Origin: Pseudobutyrivibrio sp.
Lineage (GTDB): Bacteria; Bacillota; Clostridia; Lachnospirales; Lachnospiraceae
DNA: 54,411 nucleotides
Reading direction: 5' to 3'
NCBI GenBank assembly: GCA_024697025.1
Contig: JAILGH010000108.1
Location: forward strand, 1 to 54,411
Each line of letters opens with the position of its first letter. The stretch's first letter is position 1. Below the pieces are notes generated by a model that searched no databases, had not been told where the DNA came from, and saw only the letters and a program-made list of their open reading frames with translations. The position numbers and the translations under genes are program-made. Shown piece by piece: positions 1 to 54,411 of the stretch.

Positions 1-195
1 GCCATGATGGTTACACACAACATGCGTGATGCCATTAGATACGGCAACAGACTTATTATGATGAACGAGGGCAAGGTTATCCTCAACATCAGCGGTGAAG
101 AAAAGCAAAAGCTCACAATCGAGGATCTTCTCCACAAATTCGAGGAGGTATCCGGAACAGAGTTCACAAACGACACCGAAATTTTATCTAAATAA
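1..195 (+). CDS. ABC transporter ATP-binding protein, C-terminal end (partial)
   Basis: Only the last 64 codons are in the window; the reading frame is open at base 1. The visible part begins with the H-loop (VTHNM), followed by the D-R-L-I-M-M-N-E-G-K-V strand and a short C-terminal tail typical of ABC ATPases. The tail (GEEKQKLTIEDLLHKFEE) resembles ATPases paired with the TrpX-type substrate-binding proteins of Firmicutes, but that assignment is from memory of the family and the Walker motifs are outside the window. A strong terminator follows 10 bases after the stop, so this is the last gene of its operon and is separate from ftsH. Confidence 0.75.
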   Translation, partial: AMMVTHNMRDAIRYGNRLIMMNEGKVILNISGEEKQKLTIEDLLHKFEEVSGTEFTNDTEILSK

Positions 196-204
196 ACCAA
201 AATT

Positions 205-231
205 ACCGCCAGTATTATGCTGGCGGTTTTT
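205..231 (+). terminator. Rho-independent terminator after the ABC ATPase gene
   Basis: A perfect 7-bp stem, CCGCCAG (206-212) with CTGGCGG (220-226), has a 7-nt loop and is followed by five T. It ends the operon containing the ABC ATPase. Confidence 0.9.
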
Positions 232-349
232 ACTATATTTACAGCAATTAATTATGTATTAAAATTTTATTAAAACCATTACTTTTAAGGGATTTTATGG
301 TATCTTAAGATAAGATAAAATTTAAGGACTAAAGCGGTAAATACATGGC

Positions 350-378
350 TTGAAAAACAAATCTACAATTTTTATTAC
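350..378 (+). promoter_or_regulatory. candidate sigma-A promoter for ftsH
   Basis: TTGAAA (350-355), a 17-nt spacer, then TATTAC (373-378). The -10 match is only moderate. It lies in the 214-bp gap between the upstream terminator and ftsH, where a promoter is needed. Confidence 0.35.
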
Positions 379-409
379 CGATATTAGTCTTATTTAATCG
401 GAGGAAGTT

Positions 410-2413
410 GTGAACGAAAATAATAACAACCAAAATGGGGGAAACAACAAGAAAAATCATCAACCCTTCTATACATTAGCTATATTGGTGCTTATCGCAT
501 TATTTTTTACTAGCATGATGTACAAGGGGGCTTCATCTGGAAATAATAAAGAGATTTCTTATACAGAGTTTATCAATTTGGTAGAGGATGATCAGGTTAA
601 GGAAGTCAATTTCAAGGATGAAATCATCAATATTACATTAAAAAAAGGTGTGACTTACGGTCTTAATGAGCAGGAGAAGACGCTTTTCCAGCTTTACAAC
701 AGCGGTCAGGATGCATACTTTAAGCTTTACACCGCATACAATTTTAACGACCATGATTTGATTGATATATTAAAAGAGCACAAGGTGGATATCAGCGGTA
801 CTATACCAGATTCCACAGCAGCTATTATTTACAATATACTTTCATTCGTAGTGCCACTTGTTCTTTTGTGGATAGTTCTTGGATTCCTAATGAAGAGAAT
901 GGGCGGTGGCCCAATGGGAGTTGGTAAATCCAATGCCAAGCTTTATAACATGGAAAAGGCTACTGGAGTTACATTCAAGGATGTAGCAGGTCAGGATGAG
1001 GCTAAGGAGTCTGTGCAGGAAATGGTAGATTTCCTCCACAACCCAAAGAAGTACACTGAGATTGGCGCTAAGCTTCCTAAGGGAGCCCTTCTAGTAGGCC
1101 CTCCAGGTACAGGTAAGACTCTTCTTGCCAAGGCTGTAGCCGGTGAGGCGGGAGTTCCATTCTTCTCACTTGCAGGTTCAGATTTCGTTGAGATGTTTGT
1201 AGGTGTTGGTGCGTCTCGTGTCCGCGATCTTTTCAAAGAGGCACAAAAGGTAGCACCATGTATCGTATTCATAGATGAGATTGATGCCATTGGTAAGAGC
1301 CGTGATGCTCACTACGGCGGTGGCAATGATGAGCGCGAGCAGACACTTAATCAGCTCCTTTCCGAGATGGATGGATTTGATTCAAACAAGGGTCTTTTAA
1401 TACTTGCAGCTACTAACAGACCAGAGGTACTTGATAAGGCTCTCCTTCGACCAGGTCGTTTTGATAGACGAATCATCGTAGATAGACCGGACCAGAAAGG
1501 TAGATTAGAAATCCTTAAGGTTCATGCCAAGGATGTTAAGATGGATGAGTCTGTTGATTTGGATGCAATCGCACTTGCTTCAGTTGGTTTGGTTGGTTCT
1601 GATTTGGCCAACATTATCAACGAGGCTGCAATCCTTGCTGTTAAGGATAAGCGTAGATTCGTCAACCAAAAGGATTTATTTGAGGCCTTCGAGCTTGTTG
1701 CCGTAGGTGGCAAGGAAAAGAAGGACAGAGCTATGAGTGAGAAGGAACGCAAGATTGTTTCTTATCACGAAGTTGGACATGCTTTGGTATCCGCACTTCA
1801 GAAGGATGCTGAGCCAGTACAAAAGATTACAATTGTGCCTCGTACAATGGGTGCACTTGGATATACACTTCAGACTCCTGAGGAGGAGAAGTTCCTTGAA
1901 ACCAAGGATGAGCTTATTGCAAAGATTGTCACATTCATGGGCGGTCGTGCTGCAGAGGATATAAAGTTTGGAAGCTACACATCAGGAGCAGCCAATGATA
2001 TCGAGCAAGCTACCAAGATTGCAAGAGCTATGGTTACTCGCTACGGTATGTCCGAGAAGTTCGGCATGATGGGACTTGCAACAGTAGAGAGCCAGTATTT
2101 GGACGGTAGGGCATCACTTATCTGTGGCGAGAACACAGCAGGTCAGATTGACGAAGAAGTTCTTCAGATGATTACAAATGCTTATGCCAAGGCTAAAGAG
2201 CTTCTTAGTGAGAATATGGAAAGTCTCGACAAGATTTCTGATTATCTTTTTGAGCACGAGACTATCACTGGTAAAGAGTTCATGAAGATTTTCAGAGAAA
2301 TCAAGGGCATACCTGATCCAGAAGAGGAAAAAAAGGACTCTAAGGATGATGAGACAGAAAGCAAATCTGAAGATTCAAATGAAGATAAAGATGCAGATAT
2401 TTTTGAAGAGTAA
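410..2413 (+). CDS. ftsH: ATP-dependent membrane zinc protease FtsH
   Basis: Membrane-anchored AAA+ protease that unfolds and degrades membrane and short-lived cytosolic proteins. The 667-aa product has a polar Asn-rich start, a first membrane helix near residues 20-38, an extracytoplasmic domain, a second helix near 140-162, the AAA domain with Walker A GPPGTGKT (about 230-237) and Walker [12 protein letters not shown], the second region of homology ([17 protein letters not shown]), and the zinc motif HEVGH (453-457). The C-terminal tail is acidic (D/E/S/K). Start is GTG, preceded by CGGAGGAA at proper distance. uvrC begins 5 bases after the stop, so the two are probably co-transcribed. Confidence 0.98.
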
Positions 2414-2418
2414 AAAGT

Positions 2419-4272
2419 ATGGTAACTGAACAAGACCTTAGTAAACTCCCGGACCAACCGGGAGTTTATCTAATGCACGGTCGCAACGACGAAATTATAT
2501 ATGTGGGCAAGGCTTTGTCTTTACGTCATCGCGTGAGACAGTACTTCCAGCCTAGCCATGATGAGGGCCTTAAGAAGAAACAGATGGTTCAAAATATCAA
2601 TTATTTTGAATTCATCGTCACAGATTCTGAACTTGAAGCCCTTATTTTAGAATGCAATTTAATAAAGGAGTATCGTCCAAAGTACAACACAATGCTTCGG
2701 GACGACAAGACATATCCTTATATTGAAATCACATTGACTGAAGCATATCCAAGGGTACTATTTTCAAGAAGGCTCAAGAAAAATGGTAGCAAATTCTTTG
2801 GACCATTTACCTCTGCCGGTGCAGTTCATGACACTATAGAGCTTGTGCAAAAGCTTTACAAGATTCGCACCTGTGCACAAAAACTTCCTGAGAATATTGG
2901 AAAGAACAGACCATGCTTAAACTATCATATTGGACAGTGTCTTGGACCGTGTCAGGGCAATGTTTCTGTAGAGGAATATCGTAAAAACGTAGAGCAGGTA
3001 ATCAATTTCTTAGACGGAGATTATGCAGATACCCTAAAGGATTTAGAGGGCAAGATGCTTGCGGCATCTGAGGAAATGGATTTTGAAAAGGCTGCTATTT
3101 ATAGAGATTTAATTGAGTCTGTAAAGGCTTGTGCAGGTCGTCAAAAGGCCACTCAACTGGATGGCGAGGACAGAGATATCATCGCAATGGCAACAAGTGG
3201 GGAGGATGCTGTTGTTCAGGTATTCTTTATTCGCGGTGGCAAGATGATTGGTAGAGAGCATTTCTTTATCAATGTGCGAGTGGATGACACCAAGGAGGAG
3301 CTCTTAGAATATTTCCTCAAGGATTATTATACTGGCACACCGTTTATTCCTCGTGAGATTTACGTTCAATATGATTTGGAAGAATCTGAGCTTATAGAAA
3401 ATTGGTTAACAGGCAAAAAGGGCTCGAGGGTTTATATTCGAAGCCCAAAGCGAGGCTCCAAGGAAAAGCTTGTGGAGCTTGCGGCCAAAAATGCACAGAT
3501 GGTTTTGGATCAAGACAGAGAAAAAATCAAAAAAGAAGAGGGCCGCACAATTGGAGCCATGAAGGAAATTGCAGACTTGCTTGGGCTGCCAGGTGCAAGC
3601 CGAATGGAGGCTTACGATATTTCCAATATTTCAGGATTTCAATCGGTAGGGTCTATGGTTGTGTTTGAAAAGGGAAAGCCAAAGCGCTCCGACTATCGCA
3701 AATTCAAGATTAAGACTGTAGATGGACCAAACGATTACGCATCTATGCATGAGGTTCTTACAAGGCGATTTTCTCATGGAATCGAGGAGCTTGAGGCCAA
3801 TGGCGGCGATGCAAAGGATAGCTTCACAAAGTTTCCTGACATCATCATGATGGATGGTGGCAAGGGGCAGGTAAACATTGCAAAGCAGGTTATGGCCGAG
3901 CTTGGCTTACATATCCCAATTGCTGGTATGGTTAAGGACGACCACCACAGGACAAGAGGACTTTATTTTAATGACGAGGAGTTACCTATCGACACTCATT
4001 CTCAAGGGTTCCAGCTAATTACTAGATTGCAGGATGAGGCCCACAGATTTGCCATCGAATATCACAGAAGTCTTCGAAGCAAAGGCCAGGTTCATAGCTT
4101 CTTAGATGACATCGATGGAATTGGACCAAAGCGTCGCAAAGCTCTTATGAAAAAATACGTTTCAGCAGAAAAAATGGCGCAGGCTTCCGTGGAGGATTTA
4201 ATGGAGACAGAATCCATGACAAAAGAGGCTGCAGAGAATGTATACAACTACTTTCACCCTAGGAATTCATAA
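2419..4272 (+). CDS. uvrC: excinuclease ABC subunit C
   Basis: UvrC makes the two incisions around a DNA lesion bound by UvrA-UvrB in nucleotide excision repair. The 617-aa protein has the usual layout: N-terminal GIY-YIG nuclease (GVY at 15-17, YVG at 28-30), a cysteine cluster in [13 protein letters not shown], a UVR motif near 213-237 for UvrB contact, the RNase H-like C-terminal nuclease half ([18 protein letters not shown]), and a helix-hairpin-helix end ([18 protein letters not shown]). Full length for the family. It follows ftsH by 5 bases and has only a weak ribosome binding site (GAAGAG in the ftsH tail), suggesting translational coupling. Confidence 0.98.
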
Positions 4273-4327
4273 TCAAATGATATATCATATTAGATAGCGA
4301 TATGTGTAAGAAGCGGAGGGCGTTTAA

Positions 4328-5260
4328 ATGGCAAACAACAAATTTGTAACAGTAGCGACAGTACAGGAAAGATTCAATCTTACAAACTTCACTCCAGAGC
4401 TCAACTTAGAGGATGCACATGTAACAGTAGCAGATGTCAACAGACCTGCTTTACAGCTACACGGTTTCTACGAGCATTTCGAGCCTAGTAGAATTCAGCT
4501 TATCGGAAACGTTGAGGCGGCCTATCTTTCTAAAAAGACCGAAGAAGAAAAGGCTGAGAGTTTTGCAAAGCTTTTCTCTTATGAGTTACCTTGCGTAATC
4601 TTTTGTAGAGATGAGCAACCAAGCCAAGCTTTACTTAAAGAGGCTATCAAGGCCAACGTGCCAATTCTTGGTACAGGCCGTTCAACATCAGAGTTTATGT
4701 CTGATTTGATTTTCTCATTAAATATGGACTTTGCACCATACACCACTATTCATGGCGTATTGGTTGACGTATATGGTGAAGGCTTACTTATCACAGGAGA
4801 GTCTGGAATCGGTAAGTCAGAGGCTGCTCTTGAGCTTATTAGACGTGGACATCGTCTTGTATCAGATGACGTGGTAGAAATCAGACGACCAAACAACGAG
4901 AGATTATACGGTCGTGCGCCATCTATCACACAGTACTTAATCGAGCTTAGAGGTATCGGAATCATCGATGTTAAGTCACTTTACGGTGTTGAGGCTGTAA
5001 AGGCTGAGCAGAGAATCGATTTGGTTATCAAGCTTGAGGATTGGACTAAAGAAAAAGAATTTGACCGTCTTGGCATGACAGAGGAATACATGAACATCCT
5101 TGGAATAGATGTTACATGCCATTCACTTCCAATCAGACCAGGTCGTAACCTTGCCATTATCTGCGAGACTGCAGCGGTAAATCATCGTCAGAAAAAGATG
5201 GGTTACAACGCAGCTGAGGAGCTTTATCGCAGAGTTCAAAATAACATGGCAGGCAACTAA
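4328..5260 (+). CDS. hprK: HPr kinase/phosphorylase
   Basis: Phosphorylates the regulatory serine of HPr and Crh with ATP or pyrophosphate and removes it with phosphate; the sensor step of CcpA-dependent catabolite repression in Firmicutes. The 310-aa protein has the family P-loop GESGIGKS (157-164) with the following SEAALELIRRGH, the SDDVVEIRR segment and the signature ELRGIGIIDVKSLYG. SD GCGGAGGG precedes the ATG. A likely substrate, the HPr-like protein at 9347-9595, is encoded in the same gene run. Confidence 0.97.
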   Translation: MANNKFVTVATVQERFNLTNFTPELNLEDAHVTVADVNRPALQLHGFYEHFEPSRIQLIGNVEAAYLSKKTEEEKAESFAKLFSYELPCVIFCRDEQPSQALLKEAIKANVPILGTGRSTSEFMSDLIFSLNMDFAPYTTIHGVLVDVYGEGLLITGESGIGKSEAALELIRRGHRLVSDDVVEIRRPNNERLYGRAPSITQYLIELRGIGIIDVKSLYGVEAVKAEQRIDLVIKLEDWTKEKEFDRLGMTEEYMNILGIDVTCHSLPIRPGRNLAIICETAAVNHRQKKMGYNAAEELYRRVQNNMAGN

Positions 5261-5285
5261 TTTAAATTATTAGGAGTATATAATA

Positions 5286-6683
5286 ATGGAACGAAAGAAC
5301 GCATGGAGTAAGTATACTTCAGAAAAAGAATCAAAGAAGGTATTTGATTTTGCGGAGGGTTATCGTCAGTTCTTATCGCAGTGTAAGACTGAAAGAGAAT
5401 GTGTATCGTTCTTTATAAAAATTGCAGAAAAAACAGGCTACAAAAACCTTGAAGAGGTTGTAGCATCAGGTAAAAAGCTTAAGGCTGGTGACAAGGTATA
5501 TGCAGTCAATCAGGGCAAGGAACTTGCGCTTTTTAACATAGGTTCTGAATCTATTGAAAATGGTATCAACATTCTTGGCGCTCACATTGACAGTCCAAGA
5601 ATGGATGTTAAGCAAAATCCTTTGTACGAGGATACTGATTTAGCATTCCTTGACACCCATTATTATGGTGGCATCAAAAAATATCAGTGGGTTACAATTC
5701 CACTTGCTTTACACGGTGTTATTGTTAAAAAGGACGGTACAACTATAAATGTAAATATAGGTGAGGAAGAGTCAGATCCAGTATTTGGCATTTCAGACCT
5801 GCTTGTGCACCTGGCATCAGATCAGTTGGATAAAAAGGGTGCCAAGGTTATCGAAGGTGAAGATTTAAATGTTATTATCGGCAGCATTCCTGAGTTTAGC
5901 AAGGCTGGCAAAAAGGAAAAGGACGCTGTTAAAAACAATATACTTAAGCTATTAAAGAGCAAGTACAAGATGGAGGAAGAGGATTTTATCTCAGCCGAAA
6001 TCGAGGTAGTTCCAGCAGGGGCAGCCAGAGATTTTGGATTTGACCGTTCTATGATTATAGGGTATGGTCACGATGACAGAGCTTGTGCTTATCCTTCTGC
6101 TATAGCTCTTTTACACAGCAAAAAGCTTAAGAAGACAGCATGTACTCTTCTTGTGGACAAGGAAGAGATTGGCTCAGTTGGTGCTACAGGTATGCAGTCT
6201 AGATTCTTTGAGAATACAGTTGCAGAGCTTTACAATCTTGTTGGAGATTATTCAGAGCTTAAGCTAAGACGAGCACTTACTAATTCTAAGGTACTTTCAT
6301 CAGATGTATCTGCGGCAGTGGACCCAACATATCCAAGCTCATTTGAGAAAAACAATTCCGCATACCTTGGCAGAGGTATGACCTTCAACAAGTACACTGG
6401 TGCTAGAGGTAAGTACAATTCCAATGACACATCAGCAGAGTTTGTTGGTGAAGTTAGAGCCATTATGGAAAAGGACAATATCTATTGGCAGACAGCGGAA
6501 CTTGGCAAAGTAGACCAGGGTGGTGGCGGCACAATTGCCCAGTACATGGCCCTCTACAATATGCAGGTTATCGATTCAGGAGTACCTGTTTTATCAATGC
6601 ATTCTCCATGTGAGATTGTATCTAAAGTAGATTTATACGAAGCATTACTAGGTTACGAGGCATTTATTAAATATGCAGAATAA
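5286..6683 (+). CDS. M18 family aminopeptidase
   Basis: Cytosolic dinuclear-zinc aminopeptidase of the aspartyl aminopeptidase/aminopeptidase I family (M18). The 465-aa protein has the metal-ligand stretches GAHIDSPRMD, GHDDRA, DKEEIGSVGATG and the final histidine in SMHSPCEIVSK near the C-terminus. Length is normal. SD TTAGGAGT precedes the ATG. The last 11 bases overlap the start of murB, implying one transcript. The physiological peptide substrate cannot be told from the sequence. Confidence 0.93.
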   Translation: MERKNAWSKYTSEKESKKVFDFAEGYRQFLSQCKTERECVSFFIKIAEKTGYKNLEEVVASGKKLKAGDKVYAVNQGKELALFNIGSESIENGINILGAHIDSPRMDVKQNPLYEDTDLAFLDTHYYGGIKKYQWVTIPLALHGVIVKKDGTTINVNIGEEESDPVFGISDLLVHLASDQLDKKGAKVIEGEDLNVIIGSIPEFSKAGKKEKDAVKNNILKLLKSKYKMEEEDFISAEIEVVPAGAARDFGFDRSMIIGYGHDDRACAYPSAIALLHSKKLKKTACTLLVDKEEIGSVGATGMQSRFFENTVAELYNLVGDYSELKLRRALTNSKVLSSDVSAAVDPTYPSSFEKNNSAYLGRGMTFNKYTGARGKYNSNDTSAEFVGEVRAIMEKDNIYWQTAELGKVDQGGGGTIAQYMALYNMQVIDSGVPVLSMHSPCEIVSKVDLYEALLGYEAFIKYAE

Positions 6684-7596
6684 ATACAAAGATTTAATAA
6701 ACCAACTGCAGAATGATTTTTCAGATTTGGAGATTCTTTCTGATGAACCAATGAGTAAGCACACCACCTTCAAAATAGGAGGACCTGCAGATATTTATGT
6801 GGAGCCATCTATTGTTCAGGTGGTTCCACTTATTAAACTGTTGAAAAAGCAAGCTATACCATTTATGGTAATAGGAAATGGAAGCAATCTTTTGGTAAGC
6901 GACGATGGTATAGAGGGAGTTGTTATTTCTCTTGCTAAGCCAGCGGCGGATATTCAAATTGATGGCACTAGCATTACAGCAGAGGCAGGAGCGATGCTTT
7001 CAAGTGTAGCTAATCAGGCGGCGGCATCAGGTCTTACTGGTCTTGAGTTTGCATCAGGTATTCCTGGCTCTATAGGTGGAGCAGTTTATATGAATGCTGG
7101 TGCTTATGGTGGAGAGATAAAGGATGTGCTAACGAGTGTTACAATCCTTACACCAGAGTTTGATTTGGTGGAGCTTACACCGGAGGATTTGGACCTTTCT
7201 TATAGACATTCTTCTTTAATGGAAAAAGGAGGAATAGTCCTTAGTGCCAAGCTTGAGCTTCAGCTAGGAGATAGTCAGGCTATCAAGGCTCAGATAGAGG
7301 ATATTAGGCAACAGCGCATCAACAAACAACCTTTAAACTTCCCAAGTGCTGGCTCGACTTTTAAAAGGCCAGAGGGTTATTTTGCTGGAAAGCTTATAGA
7401 TGACGCAGGTCTAAGAGGTTATACCGTAGGCGGAGCACAAGTTTCTAATAAGCACTGCGGCTTTGTTGTTAATACAGGTGATGCCACATGTGCAGATGTG
7501 TTAAAGCTTATGTCGGATGTTGACGATATAGTTTTTGATAAATTTGGAGTTCATCTCGCACCAGAGGTGAGAATTATCGGGAGGAACATGGATTGA
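6673..7596 (+). CDS. murB: UDP-N-acetylenolpyruvoylglucosamine reductase
   Basis: FAD/NADPH enzyme that reduces UDP-GlcNAc-enolpyruvate to UDP-MurNAc in peptidoglycan precursor synthesis. The 307-aa type II MurB has the FAD-binding stretches GNGSNLLVSDDG and ASGIPGSIGGAVYMNAGA, the catalytic serine in PSAGSTFKRP (Ser about 228) and the C-terminal catalytic glutamate in LAPEVRIIG (Glu about 298). It overlaps the aminopeptidase gene by 11 bases; its stop overlaps the rapZ start. Confidence 0.97.
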   Translation: MQNKYKDLINQLQNDFSDLEILSDEPMSKHTTFKIGGPADIYVEPSIVQVVPLIKLLKKQAIPFMVIGNGSNLLVSDDGIEGVVISLAKPAADIQIDGTSITAEAGAMLSSVANQAAASGLTGLEFASGIPGSIGGAVYMNAGAYGGEIKDVLTSVTILTPEFDLVELTPEDLDLSYRHSSLMEKGGIVLSAKLELQLGDSQAIKAQIEDIRQQRINKQPLNFPSAGSTFKRPEGYFAGKLIDDAGLRGYTVGGAQVSNKHCGFVVNTGDATCADVLKLMSDVDDIVFDKFGVHLAPEVRIIGRNMD

Positions 7597-8465
7597 AGCT
7601 ATTAATTCTAACAGGCATGTCCGGAGCAGGTAAAAATACAGCTTTCAAAATGTTAGAGGATATGGGCTATTATTGTGTTGATAATTTGCCTATACAATTA
7701 CTAAAGAGTGTGGTGGAATTGGCTGAAAATGGAGGCTTCGACCAGAAAGTTGTAGTGGGAATTGATGTACGTAACGGCAACGCCATGAAGCTTTTGCCGG
7801 ATATATTGCAGGAATTGGATAACGACCAAAGACAGTATTCCATCCTCTTTTTGGATGCGGAGGACGATGTACTTATCAAACGTTACAAGGAGACCCGTAG
7901 AAACCATCCGCTTTCTGGAAGGGAGAGAATTGCAGCAGGTATCGTTAAAGAGAGAGAGTCCATTGGCTTCCTTCGAGACGAGGCTGACTACGTTATTGAC
8001 ACGACCCATCTTCTTACAAGAGAGCTTAAAGAAGAATTGGAAAAGATATTTGTGGATGATGTAGATTACAAGAGCTTGTTTATAACTATCATTTCATTTG
8101 GCTTTAAGTATGGTATTCCAGAGGATGCGGACTTGGTATTTGATGTCCGATTCCTTCCAAATCCATATTACGATACAGAGCTTCGCCCATTTACAGGCAA
8201 CGACAAGCCAATTCAGGATTTTGTCTTAAAGTATGACGAAGCTCAGACATTTTTAGAAAAGACTACTGATTTGATTCAATTCTTAATTCCTAACTATATA
8301 AAGGAAGGAAAAAATCAATTGGTTATTGCGGTGGGTTGTACAGGTGGCAAGCACCGTTCAGTTTGTCTAGCTAACAAAATATTTGAAGCGTTAAACAATG
8401 ATGAGTCTTACGGACTTAAAATAGAGCATCGCGATATTGGCAAGGATGCGTTGAGAGGAAAATAA
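7593..8465 (+). CDS. rapZ: RapZ/YvcJ nucleotide-binding protein
   Basis: RapZ-family protein: in E. coli an RNA adaptor controlling GlmS via GlmZ, in B. subtilis (YvcJ) a GTPase of less clear role. The 290-aa protein has an N-terminal P-loop (GMSGAGKNTA) and the conserved C-terminal stretch VGCTGGKHRSV. The start is TTG overlapping the murB stop, supported by CGGGAGGA 8 bases upstream. Order murB-rapZ-whiA-HPr-like is a known Firmicute cluster, but the yvcK gene often found between rapZ and whiA is absent: whiA starts directly after the rapZ stop. Confidence 0.95.
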   Translation: MKLLILTGMSGAGKNTAFKMLEDMGYYCVDNLPIQLLKSVVELAENGGFDQKVVVGIDVRNGNAMKLLPDILQELDNDQRQYSILFLDAEDDVLIKRYKETRRNHPLSGRERIAAGIVKERESIGFLRDEADYVIDTTHLLTRELKEELEKIFVDDVDYKSLFITIISFGFKYGIPEDADLVFDVRFLPNPYYDTELRPFTGNDKPIQDFVLKYDEAQTFLEKTTDLIQFLIPNYIKEGKNQLVIAVGCTGGKHRSVCLANKIFEALNNDESYGLKIEHRDIGKDALRGK

Positions 8466-9311
8466 TTGTCATTTTCAAAGGATGTAAAAAAAGAACTATT
8501 TTCAATAATCCCTAAAAGCAGACATTGTCTTGTGGCTGAACTTGCAGGGATTATTGTTATGCAAAATATTCAGACCTTTCAGTTTTCAACCGAAGAACCG
8601 TTAAATAGAAAGGTCTTTACTTTATTAAATAAAACACTTAATATAGGGAAAGATGTCACAGCACTTACTGCAGATGTCTTTTTTGAGACTGAAAAAATGC
8701 TCAAGCTGTCTGAGGACGGCACAATGGTTGATGAGCTTGTATTACAGCAGCCTTGCTGCAAGCGAGCCTTCCTTAGAGGAGTATTTTTGGCAGCAGGTTC
8801 CATATCAGATCCTAGCAAAAGCTACCATTTTGAGGTCATATGTCACAATGAGTCACAGGCGCTGTTGGTAATAAAAGCCATGAATGCCTTCGATATTGAT
8901 GCAAAAATCGTCAAAAGAAATGACAAGAATGTGGTATACCTTAAGGAGGGAGCTCAGATTGTCGAAATTCTTAGGGTGATGGAAGCAGCACATTCTGTAA
9001 TGGACCTTGAAAACATTCGAGTTGTCAAAGAGGTGCGTGGTAGAATAAACCGAAAGGTTAACTGCGAGACAGCCAATATTAGCAAGACCGTCAGTGCGGC
9101 AGTGCGTCAGATTGAGGACATCAAGTTGATTGATTCCAAAATCGGGCTGGACACATTGCCAGAGCAGTTACAAGAGATTGCACAGGTGCGGCTGGATTAT
9201 CCAGACACACCCCTTGGAGATTTAGGTCAATACTTGGATCCGCCAATTGGCAAATCTGGGGTTAACCATAGGTTGAAGAAGCTGGCTAAGATAGCAGAGG
9301 ATTTACAATAG
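8466..9311 (+). CDS. whiA: DNA-binding protein WhiA
   Basis: WhiA-family DNA-binding protein with an N-terminal LAGLIDADG-like fold and a C-terminal helix-turn-helix; linked to sporulation in Streptomyces and to cell division and chromosome segregation in Bacillus. At 281 aa it is shorter than the usual 300-330 aa. Recognisable parts are KRAFLRGVFLAAGSISDP (homing-endonuclease-like core) and the C-terminal HTH (LQEIAQVRLDYPDTPLGDLG, then GKSGVNHRLKKL). TTG start immediately after the rapZ TAA, with GAGAGGAAAA upstream. Confidence 0.95.
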   Translation: MSFSKDVKKELFSIIPKSRHCLVAELAGIIVMQNIQTFQFSTEEPLNRKVFTLLNKTLNIGKDVTALTADVFFETEKMLKLSEDGTMVDELVLQQPCCKRAFLRGVFLAAGSISDPSKSYHFEVICHNESQALLVIKAMNAFDIDAKIVKRNDKNVVYLKEGAQIVEILRVMEAAHSVMDLENIRVVKEVRGRINRKVNCETANISKTVSAAVRQIEDIKLIDSKIGLDTLPEQLQEIAQVRLDYPDTPLGDLGQYLDPPIGKSGVNHRLKKLAKIAEDLQ

Positions 9312-9346
9312 CTGGCAAGGTTTTAATAGTTATTCAGGAGGACGTC

Positions 9347-9595
9347 ATGCAAAAAGAAATTACTATTCAGATGTCGAATTCGATGGAAGCAACACCTATC
9401 GCACATTTAGTGCAGTTGGCAAATCAGTTCACCAGCTCTATTTATTTTGAGATGGACGAGAAAAAGGTAAATGCAAAGAGCATTATGGGTATGATGAGTT
9501 TGGTATTAGCTTCTGGCTCGAGAGTAGTTATAGATGCAGCAGGAGATGATGAGGAAAAAGCAGTAGCTGAGCTTTCAGATTTCCTTACAAAATAA
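9347..9595 (+). CDS. HPr/Crh-like protein with Glu in place of the active-site His
   Basis: An 82-aa HPr-fold protein. The regulatory-serine segment is intact (NAKSIMGMMSL, Ser45, equivalent to HPr Ser46), so it should be an HPrK substrate. The catalytic loop is not: where HPr has GLHARPAA this protein has SMEATPIA, with Glu14 at the position of His15. It therefore cannot carry phosphate from PTS Enzyme I. B. subtilis Crh, which also lies next to whiA, has Gln there. By gene position and residue pattern this is a Crh analogue, a CcpA co-effector rather than a sugar phosphocarrier; whether Glu mimics phospho-His is inference. Strong SD CAGGAGGACGTC. Confidence 0.85.
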   Translation: MQKEITIQMSNSMEATPIAHLVQLANQFTSSIYFEMDEKKVNAKSIMGMMSLVLASGSRVVIDAAGDDEEKAVAELSDFLTK

Positions 9596-9611
9596 TTTTT
9601 CAGAGGGTTTT

Positions 9612-10505
9612 ATGTCAAAGAGATTATTATTTATACTTAATCCTCGCTCAGGCAAGGGACAAATTAAAGAATATCTTGCAGACATCCTAGACATTATGAT
9701 CAAGGCTGGCTATCAGGTTAGTGTGCATGTTACACAATCTAGTGGCGATGCTACGACACAAACAATTGAACAGGCCGAGAATTACGACAGAATCGTTTGC
9801 TCAGGTGGCGATGGAACCTTGGACGAGGTTGTAACAGGAATGATGCAGCTTCCAGAGGACAAGCGCAAGCCTATTGGTTACATTCCAGCAGGCTCAACAA
9901 ACGATTTTGGAAATTCTCTTGGCATTGATAAAAATATGTTAAATGCAGCACGTATCAGTGTTTCTGAGAATCTATTTCCATGTGATATAGGGCGTTTTAA
10001 TTCAGATTCATTTGTCTATGTGGCTGCATTTGGTATTTTTACGGAAGTTTCTTATGCAACTTCTCAGGATTTAAAAAATGTTCTAGGACATGCTGCATAC
10101 ATTATAGAAGGTGCAAAGCAGCTTAGAGATATACCATCTTTCAAGATGCATGTAGAGTACGATGGCAACATTGTTTACGATGAGTTTATTTATGGTATGA
10201 TTACCAACTCTATGTCTGTTGGAGGTTTCCAAGGAATCATTCGCGGAGACATTGGTTTAAATGATGGTGTATTTGAGGTTACTTTAATCAAGACTCCACG
10301 CAATCCATTGGAGTTTAATGAGATTATTGGATTCATGACTGGAATAATTCCAGACTCAGATATGGTTTACTCTTTCCAGACTCCACAAATCAAGATTACT
10401 TCTGAAGAGGAAGTGCCTTGGACACTGGATGGAGAGTACGGTGGAAGCCACACTGAGGTAAATATTGATGATGTGCACAAGGCCCTTGAAATAGCTATTG
10501 AATAG
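9612..10505 (+). CDS. diacylglycerol/lipid kinase family protein (YegS/BmrU type)
   Basis: Soluble lipid kinase of the DagK/YegS family that phosphorylates diacylglycerol or a related lipid with ATP. The 297-aa protein has the N-terminal NPRSGKG motif, the nucleotide-binding SGGDGTLDEVV, PAGSTNDFGNSLG, and the C-terminal beta-sandwich ending LDGEYGG. Length is normal. SD CAGAGGG. It sits 16 bases after the HPr-like gene and may share its transcript. Confidence 0.9.
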   Translation: MSKRLLFILNPRSGKGQIKEYLADILDIMIKAGYQVSVHVTQSSGDATTQTIEQAENYDRIVCSGGDGTLDEVVTGMMQLPEDKRKPIGYIPAGSTNDFGNSLGIDKNMLNAARISVSENLFPCDIGRFNSDSFVYVAAFGIFTEVSYATSQDLKNVLGHAAYIIEGAKQLRDIPSFKMHVEYDGNIVYDEFIYGMITNSMSVGGFQGIIRGDIGLNDGVFEVTLIKTPRNPLEFNEIIGFMTGIIPDSDMVYSFQTPQIKITSEEEVPWTLDGEYGGSHTEVNIDDVHKALEIAIE

Positions 10506-10526
10506 ACATAGTCGTTATGTTAAAAT
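10498..10526 (+). promoter_or_regulatory. candidate promoter for fba
   Basis: TTGAAT (10498-10503), a 17-nt spacer ending in TGT (extended -10), then TAAAAT (10521-10526). It overlaps the end of the lipid kinase gene. Downstream in the leader, GTTATTT (10541-10547) and AAATAAC (10553-10559) form a small inverted repeat just before the ribosome binding site. Confidence 0.55.
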
Positions 10527-10586
10527 TTCGCTTAGATGGGGTTATTTAACTCAAATAACTATTACTTTTATACGGAGGAATAATTT

Positions 10587-11450
10587 ATGTTAGTTTCTGC
10601 AAAAGAAATGCTCGATAAGGCAAAAGCAGGCCACTATGCAGTTGGTCAGTTTAACATCAACAATCTTGAGTGGACAAAGGCCATTCTTCAGACAGCTCAG
10701 GAGCTCAATTCACCAGTTATCCTTGGTGTTTCTGAGGGCGCTGGTAAGTACATGACAGGTTTCAAGACTGTTGCAGAGATGGTTAAGGCTATGGACGAGG
10801 AAATGGGAATCACAGTTCCTGTAGCTCTTCACCTTGATCATGGTACATACGAAGGATGCTACAAGTGCATCAAGGCTGGTTTCACTTCTATCATGTTCGA
10901 TGGTTCACACTATCCATTCGAAGAGAACCTTGCAAAGTCTACAGAGCTTGTTAATGTTGCTCACGGTCTTGGTCTTTCTATCGAGTGCGAAGTTGGTTCA
11001 ATCGGTGGTGAGGAAGACGGTGTCGTTGGTATGGGCGAATGCGCTGATCCTAACGAGTGTAAGACAATCGCTGATCTTGGTGTAGATATGCTTGCAGCAG
11101 GTATCGGTAACATTCACGGAAAGTACCCAGCAAACTGGCAGGGTCTTTCATTTGAGACTCTTGATGCTATTCAGCAGAAGACAGGTGCTATGCCACTCGT
11201 TCTTCACGGTGGTACAGGTATCCCAGCTGACATGATTAAGAAGGCTATCGAGCTCGGCGTTTCTAAGATTAACGTTAACACAGAGTGCCAGCTTTCATTT
11301 GCTGACGCTACTCGTAAGTACGTTGAGGCTGGTAAGGACCTTGAGGGTAAGGGATTTGATCCACGTAAGCTCTTAGCTCCAGGTTTCGAGGCTATCAAGG
11401 CTACAGTTAAAGAAAAGATGGAACTCTTCGGTTCTGTTGGCAAAGCCTAA
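10587..11450 (+). CDS. fba: class II fructose-1,6-bisphosphate aldolase
   Basis: Zinc-dependent glycolytic enzyme that interconverts fructose 1,6-bisphosphate with DHAP and glyceraldehyde 3-phosphate. The 287-aa protein has the metal-site histidines in ALHLDHGT, GNIHGKYP and LHGGTGIP and the catalytic-loop region DGSHYPFEENL. Full length. The gene uses a narrow set of favoured codons (GGT, AAG, GTT), consistent with high expression. SD TACGGAGGAA. Confidence 0.97.
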   Translation: MLVSAKEMLDKAKAGHYAVGQFNINNLEWTKAILQTAQELNSPVILGVSEGAGKYMTGFKTVAEMVKAMDEEMGITVPVALHLDHGTYEGCYKCIKAGFTSIMFDGSHYPFEENLAKSTELVNVAHGLGLSIECEVGSIGGEEDGVVGMGECADPNECKTIADLGVDMLAAGIGNIHGKYPANWQGLSFETLDAIQQKTGAMPLVLHGGTGIPADMIKKAIELGVSKINVNTECQLSFADATRKYVEAGKDLEGKGFDPRKLLAPGFEAIKATVKEKMELFGSVGKA

Positions 11451-11481
11451 GGATTGTAAATTTTTATTAAATTTGTAATCC
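11451..11481 (+). other. hairpin directly after fba
   Basis: GGATTGTAAA (11451-11460) pairs with TTTGTAATCC (11472-11481) with two G-U pairs. It starts at the base after the fba stop and has no T-tract. It may protect the fba mRNA 3' end; its role is unknown. Confidence 0.5.
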
Positions 11482-11518
11482 GTATATAGAATAAATATAG
11501 GGAATGCATTATTTAATG

Positions 11519-11558
11519 GACAATCGGTGGGGCAGACACTTGCCGGTTGTCTATTTTT
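11519..11558 (+). terminator. terminator between fba and glnN
   Basis: GACAATCGG (11519-11527) pairs with CCGGTTGTC (11543-11551) with one G-U, followed by TATTTTTA. It probably ends the fba transcript. A weak promoter-like pair upstream (TTGTAA at 11473, TATAGG at 11496) could place it in the glnN leader instead, where it would act as an attenuator. Confidence 0.65.
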
Positions 11559-11700
11559 ACTTTATAGGAAATTGCTTTGCAATCTCCTATAAAGTAAAAA
11601 ACACACTTCGTGTGAAAGATGTGTCTCGGCGACATAAGAAATTAATTGCTTACAGCAATTGTCGCCTCGCACTGCAGGAGTTTTGCGAAGCAAAACTCTT
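11554..11700. repeat. four-hairpin intergenic repeat, copy A
   Basis: About 147 bp with four consecutive hairpins, repeated at 30230-30379. Helix 1: ACTTTATAGGA (11559-11569) with TCCTATAAAGT (11585-11595), extended by T5/A5, capped by ATTGC-TTT-GCAAT. Helix 2: CACAC-TTC-GTGTG (11602-11614). Helix 3: GGCGAC (11628-11633) with GTCGCC (11661-11666), enclosing AATTGC-TTACA-GCAATT. Helix 4: GAGTTTTGC-GAA-GCAAAACTC (11678-11698). It lies between the fba terminator and glnN, ending about 30 bases before the glnN ribosome binding site. Differences from copy B preserve pairing. Confidence 0.9.
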
Positions 11701-11747
11701 TCTTATATATCTTACGGTTTATAAACCTACGGAAAGGATATTTGAAA

Positions 11748-13868
11748 ATGGAAGAATATTTTAATGTGGCAGACATCTTTGGAGAGAATGTTTTCAACGA
11801 CACTGTTATGCAGGAGCGTCTCCCAAAGAAGACTTATCAGAAATTAAAGCAGACAATTTCTGAGGGAAAAGAGCTAGATTTAGAGACAGCTGATGTTATA
11901 GCTCACGAGATGAAAGAGTGGGCAATTGAAAAAGGGGCTACCCATTATACACACTGGTTCCAGCCACTTACTGGAATTACAGCTGAGAAGCACGATTCAT
12001 TTATCTCTGCTCCACTACCAAGTGGAAAGGTATTGATGAGCTTTTCAGGAAAAGAATTAATTAAGGGTGAGCCTGATGCATCATCATTCCCTTCAGGCGG
12101 TTTACGTGCCACATTCGAGGCTAGAGGCTATACTGCATGGGATCCAACATCTCCAGCTTTTGTTAGACAGGATGCGGCAGGTGCAACACTTTGCATTCCA
12201 ACAGCTTTCTGTTCTTACACAGGAGAAGCATTGGATCAAAAGACTCCTCTTCTTCGTTCAATGGAAATTCTCTCAGAGCAGGCCATTAGACTACTTAGAT
12301 TATTCGGAAATACTACATCACAGCGAGTTACACCATCAGTTGGTGCAGAGCAGGAATACTTCCTCATTGATAGAGATATGTACTTAGCCCGCAAGGACTT
12401 AATGTATACAGGTCGTACTCTCTTTGGAGCTATGCCACCAAAGGGACAGGAGATGGATGACCACTATTTTGGTGCCATCCCAGAGCGTATCGAAGCTTAC
12501 ATGCGTGATGTTAATATTGAGTTATGGAAGCTTGGTGTATCTTCTAAGACACAGCATAACGAGGTTGCTCCAGCTCAGCACGAGCTTGCACCTATCTATG
12601 CACAGTGTAACGTGGCTGTAGATCACAACCAGATTATTATGGAGACTCTTCGTAAGGTGGCAAATCGTCATGGATTACAGTGTCTCTTGCATGAAAAGCC
12701 ATTTGACGGTGTTAACGGTTCAGGCAAGCATAACAACTGGTCAATCGTTACAGATGATGGTATCAATCTTTTTGAGCCTGGCAAGTCACCACACGAGAAT
12801 ATTCAATTTCTTCTTGTGCTTTGTCTTGTACTTAAGGCAGTTGACCGTCATGCAGATTTGCTTCGTGAATCAGCATCAGATGTAGGAAACGATCACAGAC
12901 TTGGTGGTAACGAAGCGCCACCAGCTATCATCTCAGTTTATCTTGGCGAGCAGCTTGAGGACGTACTTACACAGCTTATCTCAACAGGTACAGCTACTAA
13001 GTCTAAAAAGGGTGAGAAGCTTGCTACAGGTGTTAAGACACTTCCTGATTTTAGAAAGGATGCTACAGACCGTAACCGTACATCACCATTTGCTTTCACA
13101 GGTAATAAGTTCGAGTTTAGAATGGTTGGCTCTCAGGATTCAGTTGGCGAGCCAAATGTAGTATTAAATACAATCATGGCAGAGGCTCTTTGTGAAGCTT
13201 GTGATGAGCTTGAGAAGGCAAAGGACTTCAACATTGCTGTTCACGATATGATTAAGCGCCTTGCAACAGACCATCAGCGTATAGTATTCAATGGTAATGG
13301 TTATGCTAGTGACTGGGCAAAGGAAGCTAAGAAGAGAGGTCTACCAAGCATTAGCTCTCTTGTAGAGGCTATTCCAGCTCTTACAACAGATGCTACAGTT
13401 TCAATGTTTGAAAAGTTTGGCGTATTCTCCAAGATAGAGCTTGAATCTCGTGCAGAGATTGAGTATGAGCAGTACATCAAGTCAATCAACATTGAGGCAA
13501 AGACAATGATAGACATGGCTTCAAAGCAGATTATTCCAGCTGTTATCAGCTACGCTACTGAACTTGGCCTTTCAATTGGCACTATTGCAGATGCATGTCC
13601 AGAGGCTGATGTCAGCACTCAGAAGGAGCTTCTTGTGAAGGTATCTGACTATCTTCGTGAAGCCAAGGATGCCCTTGTAAACCTTAAAGAGGTTAATGAA
13701 AAGGCATACAATATGAAGGCTTCAAGCTGTAAGAAGGCTAACTTCTACCACGATGAGGTAATCAAGGCTATGGATGCTTTAAGAGCACCTGTAGATGCCC
13801 TTGAAATGATTGTGGATAAGGATTCATGGCCAATGCCAAGCTACGGCGACATGATTTTTGAAGTATAA
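11748..13868 (+). CDS. glnN: glutamine synthetase type III
   Basis: ATP-dependent ammonia assimilation: glutamate plus ammonia to glutamine. The 706-aa product has the length of GSIII, the large oxygen-sensitive form common in Bacteroidetes and rumen clostridia, rather than the ~450 aa of GSI. Motifs include [29 protein letters not shown], the ATP-site stretch [14 protein letters not shown] and the C-terminal GSIII region. The frame is open from 11646, but GGAAAGGA at 11731-11738 and homology both fix the start at ATG 11748 ([16 protein letters not shown]). The long hairpin-rich leader may regulate expression. Confidence 0.96.
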
Positions 13869-13910
13869 GATAAAGATTATTCTTCAGAGAGTTTAATAGA
13901 GATATTAGTA

Positions 13911-13940
13911 AAGGCACATTGCAAAAGCAATGTGCCTTTT
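13911..13940. terminator. bidirectional terminator between glnN and the PBP gene
   Basis: Perfect 12-bp stem AAGGCACATTGC (13911-13922) with GCAATGTGCCTT (13927-13938), AAAA loop, T-run on the + strand and the symmetric arrangement on the - strand. It separates two convergent genes. Confidence 0.9.
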
Positions 13941-13956
13941 AAAGTTGCATCTAAAT

Positions 13957-16725
13957 TTAATGACCGCCAATAACCTGAATCTGTGTGTTGTCCTGACCTG
14001 GAGGAGCAGGTGGCTGTTGTTGAGGTTGTTGTCCCCAACCTGGCTGGCTTTGCTGTTGCCACCAGTTATTTTGTTGTCCTTGATCTGGCTGTGGAGGTTG
14101 AGGCTGTTGGCCTTGATTCTGATTACCCTGTGGAGTGACAGGGGTTACTGTTCCACCGCCTGCATCACCGCCAACTGGAACACCACCTCCGATTGCACCT
14201 GAGTTAGGCATTGGATAACCACCATGGATAGGACAATACTGGCCCATTTTACTTGCATCCACGCTATATCTTTCATCAGCACCGCCTGCGCCAGCACCAA
14301 TAATAAATACGCCTGAGTAGCAAGGGCACTCAGAGTTGGCAAACATGTGAGTCTCAGTACATACAGTACCTAAATAGTGATGGTCACATGTCTCGGTAGG
14401 CTCTGTTCCCTTTTCAAAGTATTCGGTGTAAACCATTGAACCTCTAGGGTCGTTAGTACATACACCTTCTATGGCAAGCTTGCCTGATTTACTACATACC
14501 TGCTGAGTAACGATTCCTTCTGGCTGAGGGAAATCCTTATCAGCTAAACCTTCGTGCACACGACTCATTACAGCTTTCCAAATAGCCTTTGAGTACGAGG
14601 TATTCTTTTGAGCGGTATTATCATCGTAACCACCCCAAATAACAGCTGTATAATATGGCGTAAAACCAGCGAAAAGGGTATCTTTGTTTTTGGTTGTTGT
14701 ACCAGACTTACCGGCAATATGCATACCCTCGAAGTTGGCGTTTTTACCAGTACCCTTAGTCATAACATCCTGCATAGCGCTTGTTAAAAGCCATGCTGTA
14801 GTCTCTTTCAAAACTGGTTTAGACTGGTTTTCTCTATTATCTAATATAACCTTTCCATCGCGCCCCTCTACAGTAGTATAGAAGATAGGCTTATTGTATT
14901 CGCCGTGGTTTGCAATGGTAGCATAAGCTGCTGTAAGTTCAATATTCTTAACACCTTTAGTGATACCACCTAAAGCAAGAGCTTCGTTATTATCACCATC
15001 AACAAGGGTTGAAATACCAAGGTCCTGAGCATATTGATATCCAAGACCTGTACCAATATCACGCAAAACTTTTACAGTAACTACGTTTATGGAATTGGTG
15101 ATGGCTGTACGAATATTTGTCCAACCAAGGTATTGGTTATTGTAGTTCTTAATTTGCTTAGGACTATTTGTATAGTTAGATGGTATATCATTTTCAACTG
15201 ATGCAAGTGTCATCTTTCCAGAATCTATTGCAGCTGCATAGCAGGCAATAACCTTGAAAGTAGAACCAGGCTGTCTTGTGGTACCAGTGGCACGGTTAAG
15301 TGTTCGTGAACCTGACTTTTCTCCTCGTCCACCAGTTAAAGCAACAACCTGTCCTGTAGACTGGTCGATGATTGTCATTGCAGCCTGTGGTTGGAGAGTG
15401 ATATCTATTCTTTCACCAGCTTCGCCCTCAGGCACTGAGTCGCCTTCCTCAATAAGGTTGGCGTCTATCTTGTATTGCTCAATAGCAGCTCTTGCAGCTT
15501 CCTCTGATTCAAATTCAAGATTATAGTTTTCATCTTTGTCATGATAGAACTTGAACATATCGCCTTGGCTATAGTTCTTTTGAGTTCCATCAGCCTTATT
15601 GACTGTAAGCTGTAACTGGAAGGATACGGCCTTCATATCCTTATAGTTTTCTTCTCTATTAATCTCCTCATCAACAATAGCTTGAATTGCTGGGTCCTGA
15701 GTAGCATTAATCTTTAGACCGCCTGAATATAATAATGACTCAGCGTCTTCCTTTGAATAACCCTTTTGTTCCATCAAGTCCTTCAAGACCTGATCAATTA
15801 AAGCATCTACAAAATATGAAGAAGTCTTGCTGTTATATTGGTCGTTTGACAGTGAGATTCTGTCATAAACGTTATCAGCCATGGCTTCGTCGTATTGAGC
15901 CTTATCAATATATTTCTGCTCCAACATATTGTTAAGCACCTTTTTGCGGCGCTTAGCATTATCCTCTGGATGAGAAATAGGATTATATTTACTTGGGTTC
16001 TGAGTGATACCAGCAATAACAGCACTTTCAGATAAGGTTAAATCCTTTGCTGACTTGCCAAAGTAGCGCTTTGCAGCGGATTCAACACCCAAGGAGTTTT
16101 GTCCTAGGTTGATACTATTTAAATAACACTCAAGGATTCGCTCCTTTGAATAGATTTTTTCAATTTGAACGGCTAGGTACTGCTCCTGTATTTTTCTGTC
16201 TAGCCTATCTTTAAAAGAATTCTCTGCAGCCCAGACTGTAGCAAAATAACCATTCTTTAAAAGCTGTTGGGTAATAGTAGAAGCACCCTGTGAGAAATTA
16301 CCACTGGTAATACCTGTCACAGCTGCTCTGGCAATACCCTGTAAGTCGATACCGTTGTGCTCGTAAAATCTTGCATCTTCTATTGATACAAAAGCATGTG
16401 GAAGATACTCTGGAAGATCGTCTATTTTAACTTCGGTACGATTCGAGCCGGCTCTTTTTAAGGTGTCGATTTCGGCACCAGTAGAATCATATACTGTACT
16501 CTTATAACCCTCAGGGGCAATGTTGACATCTGACGCATCAGGCAACTTGTTTATAAGACTACTTGCATAGAGGTAAGCAATTATGCCGCCTGCCACAAAC
16601 ACAGAAACTATGCAAATCAAAGATAAACGAATGACTGCTAGGCCTGCGCTATGGCGCTTTCGTTTCTTAGAACGACCAGATAATCTGGCAGCTTGCTTAG
16701 CCGCATGTTCTTTTCCGTAATTCAT
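13957..16725 (-). CDS. class A penicillin-binding protein (PBP1A type)
   Basis: Bifunctional peptidoglycan synthase: GT51 glycosyltransferase plus D,D-transpeptidase. The 922-aa protein has a basic cytoplasmic N-terminus, one membrane anchor (about 29-54), GT51 motifs EDARFYEHNGID (catalytic Glu about 116) and GASTITQQLLKN, then transpeptidase motifs STFK (Ser about 488), SIN and KSG (about 673). The tail carries a Cys-rich segment (KGTEPTETC, ECPCYSG) and ends in a Gly/Pro/Gln/Trp-rich low-complexity region of about 80 residues. The frame opens at 16749, but GGAGG 5 bases upstream of ATG 16725 (MNYGKEHAAK) decides the start. Confidence 0.95.
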   Translation of the reverse strand: MNYGKEHAAKQAARLSGRSKKRKRHSAGLAVIRLSLICIVSVFVAGGIIAYLYASSLINKLPDASDVNIAPEGYKSTVYDSTGAEIDTLKRAGSNRTEVKIDDLPEYLPHAFVSIEDARFYEHNGIDLQGIARAAVTGITSGNFSQGASTITQQLLKNGYFATVWAAENSFKDRLDRKIQEQYLAVQIEKIYSKERILECYLNSINLGQNSLGVESAAKRYFGKSAKDLTLSESAVIAGITQNPSKYNPISHPEDNAKRRKKVLNNMLEQKYIDKAQYDEAMADNVYDRISLSNDQYNSKTSSYFVDALIDQVLKDLMEQKGYSKEDAESLLYSGGLKINATQDPAIQAIVDEEINREENYKDMKAVSFQLQLTVNKADGTQKNYSQGDMFKFYHDKDENYNLEFESEEAARAAIEQYKIDANLIEEGDSVPEGEAGERIDITLQPQAAMTIIDQSTGQVVALTGGRGEKSGSRTLNRATGTTRQPGSTFKVIACYAAAIDSGKMTLASVENDIPSNYTNSPKQIKNYNNQYLGWTNIRTAITNSINVVTVKVLRDIGTGLGYQYAQDLGISTLVDGDNNEALALGGITKGVKNIELTAAYATIANHGEYNKPIFYTTVEGRDGKVILDNRENQSKPVLKETTAWLLTSAMQDVMTKGTGKNANFEGMHIAGKSGTTTKNKDTLFAGFTPYYTAVIWGGYDDNTAQKNTSYSKAIWKAVMSRVHEGLADKDFPQPEGIVTQQVCSKSGKLAIEGVCTNDPRGSMVYTEYFEKGTEPTETCDHHYLGTVCTETHMFANSECPCYSGVFIIGAGAGGADERYSVDASKMGQYCPIHGGYPMPNSGAIGGGVPVGGDAGGGTVTPVTPQGNQNQGQQPQPPQPDQGQQNNWWQQQSQPGWGQQPQQQPPAPPGQDNTQIQVIGGH

Positions 16726-16744
16726 AATAACCTCCAATTTAGAC

Positions 16745-16773
16745 TTCATTATAGCAAAATAATCTTTTATAAT
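16745..16773 (+). promoter_or_regulatory. candidate promoter for the YigZ-family gene
   Basis: TTCATT (16745-16750), 17-nt spacer, TATAAT (16768-16773). The -10 is perfect, the -35 poor. It overlaps the oppositely oriented PBP promoter. Confidence 0.5.
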
Positions 16774-16781
16774 AAAGTCAA
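16748..16781 (-). promoter_or_regulatory. candidate extended -10 promoter for the PBP gene
   Basis: On the - strand TGCTATAAT (complement of 16748-16756) is a perfect extended -10. TTGACT (complement of 16776-16781) lies 22 bases upstream, too far for a standard -35, so recognition probably rests on the extended -10. Confidence 0.5.
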
Positions 16782-16811
16782 GTGTGAATAAAGTGTGTTT
16801 AGGAATGGATT

Positions 16812-17465
16812 ATGGATAATAAGGAATATAAAATAGTATACGAAGCTGGTACGGGCGAAATCGAAGAAAAGAAGTCCAGATTTATCGCTCACGTGTCACC
16901 GGTTAGTTCAGAGGAAGAAGCAGTGGCATTTATAAATGCCAAGAAAAAGGAGTACTGGGATGCAAGACACAACTGCTCAGCCTTTGTAATAGGTCACAAT
17001 AATGAGGTCACTCGTTGCAACGATGACGGTGAGCCAGCACAGACTGCAGGACGCCCAATGTTGGATGTTTTGCTCAAGGAAAATATTCATAACTGTGTTG
17101 TCGTAGTGACAAGATACTTTGGAGGCGTACTTCTAGGGACAGGCGGACTTGTACGTGCATACCAAAAGGCAGTTCAGGAGGGCCTTAAGAATGCTGTCAT
17201 CCTAGAGCCAAAGGATGGCAAGACTTGTCAGATAAACACAGATTATAATGGATATGGTAAAATAGAATATATCCTTCGTGAAAGACAACTTCCTATATTA
17301 AATACAGATTTTGCAGCTGAGGTCACAATATCTTCGGTAGTACCACTAGATTTAATAGAAATTTTTGAAAAAGAAGTAGCCGACAAAACCGCTGGAAACG
17401 CTGTAATTACGTGGCTTGAGCCAGTTAAATATGACATTCTCGACGGACAGTTGTTAAAATTTTAA
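16812..17465 (+). CDS. YigZ/IMPACT family protein
   Basis: Member of the UPF0029/IMPACT (YigZ, YvyE) family; proteins of this family have been linked to ribosome-associated stress control in eukaryotes, while the bacterial role is poorly defined. The 217-aa protein shows the N-terminal domain signatures ARHNCSAFVIG, NDDGEPAQTAGRPML and VVVTRYFGGVLLGTGGLVRA and the small C-terminal ferredoxin-like DUF1949 region. Normal length. AGGA lies upstream of the ATG. It is transcribed divergently from the PBP gene. Confidence 0.92.
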   Translation: MDNKEYKIVYEAGTGEIEEKKSRFIAHVSPVSSEEEAVAFINAKKKEYWDARHNCSAFVIGHNNEVTRCNDDGEPAQTAGRPMLDVLLKENIHNCVVVVTRYFGGVLLGTGGLVRAYQKAVQEGLKNAVILEPKDGKTCQINTDYNGYGKIEYILRERQLPILNTDFAAEVTISSVVPLDLIEIFEKEVADKTAGNAVITWLEPVKYDILDGQLLKF

Positions 17466-17484
17466 AAAAGGTTTCAAAAAGTGC

Positions 17485-17513
17485 TTGATATTTTAAAATC
17501 TATGCTTTATAAT
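17485..17513 (+). promoter_or_regulatory. sigma-A promoter of tRNA-Gln
   Basis: TTGATA (17485-17490), 17-nt spacer, perfect TATAAT (17508-17513), about 50 bases before the mature tRNA. Confidence 0.85.
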
Positions 17514-17563
17514 AGCATTCGTTGACGCGGTAATTAAGCAACCGGCGGTCACCGAATACTTAA

Positions 17564-17635
17564 TGGCCCATCGCCAAATGGTAAGGCAACGGACTCTGAC
17601 TCCGTCATTTCAAGGTTCGAATCCTTGTGGGCCAG
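17564..17635 (+). tRNA. tRNA-Gln (anticodon CUG)
   Basis: A 72-nt cloverleaf: acceptor TGGCCCA (17564-17570) with TGGGCCA (17628-17634), D-stem GCC/GGC, anticodon stem ACGGA/TCCGT with loop CTCTGAC (anticodon 17596-17598), 5-nt variable loop, T-arm CAAGG-TTCGAAT-CCTTG, discriminator G. The 3' CCA is not encoded. It reads CAG codons. Confidence 0.96.
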
Positions 17636-17640
17636 CTAAC

Positions 17641-17670
17641 GACCTAAGCAAGTGCTTAGGTCATTTTTTT
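17641..17670 (+). terminator. terminator after tRNA-Gln
   Basis: Perfect 10-bp stem GACCTAAGCA (17641-17650) with TGCTTAGGTC (17653-17662) followed by ATTTTTTT. It ends only 13 bases before the start codon of the next gene. Confidence 0.9.
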
Positions 17671-17682
17671 ATAGGAGTTTTT

Positions 17683-18384
17683 ATGTACCAGTACACAGAC
17701 AGAATTAGCTATAGCGAAGTAGATGCCAATCTCAATCTCACATACAATAGTCTTGTTAACTACATGCAGGACTGTAGTTGTTTTCATTCAGACGATGTTG
17801 GAGTAGGTGTGTTTTATTTAGCACCACTTAAGCGTGGATGGTTTGTCACAACCTACGAGATTCATATCAATAGGATGCCTAAATATATGGAAAGGATTGT
17901 TATCAACACTTATCCATATCAGGTGCGCGGTATGATGGCTAGACGTGTGTACACTATTAGTACCGAGGATGGAGAGTTACTGGTTTATGCTGACTCACTT
18001 TGGGTGTTGATGGATTTGGAGAATCTTCGTCCAGCTCGTTTAGACGACAAGATTATTGCGGCATATCCTTTGGATGATGAGCCGCCCAAATACCATTTTA
18101 ATAGAAGCAAGTTGCAATATCGCGATGGAGATGGAACCAAGGTTGGTGTTTTTAAAGTTACTGAAAACCACATAGATTCCAACAATCACATGAACAATTC
18201 CTACTACATAGATGTAACACGCAGATTTTTACCTAAAGAAGATTTTTCAGTAATAGACGTTAATTACAAAAAAGCAGCAATGTTATTTGATGAACTAGAT
18301 GTATATTTGGTAGAATTAGAGACAGGTTATCAAGTAGTTCTCAAAAAGCAGGATGAAGTATATACAATAGTGGAGTATAAATAA
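17683..18384 (+). CDS. acyl-ACP thioesterase family protein
   Basis: Double hot-dog acyl-ACP thioesterase (FatA/FatB-like, PF01643), which releases free fatty acids from acyl carrier protein. The 233-aa protein has the N-terminal hot-dog with RISYSEVDANLNLTYNSLVN and the C-terminal catalytic-type motif ENHIDSNNHMNNSYYID, matching the D-x-N-x-H-x-N-N signature. The frame is open through the tRNA gene, but TAGGAG seven bases upstream sets the start at ATG 17683. A strong terminator sits immediately upstream, leaving no room for a separate promoter. It overlaps the next gene by one base (TAATG). Confidence 0.88.
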   Translation: MYQYTDRISYSEVDANLNLTYNSLVNYMQDCSCFHSDDVGVGVFYLAPLKRGWFVTTYEIHINRMPKYMERIVINTYPYQVRGMMARRVYTISTEDGELLVYADSLWVLMDLENLRPARLDDKIIAAYPLDDEPPKYHFNRSKLQYRDGDGTKVGVFKVTENHIDSNNHMNNSYYIDVTRRFLPKEDFSVIDVNYKKAAMLFDELDVYLVELETGYQVVLKKQDEVYTIVEYK

Positions 18385-19208
18385 TGAAGTTAGGCGAAAT
18401 TCAAAAGCTTAAAATAGAAAAAAGAGTCGAGTTTGGAGTTTATCTCACAGATGGCACAGACAAGGTTTTGTTACCTAAAAAGCAGGTACTAGAAGACTAC
18501 AAGATAGGAGATGAACTCTCTGTTTTTGTTTACAAGGATTCCAAGGATAGGTTGATTGCAACTGTCAACACACCAAAGCTTACCTTAGGCCAGTTTGGAG
18601 TGCTTTCAGTTAGTCAGATTAACAAGGTGGGAGCATTCTTAGATTGGGGTCTTGAAAAGGACCTGTTTCTTCCATTTAAAGAGATGACTCGTCAACCATC
18701 TGAGGGAGATGAGATTCTCGTTAGAGTTTATATTGATAAGAGTGAGAGATTGTGCGGCAGCATGAAGGGCATTTATGAGCTCCTTTCTAAAAAGCCACCA
18801 TTTGCTGTAGGTGATGAGGTGGAGGCTCGTATATATGAGTTTGGTCATGATTTTGGTACCTTCGTAGCTTTGCAGGACAAGTACTCTGCAATGATTCCTC
18901 GCCACGAGGACGTTTCTAAGTATAGAATTGGCGATGTGCTCATGGTTAGAATCACTGGTATCAAGGAGGATGGCAAGTGCGATGTTACTATCCGTGACAA
19001 AGCTTATGTTCAGATGGATGAGGACGCAGAGGCGCTCCTTGATTTAATAGACAGCTATGCAGGTGTTCTTCCTTTTTCTGAAAAGGCTTCACCAGAGGTT
19101 ATCAAACGAGAGACTGGTCTTTCAAAGGCAGCTTTTAAGCGCGCAGTTGGAAGATTATATAAAGAACGTAAAATTACCCTTAATGACGGTAAAATCCGCA
19201 GGGTATAA
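18384..19208 (+). CDS. S1-domain RNA-binding protein, CvfB/YitL family
   Basis: CvfB-like protein with tandem S1-type OB folds and a C-terminal winged helix; family members bind RNA and influence virulence gene expression in Staphylococcus. The 274-aa protein starts with a divergent OB domain (KIEKRVEFGVYLTDG), has two S1-like repeats (GAFLDWGLEKDLFLPFKEM and DFGTFVALQDKYSAMIPRHE), and ends in a winged-helix segment (RETGLSKAAFKRAVGRLYKE). Length is typical. The ATG overlaps the thioesterase stop, so translation is coupled. Confidence 0.9.
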   Translation: MKLGEIQKLKIEKRVEFGVYLTDGTDKVLLPKKQVLEDYKIGDELSVFVYKDSKDRLIATVNTPKLTLGQFGVLSVSQINKVGAFLDWGLEKDLFLPFKEMTRQPSEGDEILVRVYIDKSERLCGSMKGIYELLSKKPPFAVGDEVEARIYEFGHDFGTFVALQDKYSAMIPRHEDVSKYRIGDVLMVRITGIKEDGKCDVTIRDKAYVQMDEDAEALLDLIDSYAGVLPFSEKASPEVIKRETGLSKAAFKRAVGRLYKERKITLNDGKIRRV

Positions 19209-19226
19209 TAATAGGAGGTTACACAA

Positions 19227-19601
19227 ATGAAAAACGTTATTGCAACAGACAAGGCTCCAGCTGCTATCGGCCCATACTCACAGGCTATCGAGGTTAATGG
19301 GATGGTTTACACATCAGGAATTATTCCAGTAGACCCAGCAACAGGTGAGATTCCAGAGGGAGCAGCAGCACAGGCAGATAGAGTATTCAAGAGCATGACA
19401 GCACTTTTAGAGTCAGCTGGTTCATCAATGAAGAACATTGTTAAGACAACTGTATTCATCAAGAACATGGAAGATTTTGCAGCTATCAACGAAGTATATG
19501 CAAAGTATTTTCCAGAGCCATTCCCAGCACGCTCATGCATCGAGGTAGCTAGAATTCCTAAGGATGTATTATTAGAGGCAGAGGCTATCGCCATCAAATA
19601 A
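19227..19601 (+). CDS. ridA: RidA family reactive-intermediate deaminase
   Basis: Hydrolyses reactive enamine/imine intermediates such as 2-aminoacrylate released by PLP enzymes. The 124-aa protein matches RidA along its length: DKAPAAIGPYSQAIEVNGMVY at the start (conserved Tyr in GPYSQ), TSGIIPVDPATGEI, and the active-site arginine in PARSCIEVARIPKD. SD TAGGAGGT 9 bases from the ATG. Confidence 0.96.
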   Translation: MKNVIATDKAPAAIGPYSQAIEVNGMVYTSGIIPVDPATGEIPEGAAAQADRVFKSMTALLESAGSSMKNIVKTTVFIKNMEDFAAINEVYAKYFPEPFPARSCIEVARIPKDVLLEAEAIAIK

Positions 19602-19619
19602 CAATTCGGGAGAACTTTT

Positions 19620-20534
19620 ATGATATATGATGTAGTAATTATAGGCGCAGGTCCAGCAGGTTTGGCTGCAGGTATATATGGTAAACGAGCAGGTCTTAAC
19701 GTGCTGGTACTTGATACAAGTTCTATAAGTGGGGGGCAAATTCTTAGCACTTACGAAATAGACAATTATCCAGGTTTTCCAGGGGTATCAGGAACTGAAT
19801 TGGCTGAGAGCATGCGTAGTCATTGCGATAAGCTTGGGGTACAGTTTGCCCGTGGAAGAGTTAGTGCAATAAATGAAAAGGACGGGCTCAAGGAGCTTGT
19901 AACCAAAAAAGAAACATTCACAACCAAAACAGTTATTATTGCAACTGGTGCATCAAACACTAAGCTTGGGTGCCCAGGTGAAGAAGAGTTGTCAGGAGTT
20001 GGCGTATCCTATTGTGCAACATGTGATGGAGCTTTCTTTAAAGACAAGGAAGTTGCAGTTGTAGGTGGAGGCGATGTAGCCTTGGAGGACGCCATCTATT
20101 TAGCTAGATTTTGCAAAAAGGTATATCTTATTCATAGAAGAGATGAGTTTAGAGGCGCTCAGGTTTTGCAACAGCAGGTTATGGCAACAGACAAAATCGA
20201 AATCATCTATGATTCAACTGTAAAATCAATTAACGGAACTGATCAAGTTGAATCTATCAACATATATAATAAGAAGACATCGGATAATAGGCAGCTTCCA
20301 GTGGCTGGTATTTTCATTGCAGTTGGAACTACACCAAACACTAATTCAATCAGTGGGCTTCCTGCATCAGATGCAAAAGGATACATAGTTGCAGACGAAA
20401 CTTGTGTCACATCAATCCCGGGTATTTTTGTGGCAGGCGATGCTAGAGCAAAGCAGCTTAGGCAGGTCATAACAGCCACAGCGGACGGTGCAAATGCCAT
20501 TACATCTATTGAAAAATTTTTACAAGCGAAATAG
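19620..20534 (+). CDS. trxB: NADPH-dependent thioredoxin reductase
   Basis: FAD enzyme that passes electrons from NADPH to thioredoxin. The 304-aa protein has the FAD motif GAGPAG (9-14), the redox pair CATC (Cys132, Cys135), the NADPH motif VVGGGDVALEDA with the phosphate-binding HRRDEFR, and the C-terminal FAD-contact stretch GIFVAGDARAKQLRQV. SD CGGGAGAA. It differs from the reductase-like protein at 43253-44125, which lacks the NADPH motifs. Confidence 0.96.
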   Translation: MIYDVVIIGAGPAGLAAGIYGKRAGLNVLVLDTSSISGGQILSTYEIDNYPGFPGVSGTELAESMRSHCDKLGVQFARGRVSAINEKDGLKELVTKKETFTTKTVIIATGASNTKLGCPGEEELSGVGVSYCATCDGAFFKDKEVAVVGGGDVALEDAIYLARFCKKVYLIHRRDEFRGAQVLQQQVMATDKIEIIYDSTVKSINGTDQVESINIYNKKTSDNRQLPVAGIFIAVGTTPNTNSISGLPASDAKGYIVADETCVTSIPGIFVAGDARAKQLRQVITATADGANAITSIEKFLQAK

Positions 20535-20623
20535 TTTAGTAAAAAATAGCTTAATTATAGGGCAAAATATTACAAGTTTATTGGAATATATTACCATATC
20601 CTAAACCCAGATAAAAACAGGGG

Positions 20624-20652
20624 TTGACACGAGAGTATAATGTCTATATAAT
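20624..20652 (+). promoter_or_regulatory. perfect-consensus sigma-A promoter for the NlpC/P60 gene
   Basis: TTGACA (20624-20629), 17-nt spacer, TATAAT (20647-20652): an exact match to the vegetative consensus. A transcript would begin near 20659, leaving a leader of about 40 bases. Confidence 0.92.
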
Positions 20653-20699
20653 GAATAGTTGTAACAAGTTCGTAACATTTCGGAGGTTATTTTAGTATA

Positions 20700-21965
20700 A
20701 TGAATTCAAAGTGGACTAAGGCAGTTAGTTATTCACTTGCAGGTAGCGCTATGGTTTTTAGCCTTACATTAACCGCTAGCGCAACTAGTGCTTTGTCTGG
20801 CGTTTCTGCGCTTTCAAGCACAACTGGCGTATTAGAGTCAGCTAGTTATACAGCATTTGCAGGTGCATCACTTACTGTTAATGATATTTTGTCAGAAGCC
20901 GCTTCTATTTCGACTGAGACTCAGTTGGCTGATAGCGGTGCTAAGTCTGTTTCTAAAGGCGTTGAGGCAGAGGATGATCCATACGCAAATATTGCAATAG
21001 CACAGGTTGATAATTACGTATATATTCGTGAGTCAGCATCTGCTGATAGCGAGTACGTTGGTAAGCTTTATAACAATTCAGCTGCAACAGTTCAAGAGTC
21101 TGTTGAGGCAGAGGATGGTACATGGCTCAAGATTACATCTGGCGATGTTACCGGTTATGTTAAGAGCGAGTTTGTAGTTCAAAATGATGAGAATCTTGCA
21201 AGAGAGGTTTCAAGACGTCTTGCTAAGGTTGAGACTCAGACCCTATACGTTAGAGAAGAGGCTACTACAGAGTCTGACGTAATCGATATGATTCCAGCAG
21301 GCGACGATCTTACAGTTATTGATGAGTCTACAGTCGCACAAGGCTGGGTAAAGGTTACTTGTAATGCCGGCGAAGGTTTCGTTAGTACAGACTATGTAAA
21401 GCTTTCTACAGACTTTACAGTAGCTGAGTCAAAGAATGCAGAGATTGCTCGTTTAGCAAAGGAAGAGGAAGAGCGTAAGAAAGCTCAAGAGGCAGCTCTC
21501 AAGGCTACTCAGGCAGCTAAGGCTGTAGAGGAAAGAAAGAAGCAAGAGCAACAGCAGTCAGCTTCAGCTGGAGATACAGCAGCACAACCAGCACCAGAGA
21601 GGACATATTCAGCTCCTTCTGGTACAAGCGGAAGCTCGGTTGCAGCATATGCTTCACAGTTTGTTGGTAACCCATATGTATATGGTGGTTCATCACTTAC
21701 AAAGGGTACTGACTGTTCTGGATTTGTAATGAGCGTTTATGGTGCATATGGAGTCAATCTTCCACATTCATCAAGTGCTCTTCGTAACGTAGGTTATGGT
21801 GTATCTCGTGAAGAGATTCAGCCAGGTGATATTGTATGTTATTCTGGTCACGTTGCTATTTACCAAGGTAATGGTCAGATTGTCCATGCATCTACAGCAA
21901 AGACTGGAATCAAATGTTCAAACGTTGATTACAAGAAGATTTTAGCAATTCGACGTATATTCTAA
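20700..21965 (+). CDS. secreted SH3-domain NlpC/P60 peptidoglycan hydrolase
   Basis: Probable exported D,L-endopeptidase that cleaves peptidoglycan stem peptides. The 421-aa protein has a signal peptide (about 1-30), two bacterial SH3 repeats (YVYIRESASADSEYVG and TLYVREEATTESDVID regions, about 98-235), an Ala/Glu/Lys/Gln-rich helical linker (about 240-310), and a C-terminal NlpC/P60 domain with Cys339 in GTDCSGF and His384 in SGHVAIYQ. GGAGG is 13 bases from the ATG, longer than usual. A perfect promoter drives it and a perfect terminator ends it, so it is monocistronic. It could be a target of the nearby FtsEX, by analogy with other Firmicutes. Confidence 0.93.
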   Translation: MNSKWTKAVSYSLAGSAMVFSLTLTASATSALSGVSALSSTTGVLESASYTAFAGASLTVNDILSEAASISTETQLADSGAKSVSKGVEAEDDPYANIAIAQVDNYVYIRESASADSEYVGKLYNNSAATVQESVEAEDGTWLKITSGDVTGYVKSEFVVQNDENLAREVSRRLAKVETQTLYVREEATTESDVIDMIPAGDDLTVIDESTVAQGWVKVTCNAGEGFVSTDYVKLSTDFTVAESKNAEIARLAKEEEERKKAQEAALKATQAAKAVEERKKQEQQQSASAGDTAAQPAPERTYSAPSGTSGSSVAAYASQFVGNPYVYGGSSLTKGTDCSGFVMSVYGAYGVNLPHSSSALRNVGYGVSREEIQPGDIVCYSGHVAIYQGNGQIVHASTAKTGIKCSNVDYKKILAIRRIF

Positions 21966-21976
21966 TAATGACAATT

Positions 21977-22009
21977 AGTGGCACTGCTTGCAGTGCCACT
22001 TTTCTTTTT
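21977..22009 (+). terminator. terminator after the NlpC/P60 gene
   Basis: Perfect 11-bp stem AGTGGCACTGC (21977-21987) with GCAGTGCCACT (21990-22000), followed by TTTTCTTTTT. Confidence 0.95.
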
Positions 22010-22226
22010 CTGATATGTAAATTTGCGAAAACGAATTAGTGAAATTTACTATAATAAATCGAGAATTGTCTGAATATTTATTTGTAAAGAATTGACTGAA
22101 AATCCATAAATATGCACAAAAAATGTTGAAATATAATTCTAGGTCTTCGGGGAGTTGTGTGTAAACGTAATATTTTATCAACCAATCTTCTTTCAATAAA
22201 TCCGAAAAAACGGACTTGTAAACGAG

Positions 22227-22277
22227 TTATCCACTTTATCCACCTAATTTAAGAACTTATTTGAAAAGTTATCCACA
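22227..22277 (+). promoter_or_regulatory. cluster of three DnaA-box-like 9-mers
   Basis: TTATCCACT (22227-22235) is directly followed by TTATCCACC (22236-22244), and TTATCCACA (22269-22277) is a perfect match to the DnaA-box consensus TTATNCACA. All point the same way, in AT-rich DNA. No dnaA or dnaN gene is nearby, so this could be a DnaA titration or regulatory site rather than oriC. Confidence 0.6.
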
Positions 22278-22537
22278 AAAGATAAGAACGTATGTTTTGG
22301 GTCAAATATACAAATGTTGTGAATTTGACGAAAACACTTGACTTTAAAGCTGAGTATTACTTTTCTGATATATCTGCGAATTATCAGACAATAATAGCTA
22401 TTGATTATAAGTTCACAAAAGATGCACATTTAACATCTTTTTAGTATGAGTTGTAATTTTGCATAAATAATTATTAGTTTCCTATTTCATTTTTTGGTTA
22501 TTTATATTAAAATGTGCTTAGGTTATGTGAATTTGTA

Positions 22538-22555
22538 TGCAAAAATAGGTTTGCA
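22538..22555. promoter_or_regulatory. inverted repeat upstream of the CdaR/PucR-type regulator
   Basis: TGCAAA, 6 nt, TTTGCA: perfect dyad about 40 bases before the start codon. Possible operator for the downstream regulator gene; function inferred from position only. Confidence 0.35.
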
Positions 22556-22594
22556 CATTGTTTATATTGCATATATGACTAGGAGGTATTCGAT

Positions 22595-23683
22595 ATGATT
22601 TCGAATCAGATTATGCAAAATACCATAGAAGGGTTACATCAGCTTACCAAAGTGAATCTTGCTGTTATGGATTCTGACGGTGTTGTATGCGCATCTACAT
22701 TCAGTGACAATGCACAGTATACTGATGCGGTAGCGGTTTTTGCAGCATCCGAAGCAGATAGTCAGGTGGCACTAGGCTGCCATTTCTTCAAGGTGTTTGA
22801 TGACCAACAGCTTGAGTTTGTTATTCTTGCAGGTGGAGATGGCGAAGAAGCATCTACCATAGGAAAGATTGCAGCATTCCAGATTCAGGAGTTGATGATT
22901 GCATACAAGGAGCGATTTGATAAGGATAACTTTATCAAGAATCTTCTTTTGGACAATCTTTTGTTGGTAGATATTTACAATCGCTCTAAAAAGCTTCATG
23001 TGGATATCAATGCCCGTCGAGTAGTTATGATTGTGGAGGTTGGTCCTGACAAGGATGGTGACGAGCTTGATAGAGTTCGCTCAGTATTCGGTGGCAAGGC
23101 CAAGAATTTCGTAACAGCTGTAGACGAGCACAATATAATAGTAGTTAAAGAGCTTGGCGAGAATGAAAGCTATGAGGATATCGACAAGATTGCCGCTGTT
23201 ATTATCGATGCCTTCCATGATAAAGATTCGAAAAACATTCGTATTTCTTATGGTACAGTTGTCGGGGAGATTAAGGAGGTTTCTCGTTCTTATAAGGAAG
23301 CTTCTATGGCAATGGATGTTGGCAAGATTTTCTTTAGCGATAAAAAGATTATTGCATATTCTGCACTTGGAATTGGACGTCTTATCTATCAACTTCCAAT
23401 ACCACTTTGCAAGATGTTTATTTCTGAGATTTTTGACAACAAATCACCTGATGATTTTGACGAAGAGACATTGACAACAATCAGCAAGTTCTTTGAGAAT
23501 AGTCTTAATGTTTCGGAGACATCAAGACAGCTTTATATTCACCGAAATACTCTTGTGTACAGATTAGATAAACTTGAAAAGAGCACAGGTCTTGATCTTA
23601 GAGTTTTCGAGGATGCAATTACTTTCAAAATTGCTCTCATGGTAGTAAAATACATGAAGTATATGGAGGACGAAAAGTTCTAA
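22595..23683 (+). CDS. CdaR/PucR-family transcriptional regulator
   Basis: A 362-aa regulator with the PucR/CdaR C-terminal helix-turn-helix (NVSETSRQLYIHRNTLVYRL, then DKLEKSTGLDLR, about 305-345), an N-terminal sensor-like region (about 1-110, AVMDSDGVVCAST) and a central GGDEF-like/CdaR region. Members of the family sense sugar diacids, purine catabolites or amino acids; the ligand here is not evident. AGGAGGT 8 bases from the ATG. It precedes ftsE by 38 bases and might share its transcript, though a role in controlling ftsEX would be speculation. Confidence 0.85.
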   Translation: MISNQIMQNTIEGLHQLTKVNLAVMDSDGVVCASTFSDNAQYTDAVAVFAASEADSQVALGCHFFKVFDDQQLEFVILAGGDGEEASTIGKIAAFQIQELMIAYKERFDKDNFIKNLLLDNLLLVDIYNRSKKLHVDINARRVVMIVEVGPDKDGDELDRVRSVFGGKAKNFVTAVDEHNIIVVKELGENESYEDIDKIAAVIIDAFHDKDSKNIRISYGTVVGEIKEVSRSYKEASMAMDVGKIFFSDKKIIAYSALGIGRLIYQLPIPLCKMFISEIFDNKSPDDFDEETLTTISKFFENSLNVSETSRQLYIHRNTLVYRLDKLEKSTGLDLRVFEDAITFKIALMVVKYMKYMEDEKF

Positions 23684-23721
23684 ATCCTTCAATACATAGC
23701 AAATGAAACGAGGTATAGAAA

Positions 23722-24402
23722 TTGATACGATTAGATCATGTTAGCAAATCGTACGAGGTTGGTAAGCCAGCCCTTGAAGATGTTACGATTCATATCGATC
23801 CAGGCGAATTTGTATTCATAATGGGTGATAGTGGATCAGGTAAATCAACACTTATCAGACTCCTTTTAAAGGAATTAGAGCCTTCAAAAGGAAAGATTTA
23901 TATAAATGGTCAGGACTTAAAAAAGGTTACACACAAAAAGATACCTATGTATCGTAGGAATGTTGGCGTAGTGTTCCAGAATTTCCGCCTTTTACCTGAC
24001 AGAAACGTATATGAAAACGTTGCCTTTGCAATGAAGGTCGTAGAGTCATCCAACAAGGATATCAAGAAAAAGGTTCCTACAATTCTTTCACTTGTTGGTT
24101 TGGCAGCTAAATACAAGTCACGTCCTAACCAGTTATCAGGTGGTGAGCAGCAGAGAGTTGCCATAGCAAGAGCTCTTGTCAACGAGCCAAAGATTATTCT
24201 TGCAGACGAGCCTACTGGAAATTTGGACAGTGATAATACATGGGAGATTATGCGTCTATTGGACGAGATCAACCAGAGGGGTACAACTGTAGTTGTAGTT
24301 ACTCATAACAACGAAATAGTTAGGGCTATGAACAAAAGAGTTATCACCATCAAGAAGGGCGTGGTAGTTAGCGACGTTGGAGGTGACGACTATGAAGATT
24401 AG
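23722..24402 (+). CDS. ftsE: cell-division ABC ATPase FtsE
   Basis: ATPase of the FtsEX complex, which transmits ATP-driven signals to peptidoglycan hydrolases at division or elongation sites. The 226-aa protein has Walker A GDSGSGKST (about 36-44), the Q-loop region VFQNFRLLPDRNVYENV characteristic of FtsE, signature LSGGEQQR, Walker B IILADEPTG and the H-loop VVTHN. TTG start with CGAGGT upstream. It overlaps ftsX by 11 bases. Confidence 0.96.
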   Translation: MIRLDHVSKSYEVGKPALEDVTIHIDPGEFVFIMGDSGSGKSTLIRLLLKELEPSKGKIYINGQDLKKVTHKKIPMYRRNVGVVFQNFRLLPDRNVYENVAFAMKVVESSNKDIKKKVPTILSLVGLAAKYKSRPNQLSGGEQQRVAIARALVNEPKIILADEPTGNLDSDNTWEIMRLLDEINQRGTTVVVVTHNNEIVRAMNKRVITIKKGVVVSDVGGDDYED

Positions 24403-25300
24403 CACATATTTATACAACGTGGGTCAGGGCCTTAAGAATGTTTGGAGAAACAAAATGTTTTCTCTTGCATCAATGGCTACCATGACCGCTTGTATTTTCC
24501 TGTTTGGTATTTTTTATTCACTTGGAACTAATTTTCAATCTATGGTAAAGACTGCTGAGGAAGGTGTTGCCGTCACAGTCTTTTTTGATGAGGGCATATC
24601 TCAACAGCGTATCGAGGAGATTGGAAACGAGATTTCAAAGCGACCAGAGGTTTCAAGTTACCACTATGTTTCACCAGAGGAAGCATGGGAAACATACAAG
24701 AGTGAGTACTTTGGAGATAATGAGAAGGCAGCGGAAAGCTTTGCGGATGACAATCCACTTGCCAACTCAGCAAACTTTGAGATTTACCTCAGCGACGTAG
24801 CAATGCAGTCAACGCTTGTGTCATTTTTAGAGGGCACCGATGGTGTTCGAATGGTCAACAAGTCAGAGGTTGCAGCCAAGACACTTACAGACATCAACAG
24901 TGCTATCACTATTGTGTCCATGGCCATTGTAGTTATACTTCTTGCTGTATCAGTCTTTCTTATTAGCAATACAGTTATGGTAGGTATATCTGTACGTCGA
25001 GAAGAGATTGCTATTATGAAATTAATCGGTGCAAAGGATGCATTTGTCAGAGCGCCATTCGTGGTAGAGGGTATTTTCATTGGATTGATAGGTTCAATCA
25101 TTCCTCTTGGATTACTTTTCTTAATATATGAAAAGGTTATCGAATATGCTACTAACGAGTTTAGCTTCCTTAGCAATATGGTTAATTTCATACCTGTAGA
25201 GGTTATATTTAAAACGCTGATTCCAGTATCATTAGCACTTGGTATAGGAATTGGTTGGTTAGGATCAAGAGTTACATTGCATAAACATTTGCGCGTATAA
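24392..25300 (+). CDS. ftsX: cell-division membrane protein FtsX
   Basis: Permease-like partner of FtsE. The 302-aa protein has the typical four-helix topology: one helix near residues 22-45, a large extracytoplasmic domain (about 46-165), then three helices (about 170-195, 220-245, 268-290). The frame extends to a TTG at 24377, but GGAGG at 24379-24383 places the start at ATG 24392 (MKISTYLYNVGQGLKNVWRN), inside the end of ftsE. Confidence 0.95.
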   Translation: MKISTYLYNVGQGLKNVWRNKMFSLASMATMTACIFLFGIFYSLGTNFQSMVKTAEEGVAVTVFFDEGISQQRIEEIGNEISKRPEVSSYHYVSPEEAWETYKSEYFGDNEKAAESFADDNPLANSANFEIYLSDVAMQSTLVSFLEGTDGVRMVNKSEVAAKTLTDINSAITIVSMAIVVILLAVSVFLISNTVMVGISVRREEIAIMKLIGAKDAFVRAPFVVEGIFIGLIGSIIPLGLLFLIYEKVIEYATNEFSFLSNMVNFIPVEVIFKTLIPVSLALGIGIGWLGSRVTLHKHLRV

Positions 25301-25313
25301 ACGGGAGAATAAA

Positions 25314-26621
25314 ATGGACGAATACGAATCACAAAATCAAACAGAACAGATTTCTGAGCAGCTGCCAGAGCAGCCAGGACCAAAATTTGACGAGGGTAGG
25401 AGAAAGAGACTTCCTATAATAATCGCTGTCATAGGTGGAACAATCCTTGGAATGGTTATTACACTAGGCCTTGGTATTTTATACCTACGTGGATTAACCA
25501 AAGAGCGAGAAGTGCAATCAGAGGGAGTAGTTAGTAATCTTAGCTCGGATGAGCTCATTGACGGGCCATCATCCAACAAGCTTGATACAATTATTGCCTA
25601 TATTAATCAGCTCTATTATAAGGATGTTACTGACGAGCAGCTTACAGAAGGTGTCTATGCAGGTCTTGTAGACAGCCTTGATGACCCATATTCTCAGTAC
25701 TTTACTACAGAGGAGTACGAGTCATACAGAGAGACCCTTGCTGCCAACTATGCAGGTATAGGCGCTTTACTTCAAAAGGACAAGGGAAGTGGAGCGGTGC
25801 AAATCACCAAGGTATATCCTGATACTCCAGCTGAAAAGTCCGGCCTTAAAGAGGGGGATACTATTGTCTCAGCCGACGAATACAAGGCTACAGACATGGA
25901 GCTTGATGAATTTGTACAGCATATTCGTGGCGAGGAAGGTACCAAGGTAAAGCTTGTAATCTTTAGAGATGACAAGGAGACTGAGGTCACATGTACAAGG
26001 GCTAAGATTTCTGCTCCAACAGTAGAACACCAGATGCTTGATGACAAGGTTGGATATATTGCTGTTTCTCAATTTGCAGAAACAACTTACGATGATTTTG
26101 TGTCAGCTTATGAGGACCTTGAAAGCCAAGGTATGACTTCTGTTATTTTTGATATGCGTGACAATGGTGGTGGATTGCTAGATTCAGTTGTTGATATGCT
26201 TGATTATCTGCTTCCAAAGGGCGTAGTGGTTTACACTCAGGACAAGTACGAAAAGCAGGAAGACTTCAATTCAGATGATAAGCATCAGAAGAATATTCCA
26301 ATGATAGTATTGGTTAACGGCAACACAGCTTCTGCTGCAGAGATTTTCACAGGAGCAATCCGTGACTTTGATTATGGAACAATTATAGGAACAAAGACCT
26401 TTGGAAAGGGAATCGTACAGTCTACAATACCATTTTCAGATGGTTCAGCTATAAAGCTTACAACACAGACATATTACACTCCAAGTGGCGAGTGCATTCA
26501 GGGCAAGGGGATTGAGCCAGACATTGAGCTTGAGTTTGAATTCCTCGGTGAAGAGGGTGAGAATTACAGCATTGACAAGGACAACCAGATTCAGAGAGCC
26601 CTAGAGGAACTCAAGAAATAG
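25314..26621 (+). CDS. S41 C-terminal processing protease (CtpA/CtpB type)
   Basis: Membrane-anchored serine protease with a PDZ domain that recognises C-terminal tails. The 435-aa protein has an acidic/Gln-rich cytoplasmic N-terminus, one membrane helix (about 34-58), a PDZ domain (about 140-235, GIGALLQKDKGSG to VKLVIFRDD) and the S41 core with Ser340 in NTASAAEIF and Lys365 in TFGKGIVQ, the usual 25 residues apart. It lacks the C-terminal peptidoglycan-binding domain of B. subtilis CtpB. It follows ftsX by 13 bases; in many Firmicutes an FtsEX-activated hydrolase gene sits between them, but here it does not. Confidence 0.95.
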   Translation: MDEYESQNQTEQISEQLPEQPGPKFDEGRRKRLPIIIAVIGGTILGMVITLGLGILYLRGLTKEREVQSEGVVSNLSSDELIDGPSSNKLDTIIAYINQLYYKDVTDEQLTEGVYAGLVDSLDDPYSQYFTTEEYESYRETLAANYAGIGALLQKDKGSGAVQITKVYPDTPAEKSGLKEGDTIVSADEYKATDMELDEFVQHIRGEEGTKVKLVIFRDDKETEVTCTRAKISAPTVEHQMLDDKVGYIAVSQFAETTYDDFVSAYEDLESQGMTSVIFDMRDNGGGLLDSVVDMLDYLLPKGVVVYTQDKYEKQEDFNSDDKHQKNIPMIVLVNGNTASAAEIFTGAIRDFDYGTIIGTKTFGKGIVQSTIPFSDGSAIKLTTQTYYTPSGECIQGKGIEPDIELEFEFLGEEGENYSIDKDNQIQRALEELKK

Positions 26622-26644
26622 ATGCCGAGGAAAGAGGTGATTTC

Positions 26645-27782
26645 GTGATAGAGCTTGATCAGTTTAAGCAACGCTTGATCTCGCAAAAAAATACTATGAC
26701 GGAAGTGAGGGATTCACTTTGACGTCGCAGCTAAAAAAGCGCGAATCGAAGAGCTAGAGCGAGAAATGGAAGCTCCAGATTTTTGGACGGATGCTACAGC
26801 TTCAACTTCCAAAATGAAAGAACTTAAGTCTATGAAGGATGATGTCCAGGTAATAGACAAGCTTGATGACTTATATCAAGAAATAGAAGATTATATAGAG
26901 CTAGGCAACGAGGAAGAGGACCAAGAAATCGTTGACACAGTTGCTCTTTTAATAGAAGAATTCGAAACTTCCCTGGAGAATCTTCGTATGAAGACTCTGC
27001 TTTCAGGGGAATATGATGGGGACAATGCCATCGTTACACTTCACTCTGGAGCCGGTGGTGTGGAGGCTTGTGATTGGGTGCAGATGCTTTATCGCATGTA
27101 CACTCGTTGGGCTTCTGATATAGGCTTTGAAGTGGAAGAGTTAGACTATCAGGAGGGTGATGAGGCCGGTATCAAGGCTGTTACCTTTCAGGTTAATGGA
27201 GAGAATGCGTACGGATATCTTAAGTCTGAAAAGGGTATTCACAGATTGGTTCGCATTTCACCGTTTAATGCACAGGGCAAGAGACAGACATCCTTTGCAT
27301 CCTGTGATGTAATGCCAGACATCGAGGAAGATGTTGACGTAGAGATTAAGGATGAGGATATCCGAATTGATACATATCGTTCATCTGGCGCCGGTGGTCA
27401 GCACATCAACAAGACTAGTTCTGCCATTCGTATTACTCATTTCCCAACAGGGATAGTGGTTACTTGTCAGAACGAGCGAAGCCAGCACATGAACAAAGAC
27501 AAGGCTATGCAAATGTTAAAGACCAAGCTTCTTCTTTTAAAGCAGGAAGAGAATGCTCAAAAGGCCAGTGGAATTCGAGGCGAGGTTTCAGAGATTGGTT
27601 GGGGTAATCAGATTCGTTCTTACGTCCTTCAGCCATATACAATGGTAAAGGATTTGCGTACAGGTGAAGAATCTGGAAATGCAGATGCCGTATTAGATGG
27701 TAAGTTAACTCCATTCATGAATGCATATCTTAAGTGGATGTCCCTTGGTTGTCCAGACCGTGGTGCATCGGTGGATGACTGA
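26645..27782 (+). CDS. prfB: peptide chain release factor 2 (programmed +1 frameshift)
   Basis: RF2 recognises UGA and UAA and triggers peptide release. It is encoded in two frames: GTG 26645 (after GAGGTGA) opens 25 codons (V-I-E-L-D-Q-F-K-Q-R...) ending at CTT-TGA (stop at 26720-26722). A +1 slip reads GAC from 26721 and continues D-V-A-A-K-K-A-R-I-E-E-L to the TAG-free end at 27782, giving about 378 aa. The second frame has the stop-codon recognition SPF in VRISPFNAQ and the catalytic GGQ in SGAGGQHINKTSS. Translating only the longer frame from ATG 26766 would miss the first 40 residues. It begins 23 bases after the protease gene. Confidence 0.96.
26703..26723 (+). other. prfB recoding site
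   Basis: GTGAGGGATTCACTTTGAC: the slippery CTT-T precedes the in-frame TGA followed by C, the poor-terminator context used for RF2 autoregulation. The SD-like GAGGG lies 5 nt before CTT, farther than the 3 nt of the classical E. coli site. Confidence 0.93.
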
Positions 27783-27812
27783 TGATATAACAATAAAAAT
27801 TAATAAAAAGGC

Positions 27813-27842
27813 TTGAAAGTAGGTAGTATTTAATGTTATTAT
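27813..27842 (+). promoter_or_regulatory. candidate promoter for the ACT-hom-thrH operon
   Basis: TTGAAA (27813-27818), 18-nt spacer, TATTAT (27837-27842). It sits in the only sizeable gap upstream of the ACT-domain gene. Confidence 0.6.
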
Positions 27843-27893
27843 CTTCTGAGCGTGTACAAATGTTTTTGTGCTAAAGACACTCTTGGAGGAATT

Positions 27894-28337
27894 ATGGCAG
27901 AGAAAACTACCTATTTTGTTTTGAAAGAAAAAGCTGTACCCGAGGTATTGCTTAAGGTTGTTGCAGCCAAGAAGCTCATTGATACAGGCAAGTGTAGTTC
28001 TGTTCAAGAGGCTACTGAGGTTGTAGGAATTAGCCGTAGCTCTTTTTACAAATACAAGGATGACATTTTTCCTTTTCACGAGGATACCAAGGGAAAGACA
28101 ATCAATATGGTTATTCAACTGGAGGACGAGCCAGGTATTTTGTCTAGAGTCTTAGACGAGATGGCCCACTTCAATGTAAACATATTAACTATCCATCAAA
28201 GTATACCCGTAAATGGTGTTGCAACGCTTACCATTTCAGTAGATGTGCTGGAGGATTCTGGAGATTTTTCAGATTTAGTTTCAGCAATCGAAAATGTAAA
28301 TGGAATTCATTACGTAAAAATATTAGCAAGGGAGTGA
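27894..28337 (+). CDS. ACT domain protein, UPF0735 (PheB-like) family
   Basis: A 147-aa protein with an N-terminal helix-turn-helix-like part (about 15-60, SSVQEATEVVGISRSSFYKYKD) and a C-terminal ACT domain (about 70-145, INMVIQLEDEPGILSRVLDE), the amino-acid-binding fold. The frame opens earlier at 27852, but GGAGGA before ATG 27894 decides the start. It lies 4 bases upstream of hom, and the Hom here is too short to carry the usual C-terminal ACT domain, so this may supply amino-acid sensing in trans. That link is inference. Confidence 0.88.
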   Translation: MAEKTTYFVLKEKAVPEVLLKVVAAKKLIDTGKCSSVQEATEVVGISRSSFYKYKDDIFPFHEDTKGKTINMVIQLEDEPGILSRVLDEMAHFNVNILTIHQSIPVNGVATLTISVDVLEDSGDFSDLVSAIENVNGIHYVKILARE

Positions 28338-28341
28338 CACG

Positions 28342-29538
28342 ATGAAAGTAGCAATCATGGGATACGGAACAATCGGTTCCGGAGTAGCAAAGGTTCTTGA
28401 CACAAACAAGGATATCATCAAGGAAAGAATAGGTGAGTCTTTAGATATTAAATATATCCTTGACTTAAGAGATTTCCCAGGGGATCCACATGAAGAATGT
28501 TTTGTTAAAGATTACATGGAAATCGCAAATGACAAGGAAGTACAAATCGTTGTTGAGACAATGGGTGGTGTTGAGCCAGCTTTTACATTTGTTAAAGCAA
28601 TGCTTGAGGCAGGCAAATCAGTCACAACCTCAAACAAAGCCCTTGTAGCAGATAAAGGTGCCGAGTTAATGCAGATTGCAGATGCAAACAACACTAACTT
28701 CGTATTTGAAGCAGCTGTTGGTGGTGGTATTCCAATTATTCGTACTATCACAGCATGTCTTACAGGTGATGTAATCGAAGAAATCGATGCAATTTGTAAT
28801 GGTACAACTAACTACATGCTCACAAACATGGAGCAGTTTGGTAGTGATTATGATGAGATTCTTGCAGAGGCACAGGCTCTTGGTTATGCAGAAAAGGATC
28901 CAACAGCAGATGTTGAGGGTCACGATAGCTGCAGAAAGATTGCCATCCTTACATCATTAATCGCAGGCAAAAATGTTGATTTTAACGATATTCCAACAGA
29001 GGGTATCAGCAAAATCTCTTCAACAGATTTCAAGTATGCCAAGGCTATGGGCAAGAGCATCAAGCTTATCGCTCGCAGCGTAAAGTCTGGTGATACATAT
29101 AGCTGTCGTGTAGCTCCTTACTTAGTTACACCAGAGCAGATGTTATATCATGTTTCAGGCGTTATGAACGCAGTAGCAGTTAAGGGAAATATGCTTGGTG
29201 AGTCTATGTACTATGGTGCAGGCGCAGGTGCCCTTCCAACAGCTTCGGCAGTTGTTGGCGATATGGTTTTCTTGGCACGTAATGTTGAAAGACCAGTTAA
29301 GATTGGTTGGTCAGACGAGAAGCTTGAGCTTGCTAACCCAGCTGAGCAGTCATTTAAGTATTTCGTTAGAACATCAGCACTTCAGTCAGATATAGAGAAT
29401 GAATTTGGCAAGGTTGAGTATGCAGGCTTAGACTTGGATAACGAGGTAGGATTTGTCACAGAAGAAATGACCGAGGCAGAATTTAACGAGAGACAGGCGG
29501 CTCTTGGCGGAATCATTTCTGTTATTAGATTTTTCTAA
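28342..29538 (+). CDS. hom: homoserine dehydrogenase
   Basis: NAD(P)H-dependent reduction of aspartate semialdehyde to homoserine, the branch-point step toward threonine and methionine. The 398-aa protein has the Rossmann motif GYGTIGSGVAKVL at the N-terminus, TSNKALVADKG, the catalytic region AAVGGGIPIIRTI with NGTTNYML, and a C-terminal catalytic Lys region. It ends about 35 residues short of enzymes with a full regulatory ACT domain. SD AGGGAG. It is in an operon with the ACT protein and thrH. Confidence 0.96.
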   Translation: MKVAIMGYGTIGSGVAKVLDTNKDIIKERIGESLDIKYILDLRDFPGDPHEECFVKDYMEIANDKEVQIVVETMGGVEPAFTFVKAMLEAGKSVTTSNKALVADKGAELMQIADANNTNFVFEAAVGGGIPIIRTITACLTGDVIEEIDAICNGTTNYMLTNMEQFGSDYDEILAEAQALGYAEKDPTADVEGHDSCRKIAILTSLIAGKNVDFNDIPTEGISKISSTDFKYAKAMGKSIKLIARSVKSGDTYSCRVAPYLVTPEQMLYHVSGVMNAVAVKGNMLGESMYYGAGAGALPTASAVVGDMVFLARNVERPVKIGWSDEKLELANPAEQSFKYFVRTSALQSDIENEFGKVEYAGLDLDNEVGFVTEEMTEAEFNERQAALGGIISVIRFF

Positions 29539-29592
29539 AGAGTTTTAAATAAGCTCATTTATATATAGTTATACAAAGGAGATATGTTATTT

Positions 29593-30195
29593 ATGTACGT
29601 TACTTGCTTAGACTTAGAAGGTGTATTAGTACCAGAGATTTGGATTGCATTTGCAAAGGCTACAGGAATTCCTGAGCTTGAAAAGACAACAAGAGATGAG
29701 CCAGATTATGACAAGCTCATGAAATACAGAATTGATATTTTAAAGGAACACGGTTTAGGATTAAAAGAAATCCAGGACACAATCGCAACTATTGATCCAC
29801 TTCCAGGTGCAAAGGAGTTTTTAGATAAGCTTAGAGCAAACGGACAGGTTATCATAATCAGTGATACTTTCTCACAGTTCGCAGGTCCTCTTATGGCAAA
29901 GCTTGGCATGCCAACAATCTTCTGCAACGAGTTAGTAGTTGCTGACAATGGAGAGATTACAGGTTACAAGATGCGCTGCGACAAGAGCAAGCTTACAACA
30001 GTTAGAGCTCTTCAATCTTGCGGATTTGAGACAATTGCAAGCGGCGATAGCTTCAACGACCTTGCTATGATTGAGGCATCAAAGGCTGGCTTCCTCTTCA
30101 GAAGTACAGATGCTATCAAGAAGGATTACCCACAGTATCCAGCATTCGAAGAGTACGATGATTTATTCAACGCTATTATGGATGCACAGAAATAA
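29593..30195 (+). CDS. thrH: ThrH: phosphoserine phosphatase / homoserine phosphotransferase
   Basis: HAD-family enzyme that in Pseudomonas dephosphorylates phosphoserine and can transfer the phosphate to homoserine, so it may replace homoserine kinase. The 200-aa protein starts with the ThrH signature CLDLEGVLVPEIW (nucleophile Asp7, Glu9), and has ISDTFSQFAGPLM and GDSFNDLAMI. An ATG at 29584 is too close to the AAAGGAGA ribosome site; ATG 29593 fits spacing and family start. Its place after hom supports the homoserine role. Confidence 0.92.
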   Translation: MYVTCLDLEGVLVPEIWIAFAKATGIPELEKTTRDEPDYDKLMKYRIDILKEHGLGLKEIQDTIATIDPLPGAKEFLDKLRANGQVIIISDTFSQFAGPLMAKLGMPTIFCNELVVADNGEITGYKMRCDKSKLTTVRALQSCGFETIASGDSFNDLAMIEASKAGFLFRSTDAIKKDYPQYPAFEEYDDLFNAIMDAQK

Positions 30196-30209
30196 ATATA
30201 TAAACCCAA

Positions 30210-30235
30210 AGCACGGCATGGGCCGTGCTTTTTTT
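30210..30235 (+). terminator. terminator after thrH
   Basis: Perfect 8-bp stem AGCACGGC (30210-30217) with GCCGTGCT (30222-30229), then a run of seven T. The T-run merges into the structured repeat that follows. Confidence 0.93.
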
Positions 30236-30379
30236 GCCTTATAGGAAATTGCTTTGCAATCTCCTATAAGGTAAAAAACACACTTCGTGTGAAATATGTG
30301 TCTCGGCGACAGAAGAATTTATTTGCTTACAGCAAATGTCGCCTCGCACTGCTGGAGTTTTGCGTAGCAAAACTCTTTC
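30230..30379. repeat. four-hairpin intergenic repeat, copy B
   Basis: Second copy of the element at 11554-11700, same orientation. Helix 1: GCCTTATAGGA (30236-30246) with TCCTATAAGGT (30262-30272). Helix 2: CACAC-TTC-GTGTG (30279-30291). Helix 3: GGCGAC (30305-30310) with GTCGCC (30338-30343), enclosing ATTTGC-TTACA-GCAAAT. Helix 4: GAGTTTTGC-GTA-GCAAAACTC (30355-30375). It fills the gap between thrH and the convergent GGDEF gene and stops right at that gene's stop codon. Pairing is conserved despite base changes relative to copy A. Confidence 0.9.
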
Positions 30380-32044
30380 TTACACATCTAAAGGTTCTTC
30401 CTGGGGGAAGTATACCTGATTTTTTCCATGCTGCTTTGAGTAGTAAAGGTTTTCGTCTGCCTGCTTTAATACATCCATATTTCCATGGCCTTTGGCTACA
30501 CCGACGCTGATTGTTATAGTAAGCTTAGAATCAAAATCCCAAAGTTGCATTTCAACAGCTTGACGTATTCGTTCAGCTAGAAAGCCTGCGCTTGATATTG
30601 CATTTTTACCAAGCAAAAATACTAGCTCTTCGCCGCCATATCTGTAGGCCTTTATATCTCCTCCTGCTTCGTGGGATAGTATGTTGCCAAGTCGCTGTAA
30701 AACCTTATCCCCTTCAGGATGGCCGTAGGTATCATTCACGTGTTTAAAATCATCTATATCAATCATGATGATTGCATATTCACTTAGAGAGTGCATCATT
30801 CTGGATAAATCCTTGTTAAAGGTCTTTCGTGTAAACAACATTGTTAATCCATCATATCTATTGTTAGCAATAATTATGATGAAGGTTGATATAACAGTTA
30901 GCAGTACAAGAATAGACAGAATGGCTAAACGAGTCCTTCTGGTGTTATTATTTTTTTCCTTAATGAATTCTTCCATTGTGGCTTTGGAATCATTTACTTG
31001 GCTGCCAATTATGCTGGCATATTTTACGTTTTGCTCATCAAACAAATGAGTATAAAGCTGATACATGTGACCATACATTAAGGCGTTTACTTCCATGTTG
31101 TCTGTTGGATATCTACTTTCAATGGTAAGCAATGTTCGCAGTGCACATTTTTCATAACCGGTTTCTTCACATAACTTTATAAAATCTTCCAGTACCGAAG
31201 ATGATGCATCTTTTCTATATATAACACTTTTATCTTCGGCTTGATAGTTCTGTGCCACATCTAAAAGACACTTGGTTTGGTAATAAGGGATAACCATGTC
31301 TCTAAGCATTATTTCTCTGTAGGTTTCCATGGTGAAAAATGGGCTGTCTACATATTTATCTATTATGGCCTGAGCCTTGGCGTATTGCTCCTTTTCATAG
31401 TAGACTCTAGCAAGCCAAGTCTCGTTGATAGCATAGTAGGCACTAGCATATATTCCTTCCTTATCTTCATTTAGGAGTTCTTGAGAATAGTTAAGATACT
31501 CCTCAGCTTTGTCATAATCTCCATAATTTATAGCCATAATTCCAAGCATCCTAAAGGCATAGCTTTTGATTTGAATGCTTTGTATATCATGGAAATCCTC
31601 TACCTGCTGAGCCCGACTAGTCATCTCTCTGGCAGAATCATAGGCATAGTTATTAAGGTGAAAGTTTGCCAAATCAAGATAGATATTTACGGTGTAATCT
31701 TTTTCTGGGCTGCGCTCCAAGTAGTAGAGGGCATAGCCAAGGTATCTATAGTAGGTCATTTCTTCGCCCAGCTGCATATAGATTAGGCTGGCACGCTCAT
31801 AGAGACGACCTGCATCTTCGTTTTTAAAGTGGCCCTTGTCTAGCCATCGATTTATCTCAGCAACATCTCGCTCCAAACTATCAGAGGTAAAGCTTAAGTC
31901 CTCTGTCACGTATTTAATTACTTTCTCATGATTGGATTGTTTTTCAAAATAGATTTTTGCAGACATAATAGATTGCGCGATAATCAACGCAACTATTGTT
32001 AAAACTAGGCTTATAATCATTCGTTTTAAGAGTTTTTTAATCAT
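30380..32044 (-). CDS. membrane-bound GGDEF protein (probable diguanylate cyclase)
   Basis: Probably makes cyclic di-GMP from GTP. The 554-aa protein has an N-terminal membrane helix (about 8-30), an extracytoplasmic helical region of about 330 residues with TPR-like repeats (AEEYLNYSQELL, AKAQAIIDKY), a second helix (about 360-385), and a C-terminal GGDEF domain starting RYDGLTMLFTRKTF with the active-site variant RYGGEEL. No EAL domain. The frame opens at a TTG (32059), but that TTG lies inside the GAGGA ribosome site that serves ATG 32044. The extracellular signal is unknown. Confidence 0.92.
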   Translation of the reverse strand: MIKKLLKRMIISLVLTIVALIIAQSIMSAKIYFEKQSNHEKVIKYVTEDLSFTSDSLERDVAEINRWLDKGHFKNEDAGRLYERASLIYMQLGEEMTYYRYLGYALYYLERSPEKDYTVNIYLDLANFHLNNYAYDSAREMTSRAQQVEDFHDIQSIQIKSYAFRMLGIMAINYGDYDKAEEYLNYSQELLNEDKEGIYASAYYAINETWLARVYYEKEQYAKAQAIIDKYVDSPFFTMETYREIMLRDMVIPYYQTKCLLDVAQNYQAEDKSVIYRKDASSSVLEDFIKLCEETGYEKCALRTLLTIESRYPTDNMEVNALMYGHMYQLYTHLFDEQNVKYASIIGSQVNDSKATMEEFIKEKNNNTRRTRLAILSILVLLTVISTFIIIIANNRYDGLTMLFTRKTFNKDLSRMMHSLSEYAIIMIDIDDFKHVNDTYGHPEGDKVLQRLGNILSHEAGGDIKAYRYGGEELVFLLGKNAISSAGFLAERIRQAVEMQLWDFDSKLTITISVGVAKGHGNMDVLKQADENLYYSKQHGKNQVYFPQEEPLDV

Positions 32045-32193
32045 CCATAAAATCCTCAAAAACTAATGTCCCACAAATTTACAGCTAACATTATAAAAAA
32101 TAAATATGGAGAAATTTTGATTTGGAAATTTTAGTAAGAAGTTAAAAATGATAAAAAAGGTGTATTTTTGATATAAAAACCCTTCTTTTTTCA

Positions 32194-32220
32194 TATAATT
32201 ACTGTAAGATAGATACAGTA
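32194..32220 (+). promoter_or_regulatory. -10 element and operator-like dyad before the GH3 gene
   Basis: Perfect TATAAT (32194-32199) is immediately followed by the perfect dyad TACTGTA (32200-32206), 7 nt, TACAGTA (32214-32220), which abuts the GGAGGAG ribosome site. The nearest TTGATA (32168) is 20 nt from the -10, so the -35 is weak. The dyad would cover the transcription start and looks like a repressor site; the protein is unknown. Confidence 0.5.
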
Positions 32221-32233
32221 TGGAGGAGATTAC

Positions 32234-35044
32234 ATGGACGCAAAGATTTTTGATATTGAACAATTTGCAGCAGTTGCTAGACGTGTAGTTGCTGAGGGAA
32301 TAGTTTTGCTTAAGAACGATGATGAGGTGCTGCCACTTTCTGAGGGGACTAATATCGCCCTATTTGGACGAAGCCAGTTCAATTATTACAAGAGCGGTAC
32401 AGGCTCAGGTGGTATGGTTAACACCGCCTATGTTATTGGCGTTCGAGAGGCCCTAGAGGCTGACAAGAGATTTACCCTTAATCAACAGCTTAAGGACACT
32501 TATGACCAGTGGATTAAGGACAATCCTTTTGATGCTGGTGTGGGCTGGGCTTCAGAGCCTTGGTATCAAAAGGAAATGGAGATTACTGCTGATATTGCAA
32601 AGGCAGCAGCCAAGGATTCTGACGTGGCAATTGTGCTGATAGGTCGCACAGCTGGTGAGGATCAGGACAACAGCAACACTAAGGGAAGCTACCTACTCAC
32701 TGACGATGAGGAGCAGATGATTGCCAATGTTAAGGCAGCATTTGACAAGACTATTGTCCTTTTGAATGTGGGTAATATTATTGATATGAAGTGGGTTGAG
32801 AAGTACAACCCTACTGCAGTTGCATATATTTGGCAGGGCGGTCAGGTAGGCGGACTTGGTGCAGTGGATGTTATTTCTGGTGATGTTAACCCAACAGGTA
32901 GGTTGACAGATACCATTGCAGAGAACATAACAGATTATCCTTCTGATGCAAACTTTGGTGGCAGAGTTCGCAATATTCAGCAGGAGGATATTTACGTAGG
33001 TTATAGATATTTTGAAACCTTCGCCAAGGATAGGGTGCTTTATCCATTTGGTTTTGGCTTGTCTTATACTACATTTGATATCAAGGCCAAGAGCTTTTCT
33101 GCAACAGAAGGTAATGTGACTGTAGTTGTTTCTGTTACTAACACCGGAATGGTCAGGGGCAAGCAGGTTGTACAGCTTTATGTATCGAAGCCTCAGGCTA
33201 AGCTTGGCAATCCTGCAAGGGAGCTTGTGGGATTTGCTAAGACTAGGGCCCTTGAACCAATGGAGACTGTCGATGTGACAATTCAAGTTCCTGCTTATTA
33301 CCTAGCAAGCTATGATGACAGCGGAGTTACAGGTCACAAGAGTGCCTATGTACTCGAGGAAGGCAACTATACCTTCTATTTGGGTGCTGATGTTAGATGT
33401 CAGGAGACTGCAGGAGTATATACCAACGGTGCGACCACAGTTATCCAGCAGCTTTCAGAGGCTTTGGCTCCAACTGAAGAGTTTGAGCGTATGAAGCCTT
33501 CGGTGGACGCTTATGGTAATTACACTTTAGTTTACGAGAAGGTGCCTACTGCAACTTTAAAGCCTTGCGACCTTAGAAAGGCAAATATGCCTGAGGAATT
33601 AAAGCCTACTTCAGGAAGCTTTAAGCTTGTTGATGTGTTAGATAAAAAATGCTCTATGGATGATTTTATTGCACAGCTTTCTGATAAGGAGCTTTGCTAT
33701 ATTGTTAGAGGTGAGGGCATGAGCTCGCCAAAGGTTACTCCAGGCTGTGGAGGTGCTTTTGGTGGAGTTACAGATTCTCTTCTTGAAAAGGGAATCCCAG
33801 TGGCTTGCTGTTCAGATGGCCCTTCGGGAATAAGAATGGATTCTGGTAAAAAAGCATTTTCTATGCCAAACGGAGCTTGCATTGCCAGTGGTTGGAACAT
33901 GGAGCTTTCTGAAGAGCTTTACAATTGGGAAGGATTGGAGCTTCGCAAAAACAAGATAGATGTACTTTTAGGACCAGGTATGAATCTTCATAGACATCCT
34001 TTAAATGGTCGCAATTTTGAGTATTTTTCAGAGGATCCTTTGGTCACTGGAAAGAATGCTATTGCACAGCTTAAGGGCATGGAAAAGTATGGAGTTACTG
34101 GAACTATCAAGCATTTTGCATTAAACACACAGGAGACTGGCCGACATACTGTTGAGCATGTTGCATCTGAGCGTGCCATCCGTCAAATCTATCTTAAGGG
34201 ATTTGAGATGGCAGTGAAGGAGGCAGGAGCCCATGCAGTTATGACTACCTACGGCCCTGTAAATGGGTACTATTCTTCATCAAGCTATGATCTGGTTACA
34301 CGAATCCTAAGAGAAGAGTGGGGCTTTGATGGAATAGTTATGACCGATTGGTGGGCAAAGGGCGGCTTAGCTGGTGCAGGAGACGCCGCTGATATGGCAT
34401 CTATAGTGAGGGCCCAAAACGATTTGTATATGGTTACAACTTCTTCCATGGACAATACCAACAAGGACAATCTAGAGGTTGAGTTTGAAAAGGGCAATGT
34501 TGAAAGAGCAGAGCTTCAGCGATGTGCAGCTAATATTTGCAAATTTATAATCAACAAGCCTGTATTTAACAGATACATCCAAAGGGACAACAAGTTGGAC
34601 ATCATGCTTGCTGAGGAGTGCGATGACGAAGAGATGGCATTTGACGAGATGATTGATTGCCGAATCGACGAGTCGGGTGTAGCAAAGATAGATGTAGGTG
34701 AGATTAATACAGCGCGAAATAGCAGCAACATGATATCTGTTTCCTTTAAGGAGCGCGGAGATTACAAGTTGTCCATGACTGTTAGAGCCAATGCAACTAG
34801 CGATGTGGCGCAGATACCTTTAAGTATCTATAGGGACAAGGCGTTGATTAAGATGCTTACCTTAACTGGTGCAGACAGTGAGTGGCAGACTTTGGAGGTA
34901 CCTCTTGATGATTGCGGAATGACATTCTTTCTGAAGCTTTATTTTGCTCAGGATGGAATGGAAATCAAGGATATCACCATATCTCTTGTGAAATCCAAAG
35001 AAGAGGAATTCCGCCTTATGTTTGCAAGAATGGGCGAGGATTAA
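32234..35044 (+). CDS. glycoside hydrolase family 3 beta-glucosidase, inverted domain order
   Basis: Hydrolyses beta-linked glucose residues, probably cytoplasmic since no signal peptide is present. In most GH3 enzymes the TIM barrel comes first. Here the N-terminal ~440 residues hold the alpha/beta sandwich domain (AIVLIGRTAGEDQDN) and a fibronectin III-like domain (TNTGMVRGKQVVQLYVS), and the TIM barrel follows (GPGMNLHRHPLNGRNFEYFS, GTIKHFALNTQE, nucleophile Asp705 in GIVMTDWW). This swapped arrangement is known from Butyrivibrio fibrisolvens and Ruminococcus albus beta-glucosidases. A C-terminal sandwich of ~150 residues ends the 936-aa protein. SD GGAGGAG. Confidence 0.93.
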   Translation: MDAKIFDIEQFAAVARRVVAEGIVLLKNDDEVLPLSEGTNIALFGRSQFNYYKSGTGSGGMVNTAYVIGVREALEADKRFTLNQQLKDTYDQWIKDNPFDAGVGWASEPWYQKEMEITADIAKAAAKDSDVAIVLIGRTAGEDQDNSNTKGSYLLTDDEEQMIANVKAAFDKTIVLLNVGNIIDMKWVEKYNPTAVAYIWQGGQVGGLGAVDVISGDVNPTGRLTDTIAENITDYPSDANFGGRVRNIQQEDIYVGYRYFETFAKDRVLYPFGFGLSYTTFDIKAKSFSATEGNVTVVVSVTNTGMVRGKQVVQLYVSKPQAKLGNPARELVGFAKTRALEPMETVDVTIQVPAYYLASYDDSGVTGHKSAYVLEEGNYTFYLGADVRCQETAGVYTNGATTVIQQLSEALAPTEEFERMKPSVDAYGNYTLVYEKVPTATLKPCDLRKANMPEELKPTSGSFKLVDVLDKKCSMDDFIAQLSDKELCYIVRGEGMSSPKVTPGCGGAFGGVTDSLLEKGIPVACCSDGPSGIRMDSGKKAFSMPNGACIASGWNMELSEELYNWEGLELRKNKIDVLLGPGMNLHRHPLNGRNFEYFSEDPLVTGKNAIAQLKGMEKYGVTGTIKHFALNTQETGRHTVEHVASERAIRQIYLKGFEMAVKEAGAHAVMTTYGPVNGYYSSSSYDLVTRILREEWGFDGIVMTDWWAKGGLAGAGDAADMASIVRAQNDLYMVTTSSMDNTNKDNLEVEFEKGNVERAELQRCAANICKFIINKPVFNRYIQRDNKLDIMLAEECDDEEMAFDEMIDCRIDESGVAKIDVGEINTARNSSNMISVSFKERGDYKLSMTVRANATSDVAQIPLSIYRDKALIKMLTLTGADSEWQTLEVPLDDCGMTFFLKLYFAQDGMEIKDITISLVKSKEEEFRLMFARMGED

Positions 35045-35088
35045 TTTCTTATTATTAATAGGACACAAAAACGTCATAGAATTTTTAG

Positions 35089-35125
35089 GAATAGGTCACG
35101 GCTATTATATTGCTGTGGCCTATTC
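35089..35125 (+). other. 14-bp hairpin after the GH3 gene
   Basis: GAATAGGTCACGGC (35089-35102) pairs with GCTGTGGCCTATTC (35112-35125) with two G-U pairs. There is no T-run, so it is a weak terminator candidate or an mRNA-stabilising end. Confidence 0.5.
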
Positions 35126-35205
35126 TACATGTTAAAATATCTTAAACAGTGCAATTTCTATGTAAGGGAGCGATAATGTGACTATTTTTTTAGAGGAGTA
35201 GGAAC

Positions 35206-37089
35206 ATGAGAAAAAGTATGAGAACCAAGATTTTGGTATGTATCTTTGTGCTAGACTTAGTCATGATAATTGGTGTTTCAATTATCGCAGTTAACTTTAG
35301 AACAGCCGTTGATGCTGCCAACACTATGTCGCAGACATACATACGCATTGAAAAGGACTTTGGAGATGCCAACACAAACATGCAGAACTTAGTTAAGAGA
35401 TTCTTCCTTGTTCAGGCAATGGCACCTATTGGTTCCTTAGATACTAAAGAAGGCAAGGACGCTATGATTCAACCTGGTGTAGCTGAGTACGAGGCTTTGT
35501 CCGCTGCTATAGATGACCTTTCTATTCAGGTTGAGAAGATTGATGATCCTGAATTCAAATCAGAGTATGAGCTGATGAGCACAGGGGCAAGAACCTTCAT
35601 AGATGTTTATAAGCAAATGGAGACTATGTGGTACGCAGATCAGATTCAAGAGACCTTCAATCTTTACTTTGCTGAAGCCCATGAGAATATTTTAGCTTAC
35701 GAAGAGAACGTTAAGCTCATGACTGAGAAGTTGCAGCTTTTGGTTGAGGCAAATGATGCTAAACTTATGCATGCTGAGTCAGAAGTTAACAAGGCTATTA
35801 TCATTGGTATTACTATTCTTGTTATTGCATCAGTAATATCAATTATCATAGTTGTTAAGTCAGTTAGCCCGCTTATTTCTTCAGCTAGAGAGCTTGATGA
35901 AATTATCGTTGATATGAATTCTGGAAATGCAAATCTTTCTCGTAGAATTAAGAATAAATCTTCGGATGAGGTTGGCGTATTGGTTTCAGGTATCAACAAA
36001 TTCTTAGAGACTCTTCAAAAGATTATTGTTACCATCAAGGATGAATCAGGTAACATTTATACATCAGTAGAAAATACTGTTCATATTGTTAACTCTTCTA
36101 AAGATGATGTTAGTAATGTATCTGCAGTTATGCAGGAGCTTACAGCTAGTATGGAAACAGCCAACAACACACTTCTTTCTCTTAACGAGGAGGCTGGCAA
36201 TGTAAACAATGCAGTTGGTCAGGTTTCAAATCAGGTTGCGGAAGGTACTAACCGCGTGGCTGATATTAAGGAGCATGCTACTGTAATTCGTCGTGATACA
36301 GAAAAGAAGAGAGAGTCTACCAACGAGATGGTTTCTTCTATTAGAGATACTCTTGAGAACTCTATCGCAGAAAGTAAGAACGTTGAGCAGATTCAGACTC
36401 TTACAGAAGATATCTTGTCAATTGCTGCACAGACCAACCTTCTTGCTCTTAATGCTTCAATCGAGGCAGCCAGAGCTGGTGAAGCTGGTAAGGGCTTTGC
36501 AGTCGTTGCTGATGAGATTAGACAGCTTGCTGAACACAGTAAGGATACAGCAAATTCAATTCAGGAAATAAGTAATCAGGTTATTTCAGCCGTTGAGCAG
36601 TTGGCTGACAACTCAAACGAGATGCTTACATATGTAAGTGAAACAGTACTTCAGGATTACGATGATTTCGAAGAAGTTGCTAAGCAGTACTATCAAGATG
36701 CAGATGATATCAATTCAGTTCTTGATAGTGTAAATGACAATACAGTTCTTCTGAATACTACAATCAATGATATGACAGGAGAGATTGATCACATTTCTAG
36801 AGTCATTAACGATTGTACGCAGGGTGTATCTGATGCTACAACAAGCACAACAGATATCCTTGAATCCATTACAACTATTCAGGATGATTCTGAAACTAAC
36901 CGTGAGATTTCAGAGAGATTGCAGGGTGAGGTTAGCCGTTTCTCAAATGATGATGAGGATGTTGAGGCAACACCAGAGGTAGCTATAGAAGCACCTGCAG
37001 CTCCTGAGGTTAAAGAGACTGTTCAGGAAGTAGTGGAAGAGGTTGTAGAAGAAGTCGCAGAAGAGCCTCAGCCAGAGGATGAAGAATAA
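35206..37089 (+). CDS. methyl-accepting chemotaxis protein
   Basis: Transmembrane chemoreceptor signalling through CheA/CheW. The 627-aa protein has TM1 (about 7-30), a helical periplasmic-type sensor (about 31-197), TM2 (about 198-222), HAMP region, and the cytoplasmic signalling hairpin with tip [20 protein letters not shown] and [15 protein letters not shown]. The C-terminal ~45 residues are a Pro/Ala/Val/Glu-rich acidic tail (repeats of EVVEE) with no CheR-binding pentapeptide. SD AGAGGAG. Ligand unknown. Confidence 0.94.
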
Positions 37090-37114
37090 TTACTTAATTT
37101 AATAAGTAGATTTT

Positions 37115-37147
37115 AGGAGTTCCAGTTTTTGCTGGAGCTCCTTTTTT
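37115..37147 (+). terminator. terminator after the first MCP gene
   Basis: AGGAGTTCCAG (37115-37125) pairs with CTGGAGCTCCT (37132-37142) with one G-U, followed by TTTTTT. Confidence 0.92.
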
Positions 37148-37221
37148 GCTTTATTTAGGATAATTCTTTTTAAGCTCCAATATTATAGTAGAAACACTAT
37201 TTTGGAATGTAAAAACTATAC

Positions 37222-37513
37222 GTATTCCTCAGACAAACACAAACTATAATTTATTCCCTATAAGTTATCTGCACCTTAGTTTCCTGATTTTGGAATGAAT
37301 CTAATGAAATAGAAAATGAGTTTTCATAGATATGGACAGACCGAGCCATGGACGGCGAGGTCAAGGAAAGTTGAACATGGATGTGAATCTTGACTGGTGT
37401 CCATATCTGAAAACTTATTTTTTTAATTTCACTTGATGAATGGAACATGAAGGAAACTAAAGTGCAGATAAATTATAAGGGAATCATTATAATCTCTATT
37501 GTCTGAGGAATAC
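37222..37513. mobile_element. 292-bp MITE-like palindromic element
   Basis: Perfect 15-bp terminal inverted repeats: GTATTCCTCAGACAA (37222-37236) and TTGTCTGAGGAATAC (37499-37513). Inside, the two arms stay complementary over almost the whole length: TTATCTGCACC with AGTGCAGATAA, TAGTTTCC with GGAAACTA, GAGTTTTCATAGATATGGACA with the complement of the right arm. There is no transposase or credible gene. It resembles a non-autonomous miniature transposable element; no clear target-site duplication is visible. It lies between the MCP terminator and the sigma-factor gene. Confidence 0.8.
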
Positions 37514-37621
37514 ATTTTAGTTTTGTTAACGAGGGATATTTGATAAAATTTTAAAATAAATAAATTTTTTTGAAGACAATCGATATTTTGATTCGTTATA
37601 TTTAATGAAAGCAGAAGGGAG

Positions 37622-38146
37622 GTGGAAAAAATCAATCCGAAAGATAAAATAGTCGAACTTGTAACAAAATATCAAAACCTGGTTTTTTCCATCTGCCTAA
37701 AGTTAACCGGTGATTATTTTGTTGCTGAGGATATTTCACAAGATACATTTTTGACTGCATTTGAAAAGCTTGATAGTTTTGATGGCAATAATGAAAAGGC
37801 TTGGATTAGTCGAATTGCCAGCAACAAATGTATCGATTATTTAAAAGCAGCAGAGCGAAGGAGTTGTCCTGTGGGTGAAGAGGATATGCCTGAGCAGGCG
37901 GCTCCAGATAGCAACGAGCCTTTGCAGAAATATTTGAACTCAGAAGTACTTCAAGAATTAGAAGAAAAGTGCAATAATTTACCGGAGCCCTATAGACGGG
38001 TGGCCGTAGAACATTTTTTACGGGGGCATACCCCAAGGGAGATTGCAGACTCTGGTGGCAAAAGCATAAAGACAATTCAGACCCAAATATATCGAGCCAG
38101 AGATATGTTAAGACAATCCATTAGAAAGGAGGACTTGCTGGGATGA
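37622..38146 (+). CDS. ECF-type RNA polymerase sigma factor
   Basis: A 174-aa sigma-70 family protein of ECF size. Region 2 is seen at YQNLVFSICLKLTGDYFVAED (about 15-60, with SQDTFLTAFEKLDSFDG) and region 4 near 115-165 (YRRVAVEHFLRGHTPREIAD, then KSIKTIQTQIYRARDMLRQ). The start is uncertain: GTG 37622 is the only standard codon, yet the ribosome site GGGAGG (37617-37622) overlaps it; ATC 37631 would be ideally spaced. Its stop overlaps the next gene (ATGA), whose product is a likely anti-sigma factor. Confidence 0.9.
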   Translation: MEKINPKDKIVELVTKYQNLVFSICLKLTGDYFVAEDISQDTFLTAFEKLDSFDGNNEKAWISRIASNKCIDYLKAAERRSCPVGEEDMPEQAAPDSNEPLQKYLNSEVLQELEEKCNNLPEPYRRVAVEHFLRGHTPREIADSGGKSIKTIQTQIYRARDMLRQSIRKEDLLG

Positions 38147-38598
38147 AATTAGAGTATTTAAACGATGAAGAACTAGACAACTTAATACGTGAATGCGAAT
38201 CTGATTTGGTGCAGGCTCCTTCAGGATTGCTTGACAAGGTACTAGCACAGGTTGATAGTTCTAACGCAGGTATTACATCCATAACGGATATACGAACTGT
38301 TAAGAGTCGGGAGCGAAAGTTAAAAGAGTACAACCGATTTAAGTGGCAGGTTATAGGAACCATGGTCGCTTCGCTGGCATTGTTTATAGCTATACAGGCC
38401 TTTATGCCTAAGATAAACAGTTATATTGGAGAGCCTGGAATACCAACTAAAGAAGAGGTTATAGCAAACCGAGAAGTTCCAACAAAAGAAGAATTGCTTT
38501 CTAAGAAAAAGGTACCAACCAAGAAGGATATTATTGCTAGACAGGAATTTTTATCAAAGATAGATCTTTATAATAAATCATTTAAGGAGGAAGACTAA
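38143..38598 (+). CDS. putative membrane anti-sigma factor
   Basis: A 151-aa single-pass protein not recognised by a named family. Residues 1-65 are acidic/hydrophilic (cytoplasmic), about 68-86 form a membrane helix, and the extracytoplasmic part carries three short repeats: PTKEEVIANRE, PTKEELLSKKK, PTKKDIIARQE. The start overlaps the sigma gene stop by 4 bases with AAGGAGG upstream. A sigma gene followed by a translationally coupled one-helix membrane protein is the usual sigma/anti-sigma layout, so the function is inferred from context. Confidence 0.75.
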   Translation: MKLEYLNDEELDNLIRECESDLVQAPSGLLDKVLAQVDSSNAGITSITDIRTVKSRERKLKEYNRFKWQVIGTMVASLALFIAIQAFMPKINSYIGEPGIPTKEEVIANREVPTKEELLSKKKVPTKKDIIARQEFLSKIDLYNKSFKEED

Positions 38599-39143
38599 TG
38601 AGACCAATTAGAAAAAATAGTTTTTTTGAATTTATATTTGCATTTATCCCTGGAGCAGCTGAGATGTATATGGGATTTATGAAGAATGGAGTCAGCATCA
38701 TGGCTACAGCGGCATTAGCTGTTTTACTTACAGGCTTTTCAAGCACATTGATGCTGTTTGTAGGATTTACAGCTTGGGCATTTTCGTTTTTCCATGCAAG
38801 AAACTTATCGCACTTACCAGTTGATGAGTTAGAAAAAATTGAGGATAGATATATTTATCAGGAATTCACTGACGGAAAGAAAATTGTTATAACTAGCAAA
38901 ACTAAGAAAATATTTGGCGTAATCCTTTTACTAGTCGGCTTTTCACAGATTTGGGGCATACTATTTGATGTGATAGCTCGTTTCATTCCGGATGTGTACT
39001 GGCGTGGATATTATTCAATATTTAAATCCATTCCTCAATTGGCACTGTTTATCGTATTTGTGATTGTTGGTTTAAACATTATCCGCGGCAAGAAAGATGC
39101 TATAGATGAAGAGGCTTTTGACGAAGAGGAAGATGTGCAGTAA
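38598..39143 (+). CDS. multi-pass membrane protein of the sigma-factor operon
   Basis: A 181-aa protein with about four membrane helices. The N-terminal part (FAFIPGAAEMYMGFMKNGVSI) resembles the P-G-x-G-x-x-Y-x-G core of TM2-domain proteins. A polar stretch (about 75-105) separates it from two more helices, and the tail is very acidic (DEEAFDEEEDVQ). The ATG overlaps the previous stop (TAATG), so it belongs to the sigma/anti-sigma operon. Function unknown. Confidence 0.75.
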   Translation: MRPIRKNSFFEFIFAFIPGAAEMYMGFMKNGVSIMATAALAVLLTGFSSTLMLFVGFTAWAFSFFHARNLSHLPVDELEKIEDRYIYQEFTDGKKIVITSKTKKIFGVILLLVGFSQIWGILFDVIARFIPDVYWRGYYSIFKSIPQLALFIVFVIVGLNIIRGKKDAIDEEAFDEEEDVQ

Positions 39144-39180
39144 GCTTAATAGCATAAAATAATTATGGAATGGAATTGAC

Positions 39181-39831
39181 ATGGATAATGAAATTAAAGC
39201 TGTGCTATTTGATTTAGATGGCACACTTACAGACACAGAAAAGTTATATCAAATATTTTGGCCTAAAACTCTGGAGCATTTCGGCTACGAGATGACTCCA
39301 GAGAAGCCATTGGAACTTCGATCATTGGGACGTCCATTTGCTCTAGAAAAGTTTAGAGAATGGTACGGCCCTGATTTTGATTATTGGAAAGTTCGTAACT
39401 ATCGCAAAGACTTAGTGGAGAACCACATCAGGGAGCATGGTATACCACTTAAGCCAGGAGCGGTAGAGATACTTACTTGGCTTAGGGAGAACAATATTTT
39501 TGTAGCCCTTGTTACTGCAAATGATAGACAGAGAGCAAAACGATACACTCAAAAGATTGGTCTATATCAGTACTTCGATGAGATTGTTTGCGCCGATATG
39601 GTTGAAAAGGGAAAGCCGGCACCGGACATTTATGCTTATGCCTGTGACAGCTTAAAAATTGCCCCTGAAAACACTGTGGCAGTGGAGGATTCACCTAATG
39701 GCTGCATGAGTGCCTATAGGGCAGGGTGCAACGTTGTAATGATTCCTGATTTGACTGAACCGGATGAGGAATTAAATAGGATACTTTACAGAAAACTAGA
39801 TTGTTTGCTAGATCTAAAGACTCTGTTTTAA
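39181..39831 (+). CDS. HAD-superfamily hydrolase (beta-phosphoglucomutase-like)
   Basis: A 216-aa haloacid dehalogenase phosphatase or mutase. Motif I is FDLDGTLTDTE (nucleophile Asp11, Asp13), followed by a helical cap, motif II VALVTANDRQRA, motif III around KGKPAPDIYAYA and motif IV VEDSPNGCMSAYRAG. Subfamily resembles PGMB/GPH phosphatases; the substrate cannot be inferred. It is 15 bases upstream of the acetyltransferase gene. Confidence 0.9.
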   Translation: MDNEIKAVLFDLDGTLTDTEKLYQIFWPKTLEHFGYEMTPEKPLELRSLGRPFALEKFREWYGPDFDYWKVRNYRKDLVENHIREHGIPLKPGAVEILTWLRENNIFVALVTANDRQRAKRYTQKIGLYQYFDEIVCADMVEKGKPAPDIYAYACDSLKIAPENTVAVEDSPNGCMSAYRAGCNVVMIPDLTEPDEELNRILYRKLDCLLDLKTLF

Positions 39832-39846
39832 GGGTAGGGGAAGATT

Positions 39847-40329
39847 ATGAAGATAATATATGAACAAGCTACAAAAGATGATATTAATGAATTAATCAGG
39901 CTTAGGATGGCCTACTTACTGGAGGATTTTGGGGAGATTTCCGAGCTAGAACAATCTTCAATAAGAGAAAGACTGCAGGATTATTTTTCAAGAAAACTTG
40001 GCGAAGAGCTAATTGCTTTCATAGCCATGGACGGTGAGCAAATAGTATCACAGGCATATTTGCATATTGCGGAGATTCCGGCTAGTCCAGTTGCAAGAAC
40101 TGGTTTGGTAGGGGAAGTTTTTAGTGTGTATACTATGCCAGAATACAGGGGGCAGGGGATTTGCTCTAAACTAATTGAACAATTAATAGATTGCGGCAGG
40201 CAAAAAGGACTTAGTCGAATCGATTTATTCGCAACGGATGATGGCTATCCTATTTATAAGAGGGCTGGATTTTCTGATAAAATAACTAAATATACAGACA
40301 TGCGATACGTCTATGATTCTGTCAGATAA
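39847..40329 (+). CDS. GNAT family N-acetyltransferase
   Basis: A 160-aa acetyl-CoA-dependent acetyltransferase. The acetyl-CoA site is seen in VYTMPEYRGQGICSKLIEQL, with the C-terminal IDLFATDDGYPIYKRAGF motif typical of the fold. SD AGGGGAAG. Substrate unknown; probably co-transcribed with the HAD gene. Confidence 0.9.
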   Translation: MKIIYEQATKDDINELIRLRMAYLLEDFGEISELEQSSIRERLQDYFSRKLGEELIAFIAMDGEQIVSQAYLHIAEIPASPVARTGLVGEVFSVYTMPEYRGQGICSKLIEQLIDCGRQKGLSRIDLFATDDGYPIYKRAGFSDKITKYTDMRYVYDSVR

Positions 40330-40373
40330 TTGACAAAATCAAAGGATTTGTTATTGTTTCAAAAAATGTTCAC

Positions 40374-40402
40374 ATGACTTTCTAAAGAATTGATGTTATA
40401 AT
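40374..40402 (+). promoter_or_regulatory. candidate promoter for flagellin
   Basis: ATGACT (40374-40379), 17-nt spacer, perfect TATAAT (40397-40402). No good sigma-28 motif was found. A second pair (TTGACA at 40330, TATTGT 16 nt on) is possible. Confidence 0.5.
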
Positions 40403-40463
40403 TTTGTTACAGATATGAGGTGATTTATTTTTTGTAACGTTTTTAAGATTGAGGAGAGTTAGT

Positions 40464-41279
40464 ATGATGATTCAATCTAATGTAAACACATCTAGTTTTA
40501 AGAACAGTTTTAATCACATGAAGGCCACAGAGCTACAGCACAAGAAGGCTAGCCGAGAGGTTGCTTCAGGCAAGAAAGTCAACACAGCAGCTGATGACGC
40601 GGTGGCACTTGCTATTTCACAGCAGATTTTAAAGCAGTCCAACAGCCTAAAGAAGGGAAGCGACAATATTTCTTATGGAATTGACGCGACTAAGATAGCA
40701 GATGGAGCTCTTGCCAATGTTACCGATTCACTTGGGGACATTCAGCAAAACACAATTCGTGCAATGAATGGTCTCTACTCAGAGAGTGATAGAGCTATCC
40801 TTCAGGAAGCTAACAAGCAGTCTGTTGAGACTATCAAGCATACAATCAATCAGGCAAAGTACAACGAGAAGAACTTACTTGACGGAAGTTCAGGTGATAT
40901 TAATATTTATACTGGCACGGCCAGCGCCACCATCAAGGAGGCAGATGCCAAGTCAGCAATCCAAGGTCTAGAGAATTTTGATGTATCAGGCAATCCAGAC
41001 AAGATTATTACAGAAGCTTTGGATAACGCTTATTCTTCAATCAATTCTATCAGAAGCCAGATTGGTGCCGAGGCAAATGGCCTTGAGGCAGCATATGCTT
41101 CTAACAACAATACAGCTGAGAATCTTGACGCAGCATATAGCCGTAAGATAGATGCAGAGATGAATGATTCTATCACAAGAATGAAGTCTAGCGGTATCGT
41201 AGGAGCTGCTCAGAACATGGCTCTTAAGAACCAAATGAACAATCAAGAAAATCTTGTAAACAAGCTGTTTGAGAATTAA
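40464..41279 (+). CDS. flagellin
   Basis: Structural subunit of the flagellar filament. At 271 aa it has essentially only the conserved D0/D1 coiled-coil ends. N-terminal features are KASREVASGKKVNTAADDAV and ALAISQQILKQSNSLKKGS, with INQAKYNEKNLLDGSSGDINI in the middle and a C-terminal helical end (LDAAYSRKIDAEMNDSITR). Both termini are divergent from the usual flagellin consensus. The frame opens at a TTG inside the GAGGAGAG ribosome site; ATG 40464 is the start. A strong terminator follows. Confidence 0.9.
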   Translation: MMIQSNVNTSSFKNSFNHMKATELQHKKASREVASGKKVNTAADDAVALAISQQILKQSNSLKKGSDNISYGIDATKIADGALANVTDSLGDIQQNTIRAMNGLYSESDRAILQEANKQSVETIKHTINQAKYNEKNLLDGSSGDINIYTGTASATIKEADAKSAIQGLENFDVSGNPDKIITEALDNAYSSINSIRSQIGAEANGLEAAYASNNNTAENLDAAYSRKIDAEMNDSITRMKSSGIVGAAQNMALKNQMNNQENLVNKLFEN

Positions 41280-41293
41280 ATAATTGATTTTTT

Positions 41294-41323
41294 ATCCCAA
41301 GTCTTTCGACTTGGGATTTTTTT
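41294..41323 (+). terminator. terminator after flagellin
   Basis: Perfect 10-bp stem ATCCCAAGTC (41294-41303) with GACTTGGGAT (41308-41317), TTTC loop, then seven T. Confidence 0.96.
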
Positions 41324-41400
41324 CACGGAAATAACATAAATAGTGTATAGAATAGAAATGCTAGTATTACAAACATTATATGTAATGAGGGGTAAAAGAT

Positions 41401-43113
41401 ATGGGAAAAAAGGCAATTAAAAGGAACATTAGCATTCATTCTATTTATGTCAAAATTCTTGCTTTAGTTGTTATTAGTATTTTGGCTTTCTTTATTCTAA
41501 ACATTGCATTTATTATTCCAAAGGCTAAGGGTACTATTCAAAGTGTAAATGAGCATAATATGCAAGATTTGGCCACTTTGTGTGCCAAGATAGTGGAGGA
41601 AGAGATTGCAGCTAATGGCATTGAGGGGGTTAACTATGAGTCGTTGAAGCCGATTTTAGATGGCAAGGGCTTAAATGGCATAGCCTCAAGCTACATTTAT
41701 GTAATCAATGAAGAGGGAACCTTCTTGTATCACAAGAAGCCTGAAAAGATAGATACCAAGGTGCAGAATGCCGTTATCAATGAGCTGCTTACCCAGATTC
41801 CTTCAGGCAATTATGTGCCTGCAAACACCACCCGCTATGTGGATGAAAATGGCGTGGTAAAATACAGTGCTTATCAGGTAATTGACTCTGTAGGCTGGGT
41901 AACAGTATGTGTTGCCGATGATAAAGACATTATGGCAACAATCAATTCTATTAGAAATTTTGGAATGATTTTCTCGGTTATAGTCGCTGCATTAGTACTT
42001 ACAATAGGTGTGATTTCTGCAAGGGGAATTACCAATCCTATTAATATAATTACAACTGTTATTCGTAGAGTTGGAAAGCTTGATTTTACTCTAAGTCATG
42101 AGCTTGAAAAAATTGAAAACAACAAGGATGAAACAGGCTCTATGGCTAGGGCGGTATCAAATATGGAGACTGCTCTTAGAGACATAGTTGGAAGAATTGC
42201 CAATACTTCAGTGGACCTAGAAGGACATGCCCTTCGTTTAAAGGACATTACCATGGAAATAGATTCAGCAAACTCTGATAATTCTGCTACATCACAGGAG
42301 CTTGCTGCTAGCATGGAGGAGACCTCTGCTACTACAGATATTATTAATGAAAAAACTAAGACTATCCAAGCGGATGCCCAGGATATAGCTGACGAAACAA
42401 AAGCTGGTGTTGAGGTTGCTAGGGAAATCAAGCAGAAGGCTAATAATGTCTATGATGATACCATTACTGCTAAGGAAAAGACGGAGCGTATTTATGCTGA
42501 AATCAATGCTCAGGGTAAAGAGGCATTGGAAAGATCTAAAGCAGTTGAAAAGGTTAACGATCTTGCTATTGCAATTCAAGATATTGCAAGCCAAACCAAT
42601 CTGTTGGCTCTTAATGCTTCTATTGAGGCAGCAAGAGCAGGAGAGGCCGGAAGAGGCTTTGCTGTAGTTGCTACTGAAATCGGAGGCCTAGCAACTCAGT
42701 CTAGTAGCACGGTTGCTGGCATTATGGAAATTGTTTCTGAGGTACAATCATCAGTTAGTTCAATGAATGAGTGCTTGACTAAGACTCTTAATTACATTGA
42801 AAATGATGTTTCTGGGGATTACTCTAACTTCTTAAAGATGGCTGACGACTACAAGCTTGATGCGGAGAACTTCTCAGATACTATGGACCATATTTCTGCA
42901 AAAATTGACGAGCTGCAGGAGGCTACTACAGAAATTTCTGATTCGGTTTCAGAAATTTCTCGAACGGTAAGCGAGGCAGCAACTGCTGTTACAACAGTTG
43001 CTGAAAAGGCAACGGATGTGGCAATGCTTTCCGATGGAGTTGTTAAGGTTGTAAATGAAACAGAGGAGAACTCTGACGAACTTAGAGAAATCAAAGATTC
43101 CTTTACAATTTAG
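41401..43113 (+). CDS. methyl-accepting chemotaxis protein with Cache-like sensor
   Basis: A 570-aa chemoreceptor: TM1 (about 18-42), an extracytoplasmic Cache-like domain ([39 protein letters not shown]; about 45-185), TM2 (about 190-212), HAMP ([19 protein letters not shown]), and the signalling hairpin with [20 protein letters not shown] and [21 protein letters not shown] precedes the ATG. No CheR-binding tail. Confidence 0.94.
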
Positions 43114-43141
43114 TTACCTAGAAAAAATTTTAAAAACACTG

Positions 43142-43170
43142 TTGACAAACACAATTAGATTGTGTACAAT
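43142..43170 (+). promoter_or_regulatory. promoter of the reductase-thioredoxin-ohrR operon
   Basis: Perfect -35 TTGACA (43142-43147), 17-nt spacer, TACAAT (43165-43170). The -10 lies inside the left half of a long inverted repeat. Confidence 0.88.
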
Positions 43171-43199
43171 CCAATTATACAAAGGGTTGTACACAATCT
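43157..43199. promoter_or_regulatory. inverted-repeat operator, probable OhrR site
   Basis: AGATTGTGTACAATCC (43157-43172) and GGGTTGTACACAATCT (43184-43199) are complementary over 16 positions with one mismatch, separated by 11 nt. Each half also contains an internal near-palindrome (TTGTGTACAA, TTGTACACAA). It overlaps the -10 and the start region, as expected for repression. The final CTTTTTATTT could also make it a terminator for the upstream MCP gene. Confidence 0.75.
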
Positions 43200-43252
43200 T
43201 TTTATTTGTTGGTAATTGCACAACTGGTTTGTAGGTAATGGAGGTTACAATT

Positions 43253-44125
43253 ATGGAAAGATATGATATTGCTGTAATTGGTACAGGCCCAGCAGGTTTA
43301 GAGGCCGCTATTACAGCCAAGGTTAGAAATAAATCAGTTTTATTAATTGGCGGCAAAGGTTCTTCGGATAAGGTATCCAAGGCCCACATGGTTCAGAACT
43401 ATTTGGGACTTCCAAATATAGCTGGCGATGAGATGGCAAAGGCTTTTCTTGATCACGCCAAGGAAATGGGTGTGGAGATTACTGAGGACAAGGTAAATGC
43501 TGTATATTCAATGGGAAGCTACTTTGCATTACAGTGCCACGGTGGCGATTATGAGGCAAGCTCAGTTATTGTTGCTGCCGGCATGACAGCTATGAAGCCT
43601 TTTGATGGCGAGATGGAAAATCTAGGCCGAGGCGTTAGCTATTGTGCTACATGTGATGCGGCTTTATATAAGGGCAAGACAGCTATTATAGTTGCTTACA
43701 GTGCTGAGGATGAGCCAGAGGCAGAGTTCTTGGCAGAGAGGGCAGATACAGTTTATTATTTGCCTCAATACGCTTACAGTGGTAGTCTTGGTAATAACAT
43801 TAAGGTTACTACAGGAGTTAAGCCAGTATCCATCCAGATGAATGATGGCAAGGCAGTGCTTAACACTGATGGTGAGATATTTACAGCAGATGGTATATTC
43901 ATTCTCAGAGAGCAGATTGCTCCATCCCAGCTTGTTCCTGGACTTACAATGGATGGCAACCACATTGCTGTAGACCGTTCAATGAAGACAAACATCAAGG
44001 GATTGTTTGCCTGCGGTGATATTACTGGAGCTCCATACCAGTATATTAAGGCCGCTGGAGAAGGAAATGTTGCAGCGCTTTCAGCTGTTTCATATTTAAA
44101 TGATTTAAAGAAGTCTCAGAATTAA
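43253..44125 (+). CDS. TrxB-like flavoprotein reductase without NADPH motifs (possible ferredoxin-dependent type)
   Basis: A 290-aa thioredoxin-reductase-fold flavoprotein. The FAD motif GTGPAG (10-15), redox pair CATC (Cys131, Cys134) and C-terminal GLFACGDITGAPYQY are present. In the central domain, where TrxB has GGGD/NSA and HRRxxxR, this protein has IIVAYSAEDEPEAEF and YYLPQYAYSG, so a normal NADPH site is missing. Clostridial ferredoxin-dependent flavin thioredoxin reductases (FFTR) show this loss; I infer that type. GGAGG at 43240-43244 selects ATG 43253 over the ATG at 43238. Followed by a thioredoxin and an OhrR-like regulator. Confidence 0.85.
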   Translation: MERYDIAVIGTGPAGLEAAITAKVRNKSVLLIGGKGSSDKVSKAHMVQNYLGLPNIAGDEMAKAFLDHAKEMGVEITEDKVNAVYSMGSYFALQCHGGDYEASSVIVAAGMTAMKPFDGEMENLGRGVSYCATCDAALYKGKTAIIVAYSAEDEPEAEFLAERADTVYYLPQYAYSGSLGNNIKVTTGVKPVSIQMNDGKAVLNTDGEIFTADGIFILREQIAPSQLVPGLTMDGNHIAVDRSMKTNIKGLFACGDITGAPYQYIKAAGEGNVAALSAVSYLNDLKKSQN

Positions 44126-44153
44126 TTTGATTTAAAACGAAAGGAGATATATT

Positions 44154-44465
44154 ATGGTAAAGAAAATATCTACAAATGAATTCAACTCAATGGATAAGTC
44201 AGGGGTTTCAGTATTGGATTTTAATGCAACATGGTGTGGCCCTTGTAAGATGCTTGCTCCAGTTTTGGAAGAGGTTTCAGAGGAATTGGACGGCCAGGCA
44301 AACTTTTACAGTGTAGATACTGACGAAAATCCTGATTTAGCTAGAGAATATGGTATAATGAATATACCAGCTTTGGTAGTTTTAAAAGATGGACAAAAGG
44401 TAGACATGAATGTTGGCTTTGTTCCAAAGGAAGTGTTAAAGGATTTCGTGTCTAAAAATCTGTAA
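44154..44465 (+). CDS. thioredoxin
   Basis: A 103-aa thioredoxin with the active site WCGPC (Cys28, Cys31), the cis-proline region MNIPALVVLKDG and the usual beta-alpha fold. Small dithiol carrier for protein disulfide reduction. It sits 28 bases after the reductase gene with AAAGGAGATAT upstream, so it is probably that enzyme's dedicated partner. Confidence 0.95.
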   Translation: MVKKISTNEFNSMDKSGVSVLDFNATWCGPCKMLAPVLEEVSEELDGQANFYSVDTDENPDLAREYGIMNIPALVVLKDGQKVDMNVGFVPKEVLKDFVSKNL

Positions 44466-44481
44466 TACAAGGAGTTTAATT

Positions 44482-44928
44482 ATGGGCGATAAATTCGATT
44501 GCTTAAAGATATCTAATCAACTTTGTTTTCCGCTTTATGCATGTTCAAAGGAAATAGTTAAAAAATATAAGCCATATCTTGATCCTATCGACCTTACATA
44601 CACTCAGTACATCACTATGATGGTTGTATGGGAGGAGAAGGAACTTACTGTTAAGGCTCTTGGTGAAAAACTTTTCCTTGATTCAGGTACACTTACACCT
44701 GTTTTGAAGAAGCTAGAGCAGAAGGGCTATGTTAAGCGTAGCCGCTCAAAGGATGATGAGCGCAATCTTATTATCACCCTCACTAAGGCTGGCGAGGATT
44801 TGCAAAAGAAGGCAGCCGAGATACCAGCCAAGATGGGCAAGTGTGTATGCCTTACCAAGAAGGAGTCAGAGCAGCTATATAGTTTACTCTACAAGATTCT
44901 TGGTCAAATCGAGAAGGAAGAATCCTAA
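44482..44928 (+). CDS. OhrR-like MarR-family redox-sensing repressor
   Basis: A 148-aa MarR protein that aligns closely with B. subtilis OhrR at its N-terminus (NQLCFPLYACSKEI; sensing cysteine at exactly residue 15), and in the winged helix (LDSGTLTPVLKKLEQKGYV, RSRSKDDERNLIITLT). OhrR is a repressor released when Cys15 is oxidised by organic peroxides. No ohr peroxidase gene is here; the operon encodes a reductase and thioredoxin. It likely represses its own operon through the inverted repeat at 43157-43199. Additional cysteines at 7, 20 and in KCVC are present. Confidence 0.9.
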   Translation: MGDKFDCLKISNQLCFPLYACSKEIVKKYKPYLDPIDLTYTQYITMMVVWEEKELTVKALGEKLFLDSGTLTPVLKKLEQKGYVKRSRSKDDERNLIITLTKAGEDLQKKAAEIPAKMGKCVCLTKKESEQLYSLLYKILGQIEKEES

Positions 44929-46100
44929 TTAAATAAATCTATATTTTCACGAGCTTTAGAAATGACATCGTCTACAAAACTGGCGGTGTCATTTTTTATT
45001 ATGTCCCAATCCACTACGATGTTGTTTGGAAAAGCGGCATTAGCATTTTTAAAAACATCACCCATGTTATCTACAGGCTTTAACTTGCCTTTCATATATC
45101 CTTCTACCAAGGTGGTCTTGTCCTTAGCAATGACTAAGTCCTTCACCTCGGTCTTGATTCCATCGTCGGTGTAATTTAACAAAACTCCACAGTCCAAGGT
45201 GTAGCTATCCCCATGGTTGGTGGTGTAGGTAATATTGTCACTGTAGGAATTGGTGTACTTGTAATCACCGTTTCGCTTGATGGTAAAGCATACTTCCTCG
45301 TCGTCAGGAAGAGGAGAGTATATCTCTAAGGTGCTTAAGTTCTTGCCATAAATGGATACATAAGCCCCTTTGGTCTTGTAGGATAGGTCAAATACAACCT
45401 TTCTGGCGTGGTTTAGCTTATCTAGGTAAAGAAAGGTTGTAATATCGTGGTCAGGTGGCGTCATGCCAAGCAAATCCCAAATGAAATCTCCCTGGCCCTG
45501 TGGAATTACAAGCTTGTATTCCTGAGCTTTGGTTCCATCTTCATCAGTAAAGGTTTTAGAAGTCTTTTCAATGGCTATGTGTCTGACAAAATTTAGGATG
45601 TTCTTTTTATTATCATGGAACCACTGATGGTTAATGTCGTGATTGAGATTAGGCGCCTGTGGAAATAAATCCTCGCCCGTATCAAAGCTGTAGGAGGTGT
45701 CTCCTAGCATTGGGGCAGCAAGATAAATAGTACTTTCATCTGCGAATACATTCATTTCTCCTACGCTAAGCACAAACACGTCTAGATTTGATTTACATGA
45801 AAACTTTTTCTGGGAAGAGGAACGCTGACCTTGTATGGAGCCACTTATGGAATAAGGGAAATCCTTGACTTTCTTAAGGTAGACACTTCCAGAATAGTCG
45901 ATGTCGGCATTGCTATAGTTTCTAAACAAATCCTTTAAGTCAATGCCGTAAGCTAGATAGTCACTGCTGTTTAAAGTTGACTCCGAGAAATTAATAACGG
46001 AAGCTAAAATCCTAACCGATGGGTTAAAATCCAGCTCCGCCTTAATAAATATAATTAAAGTAATGATTACTATAAATGCTATAGATATTTTCTTTTTCAT
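44925..46100 (-). CDS. exported protein of unknown function
   Basis: A 391-aa protein I do not recognise. It begins with a signal peptide or membrane anchor (KKKISIAFIVIITLIIFIKA), lacks a lipobox, and the rest is predicted extracellular, rich in beta-prone, charged and aromatic residues with no cysteine-rich or known enzymatic motif. The stop overlaps the convergent ohrR-like stop by 4 bases. GGAGG is 15 bases from the ATG, unusually far. It lies 29 bases after the TPR gene on the same strand and is probably co-transcribed. Confidence 0.75.
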   Translation of the reverse strand: MKKKISIAFIVIITLIIFIKAELDFNPSVRILASVINFSESTLNSSDYLAYGIDLKDLFRNYSNADIDYSGSVYLKKVKDFPYSISGSIQGQRSSSQKKFSCKSNLDVFVLSVGEMNVFADESTIYLAAPMLGDTSYSFDTGEDLFPQAPNLNHDINHQWFHDNKKNILNFVRHIAIEKTSKTFTDEDGTKAQEYKLVIPQGQGDFIWDLLGMTPPDHDITTFLYLDKLNHARKVVFDLSYKTKGAYVSIYGKNLSTLEIYSPLPDDEEVCFTIKRNGDYKYTNSYSDNITYTTNHGDSYTLDCGVLLNYTDDGIKTEVKDLVIAKDKTTLVEGYMKGKLKPVDNMGDVFKNANAAFPNNIVVDWDIIKNDTASFVDDVISKARENIDLFN

Positions 46101-46129
46101 AACAATTAATCAAAACCTCCATGATTGAA

Positions 46130-47077
46130 TTATAGTAATTCAGCTGGAGTATCTGCAATAGACAATGCGATGGCTGTGTCCATGTCGAGTAAATGCTGTG
46201 CAGCCGCTGCATCTTCCTCTCTAATAGAATCCTCTGCATAGCGGACGCAAGCTTGATAATATTTGTCTTCCTTATCCCATTGTTTGTAAACTAGCATAGC
46301 AAGCTTAGAAGCTTCCATCTTAAGCTTCAAATCATTTGTAATTGTTGCAGTGGAATCAAGGCTTTTGGCAACAGCCTCGGCCCTTTCAAATTCGCCCATG
46401 CCGCAGAAGGTCTCAATAATAATAGTCAGGGACTGGATGTAATCTTGAATAGTAATATCAGTGCTTTTTATAAATCCAACTAGCTCTTCCAAGTGATCAT
46501 ACACGTACTGATTGTCTCCGGTATTGTGATGTAGATTTGCATTTAGAGCAGAGATAATTAAATCAAGGTGATGTAAATCATTTTTCTTAGAGATTTCCAT
46601 TCCTCGGTCTAGGAAAGTTTTGGCGTCATCAAATCGATGCATATGCAGGTAGATGTACGCTAAATTTAGGCAGGCGACAATGTATGCATGAGGTGGATTA
46701 TCAAACTCTGTGCCGTAATCCTCCAAGTCTTGAAGTGCCATGCGGCCATAGTTGAGAGCACTGTCGTAGTCCCCAAGTAGAATATAGCGGTTGCAAATAG
46801 TTGTATAGAAATAGTGCTTAGCGCCCTTTATGCTTTTTTTGTCTAGATAGTTTAGTGCGTTAAGACATTTGAAAAGCATCTTGGAGTCGTAGCCGATGAT
46901 TCCGTAGGCTATGGCGATTCCTCTTAAAGAGAGGATGTAGTAGGTGTCATCCTTTAGCTCTTCATAGATACTTTTGGCCATATTTAAGTTATCGATACCA
47001 AGCTCAACGTTGTTGGTACGGATAAGAGACATTCCTTTGTCAAAGTATTCTTTTGCGATTTGTGTAGAACTAGCCAT
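46130..47077 (-). CDS. TPR-repeat protein
   Basis: A 315-aa soluble protein built of tetratricopeptide-like helix pairs (about 5-40, 43-75, 85-120, 130-165 and onward), e.g. AKEYFDKGMSLIRTNN and YDSALNYGRMALQDLEDYG. No signal peptide and no catalytic domain. The fold resembles the sensor part of TPR-GGDEF proteins of this bacterial group, but no GGDEF follows. SD GGAGG with good spacing. Partner unknown; the exported protein downstream may be in the same transcript. Confidence 0.8.
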   Translation of the reverse strand: MASSTQIAKEYFDKGMSLIRTNNVELGIDNLNMAKSIYEELKDDTYYILSLRGIAIAYGIIGYDSKMLFKCLNALNYLDKKSIKGAKHYFYTTICNRYILLGDYDSALNYGRMALQDLEDYGTEFDNPPHAYIVACLNLAYIYLHMHRFDDAKTFLDRGMEISKKNDLHHLDLIISALNANLHHNTGDNQYVYDHLEELVGFIKSTDITIQDYIQSLTIIIETFCGMGEFERAEAVAKSLDSTATITNDLKLKMEASKLAMLVYKQWDKEDKYYQACVRYAEDSIREEDAAAAQHLLDMDTAIALSIADTPAELL

Positions 47078-47100
47078 TGTGGACCTCCGTGGATAGGAAA

Positions 47101-47438
47101 GTAAAATATAAAAAATTCCTCCGTTTCACTCTCGGAATTTTAAACGTCATACGGATTTCTTTAATTTTTCTTCGAAAAATTAATTATCCGCATGTCGTTT
47201 TATGCTCGAAATCAACTTGAGTTTTTTACAAGTAAAAACTCATAACTTGGTTTTTTTAATTTGGAAAAGTAAAATATAAAAAATTCCTCCGCTTCGCTCT
47301 CGGAATTTTAAACGTCATTCGGAATCATTTAATTTTTCGAAGAAAAATTAATCTTCCTCATGTCGTTTTATGTCCCAAGTTACCATGAGTTTTTTACTAG
47401 TAAAAACTCATGGTATACTTCGGACAATTATATTTTAC
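47101..47438. repeat. tandem 168-bp structured repeat with terminal inverted repeats
   Basis: Two direct copies (47101-47268 and 47269-47438), each starting GTAAAATATA. The outer ends form a perfect 10-bp inverted repeat: GTAAAATATA (47101-47110) with TATATTTTAC (47429-47438). Each copy contains an AAAATTCC/GGAATTTT hairpin, a TTAATTTTTC-3 nt-GAAAAATTAA hairpin inside a longer helix (CGTCAT...ATGTCG), and a GAGTTTTTTAC/GTAAAAACTC hairpin. The triloop is TTC in copy 1 and GAA in copy 2. No gene is present. It fills most of the gap between the TPR and histidine kinase genes. Confidence 0.85.
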
Positions 47439-47467
47439 AAAAAAAGTGTGACTATTTTCGTAAGTTG

Positions 47468-47496
47468 TTGTTTTAGATTGGGCAAATTCATATAAT
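47468..47496 (+). promoter_or_regulatory. candidate promoter for the hybrid histidine kinase
   Basis: TTGTTT (47468-47473), 17-nt spacer, perfect TATAAT (47491-47496), about 60 bases before the start codon and just after the structured repeat. Confidence 0.5.
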
Positions 47497-47553
47497 TAGG
47501 GTATGTGAAGGAATTTATTTTTTCTTAATAGGGAAATATTCGGGGATTATAAT

Positions 47554-49893
47554 ATGAAGAACACAAGTAGATTTGTTTACGATTTGGTTGTAGTATTTGG
47601 GATTTTGGTTTTTTTGTTTGTGGCGATAATGCTTATTATTGGGGAGCAGCTGTTGCCAGACGAGAGAACCTACACCAAGATTGCCTATGAAGATTACAGC
47701 GATGGCTGGGAGAGAATTTTTCCTGATGGCACTCGAAGTGATATAGAAGCACCAGGCCAGTACGAGGTGGAAGAGGGCCAGAATTTTGTTATTGAAAGGA
47801 CCCTTGATACTTGGGAGTACGAAGACTCTTACATTGCTTTTAACTCTGCTAAGCAGGATGTAGAAGTGTATGTCGATGATGCGATTCGATACAGATACAC
47901 TACAGTAAATACAAGACTTTTTGGTAATCATAGTCCAGGAACAACCCTATTTGTACCAATTCATCCGGATGATGAAGGGAAGACTATTAGAATAGTTTTT
48001 TCTGGCAACAACAACTATACAGGTGTGCTTGATGAGATTGCTATGGGTACTCAAATGGGTATTTTAATGCATATCTATAATGGTGAACGTTATACCTTAT
48101 TAATCACCCTGTTTTTGCTTGTTCTTGGTGCGATTGCTTTTATTATCGGCATTTCTGTAAAGATTTCATACAACAGGACTTTGCCACTATCATTTGCAGG
48201 TTGGACGGTAACCTGCGCTGCAATGTGGTCTTTGGCTGAGACAAACTGTAGGCAGATTTTTGTGCCTAATTTTTCCATGATGTCATATATGACCTACCTG
48301 AGTCTTATGATGCTCGCCTTTGCCATGGCATTGTATTTTGACCGCTTACAGGAGGGCAGGTACAGAGTACCTTACATGATACTTGAGGTCTTAGATATGT
48401 TTGTAATGCTGGTGGCTATAATTCTTCAGTTTTCAAACAACACAGATCTAAGCGAGATTTTACCTTTTGCCTTCATTTCAATAATACTTACAATGGGAGT
48501 TTATCTGATTACGGTAATTCCTGATTTTATTCAAGGCAAGGTAAAGGATTACTTCCTAGAATTTCTTGGGATAATCGGTGCTATTATTGCAGGTGTTGCT
48601 CAGATTATTGCCTATAGGTATGAAAAACCGATTACTATGAATGCTTTGATTTTGATGATGGGACTGTTATTTATGATTGTTATGTCCTATATCAGAGCTA
48701 TTAGAGACATTAGAAAGATGGAACGCGATATGTTTGCGGCAGTTCAGGCGCAGGATGCAAGCTCCGCTTTTCTTACAAGAATGTCCCACGAAATGCGTAC
48801 ACCGATTAATGCAATCCTTGGTATGAACAAGATGATTCTCAGGGAAAGTAGAGAGGACAATATCTTGGACTATGCAAGAGATGTTAACAGTGCGGGAAAT
48901 TACCTGCTTTCAATAGTCAACGAAGTGTTGGATTTGGCTAAGGTGAACGCCGGTAAGATTGATATTGAGGTAGAAGACTATCTTCTTATGGACATGGTTA
49001 GAGAATGTTATTCTCTGATTAAACCAAGGGCAAAGGCCAACCGACTTGCCTTTGAGGTTGATATGAGCGATGTGTTGCCAGCCAACCTCCGAGGCGATAG
49101 AGAGCGTATAATTCAAGTAGTTACCAACTTGCTTACAAATGCAGTAAAATACACCCCTGAAGGCCGAATAACCTTATCAGTCCAAGGCAAAATATCAGAG
49201 GGAAGATTGCTTTTGATTATTACGGTAAGTGATACAGGAATAGGAATTGAACAGGAAAATATACCTTACCTATTTGATTCATTTAGACGAGTTGGAGAGT
49301 TTAAAAATCAACGAATCGAAGGAACGGGCCTAGGCCTTACCATTACAAAGCAGTTGATAGAGCTTATGGGAGGAACAATTACTGTAGAATCTGAAGTGGG
49401 AAAGGGTACCGCATTTACGGTAATCATTCCACAGGAAATCAGGTCCGTAGAGCCATGTGGAACCTTCTCTATGGGACCAAATGGCGATAGACGTGTACTT
49501 AACAGAGATGAGGTTTTCGATGTCCTTGGCAAGATACTTGTGGTGGATGATGTGGCTATCAATCTTAGAGTATTTACTATGCTATTAAGCAATACGGATG
49601 TGACTGTTGATACGGCTATCAGCAGTACAGAGGCCATAGATAAAATCAAGAGAAATAAATATGATTTGATTTTTATCGACCATCTAATGCCAGGAACAGA
49701 TGGAATTAAGCTTAAGGATATAATTATGGCTATGCCAGATAATCCAAATAGAGAGACTCCGCTTATAATGCAAACCGCAAATGCGGTAGTGGGGGCGAAG
49801 GAAGAGTATGAGCATCTGGGATTTGCAGATTATATCGCAAAACCGATAAAGGAAGAAGAGTTGCGTAAACTGCTTCGTAAGTATATGATGTAA
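47554..49893 (+). CDS. membrane hybrid histidine kinase
   Basis: A 779-aa sensor kinase. TM helix at about 8-30, an extracytoplasmic beta-rich domain (about 31-175), a block of about seven membrane helices (about 180-390), HisKA with His412 in FLTRMSHEMRTPINAIL, HATPase motifs (NLLTNAVKYT, DTGIGI, GTGLGL), and a C-terminal receiver (about 652-777) with phosphoacceptor Asp709 in FIDHLMPG. The layout is like 7TMR-type hybrid kinases. No separate response-regulator gene is adjacent. The ribosome site is weak (GGGGA). Ligand unknown. Confidence 0.93.
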   Translation: MKNTSRFVYDLVVVFGILVFLFVAIMLIIGEQLLPDERTYTKIAYEDYSDGWERIFPDGTRSDIEAPGQYEVEEGQNFVIERTLDTWEYEDSYIAFNSAKQDVEVYVDDAIRYRYTTVNTRLFGNHSPGTTLFVPIHPDDEGKTIRIVFSGNNNYTGVLDEIAMGTQMGILMHIYNGERYTLLITLFLLVLGAIAFIIGISVKISYNRTLPLSFAGWTVTCAAMWSLAETNCRQIFVPNFSMMSYMTYLSLMMLAFAMALYFDRLQEGRYRVPYMILEVLDMFVMLVAIILQFSNNTDLSEILPFAFISIILTMGVYLITVIPDFIQGKVKDYFLEFLGIIGAIIAGVAQIIAYRYEKPITMNALILMMGLLFMIVMSYIRAIRDIRKMERDMFAAVQAQDASSAFLTRMSHEMRTPINAILGMNKMILRESREDNILDYARDVNSAGNYLLSIVNEVLDLAKVNAGKIDIEVEDYLLMDMVRECYSLIKPRAKANRLAFEVDMSDVLPANLRGDRERIIQVVTNLLTNAVKYTPEGRITLSVQGKISEGRLLLIITVSDTGIGIEQENIPYLFDSFRRVGEFKNQRIEGTGLGLTITKQLIELMGGTITVESEVGKGTAFTVIIPQEIRSVEPCGTFSMGPNGDRRVLNRDEVFDVLGKILVVDDVAINLRVFTMLLSNTDVTVDTAISSTEAIDKIKRNKYDLIFIDHLMPGTDGIKLKDIIMAMPDNPNRETPLIMQTANAVVGAKEEYEHLGFADYIAKPIKEEELRKLLRKYMM

Positions 49894-49917
49894 GAAATAC
49901 GTATTGGAGGATGTATT

Positions 49918-50160
49918 ATGGGTTTTAATCCAACAGATTTATTTAAGGTAAGAGGTGCGGCAGCAAAGTTTAACGAGAATCATCCAAAGCTTATTCCTTT
50001 CTTTAACGCGGCTAAAGGAAAAGCAATGACGCCAGGTTCAATTATCGAGATTGCAATTACCGACCCAAACGGAGAGAAAATCGAAACCAACTTACGAGTA
50101 CAGGAGTCGGATATCGATTTGATTAATTTGTTAATGGAAATCGGGGCTAAAGGTAAATAG
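49918..50160 (+). CDS. small conserved-looking protein of unknown function
   Basis: An 80-aa hydrophilic protein (MGFNPTDLFKVRGAAAKFNE...) with a good ribosome site (TTGGAGGATG) 25 bases after the histidine kinase stop. The sequence predicts an N-terminal helix and a beta-rich middle; no membrane segment, no cysteines. I do not recognise it. Its spacing suggests co-expression with the kinase. Confidence 0.75.
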   Translation: MGFNPTDLFKVRGAAAKFNENHPKLIPFFNAAKGKAMTPGSIIEIAITDPNGEKIETNLRVQESDIDLINLLMEIGAKGK

Positions 50161-50230
50161 TCCTCAAATAAGGACACTTTCATGTTTTATACTTTGTTTA
50201 ACACAAAGGAAGAGCATGGAGGTGTTTTTT

Positions 50231-51124
50231 ATGTCTAATAAACTTCTTACAATCGGGATTTCTACTAGAGCCCTTTTTGATTTGGAATACGAGAACTCTA
50301 TTTTTGTTGAAATGGGGGCTCAGGCCTATGTTGATTATATGGTAGCCAACGAGGATGTGGTCATTGAAAAGGGCCCAGCTTTTGGACTTATAAAGGCTTT
50401 ACTTAATCTAAAGGATGATGAGGGCAATCCACTATGCCAGGTGATTGTCATGAGTCAGAATTCGGCAGACAGTTCCCTTAGGATTTTTAATTCAATAGCG
50501 GCTTATGGCTTGGAGATATCACGGGCAGCCCTTACAACAGGCGGCTCTATTTTGCCATACCTATCAGCCTACGGAGTGGATTTATATTTGTCAGTCAACG
50601 AGGAGGATGTGGCTAGGGCTACGGCCGCAGGTATTGCAGCAGCCACGGTATTGCCTACACCGGAGACAAGAGATGATGGTCTTACCCAAATCCGTATCGC
50701 TTTTGATGGGGATTGTGTGCTCTTCAATAACGAGTCGGAGCTTATTTATCAGCGGGATGGTCTAGAGGCTTTTGATGAGCATGAGCGAAGCTGCGCTTTG
50801 GTGCCTCTTAAGCGTGGGCCTTTCGCCAATTTACTTTCGCTTATTTCTGAGATTCAAAGTAGGTATGTGGATGCGTCTAAATCACCAATTCGAACAGCTA
50901 TAGTTACCGCTAGGAGTGCACCTTCTCATGAGAGGGTCATCCGCACCTTTCGTTACTGGGGTGTGAGAATTGATGAGGCACATTTCCTTGGAGGAATGGA
51001 CAAGACCGAGATTTTAAAAGCCTTTGGAGCCAATATATTTTTCGACGACAACGAAGACAATATAAAAGCGGCCAGCACAGTGGTGCTAGCCGCCAAGGTC
51101 CCTAACTTCTTAAGGGCAATTTAG
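50231..51124 (+). CDS. 5'-nucleotidase (PF06189 type)
   Basis: Cytosolic 5'-nucleotidase that dephosphorylates nucleoside monophosphates. The 297-aa protein shows the family stretches LTIGISTRALFDLEYENSIF near the start, VIVMSQNSADSSLRIFNSI, the acidic IAFDGDCVLFNNESELI and the C-terminal FFDDNEDNIKAA. The frame extends to ATG 50216, but GGAGG directly after that ATG (50219-50223) serves ATG 50231 (MSNKLLTIGIS). Confidence 0.88.
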   Translation: MSNKLLTIGISTRALFDLEYENSIFVEMGAQAYVDYMVANEDVVIEKGPAFGLIKALLNLKDDEGNPLCQVIVMSQNSADSSLRIFNSIAAYGLEISRAALTTGGSILPYLSAYGVDLYLSVNEEDVARATAAGIAAATVLPTPETRDDGLTQIRIAFDGDCVLFNNESELIYQRDGLEAFDEHERSCALVPLKRGPFANLLSLISEIQSRYVDASKSPIRTAIVTARSAPSHERVIRTFRYWGVRIDEAHFLGGMDKTEILKAFGANIFFDDNEDNIKAASTVVLAAKVPNFLRAI

Positions 51125-51133
51125 TAAAAATAA

Positions 51134-51162
51134 TTGAATTTTGATAACTTTTAAGTTATCAT
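51134..51162 (+). promoter_or_regulatory. toxin-antitoxin promoter with palindromic operator
   Basis: TTGAAT (51134-51139), 17-nt spacer, TATCAT (51157-51162). The perfect palindrome TGATAACTT-TT-AAGTTATCA (51142-51161) fills the spacer and -10, a typical site for HigA-type autorepression. Confidence 0.7.
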
Positions 51163-51166
51163 ATGA

Positions 51167-51295
51167 ATAGAAGGTAGATTTGTTCTTTTACATCAGTTTG
51201 TGAAGAAAACACAGAAGACTCCTAGACGAGAAATAGAACAGGCTAAGAGGGAATTGAGAGATTTTCTAGAAAGGAGTAAAGATGAAAAATTATAA
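51167..51295 (+). pseudogene. truncated HigB/RelE-type toxin (C-terminal remnant)
   Basis: The open frame 51167-51295 reads [20 protein letters not shown] and continues [16 protein letters not shown] to its stop, which is the C-terminal end of phage-derived Gp49-like/HigB toxins (usual form [14 protein letters not shown]). The N-terminal ~70 residues are missing; an in-frame TGA (51164-51166) stands where coding sequence should be, only a few bases after the promoter. It overlaps the antitoxin start by 14 bases, as in intact loci. Confidence 0.8.
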
Positions 51296-51557
51296 AACTT
51301 GGGATGAAATCAGAACAGAGATTTTTACACCTGAAGAGATTGCGGAAAGTGATATAAGAGTTGCTCTTATGGGAGAGCTTGTTGCAGCTAGAAAGGAACA
51401 AGGTTTGACTCAGAGAGGATTAGAAAAGATTAGTGGAGTTAGACAACCAGTTATTGCACGAATTGAAAATGGAGAAGCTTCACCTAGACTAGATACTTTA
51501 ATTAAATTACTTGCTCCATTAGGAAAGACACTTTCAATAGTTCCATTGAATAAGTAA
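51282..51557 (+). CDS. HigA-type antitoxin, XRE family
   Basis: A 91-aa DNA-binding antitoxin: N-terminal toxin-binding part ([20 protein letters not shown]) and an XRE helix-turn-helix ([20 protein letters not shown], then [18 protein letters not shown]; about 35-85). SD AAAGGAG. Intact and with its promoter and operator, while its toxin is truncated, so it is probably an orphan autoregulated antitoxin. Confidence 0.92.
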
Positions 51558-51560
51558 AAG

Positions 51561-51587
51561 AAAAGCTGCCTGTCTAAGGCAGCTTTT
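51561..51587. terminator. bidirectional terminator
   Basis: AAAAGCTGCCT (51561-51571) with AGGCAGCTTTT (51577-51587), 11-bp perfect stem with T-runs on both strands, between the antitoxin gene and the convergent thioesterase gene. Confidence 0.93.
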
Positions 51588-51593
51588 TAGCTA

Positions 51594-52049
51594 TTATTTA
51601 AACTCGAAAAATTTGGTATCCAGCTCTGGGTAGGCGCGCTTCATGGAGATAGGAGCGCCTGCTTTGTTTACGAAGCAGTGGAGAGATTTTGCAAGGGCAC
51701 GGTCCTCGCCAGTAGCTTTATCGTATATACGGTAAGCAATTTCCATTTCGTGACCATCGTAGGATAAAAGTTTGGTGGCTATGACGACTGTCTCATCAAA
51801 CTTTACAGGGCTGCGATACTCTATAGATTGGGAGATGACAGGAGAACTAATCTCGAGGTCAAGCATTTGTTTGAAGCCAAGTCCCATCTGTTCCATCAGA
51901 TACATGCGGGCGTCTTCCATCCAGTTGTAGTAGTTGCTTTGGTGAATGATGCCCTGTTGATCTGTCTCGTGATATTTTGTGTGATGCTCAAAAGGGGTAA
52001 TCTCAAGCTGCCTCTTTGCACCAGCAATTTCAATTTCTTGTTTTGCCAT
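51594..52049 (-). CDS. acyl-CoA thioesterase, 4HBT/YbgC type
   Basis: A 151-aa single hot-dog thioesterase. The catalytic-type motif is TKYHETDQQGIIHQSNYYNW (Asp in ETDQQG), followed by the long helix MEDARMYLMEQMG. It probably hydrolyses short- or medium-chain acyl-CoA; substrate unknown. SD GGAGG 7 bases from the ATG on the - strand. Confidence 0.9.
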   Translation of the reverse strand: MAKQEIEIAGAKRQLEITPFEHHTKYHETDQQGIIHQSNYYNWMEDARMYLMEQMGLGFKQMLDLEISSPVISQSIEYRSPVKFDETVVIATKLLSYDGHEMEIAYRIYDKATGEDRALAKSLHCFVNKAGAPISMKRAYPELDTKFFEFK

Positions 52050-52517
52050 AGTCTTACCTCCTGATGAAATTTCTAATTACATTATACCACTTTGGTTTTG
52101 TCATGAATGCAGCTTATGCAGATTTTTTACTATGACTTATTTGGAATTGTTTTTCGATAGGCATCTAGGATATAGATTTACCATTTGATAATGAGAGATA
52201 ATAACTTTGGAGTAATAGTAAATTGGAGTATGACTTTCAGCGATATATGAAAGTCATACTTTTTTGTACTGGTAGAAGTATGATTCTTGCAAAATTGGTT
52301 TATAGTGATACTTTAAACTCATGATTTACAAAGAAATCCTCTCAAATTCTTTGATAATAAGTATCACTTTTGGAAAAACGTTAAAAGTCATACTCACGTA
52401 TTGTTTCTGTAAAATATAAGTATTTATTTTTTAGGCCAAACCCCTTTAATTATTAGACTTTGAGCATGATTAGTGCTAAAATAATTACCATATTTAGTTT
52501 ATTAGGGAGAATTAACT
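52050..52517. other. 468-bp intergenic region rich in inverted repeats
   Basis: No credible gene. It holds a strong hairpin with a T-run (52227-52265), a second dyad AGTGATACTT (52304-52313)/AAGTATCACT (52359-52368), and a further copy of the AAAGTCATACT half-site near 52385-52395. The last 120 bases before the LXG-RHS gene are AT-rich with an AGGGAGA ribosome site and no clear promoter. Confidence 0.6.
52227..52265 (+). terminator. terminator-like hairpin in the intergenic region
   Basis: AGTATGACTTTCA (52227-52239) pairs perfectly over 13 bp with TGAAAGTCATACT (52248-52260), 8-nt loop, followed by six T. There is no gene upstream on the + strand within 660 bases, so it may end a small RNA or act as an attenuator for the downstream gene. 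Confidence 0.65.
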
Positions 52518-54411
52518 ATGAATAGAATTTATGACGCAAGTCAGGTGGCGGACCTGATTAGTGATATTGAACACAACATTTCTGTTTATCAGGCACAAGC
52601 TTCTGATTTATATGCAGCGATGCAAGCATATATCAATAACGAGCAGTTTAGAGGCGAAGATGCAGAAGCCTCAAAACGTTTCATGTCTGAAGTTGAGCTT
52701 ACCCTATTAGAAAAGATTGTAGAGGCTCAAGATAATCTTCTTTCTTTGTATAAGCACATGCAAGAAAAATTCCACGCTTCAGTGGACGAATCCATAGATG
52801 CTCATATCGAGACAGAGTCATTATTACAGGTTAAATATGACTTTACCGATTTTTGTAACAGAATATATAACAGTGGAAGTTTTGTTGAGCGAATGGCTGC
52901 TGACCTTCAGAGGGACTTTAGTGGAGCAACAGGTGTAAGCTTTACCCAGATAAATTTTGATGATGTAAGAGAATCGGGACGTGCCATTATCGGTGGTGGT
53001 GGAAGCCAAGGCTTTATCGATGAGTGCATAGAAAAGTTCGAAGATTTTGATGCAGATGAGACTAGCTATGCTAACTCAATGGACTATTCTGGATATATCG
53101 AAAAAATATCTCAGGAAATCGATAACTTAAATGAGAAGCTTAGCAGAATAGTAGTTCTTAATCCAAACATAGACTTCTTTAGTCTACTCTTACTTAAATT
53201 CCAAGATAAGGGCCTTGCTATTAAGAAGCTTTTGAAGCAGGCAAAGACAAATCTTTTGTACATGCTTGGAAATCAAAAGAGCTGCTCTGTTTGCTTGTAT
53301 GACCCAGTAAACTTGTGCACTGGAAATTATATAAATGAAAAAGTAGATTTAAGCTTAAAGGGAAGATATCCTTTGGAGTTTAAGAGATTTTATAATGCTT
53401 TAAGTACAGATGAAGGCTTCCTTGGTCTTGGTTGGAACCATTCCTTCGAAAAACGTATTTACGAAGAAAAGGGTCAAATAAAGATAGACTACCCAGATGG
53501 AAGTAAGGGCAGTTTTGCTGTTATAGATGAAAGAAATCATCTATATATGGAAGAGCACGGACAGCCTGGAATCCTTGAAGATAAATCAGATGGATATATC
53601 CTAAGGCAGGATTCAGGGGTGTTTGAAAGTTATGATTATAGGGGCTACCTAGTAGCTATGGGAGATAATGATGGAGAGAATATCTCTTTATCTTATGAGG
53701 AGTCAAAAAGCGGCAAACGGCTTCTTTCCAAAGTGGAGGCTAAGTATAAAAATAGCCTAACATTTTCCTACTATGACGATGATAAAAATTTAGATTTGAT
53801 TAAAAGTGTGACTGACCAAAGCGGCCGGTCTGTTTGCTTTGTCTATGAGAATAGAAAGCTTACAGAGGTGACAGAGCCTGATGGAGCTACTAGAAAGTAT
53901 GCATACTCAAGTGACAATAGGATTAAGTATGTAGTTAATCCAAAGGGAATAACTGCGATTACAAACGAGTATGACATTCAGGGAAGAATAATAAAACAAA
54001 GCTTTCCTGACAATACATCTATGACCTATGAGTATGATGATGAAAAGATGATTACAGTTGCCACAGAGCAAAATGGTAATAAGGTGACATATAGTCATGA
54101 TGAATTAAATCGCCATGTTAAGACTAGCTATTACGATGGCGAAGAAAGCTATACCTATAACTATAGGAATCTTAAGACAAGCTTTACTGATAAAAGGGGT
54201 AATACAACAAGATTTGCTTATGATGATAGAGGCCATCTTACAAAGATAGTAGACGCCAAAGGAAACAAGACAAGTATCACTTATAGAGCTGATGGCAAGC
54301 CAATGAGCGTAAAAGGTGCCAAGGGAGAAGTGTATAAGTACACTTATGGAACTGGTGGAAAGCTCTTTGAAATAAGAAATCCTTTGGGTGAAACAAATAG
54401 ATTCTATTATA
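52518..54411 (+). CDS. LXG-domain RHS/YD-repeat polymorphic toxin, N-terminal part (partial)
   Basis: The frame opens at ATG 52518 (AGGGAGAA upstream) and stays open to the window end: 631 residues visible. Residues 1-230 are helical and resemble the LXG domain of type VII-secreted toxins (MNRIYDASQVADLISDIEH). A DUF6531-like segment follows at about 262-320 (DPVNLCTGNYINEKVDL, GWNHSFEKRIY), then RHS/YD repeats (GRIIKQSFPDNTSMTYEYDD, NTTRFAYDDRGHLTKIVDAK, GKPMSVKGAKG). Such proteins carry a variable C-terminal toxin domain and have an immunity gene immediately downstream, both outside the window. No signal peptide, consistent with T7-type export. Confidence 0.88.
   Translation, partial: MNRIYDASQVADLISDIEHNISVYQAQASDLYAAMQAYINNEQFRGEDAEASKRFMSEVELTLLEKIVEAQDNLLSLYKHMQEKFHASVDESIDAHIETESLLQVKYDFTDFCNRIYNSGSFVERMAADLQRDFSGATGVSFTQINFDDVRESGRAIIGGGGSQGFIDECIEKFEDFDADETSYANSMDYSGYIEKISQEIDNLNEKLSRIVVLNPNIDFFSLLLLKFQDKGLAIKKLLKQAKTNLLYMLGNQKSCSVCLYDPVNLCTGNYINEKVDLSLKGRYPLEFKRFYNALSTDEGFLGLGWNHSFEKRIYEEKGQIKIDYPDGSKGSFAVIDERNHLYMEEHGQPGILEDKSDGYILRQDSGVFESYDYRGYLVAMGDNDGENISLSYEESKSGKRLLSKVEAKYKNSLTFSYYDDDKNLDLIKSVTDQSGRSVCFVYENRKLTEVTEPDGATRKYAYSSDNRIKYVVNPKGITAITNEYDIQGRIIKQSFPDNTSMTYEYDDEKMITVATEQNGNKVTYSHDELNRHVKTSYYDGEESYTYNYRNLKTSFTDKRGNTTRFAYDDRGHLTKIVDAKGNKTSITYRADGKPMSVKGAKGEVYKYTYGTGGKLFEIRNPLGETNRFYY

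Follow-up and report, generated by a model that had tools for sequence, protein, structure and literature searches.

A four-hairpin repeat placed behind intrinsic terminators in Pseudobutyrivibrio and its relatives: a probable non-autonomous mobile element

A non-coding repeat of about 146 bp occurs twice in a 54,411-nucleotide contig of Pseudobutyrivibrio sp. (the window, that is, the whole stretch of DNA that was analysed), and the two copies raise the question of what such a folded sequence is doing beside unrelated genes. Copy 1 lies between the genes for a class II fructose-bisphosphate aldolase (fba) and a type III glutamine synthetase (glnN), and copy 2 between a HAD hydrolase gene and a GGDEF gene. 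An earlier note had placed the copies at 11554-11700 and 30230-30379. Both proved to be real, and their ends were slightly shifted: the covariance-model matches are 11554-11704 and 30231-30381, and the moved units are 11559-11704 and 30236-30381, because the first five bases of the model match, a T-run, belong to the host terminator. The features are as follows.

11515-11558, + strand: host terminator behind fba, a stem-loop plus T-run (11554-11558) that is the target of copy 1; found by terminator scan, and element-free in 18 of 18 readable congeners by eye.
11559-11704, + strand: copy 1, moved unit; model match 11554-11704, with the left boundary taken from nested insertions.
11554-11600, + strand: H1, a long A+T-rich hairpin whose 5' arm starts inside the host T-run (folding, alignment).
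11602-11614, + strand: H2, a short hairpin, CACAC/GTGTG here and CAAGC/GCTTG in other copies (alignment).
11621-11672, + strand: H3, composed of P3a (11621-11624/11669-11672), P3b (11628-11634/11660-11666) and P3c (11645-11650/11654-11659) (genus and family alignments).
11677-11699, + strand: H4, the right-end hairpin, followed by a TTTCTT tail at 11699-11704 (alignment).
30208-30235, + strand: host terminator behind the HAD-hydrolase gene, with a T-run that is the target of copy 2 (terminator scan).
30236-30381, + strand: copy 2, of a second subfamily (model match 30231-30381).

The host T-run also pairs with the 3' arm of H1, and the bulge in H3 is present on the 5' side only. H4 with its T's resembles the target in layout (hairpin plus T's); it scored as terminator-like in copy 1 and not in copy 2. 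A scan of both copies detected no sigma-70-like promoter inside either of them. The last two bases of copy 2 belong to the stop codon of the convergent GGDEF gene (30380-32059, − strand; overlap 30380-30382), and the insertion may therefore have set the end of that gene.

Both copies folded better than their dinucleotide shuffles (z = −6.55 and −5.47; none of 200 shuffles was as good). The compensatory changes reported earlier, T11561-A11593 to C30238-G30270 and A11645-T11659 to T30322-A30336, were confirmed, and the reported change to a G-U pair was located as A11559-T11595 to the G-T pair 30236/30272. In an alignment of 21 congeneric copies, 98.4% of 1041 helix cells pair, and two-sided changes were found in 17 of the 50 helix pairs; none of 500 shuffles reached 17, and slides of 1-3 columns gave 2-5. 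The family alignment comprises 42 copies, 34 of which come from other genera; 95.6% of its 1942 cells pair, and two-sided changes were seen in 43 of the 50 pairs, compared with 15-25 in slides, although this alignment was fitted to the structure and is biased in its favour. From genus to genus, the H1 and H4 arms vary yet remain complementary, and in G106 and G234 the loop of H4 contains natural inserts. The hairpins are thus kept by compensatory changes across many genera, and the claim that the folded structure is under selection holds in both alignments. This covariation proves a folded form; by itself it does not prove that the form is RNA.

A BLAST search with copy 1 found 19 full or partial places in its own genome (2.71 Mb, 110 contigs, 91% complete) at E ≤ 1e-12, copy 1 itself included, and the other places were 90-98% identical to it. 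Seven places, all among the 14 best-scoring, touch a contig end, so that some may be halves of one copy. Partial copies in this genome mostly keep the left end (L015, L017 and L019); one (L018) has only the right end. The earlier note had named a lack of further copies and of further covariation as the outcome that would speak against it; what was found is these 19 places and the 17 and 43 covarying pairs given above. Two subfamilies coexist, with copies 1 and 2 in different ones; ungapped identity in the own genome is 92-93% between the subfamilies and 96-99% within subfamily 1, values for L010 having been dropped as meaningless owing to an indel. A match to copy 1 was present in 18 of the 61 genomes searched. 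Copy 2 is identical over 146 bases to a copy at another site in genome G011, in which three copies are mutually identical, whereas the gene adjoining copy 2 is only 89% identical between the two genomes. The identity of the copies, set against this divergence of the gene, indicates recent movement, and the element has probably been transferred between species, to judge from these identities. Three copies in G288 differ by few bases (by eye). In G234, the left-end signature gave 70 strand matches, compared with 3 for the reversed pattern.

The placement of the copies was examined with a terminator test that required a stem net score of at least 6 and the end of the 3' arm within 3 nt of a T-run. 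Of 34 congeneric copies, 30 entered the test; of the remainder, three lacked a left end and one (L077) is the same place as L047. The start of the element lay directly behind the T-run of an intrinsic terminator in 27 of 30 congeneric copies (shuffled controls: mean 5.2, maximum 10) and in 61 of 69 family copies (mean 11.9, maximum 18); a few places are present twice, and 83 distinct stems remain. Some of the 11 failures among 99 copies (L038, L078 and L050 in the genus; L206, L207, L219, L222, L223, L143, L152 and L159 in the family) are imperfect terminators by eye. Measured from the end of a same-strand frame of at least 80 codons, the start lies within 104 bp for 11 of 13 copies in the own genome and at 281 and 399 bp for the other two.

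Empty sites were sought in congeners. The fba-glnN comparison covered 20 pieces from 19 genomes, of which L091 and L103 (the sole piece from G008) miss the gap. All 18 readable congeners have the terminator and lack the element (by eye); the empty site typically reads TCTATTTCTATATATG, and the filled site reads TCTATTTTT-[element]-ATATATC. At the place of copy 2, the element was absent from 16 of 16 genomes fetched; only this absence is informative there, because the terminators differ between genomes. The fba-glnN terminator itself (GACAATCGG...GATTGTC, 11515-11558) is conserved in all 18 of these congeners, unlike the remainder of the gap, which varies (by eye), and it could also serve as a glnN attenuator.

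The insertion point was defined by seven nested cases (L034/L082, L054, L011, L233, L234, L235 and L238), in each of which a newer copy lies directly behind the T-run and just ahead of the first base of an older one (by eye). A script for nested insertions returned seven rows, four of which are cases seen by eye; L038, L342 and L357 were rejected as host terminators or chance. The nested insertions fix the unit as N5-ATAGG...TTTSTT and exclude a long target duplication. Apart from possibly one or two T's, no duplication was seen, and a shorter one would be masked by the T-rich junctions. The element is dispersed, has been recently active and is inserted at one point directly behind the terminator T-run. 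The terminator placement, the empty sites and the nested newer copies indicate a mobile element and not a glnN regulator. The preference in the earlier note for a mobile element over a dedicated regulator is borne out by these results, whereas the glnN leader loses its value as a functional clue, since the copy lies behind the fba terminator just as other copies lie behind the terminators of other genes. No evidence was found for the RNA-processing element that had been offered as another possibility.

A covariance model (R1) built from the congeneric copies was scanned over 250 genomes of the family Lachnospiraceae. It matched 81 of them at E ≤ 0.01 and 49 at E ≤ 1e-8, with the same fold and a different sequence, and several of these genomes hold at least 10-12 places each. 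A second model matched 40 of 341 genomes of the class at E ≤ 0.001. Since no more than 12 places per genome were scored in the first scan and 9 in the second, copy numbers in both are lower bounds, and the weak matches may include chance A+T-rich hairpins. All but one (L143) of the 29 family loci inspected by eye were element-like, one of them (L165) with a poor terminator. Four of the 26 class loci inspected (L336, L341, L342 and L351) had no visible element, the inspection frame being shifted by contig ends. At several loci from other families of the class (L332-L335, L337, L338, L340, L343, L345 and L347-L349), inspection by eye showed the H1 head and a CTTTGTT-like tail with another body between them, which has a stem like GCCCGTGC...GCACATGGGC; these loci, too, often follow a terminator. 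These loci are probable, not proven, relatives and perhaps represent a second subtype.

A sequence pattern found the element in none of 398 genomes, but this pattern is too strict to be informative, since it misses even the window's own genome. Searches of plasmids with the window copy, a G155 copy and a G106 copy gave no match, nor did a search of phages with the window copy. The G155 copy matched nine records named 'Bacteriophage sp.'; L355-L362 (MT837746.1, MT835487.1 and others) come from one human faecal project. Two of the eight records fetched were searched for proteins: L355 carries EPSP synthase, and L362 carries BipA, asparagine synthase and DHDPS, all of them household genes. On the evidence of these two, the records look like mislabelled chromosomal contigs. 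Two strict patterns applied to viral contigs gave one match with one, a whole copy by eye, and none with the other.

The earlier statement that the repeat is not a known tRNA, rRNA or riboswitch was upheld: no Rfam 15 family reached its gathering score over the element, and relaxed E-values gave only matches far below gathering scores, so that a riboswitch, a tRNA or a known sRNA was rejected. No description of the element was found in the literature searched, outside which most subscription papers lay, and the mobile element is apparently undescribed.

We regard the repeat as a small, non-coding, non-autonomous mobile element that targets terminators and is recognised by its fold, and we give this reading a probability of roughly 0.6. 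On this view, an enzyme supplied in trans would recognise the hairpins in folded DNA, probably single-stranded, and would act 3' of a hairpin plus T-run. Because the same layout is found in the host terminator, which is both target and left junction, and in H4 with its T-rich tail at the right end, one enzyme could read all three; such an enzyme would explain the left junction, the right end and the target together. The known process most akin to it would be the single-strand (HUH) transposition of IS200/IS605 elements. An element that lands behind a terminator does not break genes and would be mostly untranscribed, and any effect on expression would be a side effect.

Whether the fold is read as DNA or as RNA was approached through G-U pairs. 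In the family alignment, these make up 43 of 1856 standard pairs (2.3%), a low share to be read with the caveats that the alignments favour paired columns and that young copies had little time to gain G-U. By helix, the counts are 9/609 in H1 (1/102 in its upper stem), 2/131 in H2, 14/146 in P3a, 3/244 in P3b, 3/229 in P3c and 11/395 in H4. At the same loci, the share was 8.5-10.8% (47/554 in 25 tRNAs and 95/880 in 83 terminator stems, the latter from a search permitting G-U). The genus alignment has a higher share, 49/1024, with 37 of these pairs in two columns. Compensation is thus almost purely Watson-Crick, which makes it more likely that the hairpins are read as DNA, by an enzyme acting in trans. 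G-U exceeds A-C in the family (43 vs 23; binomial p = 0.019, although the cells are interdependent) and in the genus (49 vs 6), while the two are nearly equal in H1 (9 and 8). This excess makes a folded + strand, as RNA or single-stranded DNA, likelier than a symmetric cruciform; it would also result from RNA.

A possible RNA form leads to the group IIC introns, for whose insertion behind terminators Robart et al. (2007) is reportedly cited. Class C introns insert directly behind intrinsic terminators without target duplication, a position argued to avoid gene breakage and transcription (PMC3522654). The present element shares both the site and the lack of duplication; it differs in its length of about 146 bp, too short to encode a reverse transcriptase, and in that some carriers have no RVT_1 gene. 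Rfam scans for the group II ribozyme core gave no match in element copies at gathering scores or at relaxed E-values. In a non-autonomous retroelement, or 'bacterial SINE', the read-through transcript would fold as RNA, and a group-IIC-like reverse transcriptase acting in trans would insert it into terminators. This would account for the intron-like site, and a single fold across many genera and the excess of G-U over A-C suit RNA. We nevertheless consider a retroelement rather unlikely, for the G-U share is low, RVT_1 is absent from 8 of 28 high-copy genomes and from G011, which holds identical copies, and the mostly left-end partial copies are the opposite of what truncated reverse transcription from an RNA 3' end would leave.

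Candidate genes for the enzyme that the fold-recognised mobile element would need were sought among carriers. RVT_1 was found in 15 of 29 congeners and 20 of 28 high-copy genomes, and the Y1 transposase in 10 of 29 and 19 of 28, respectively. Y1 was not found in the window's own genome (91% complete) and is absent from nine of the 28 high-copy genomes, including G283, which is a single contig and 100% complete. Four genomes (G139, G225, G232 and G288) have neither, so that between these two families there is none common to all carriers. Since each is missing from carriers, neither is required at present; loss after activity, assembly gaps or an undetected family are possible explanations. Sequence inspection of 40 regions with the H1 signature (330 bases each, from G234, G288, G106 and G155) recognised no autonomous form; what the regions contained was copies, intact or decayed, together with other sequence and some chance matches. 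In the own genome, contig C76 carries a 341-aa reverse transcriptase (RVT_1) beside a 334-aa protein (L130:1378-2403), a locus that is perhaps a retron or a defence system, although this is a guess. IS200-like Y1 elements were seen by eye behind terminator T-runs, a few bases further on, in congeners (L108, L109, L111 and L118) and at L175 and L193, and a preference for terminators may be general among single-strand transposons here.

An ends-only derivative of a true IS200/IS605 element (PATE), moved by a resident Y1 TnpA, overlaps the preferred reading and would name the enzyme; as a separate explanation it is about as doubtful as the retroelement. IS200/IS605 elements have hairpins near both ends and insert 3' of a short fixed sequence without duplication (PMC7290912). 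H1 and H4 near the ends of our element, its fixed insertion point and the lack of visible duplication beyond one or two T's correspond to this, and the Y1 elements behind T-runs in the four congeners and the presence of Y1 in 19 of the 28 high-copy genomes speak in the same direction. On the other hand, carriers without a Y1 gene exist, G283 and eight others among the high-copy genomes. The resident Y1 elements have other ends, as R1 gave one weak match (E = 0.024) in 62 Y1 and reverse-transcriptase loci. Moreover, the T-run lies within the H1 stem, and no guide was seen by eye 5' of H1 or H4.

A classical MITE of a DDE insertion sequence is much less probable than either. Its size, copy number and intergenic location would fit, and precedents exist in pneumococcus, whose BOX, RUP and SPRITE repeats are small, folded, intergenic and multi-copy, are found inserted in each other and are common near gene 3' ends; inverted repeats and duplications occur in BOX and RUP, which are almost absent outside S. 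pneumoniae and S. mitis, and SPRITE resembles a terminator (PMC3049150). Our element is likewise small, folded, multi-copy, intergenic and nested, but its ends are not inverted repeats (left RCYTTATAGG and right ...CTCTTTCTT, unrelated), no clear target duplication is visible, and one fold spanning many genera would be unexpected for ends-only remnants; it targets a terminator, whereas SPRITE resembles one. The bcr1 repeat of Bacillus cereus, also small, folded, multi-copy and intergenic, is of a comparable kind. Least probable of all is a 3'-UTR or leader RNA useful to the host in regulation, processing or mRNA stability, for which the strong conserved fold and the position of copy 1 upstream of glnN could be cited, since the sites are empty in 18/18 and 16/16 congeners, the genes around the two window copies are unrelated, and the element lies beyond the terminator and would hence be mostly untranscribed.

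If the mobile-element reading is correct, an apparently undescribed element, abundant in some genomes, is added to the rumen and gut Clostridia, and terminators would be a safe harbour for something besides a group II intron. The element would offer a case in which to examine if selection on covarying helices acts on DNA or on RNA, and it points to a candidate enzyme that reads hairpin plus T-run. We tentatively suggest, as a possibility, a class of gene-less mobile elements in Clostridia that propagate by fold alone: an undescribed enzyme, perhaps a protein of the host or a widely shared one, would read 'hairpin plus T-run' in DNA (or in the RNA of the element), so that every intrinsic terminator is a target and the right end of the element mimics one. 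The element also breaks assemblies, as seen from the own-genome copies at contig ends. Elsewhere in the window, Rfam matches placed two Clostridiales-1 RNAs in tandem at 47104-47435 (− strand) and a TwoAYGGAY RNA at 37289-37447 (+ strand).
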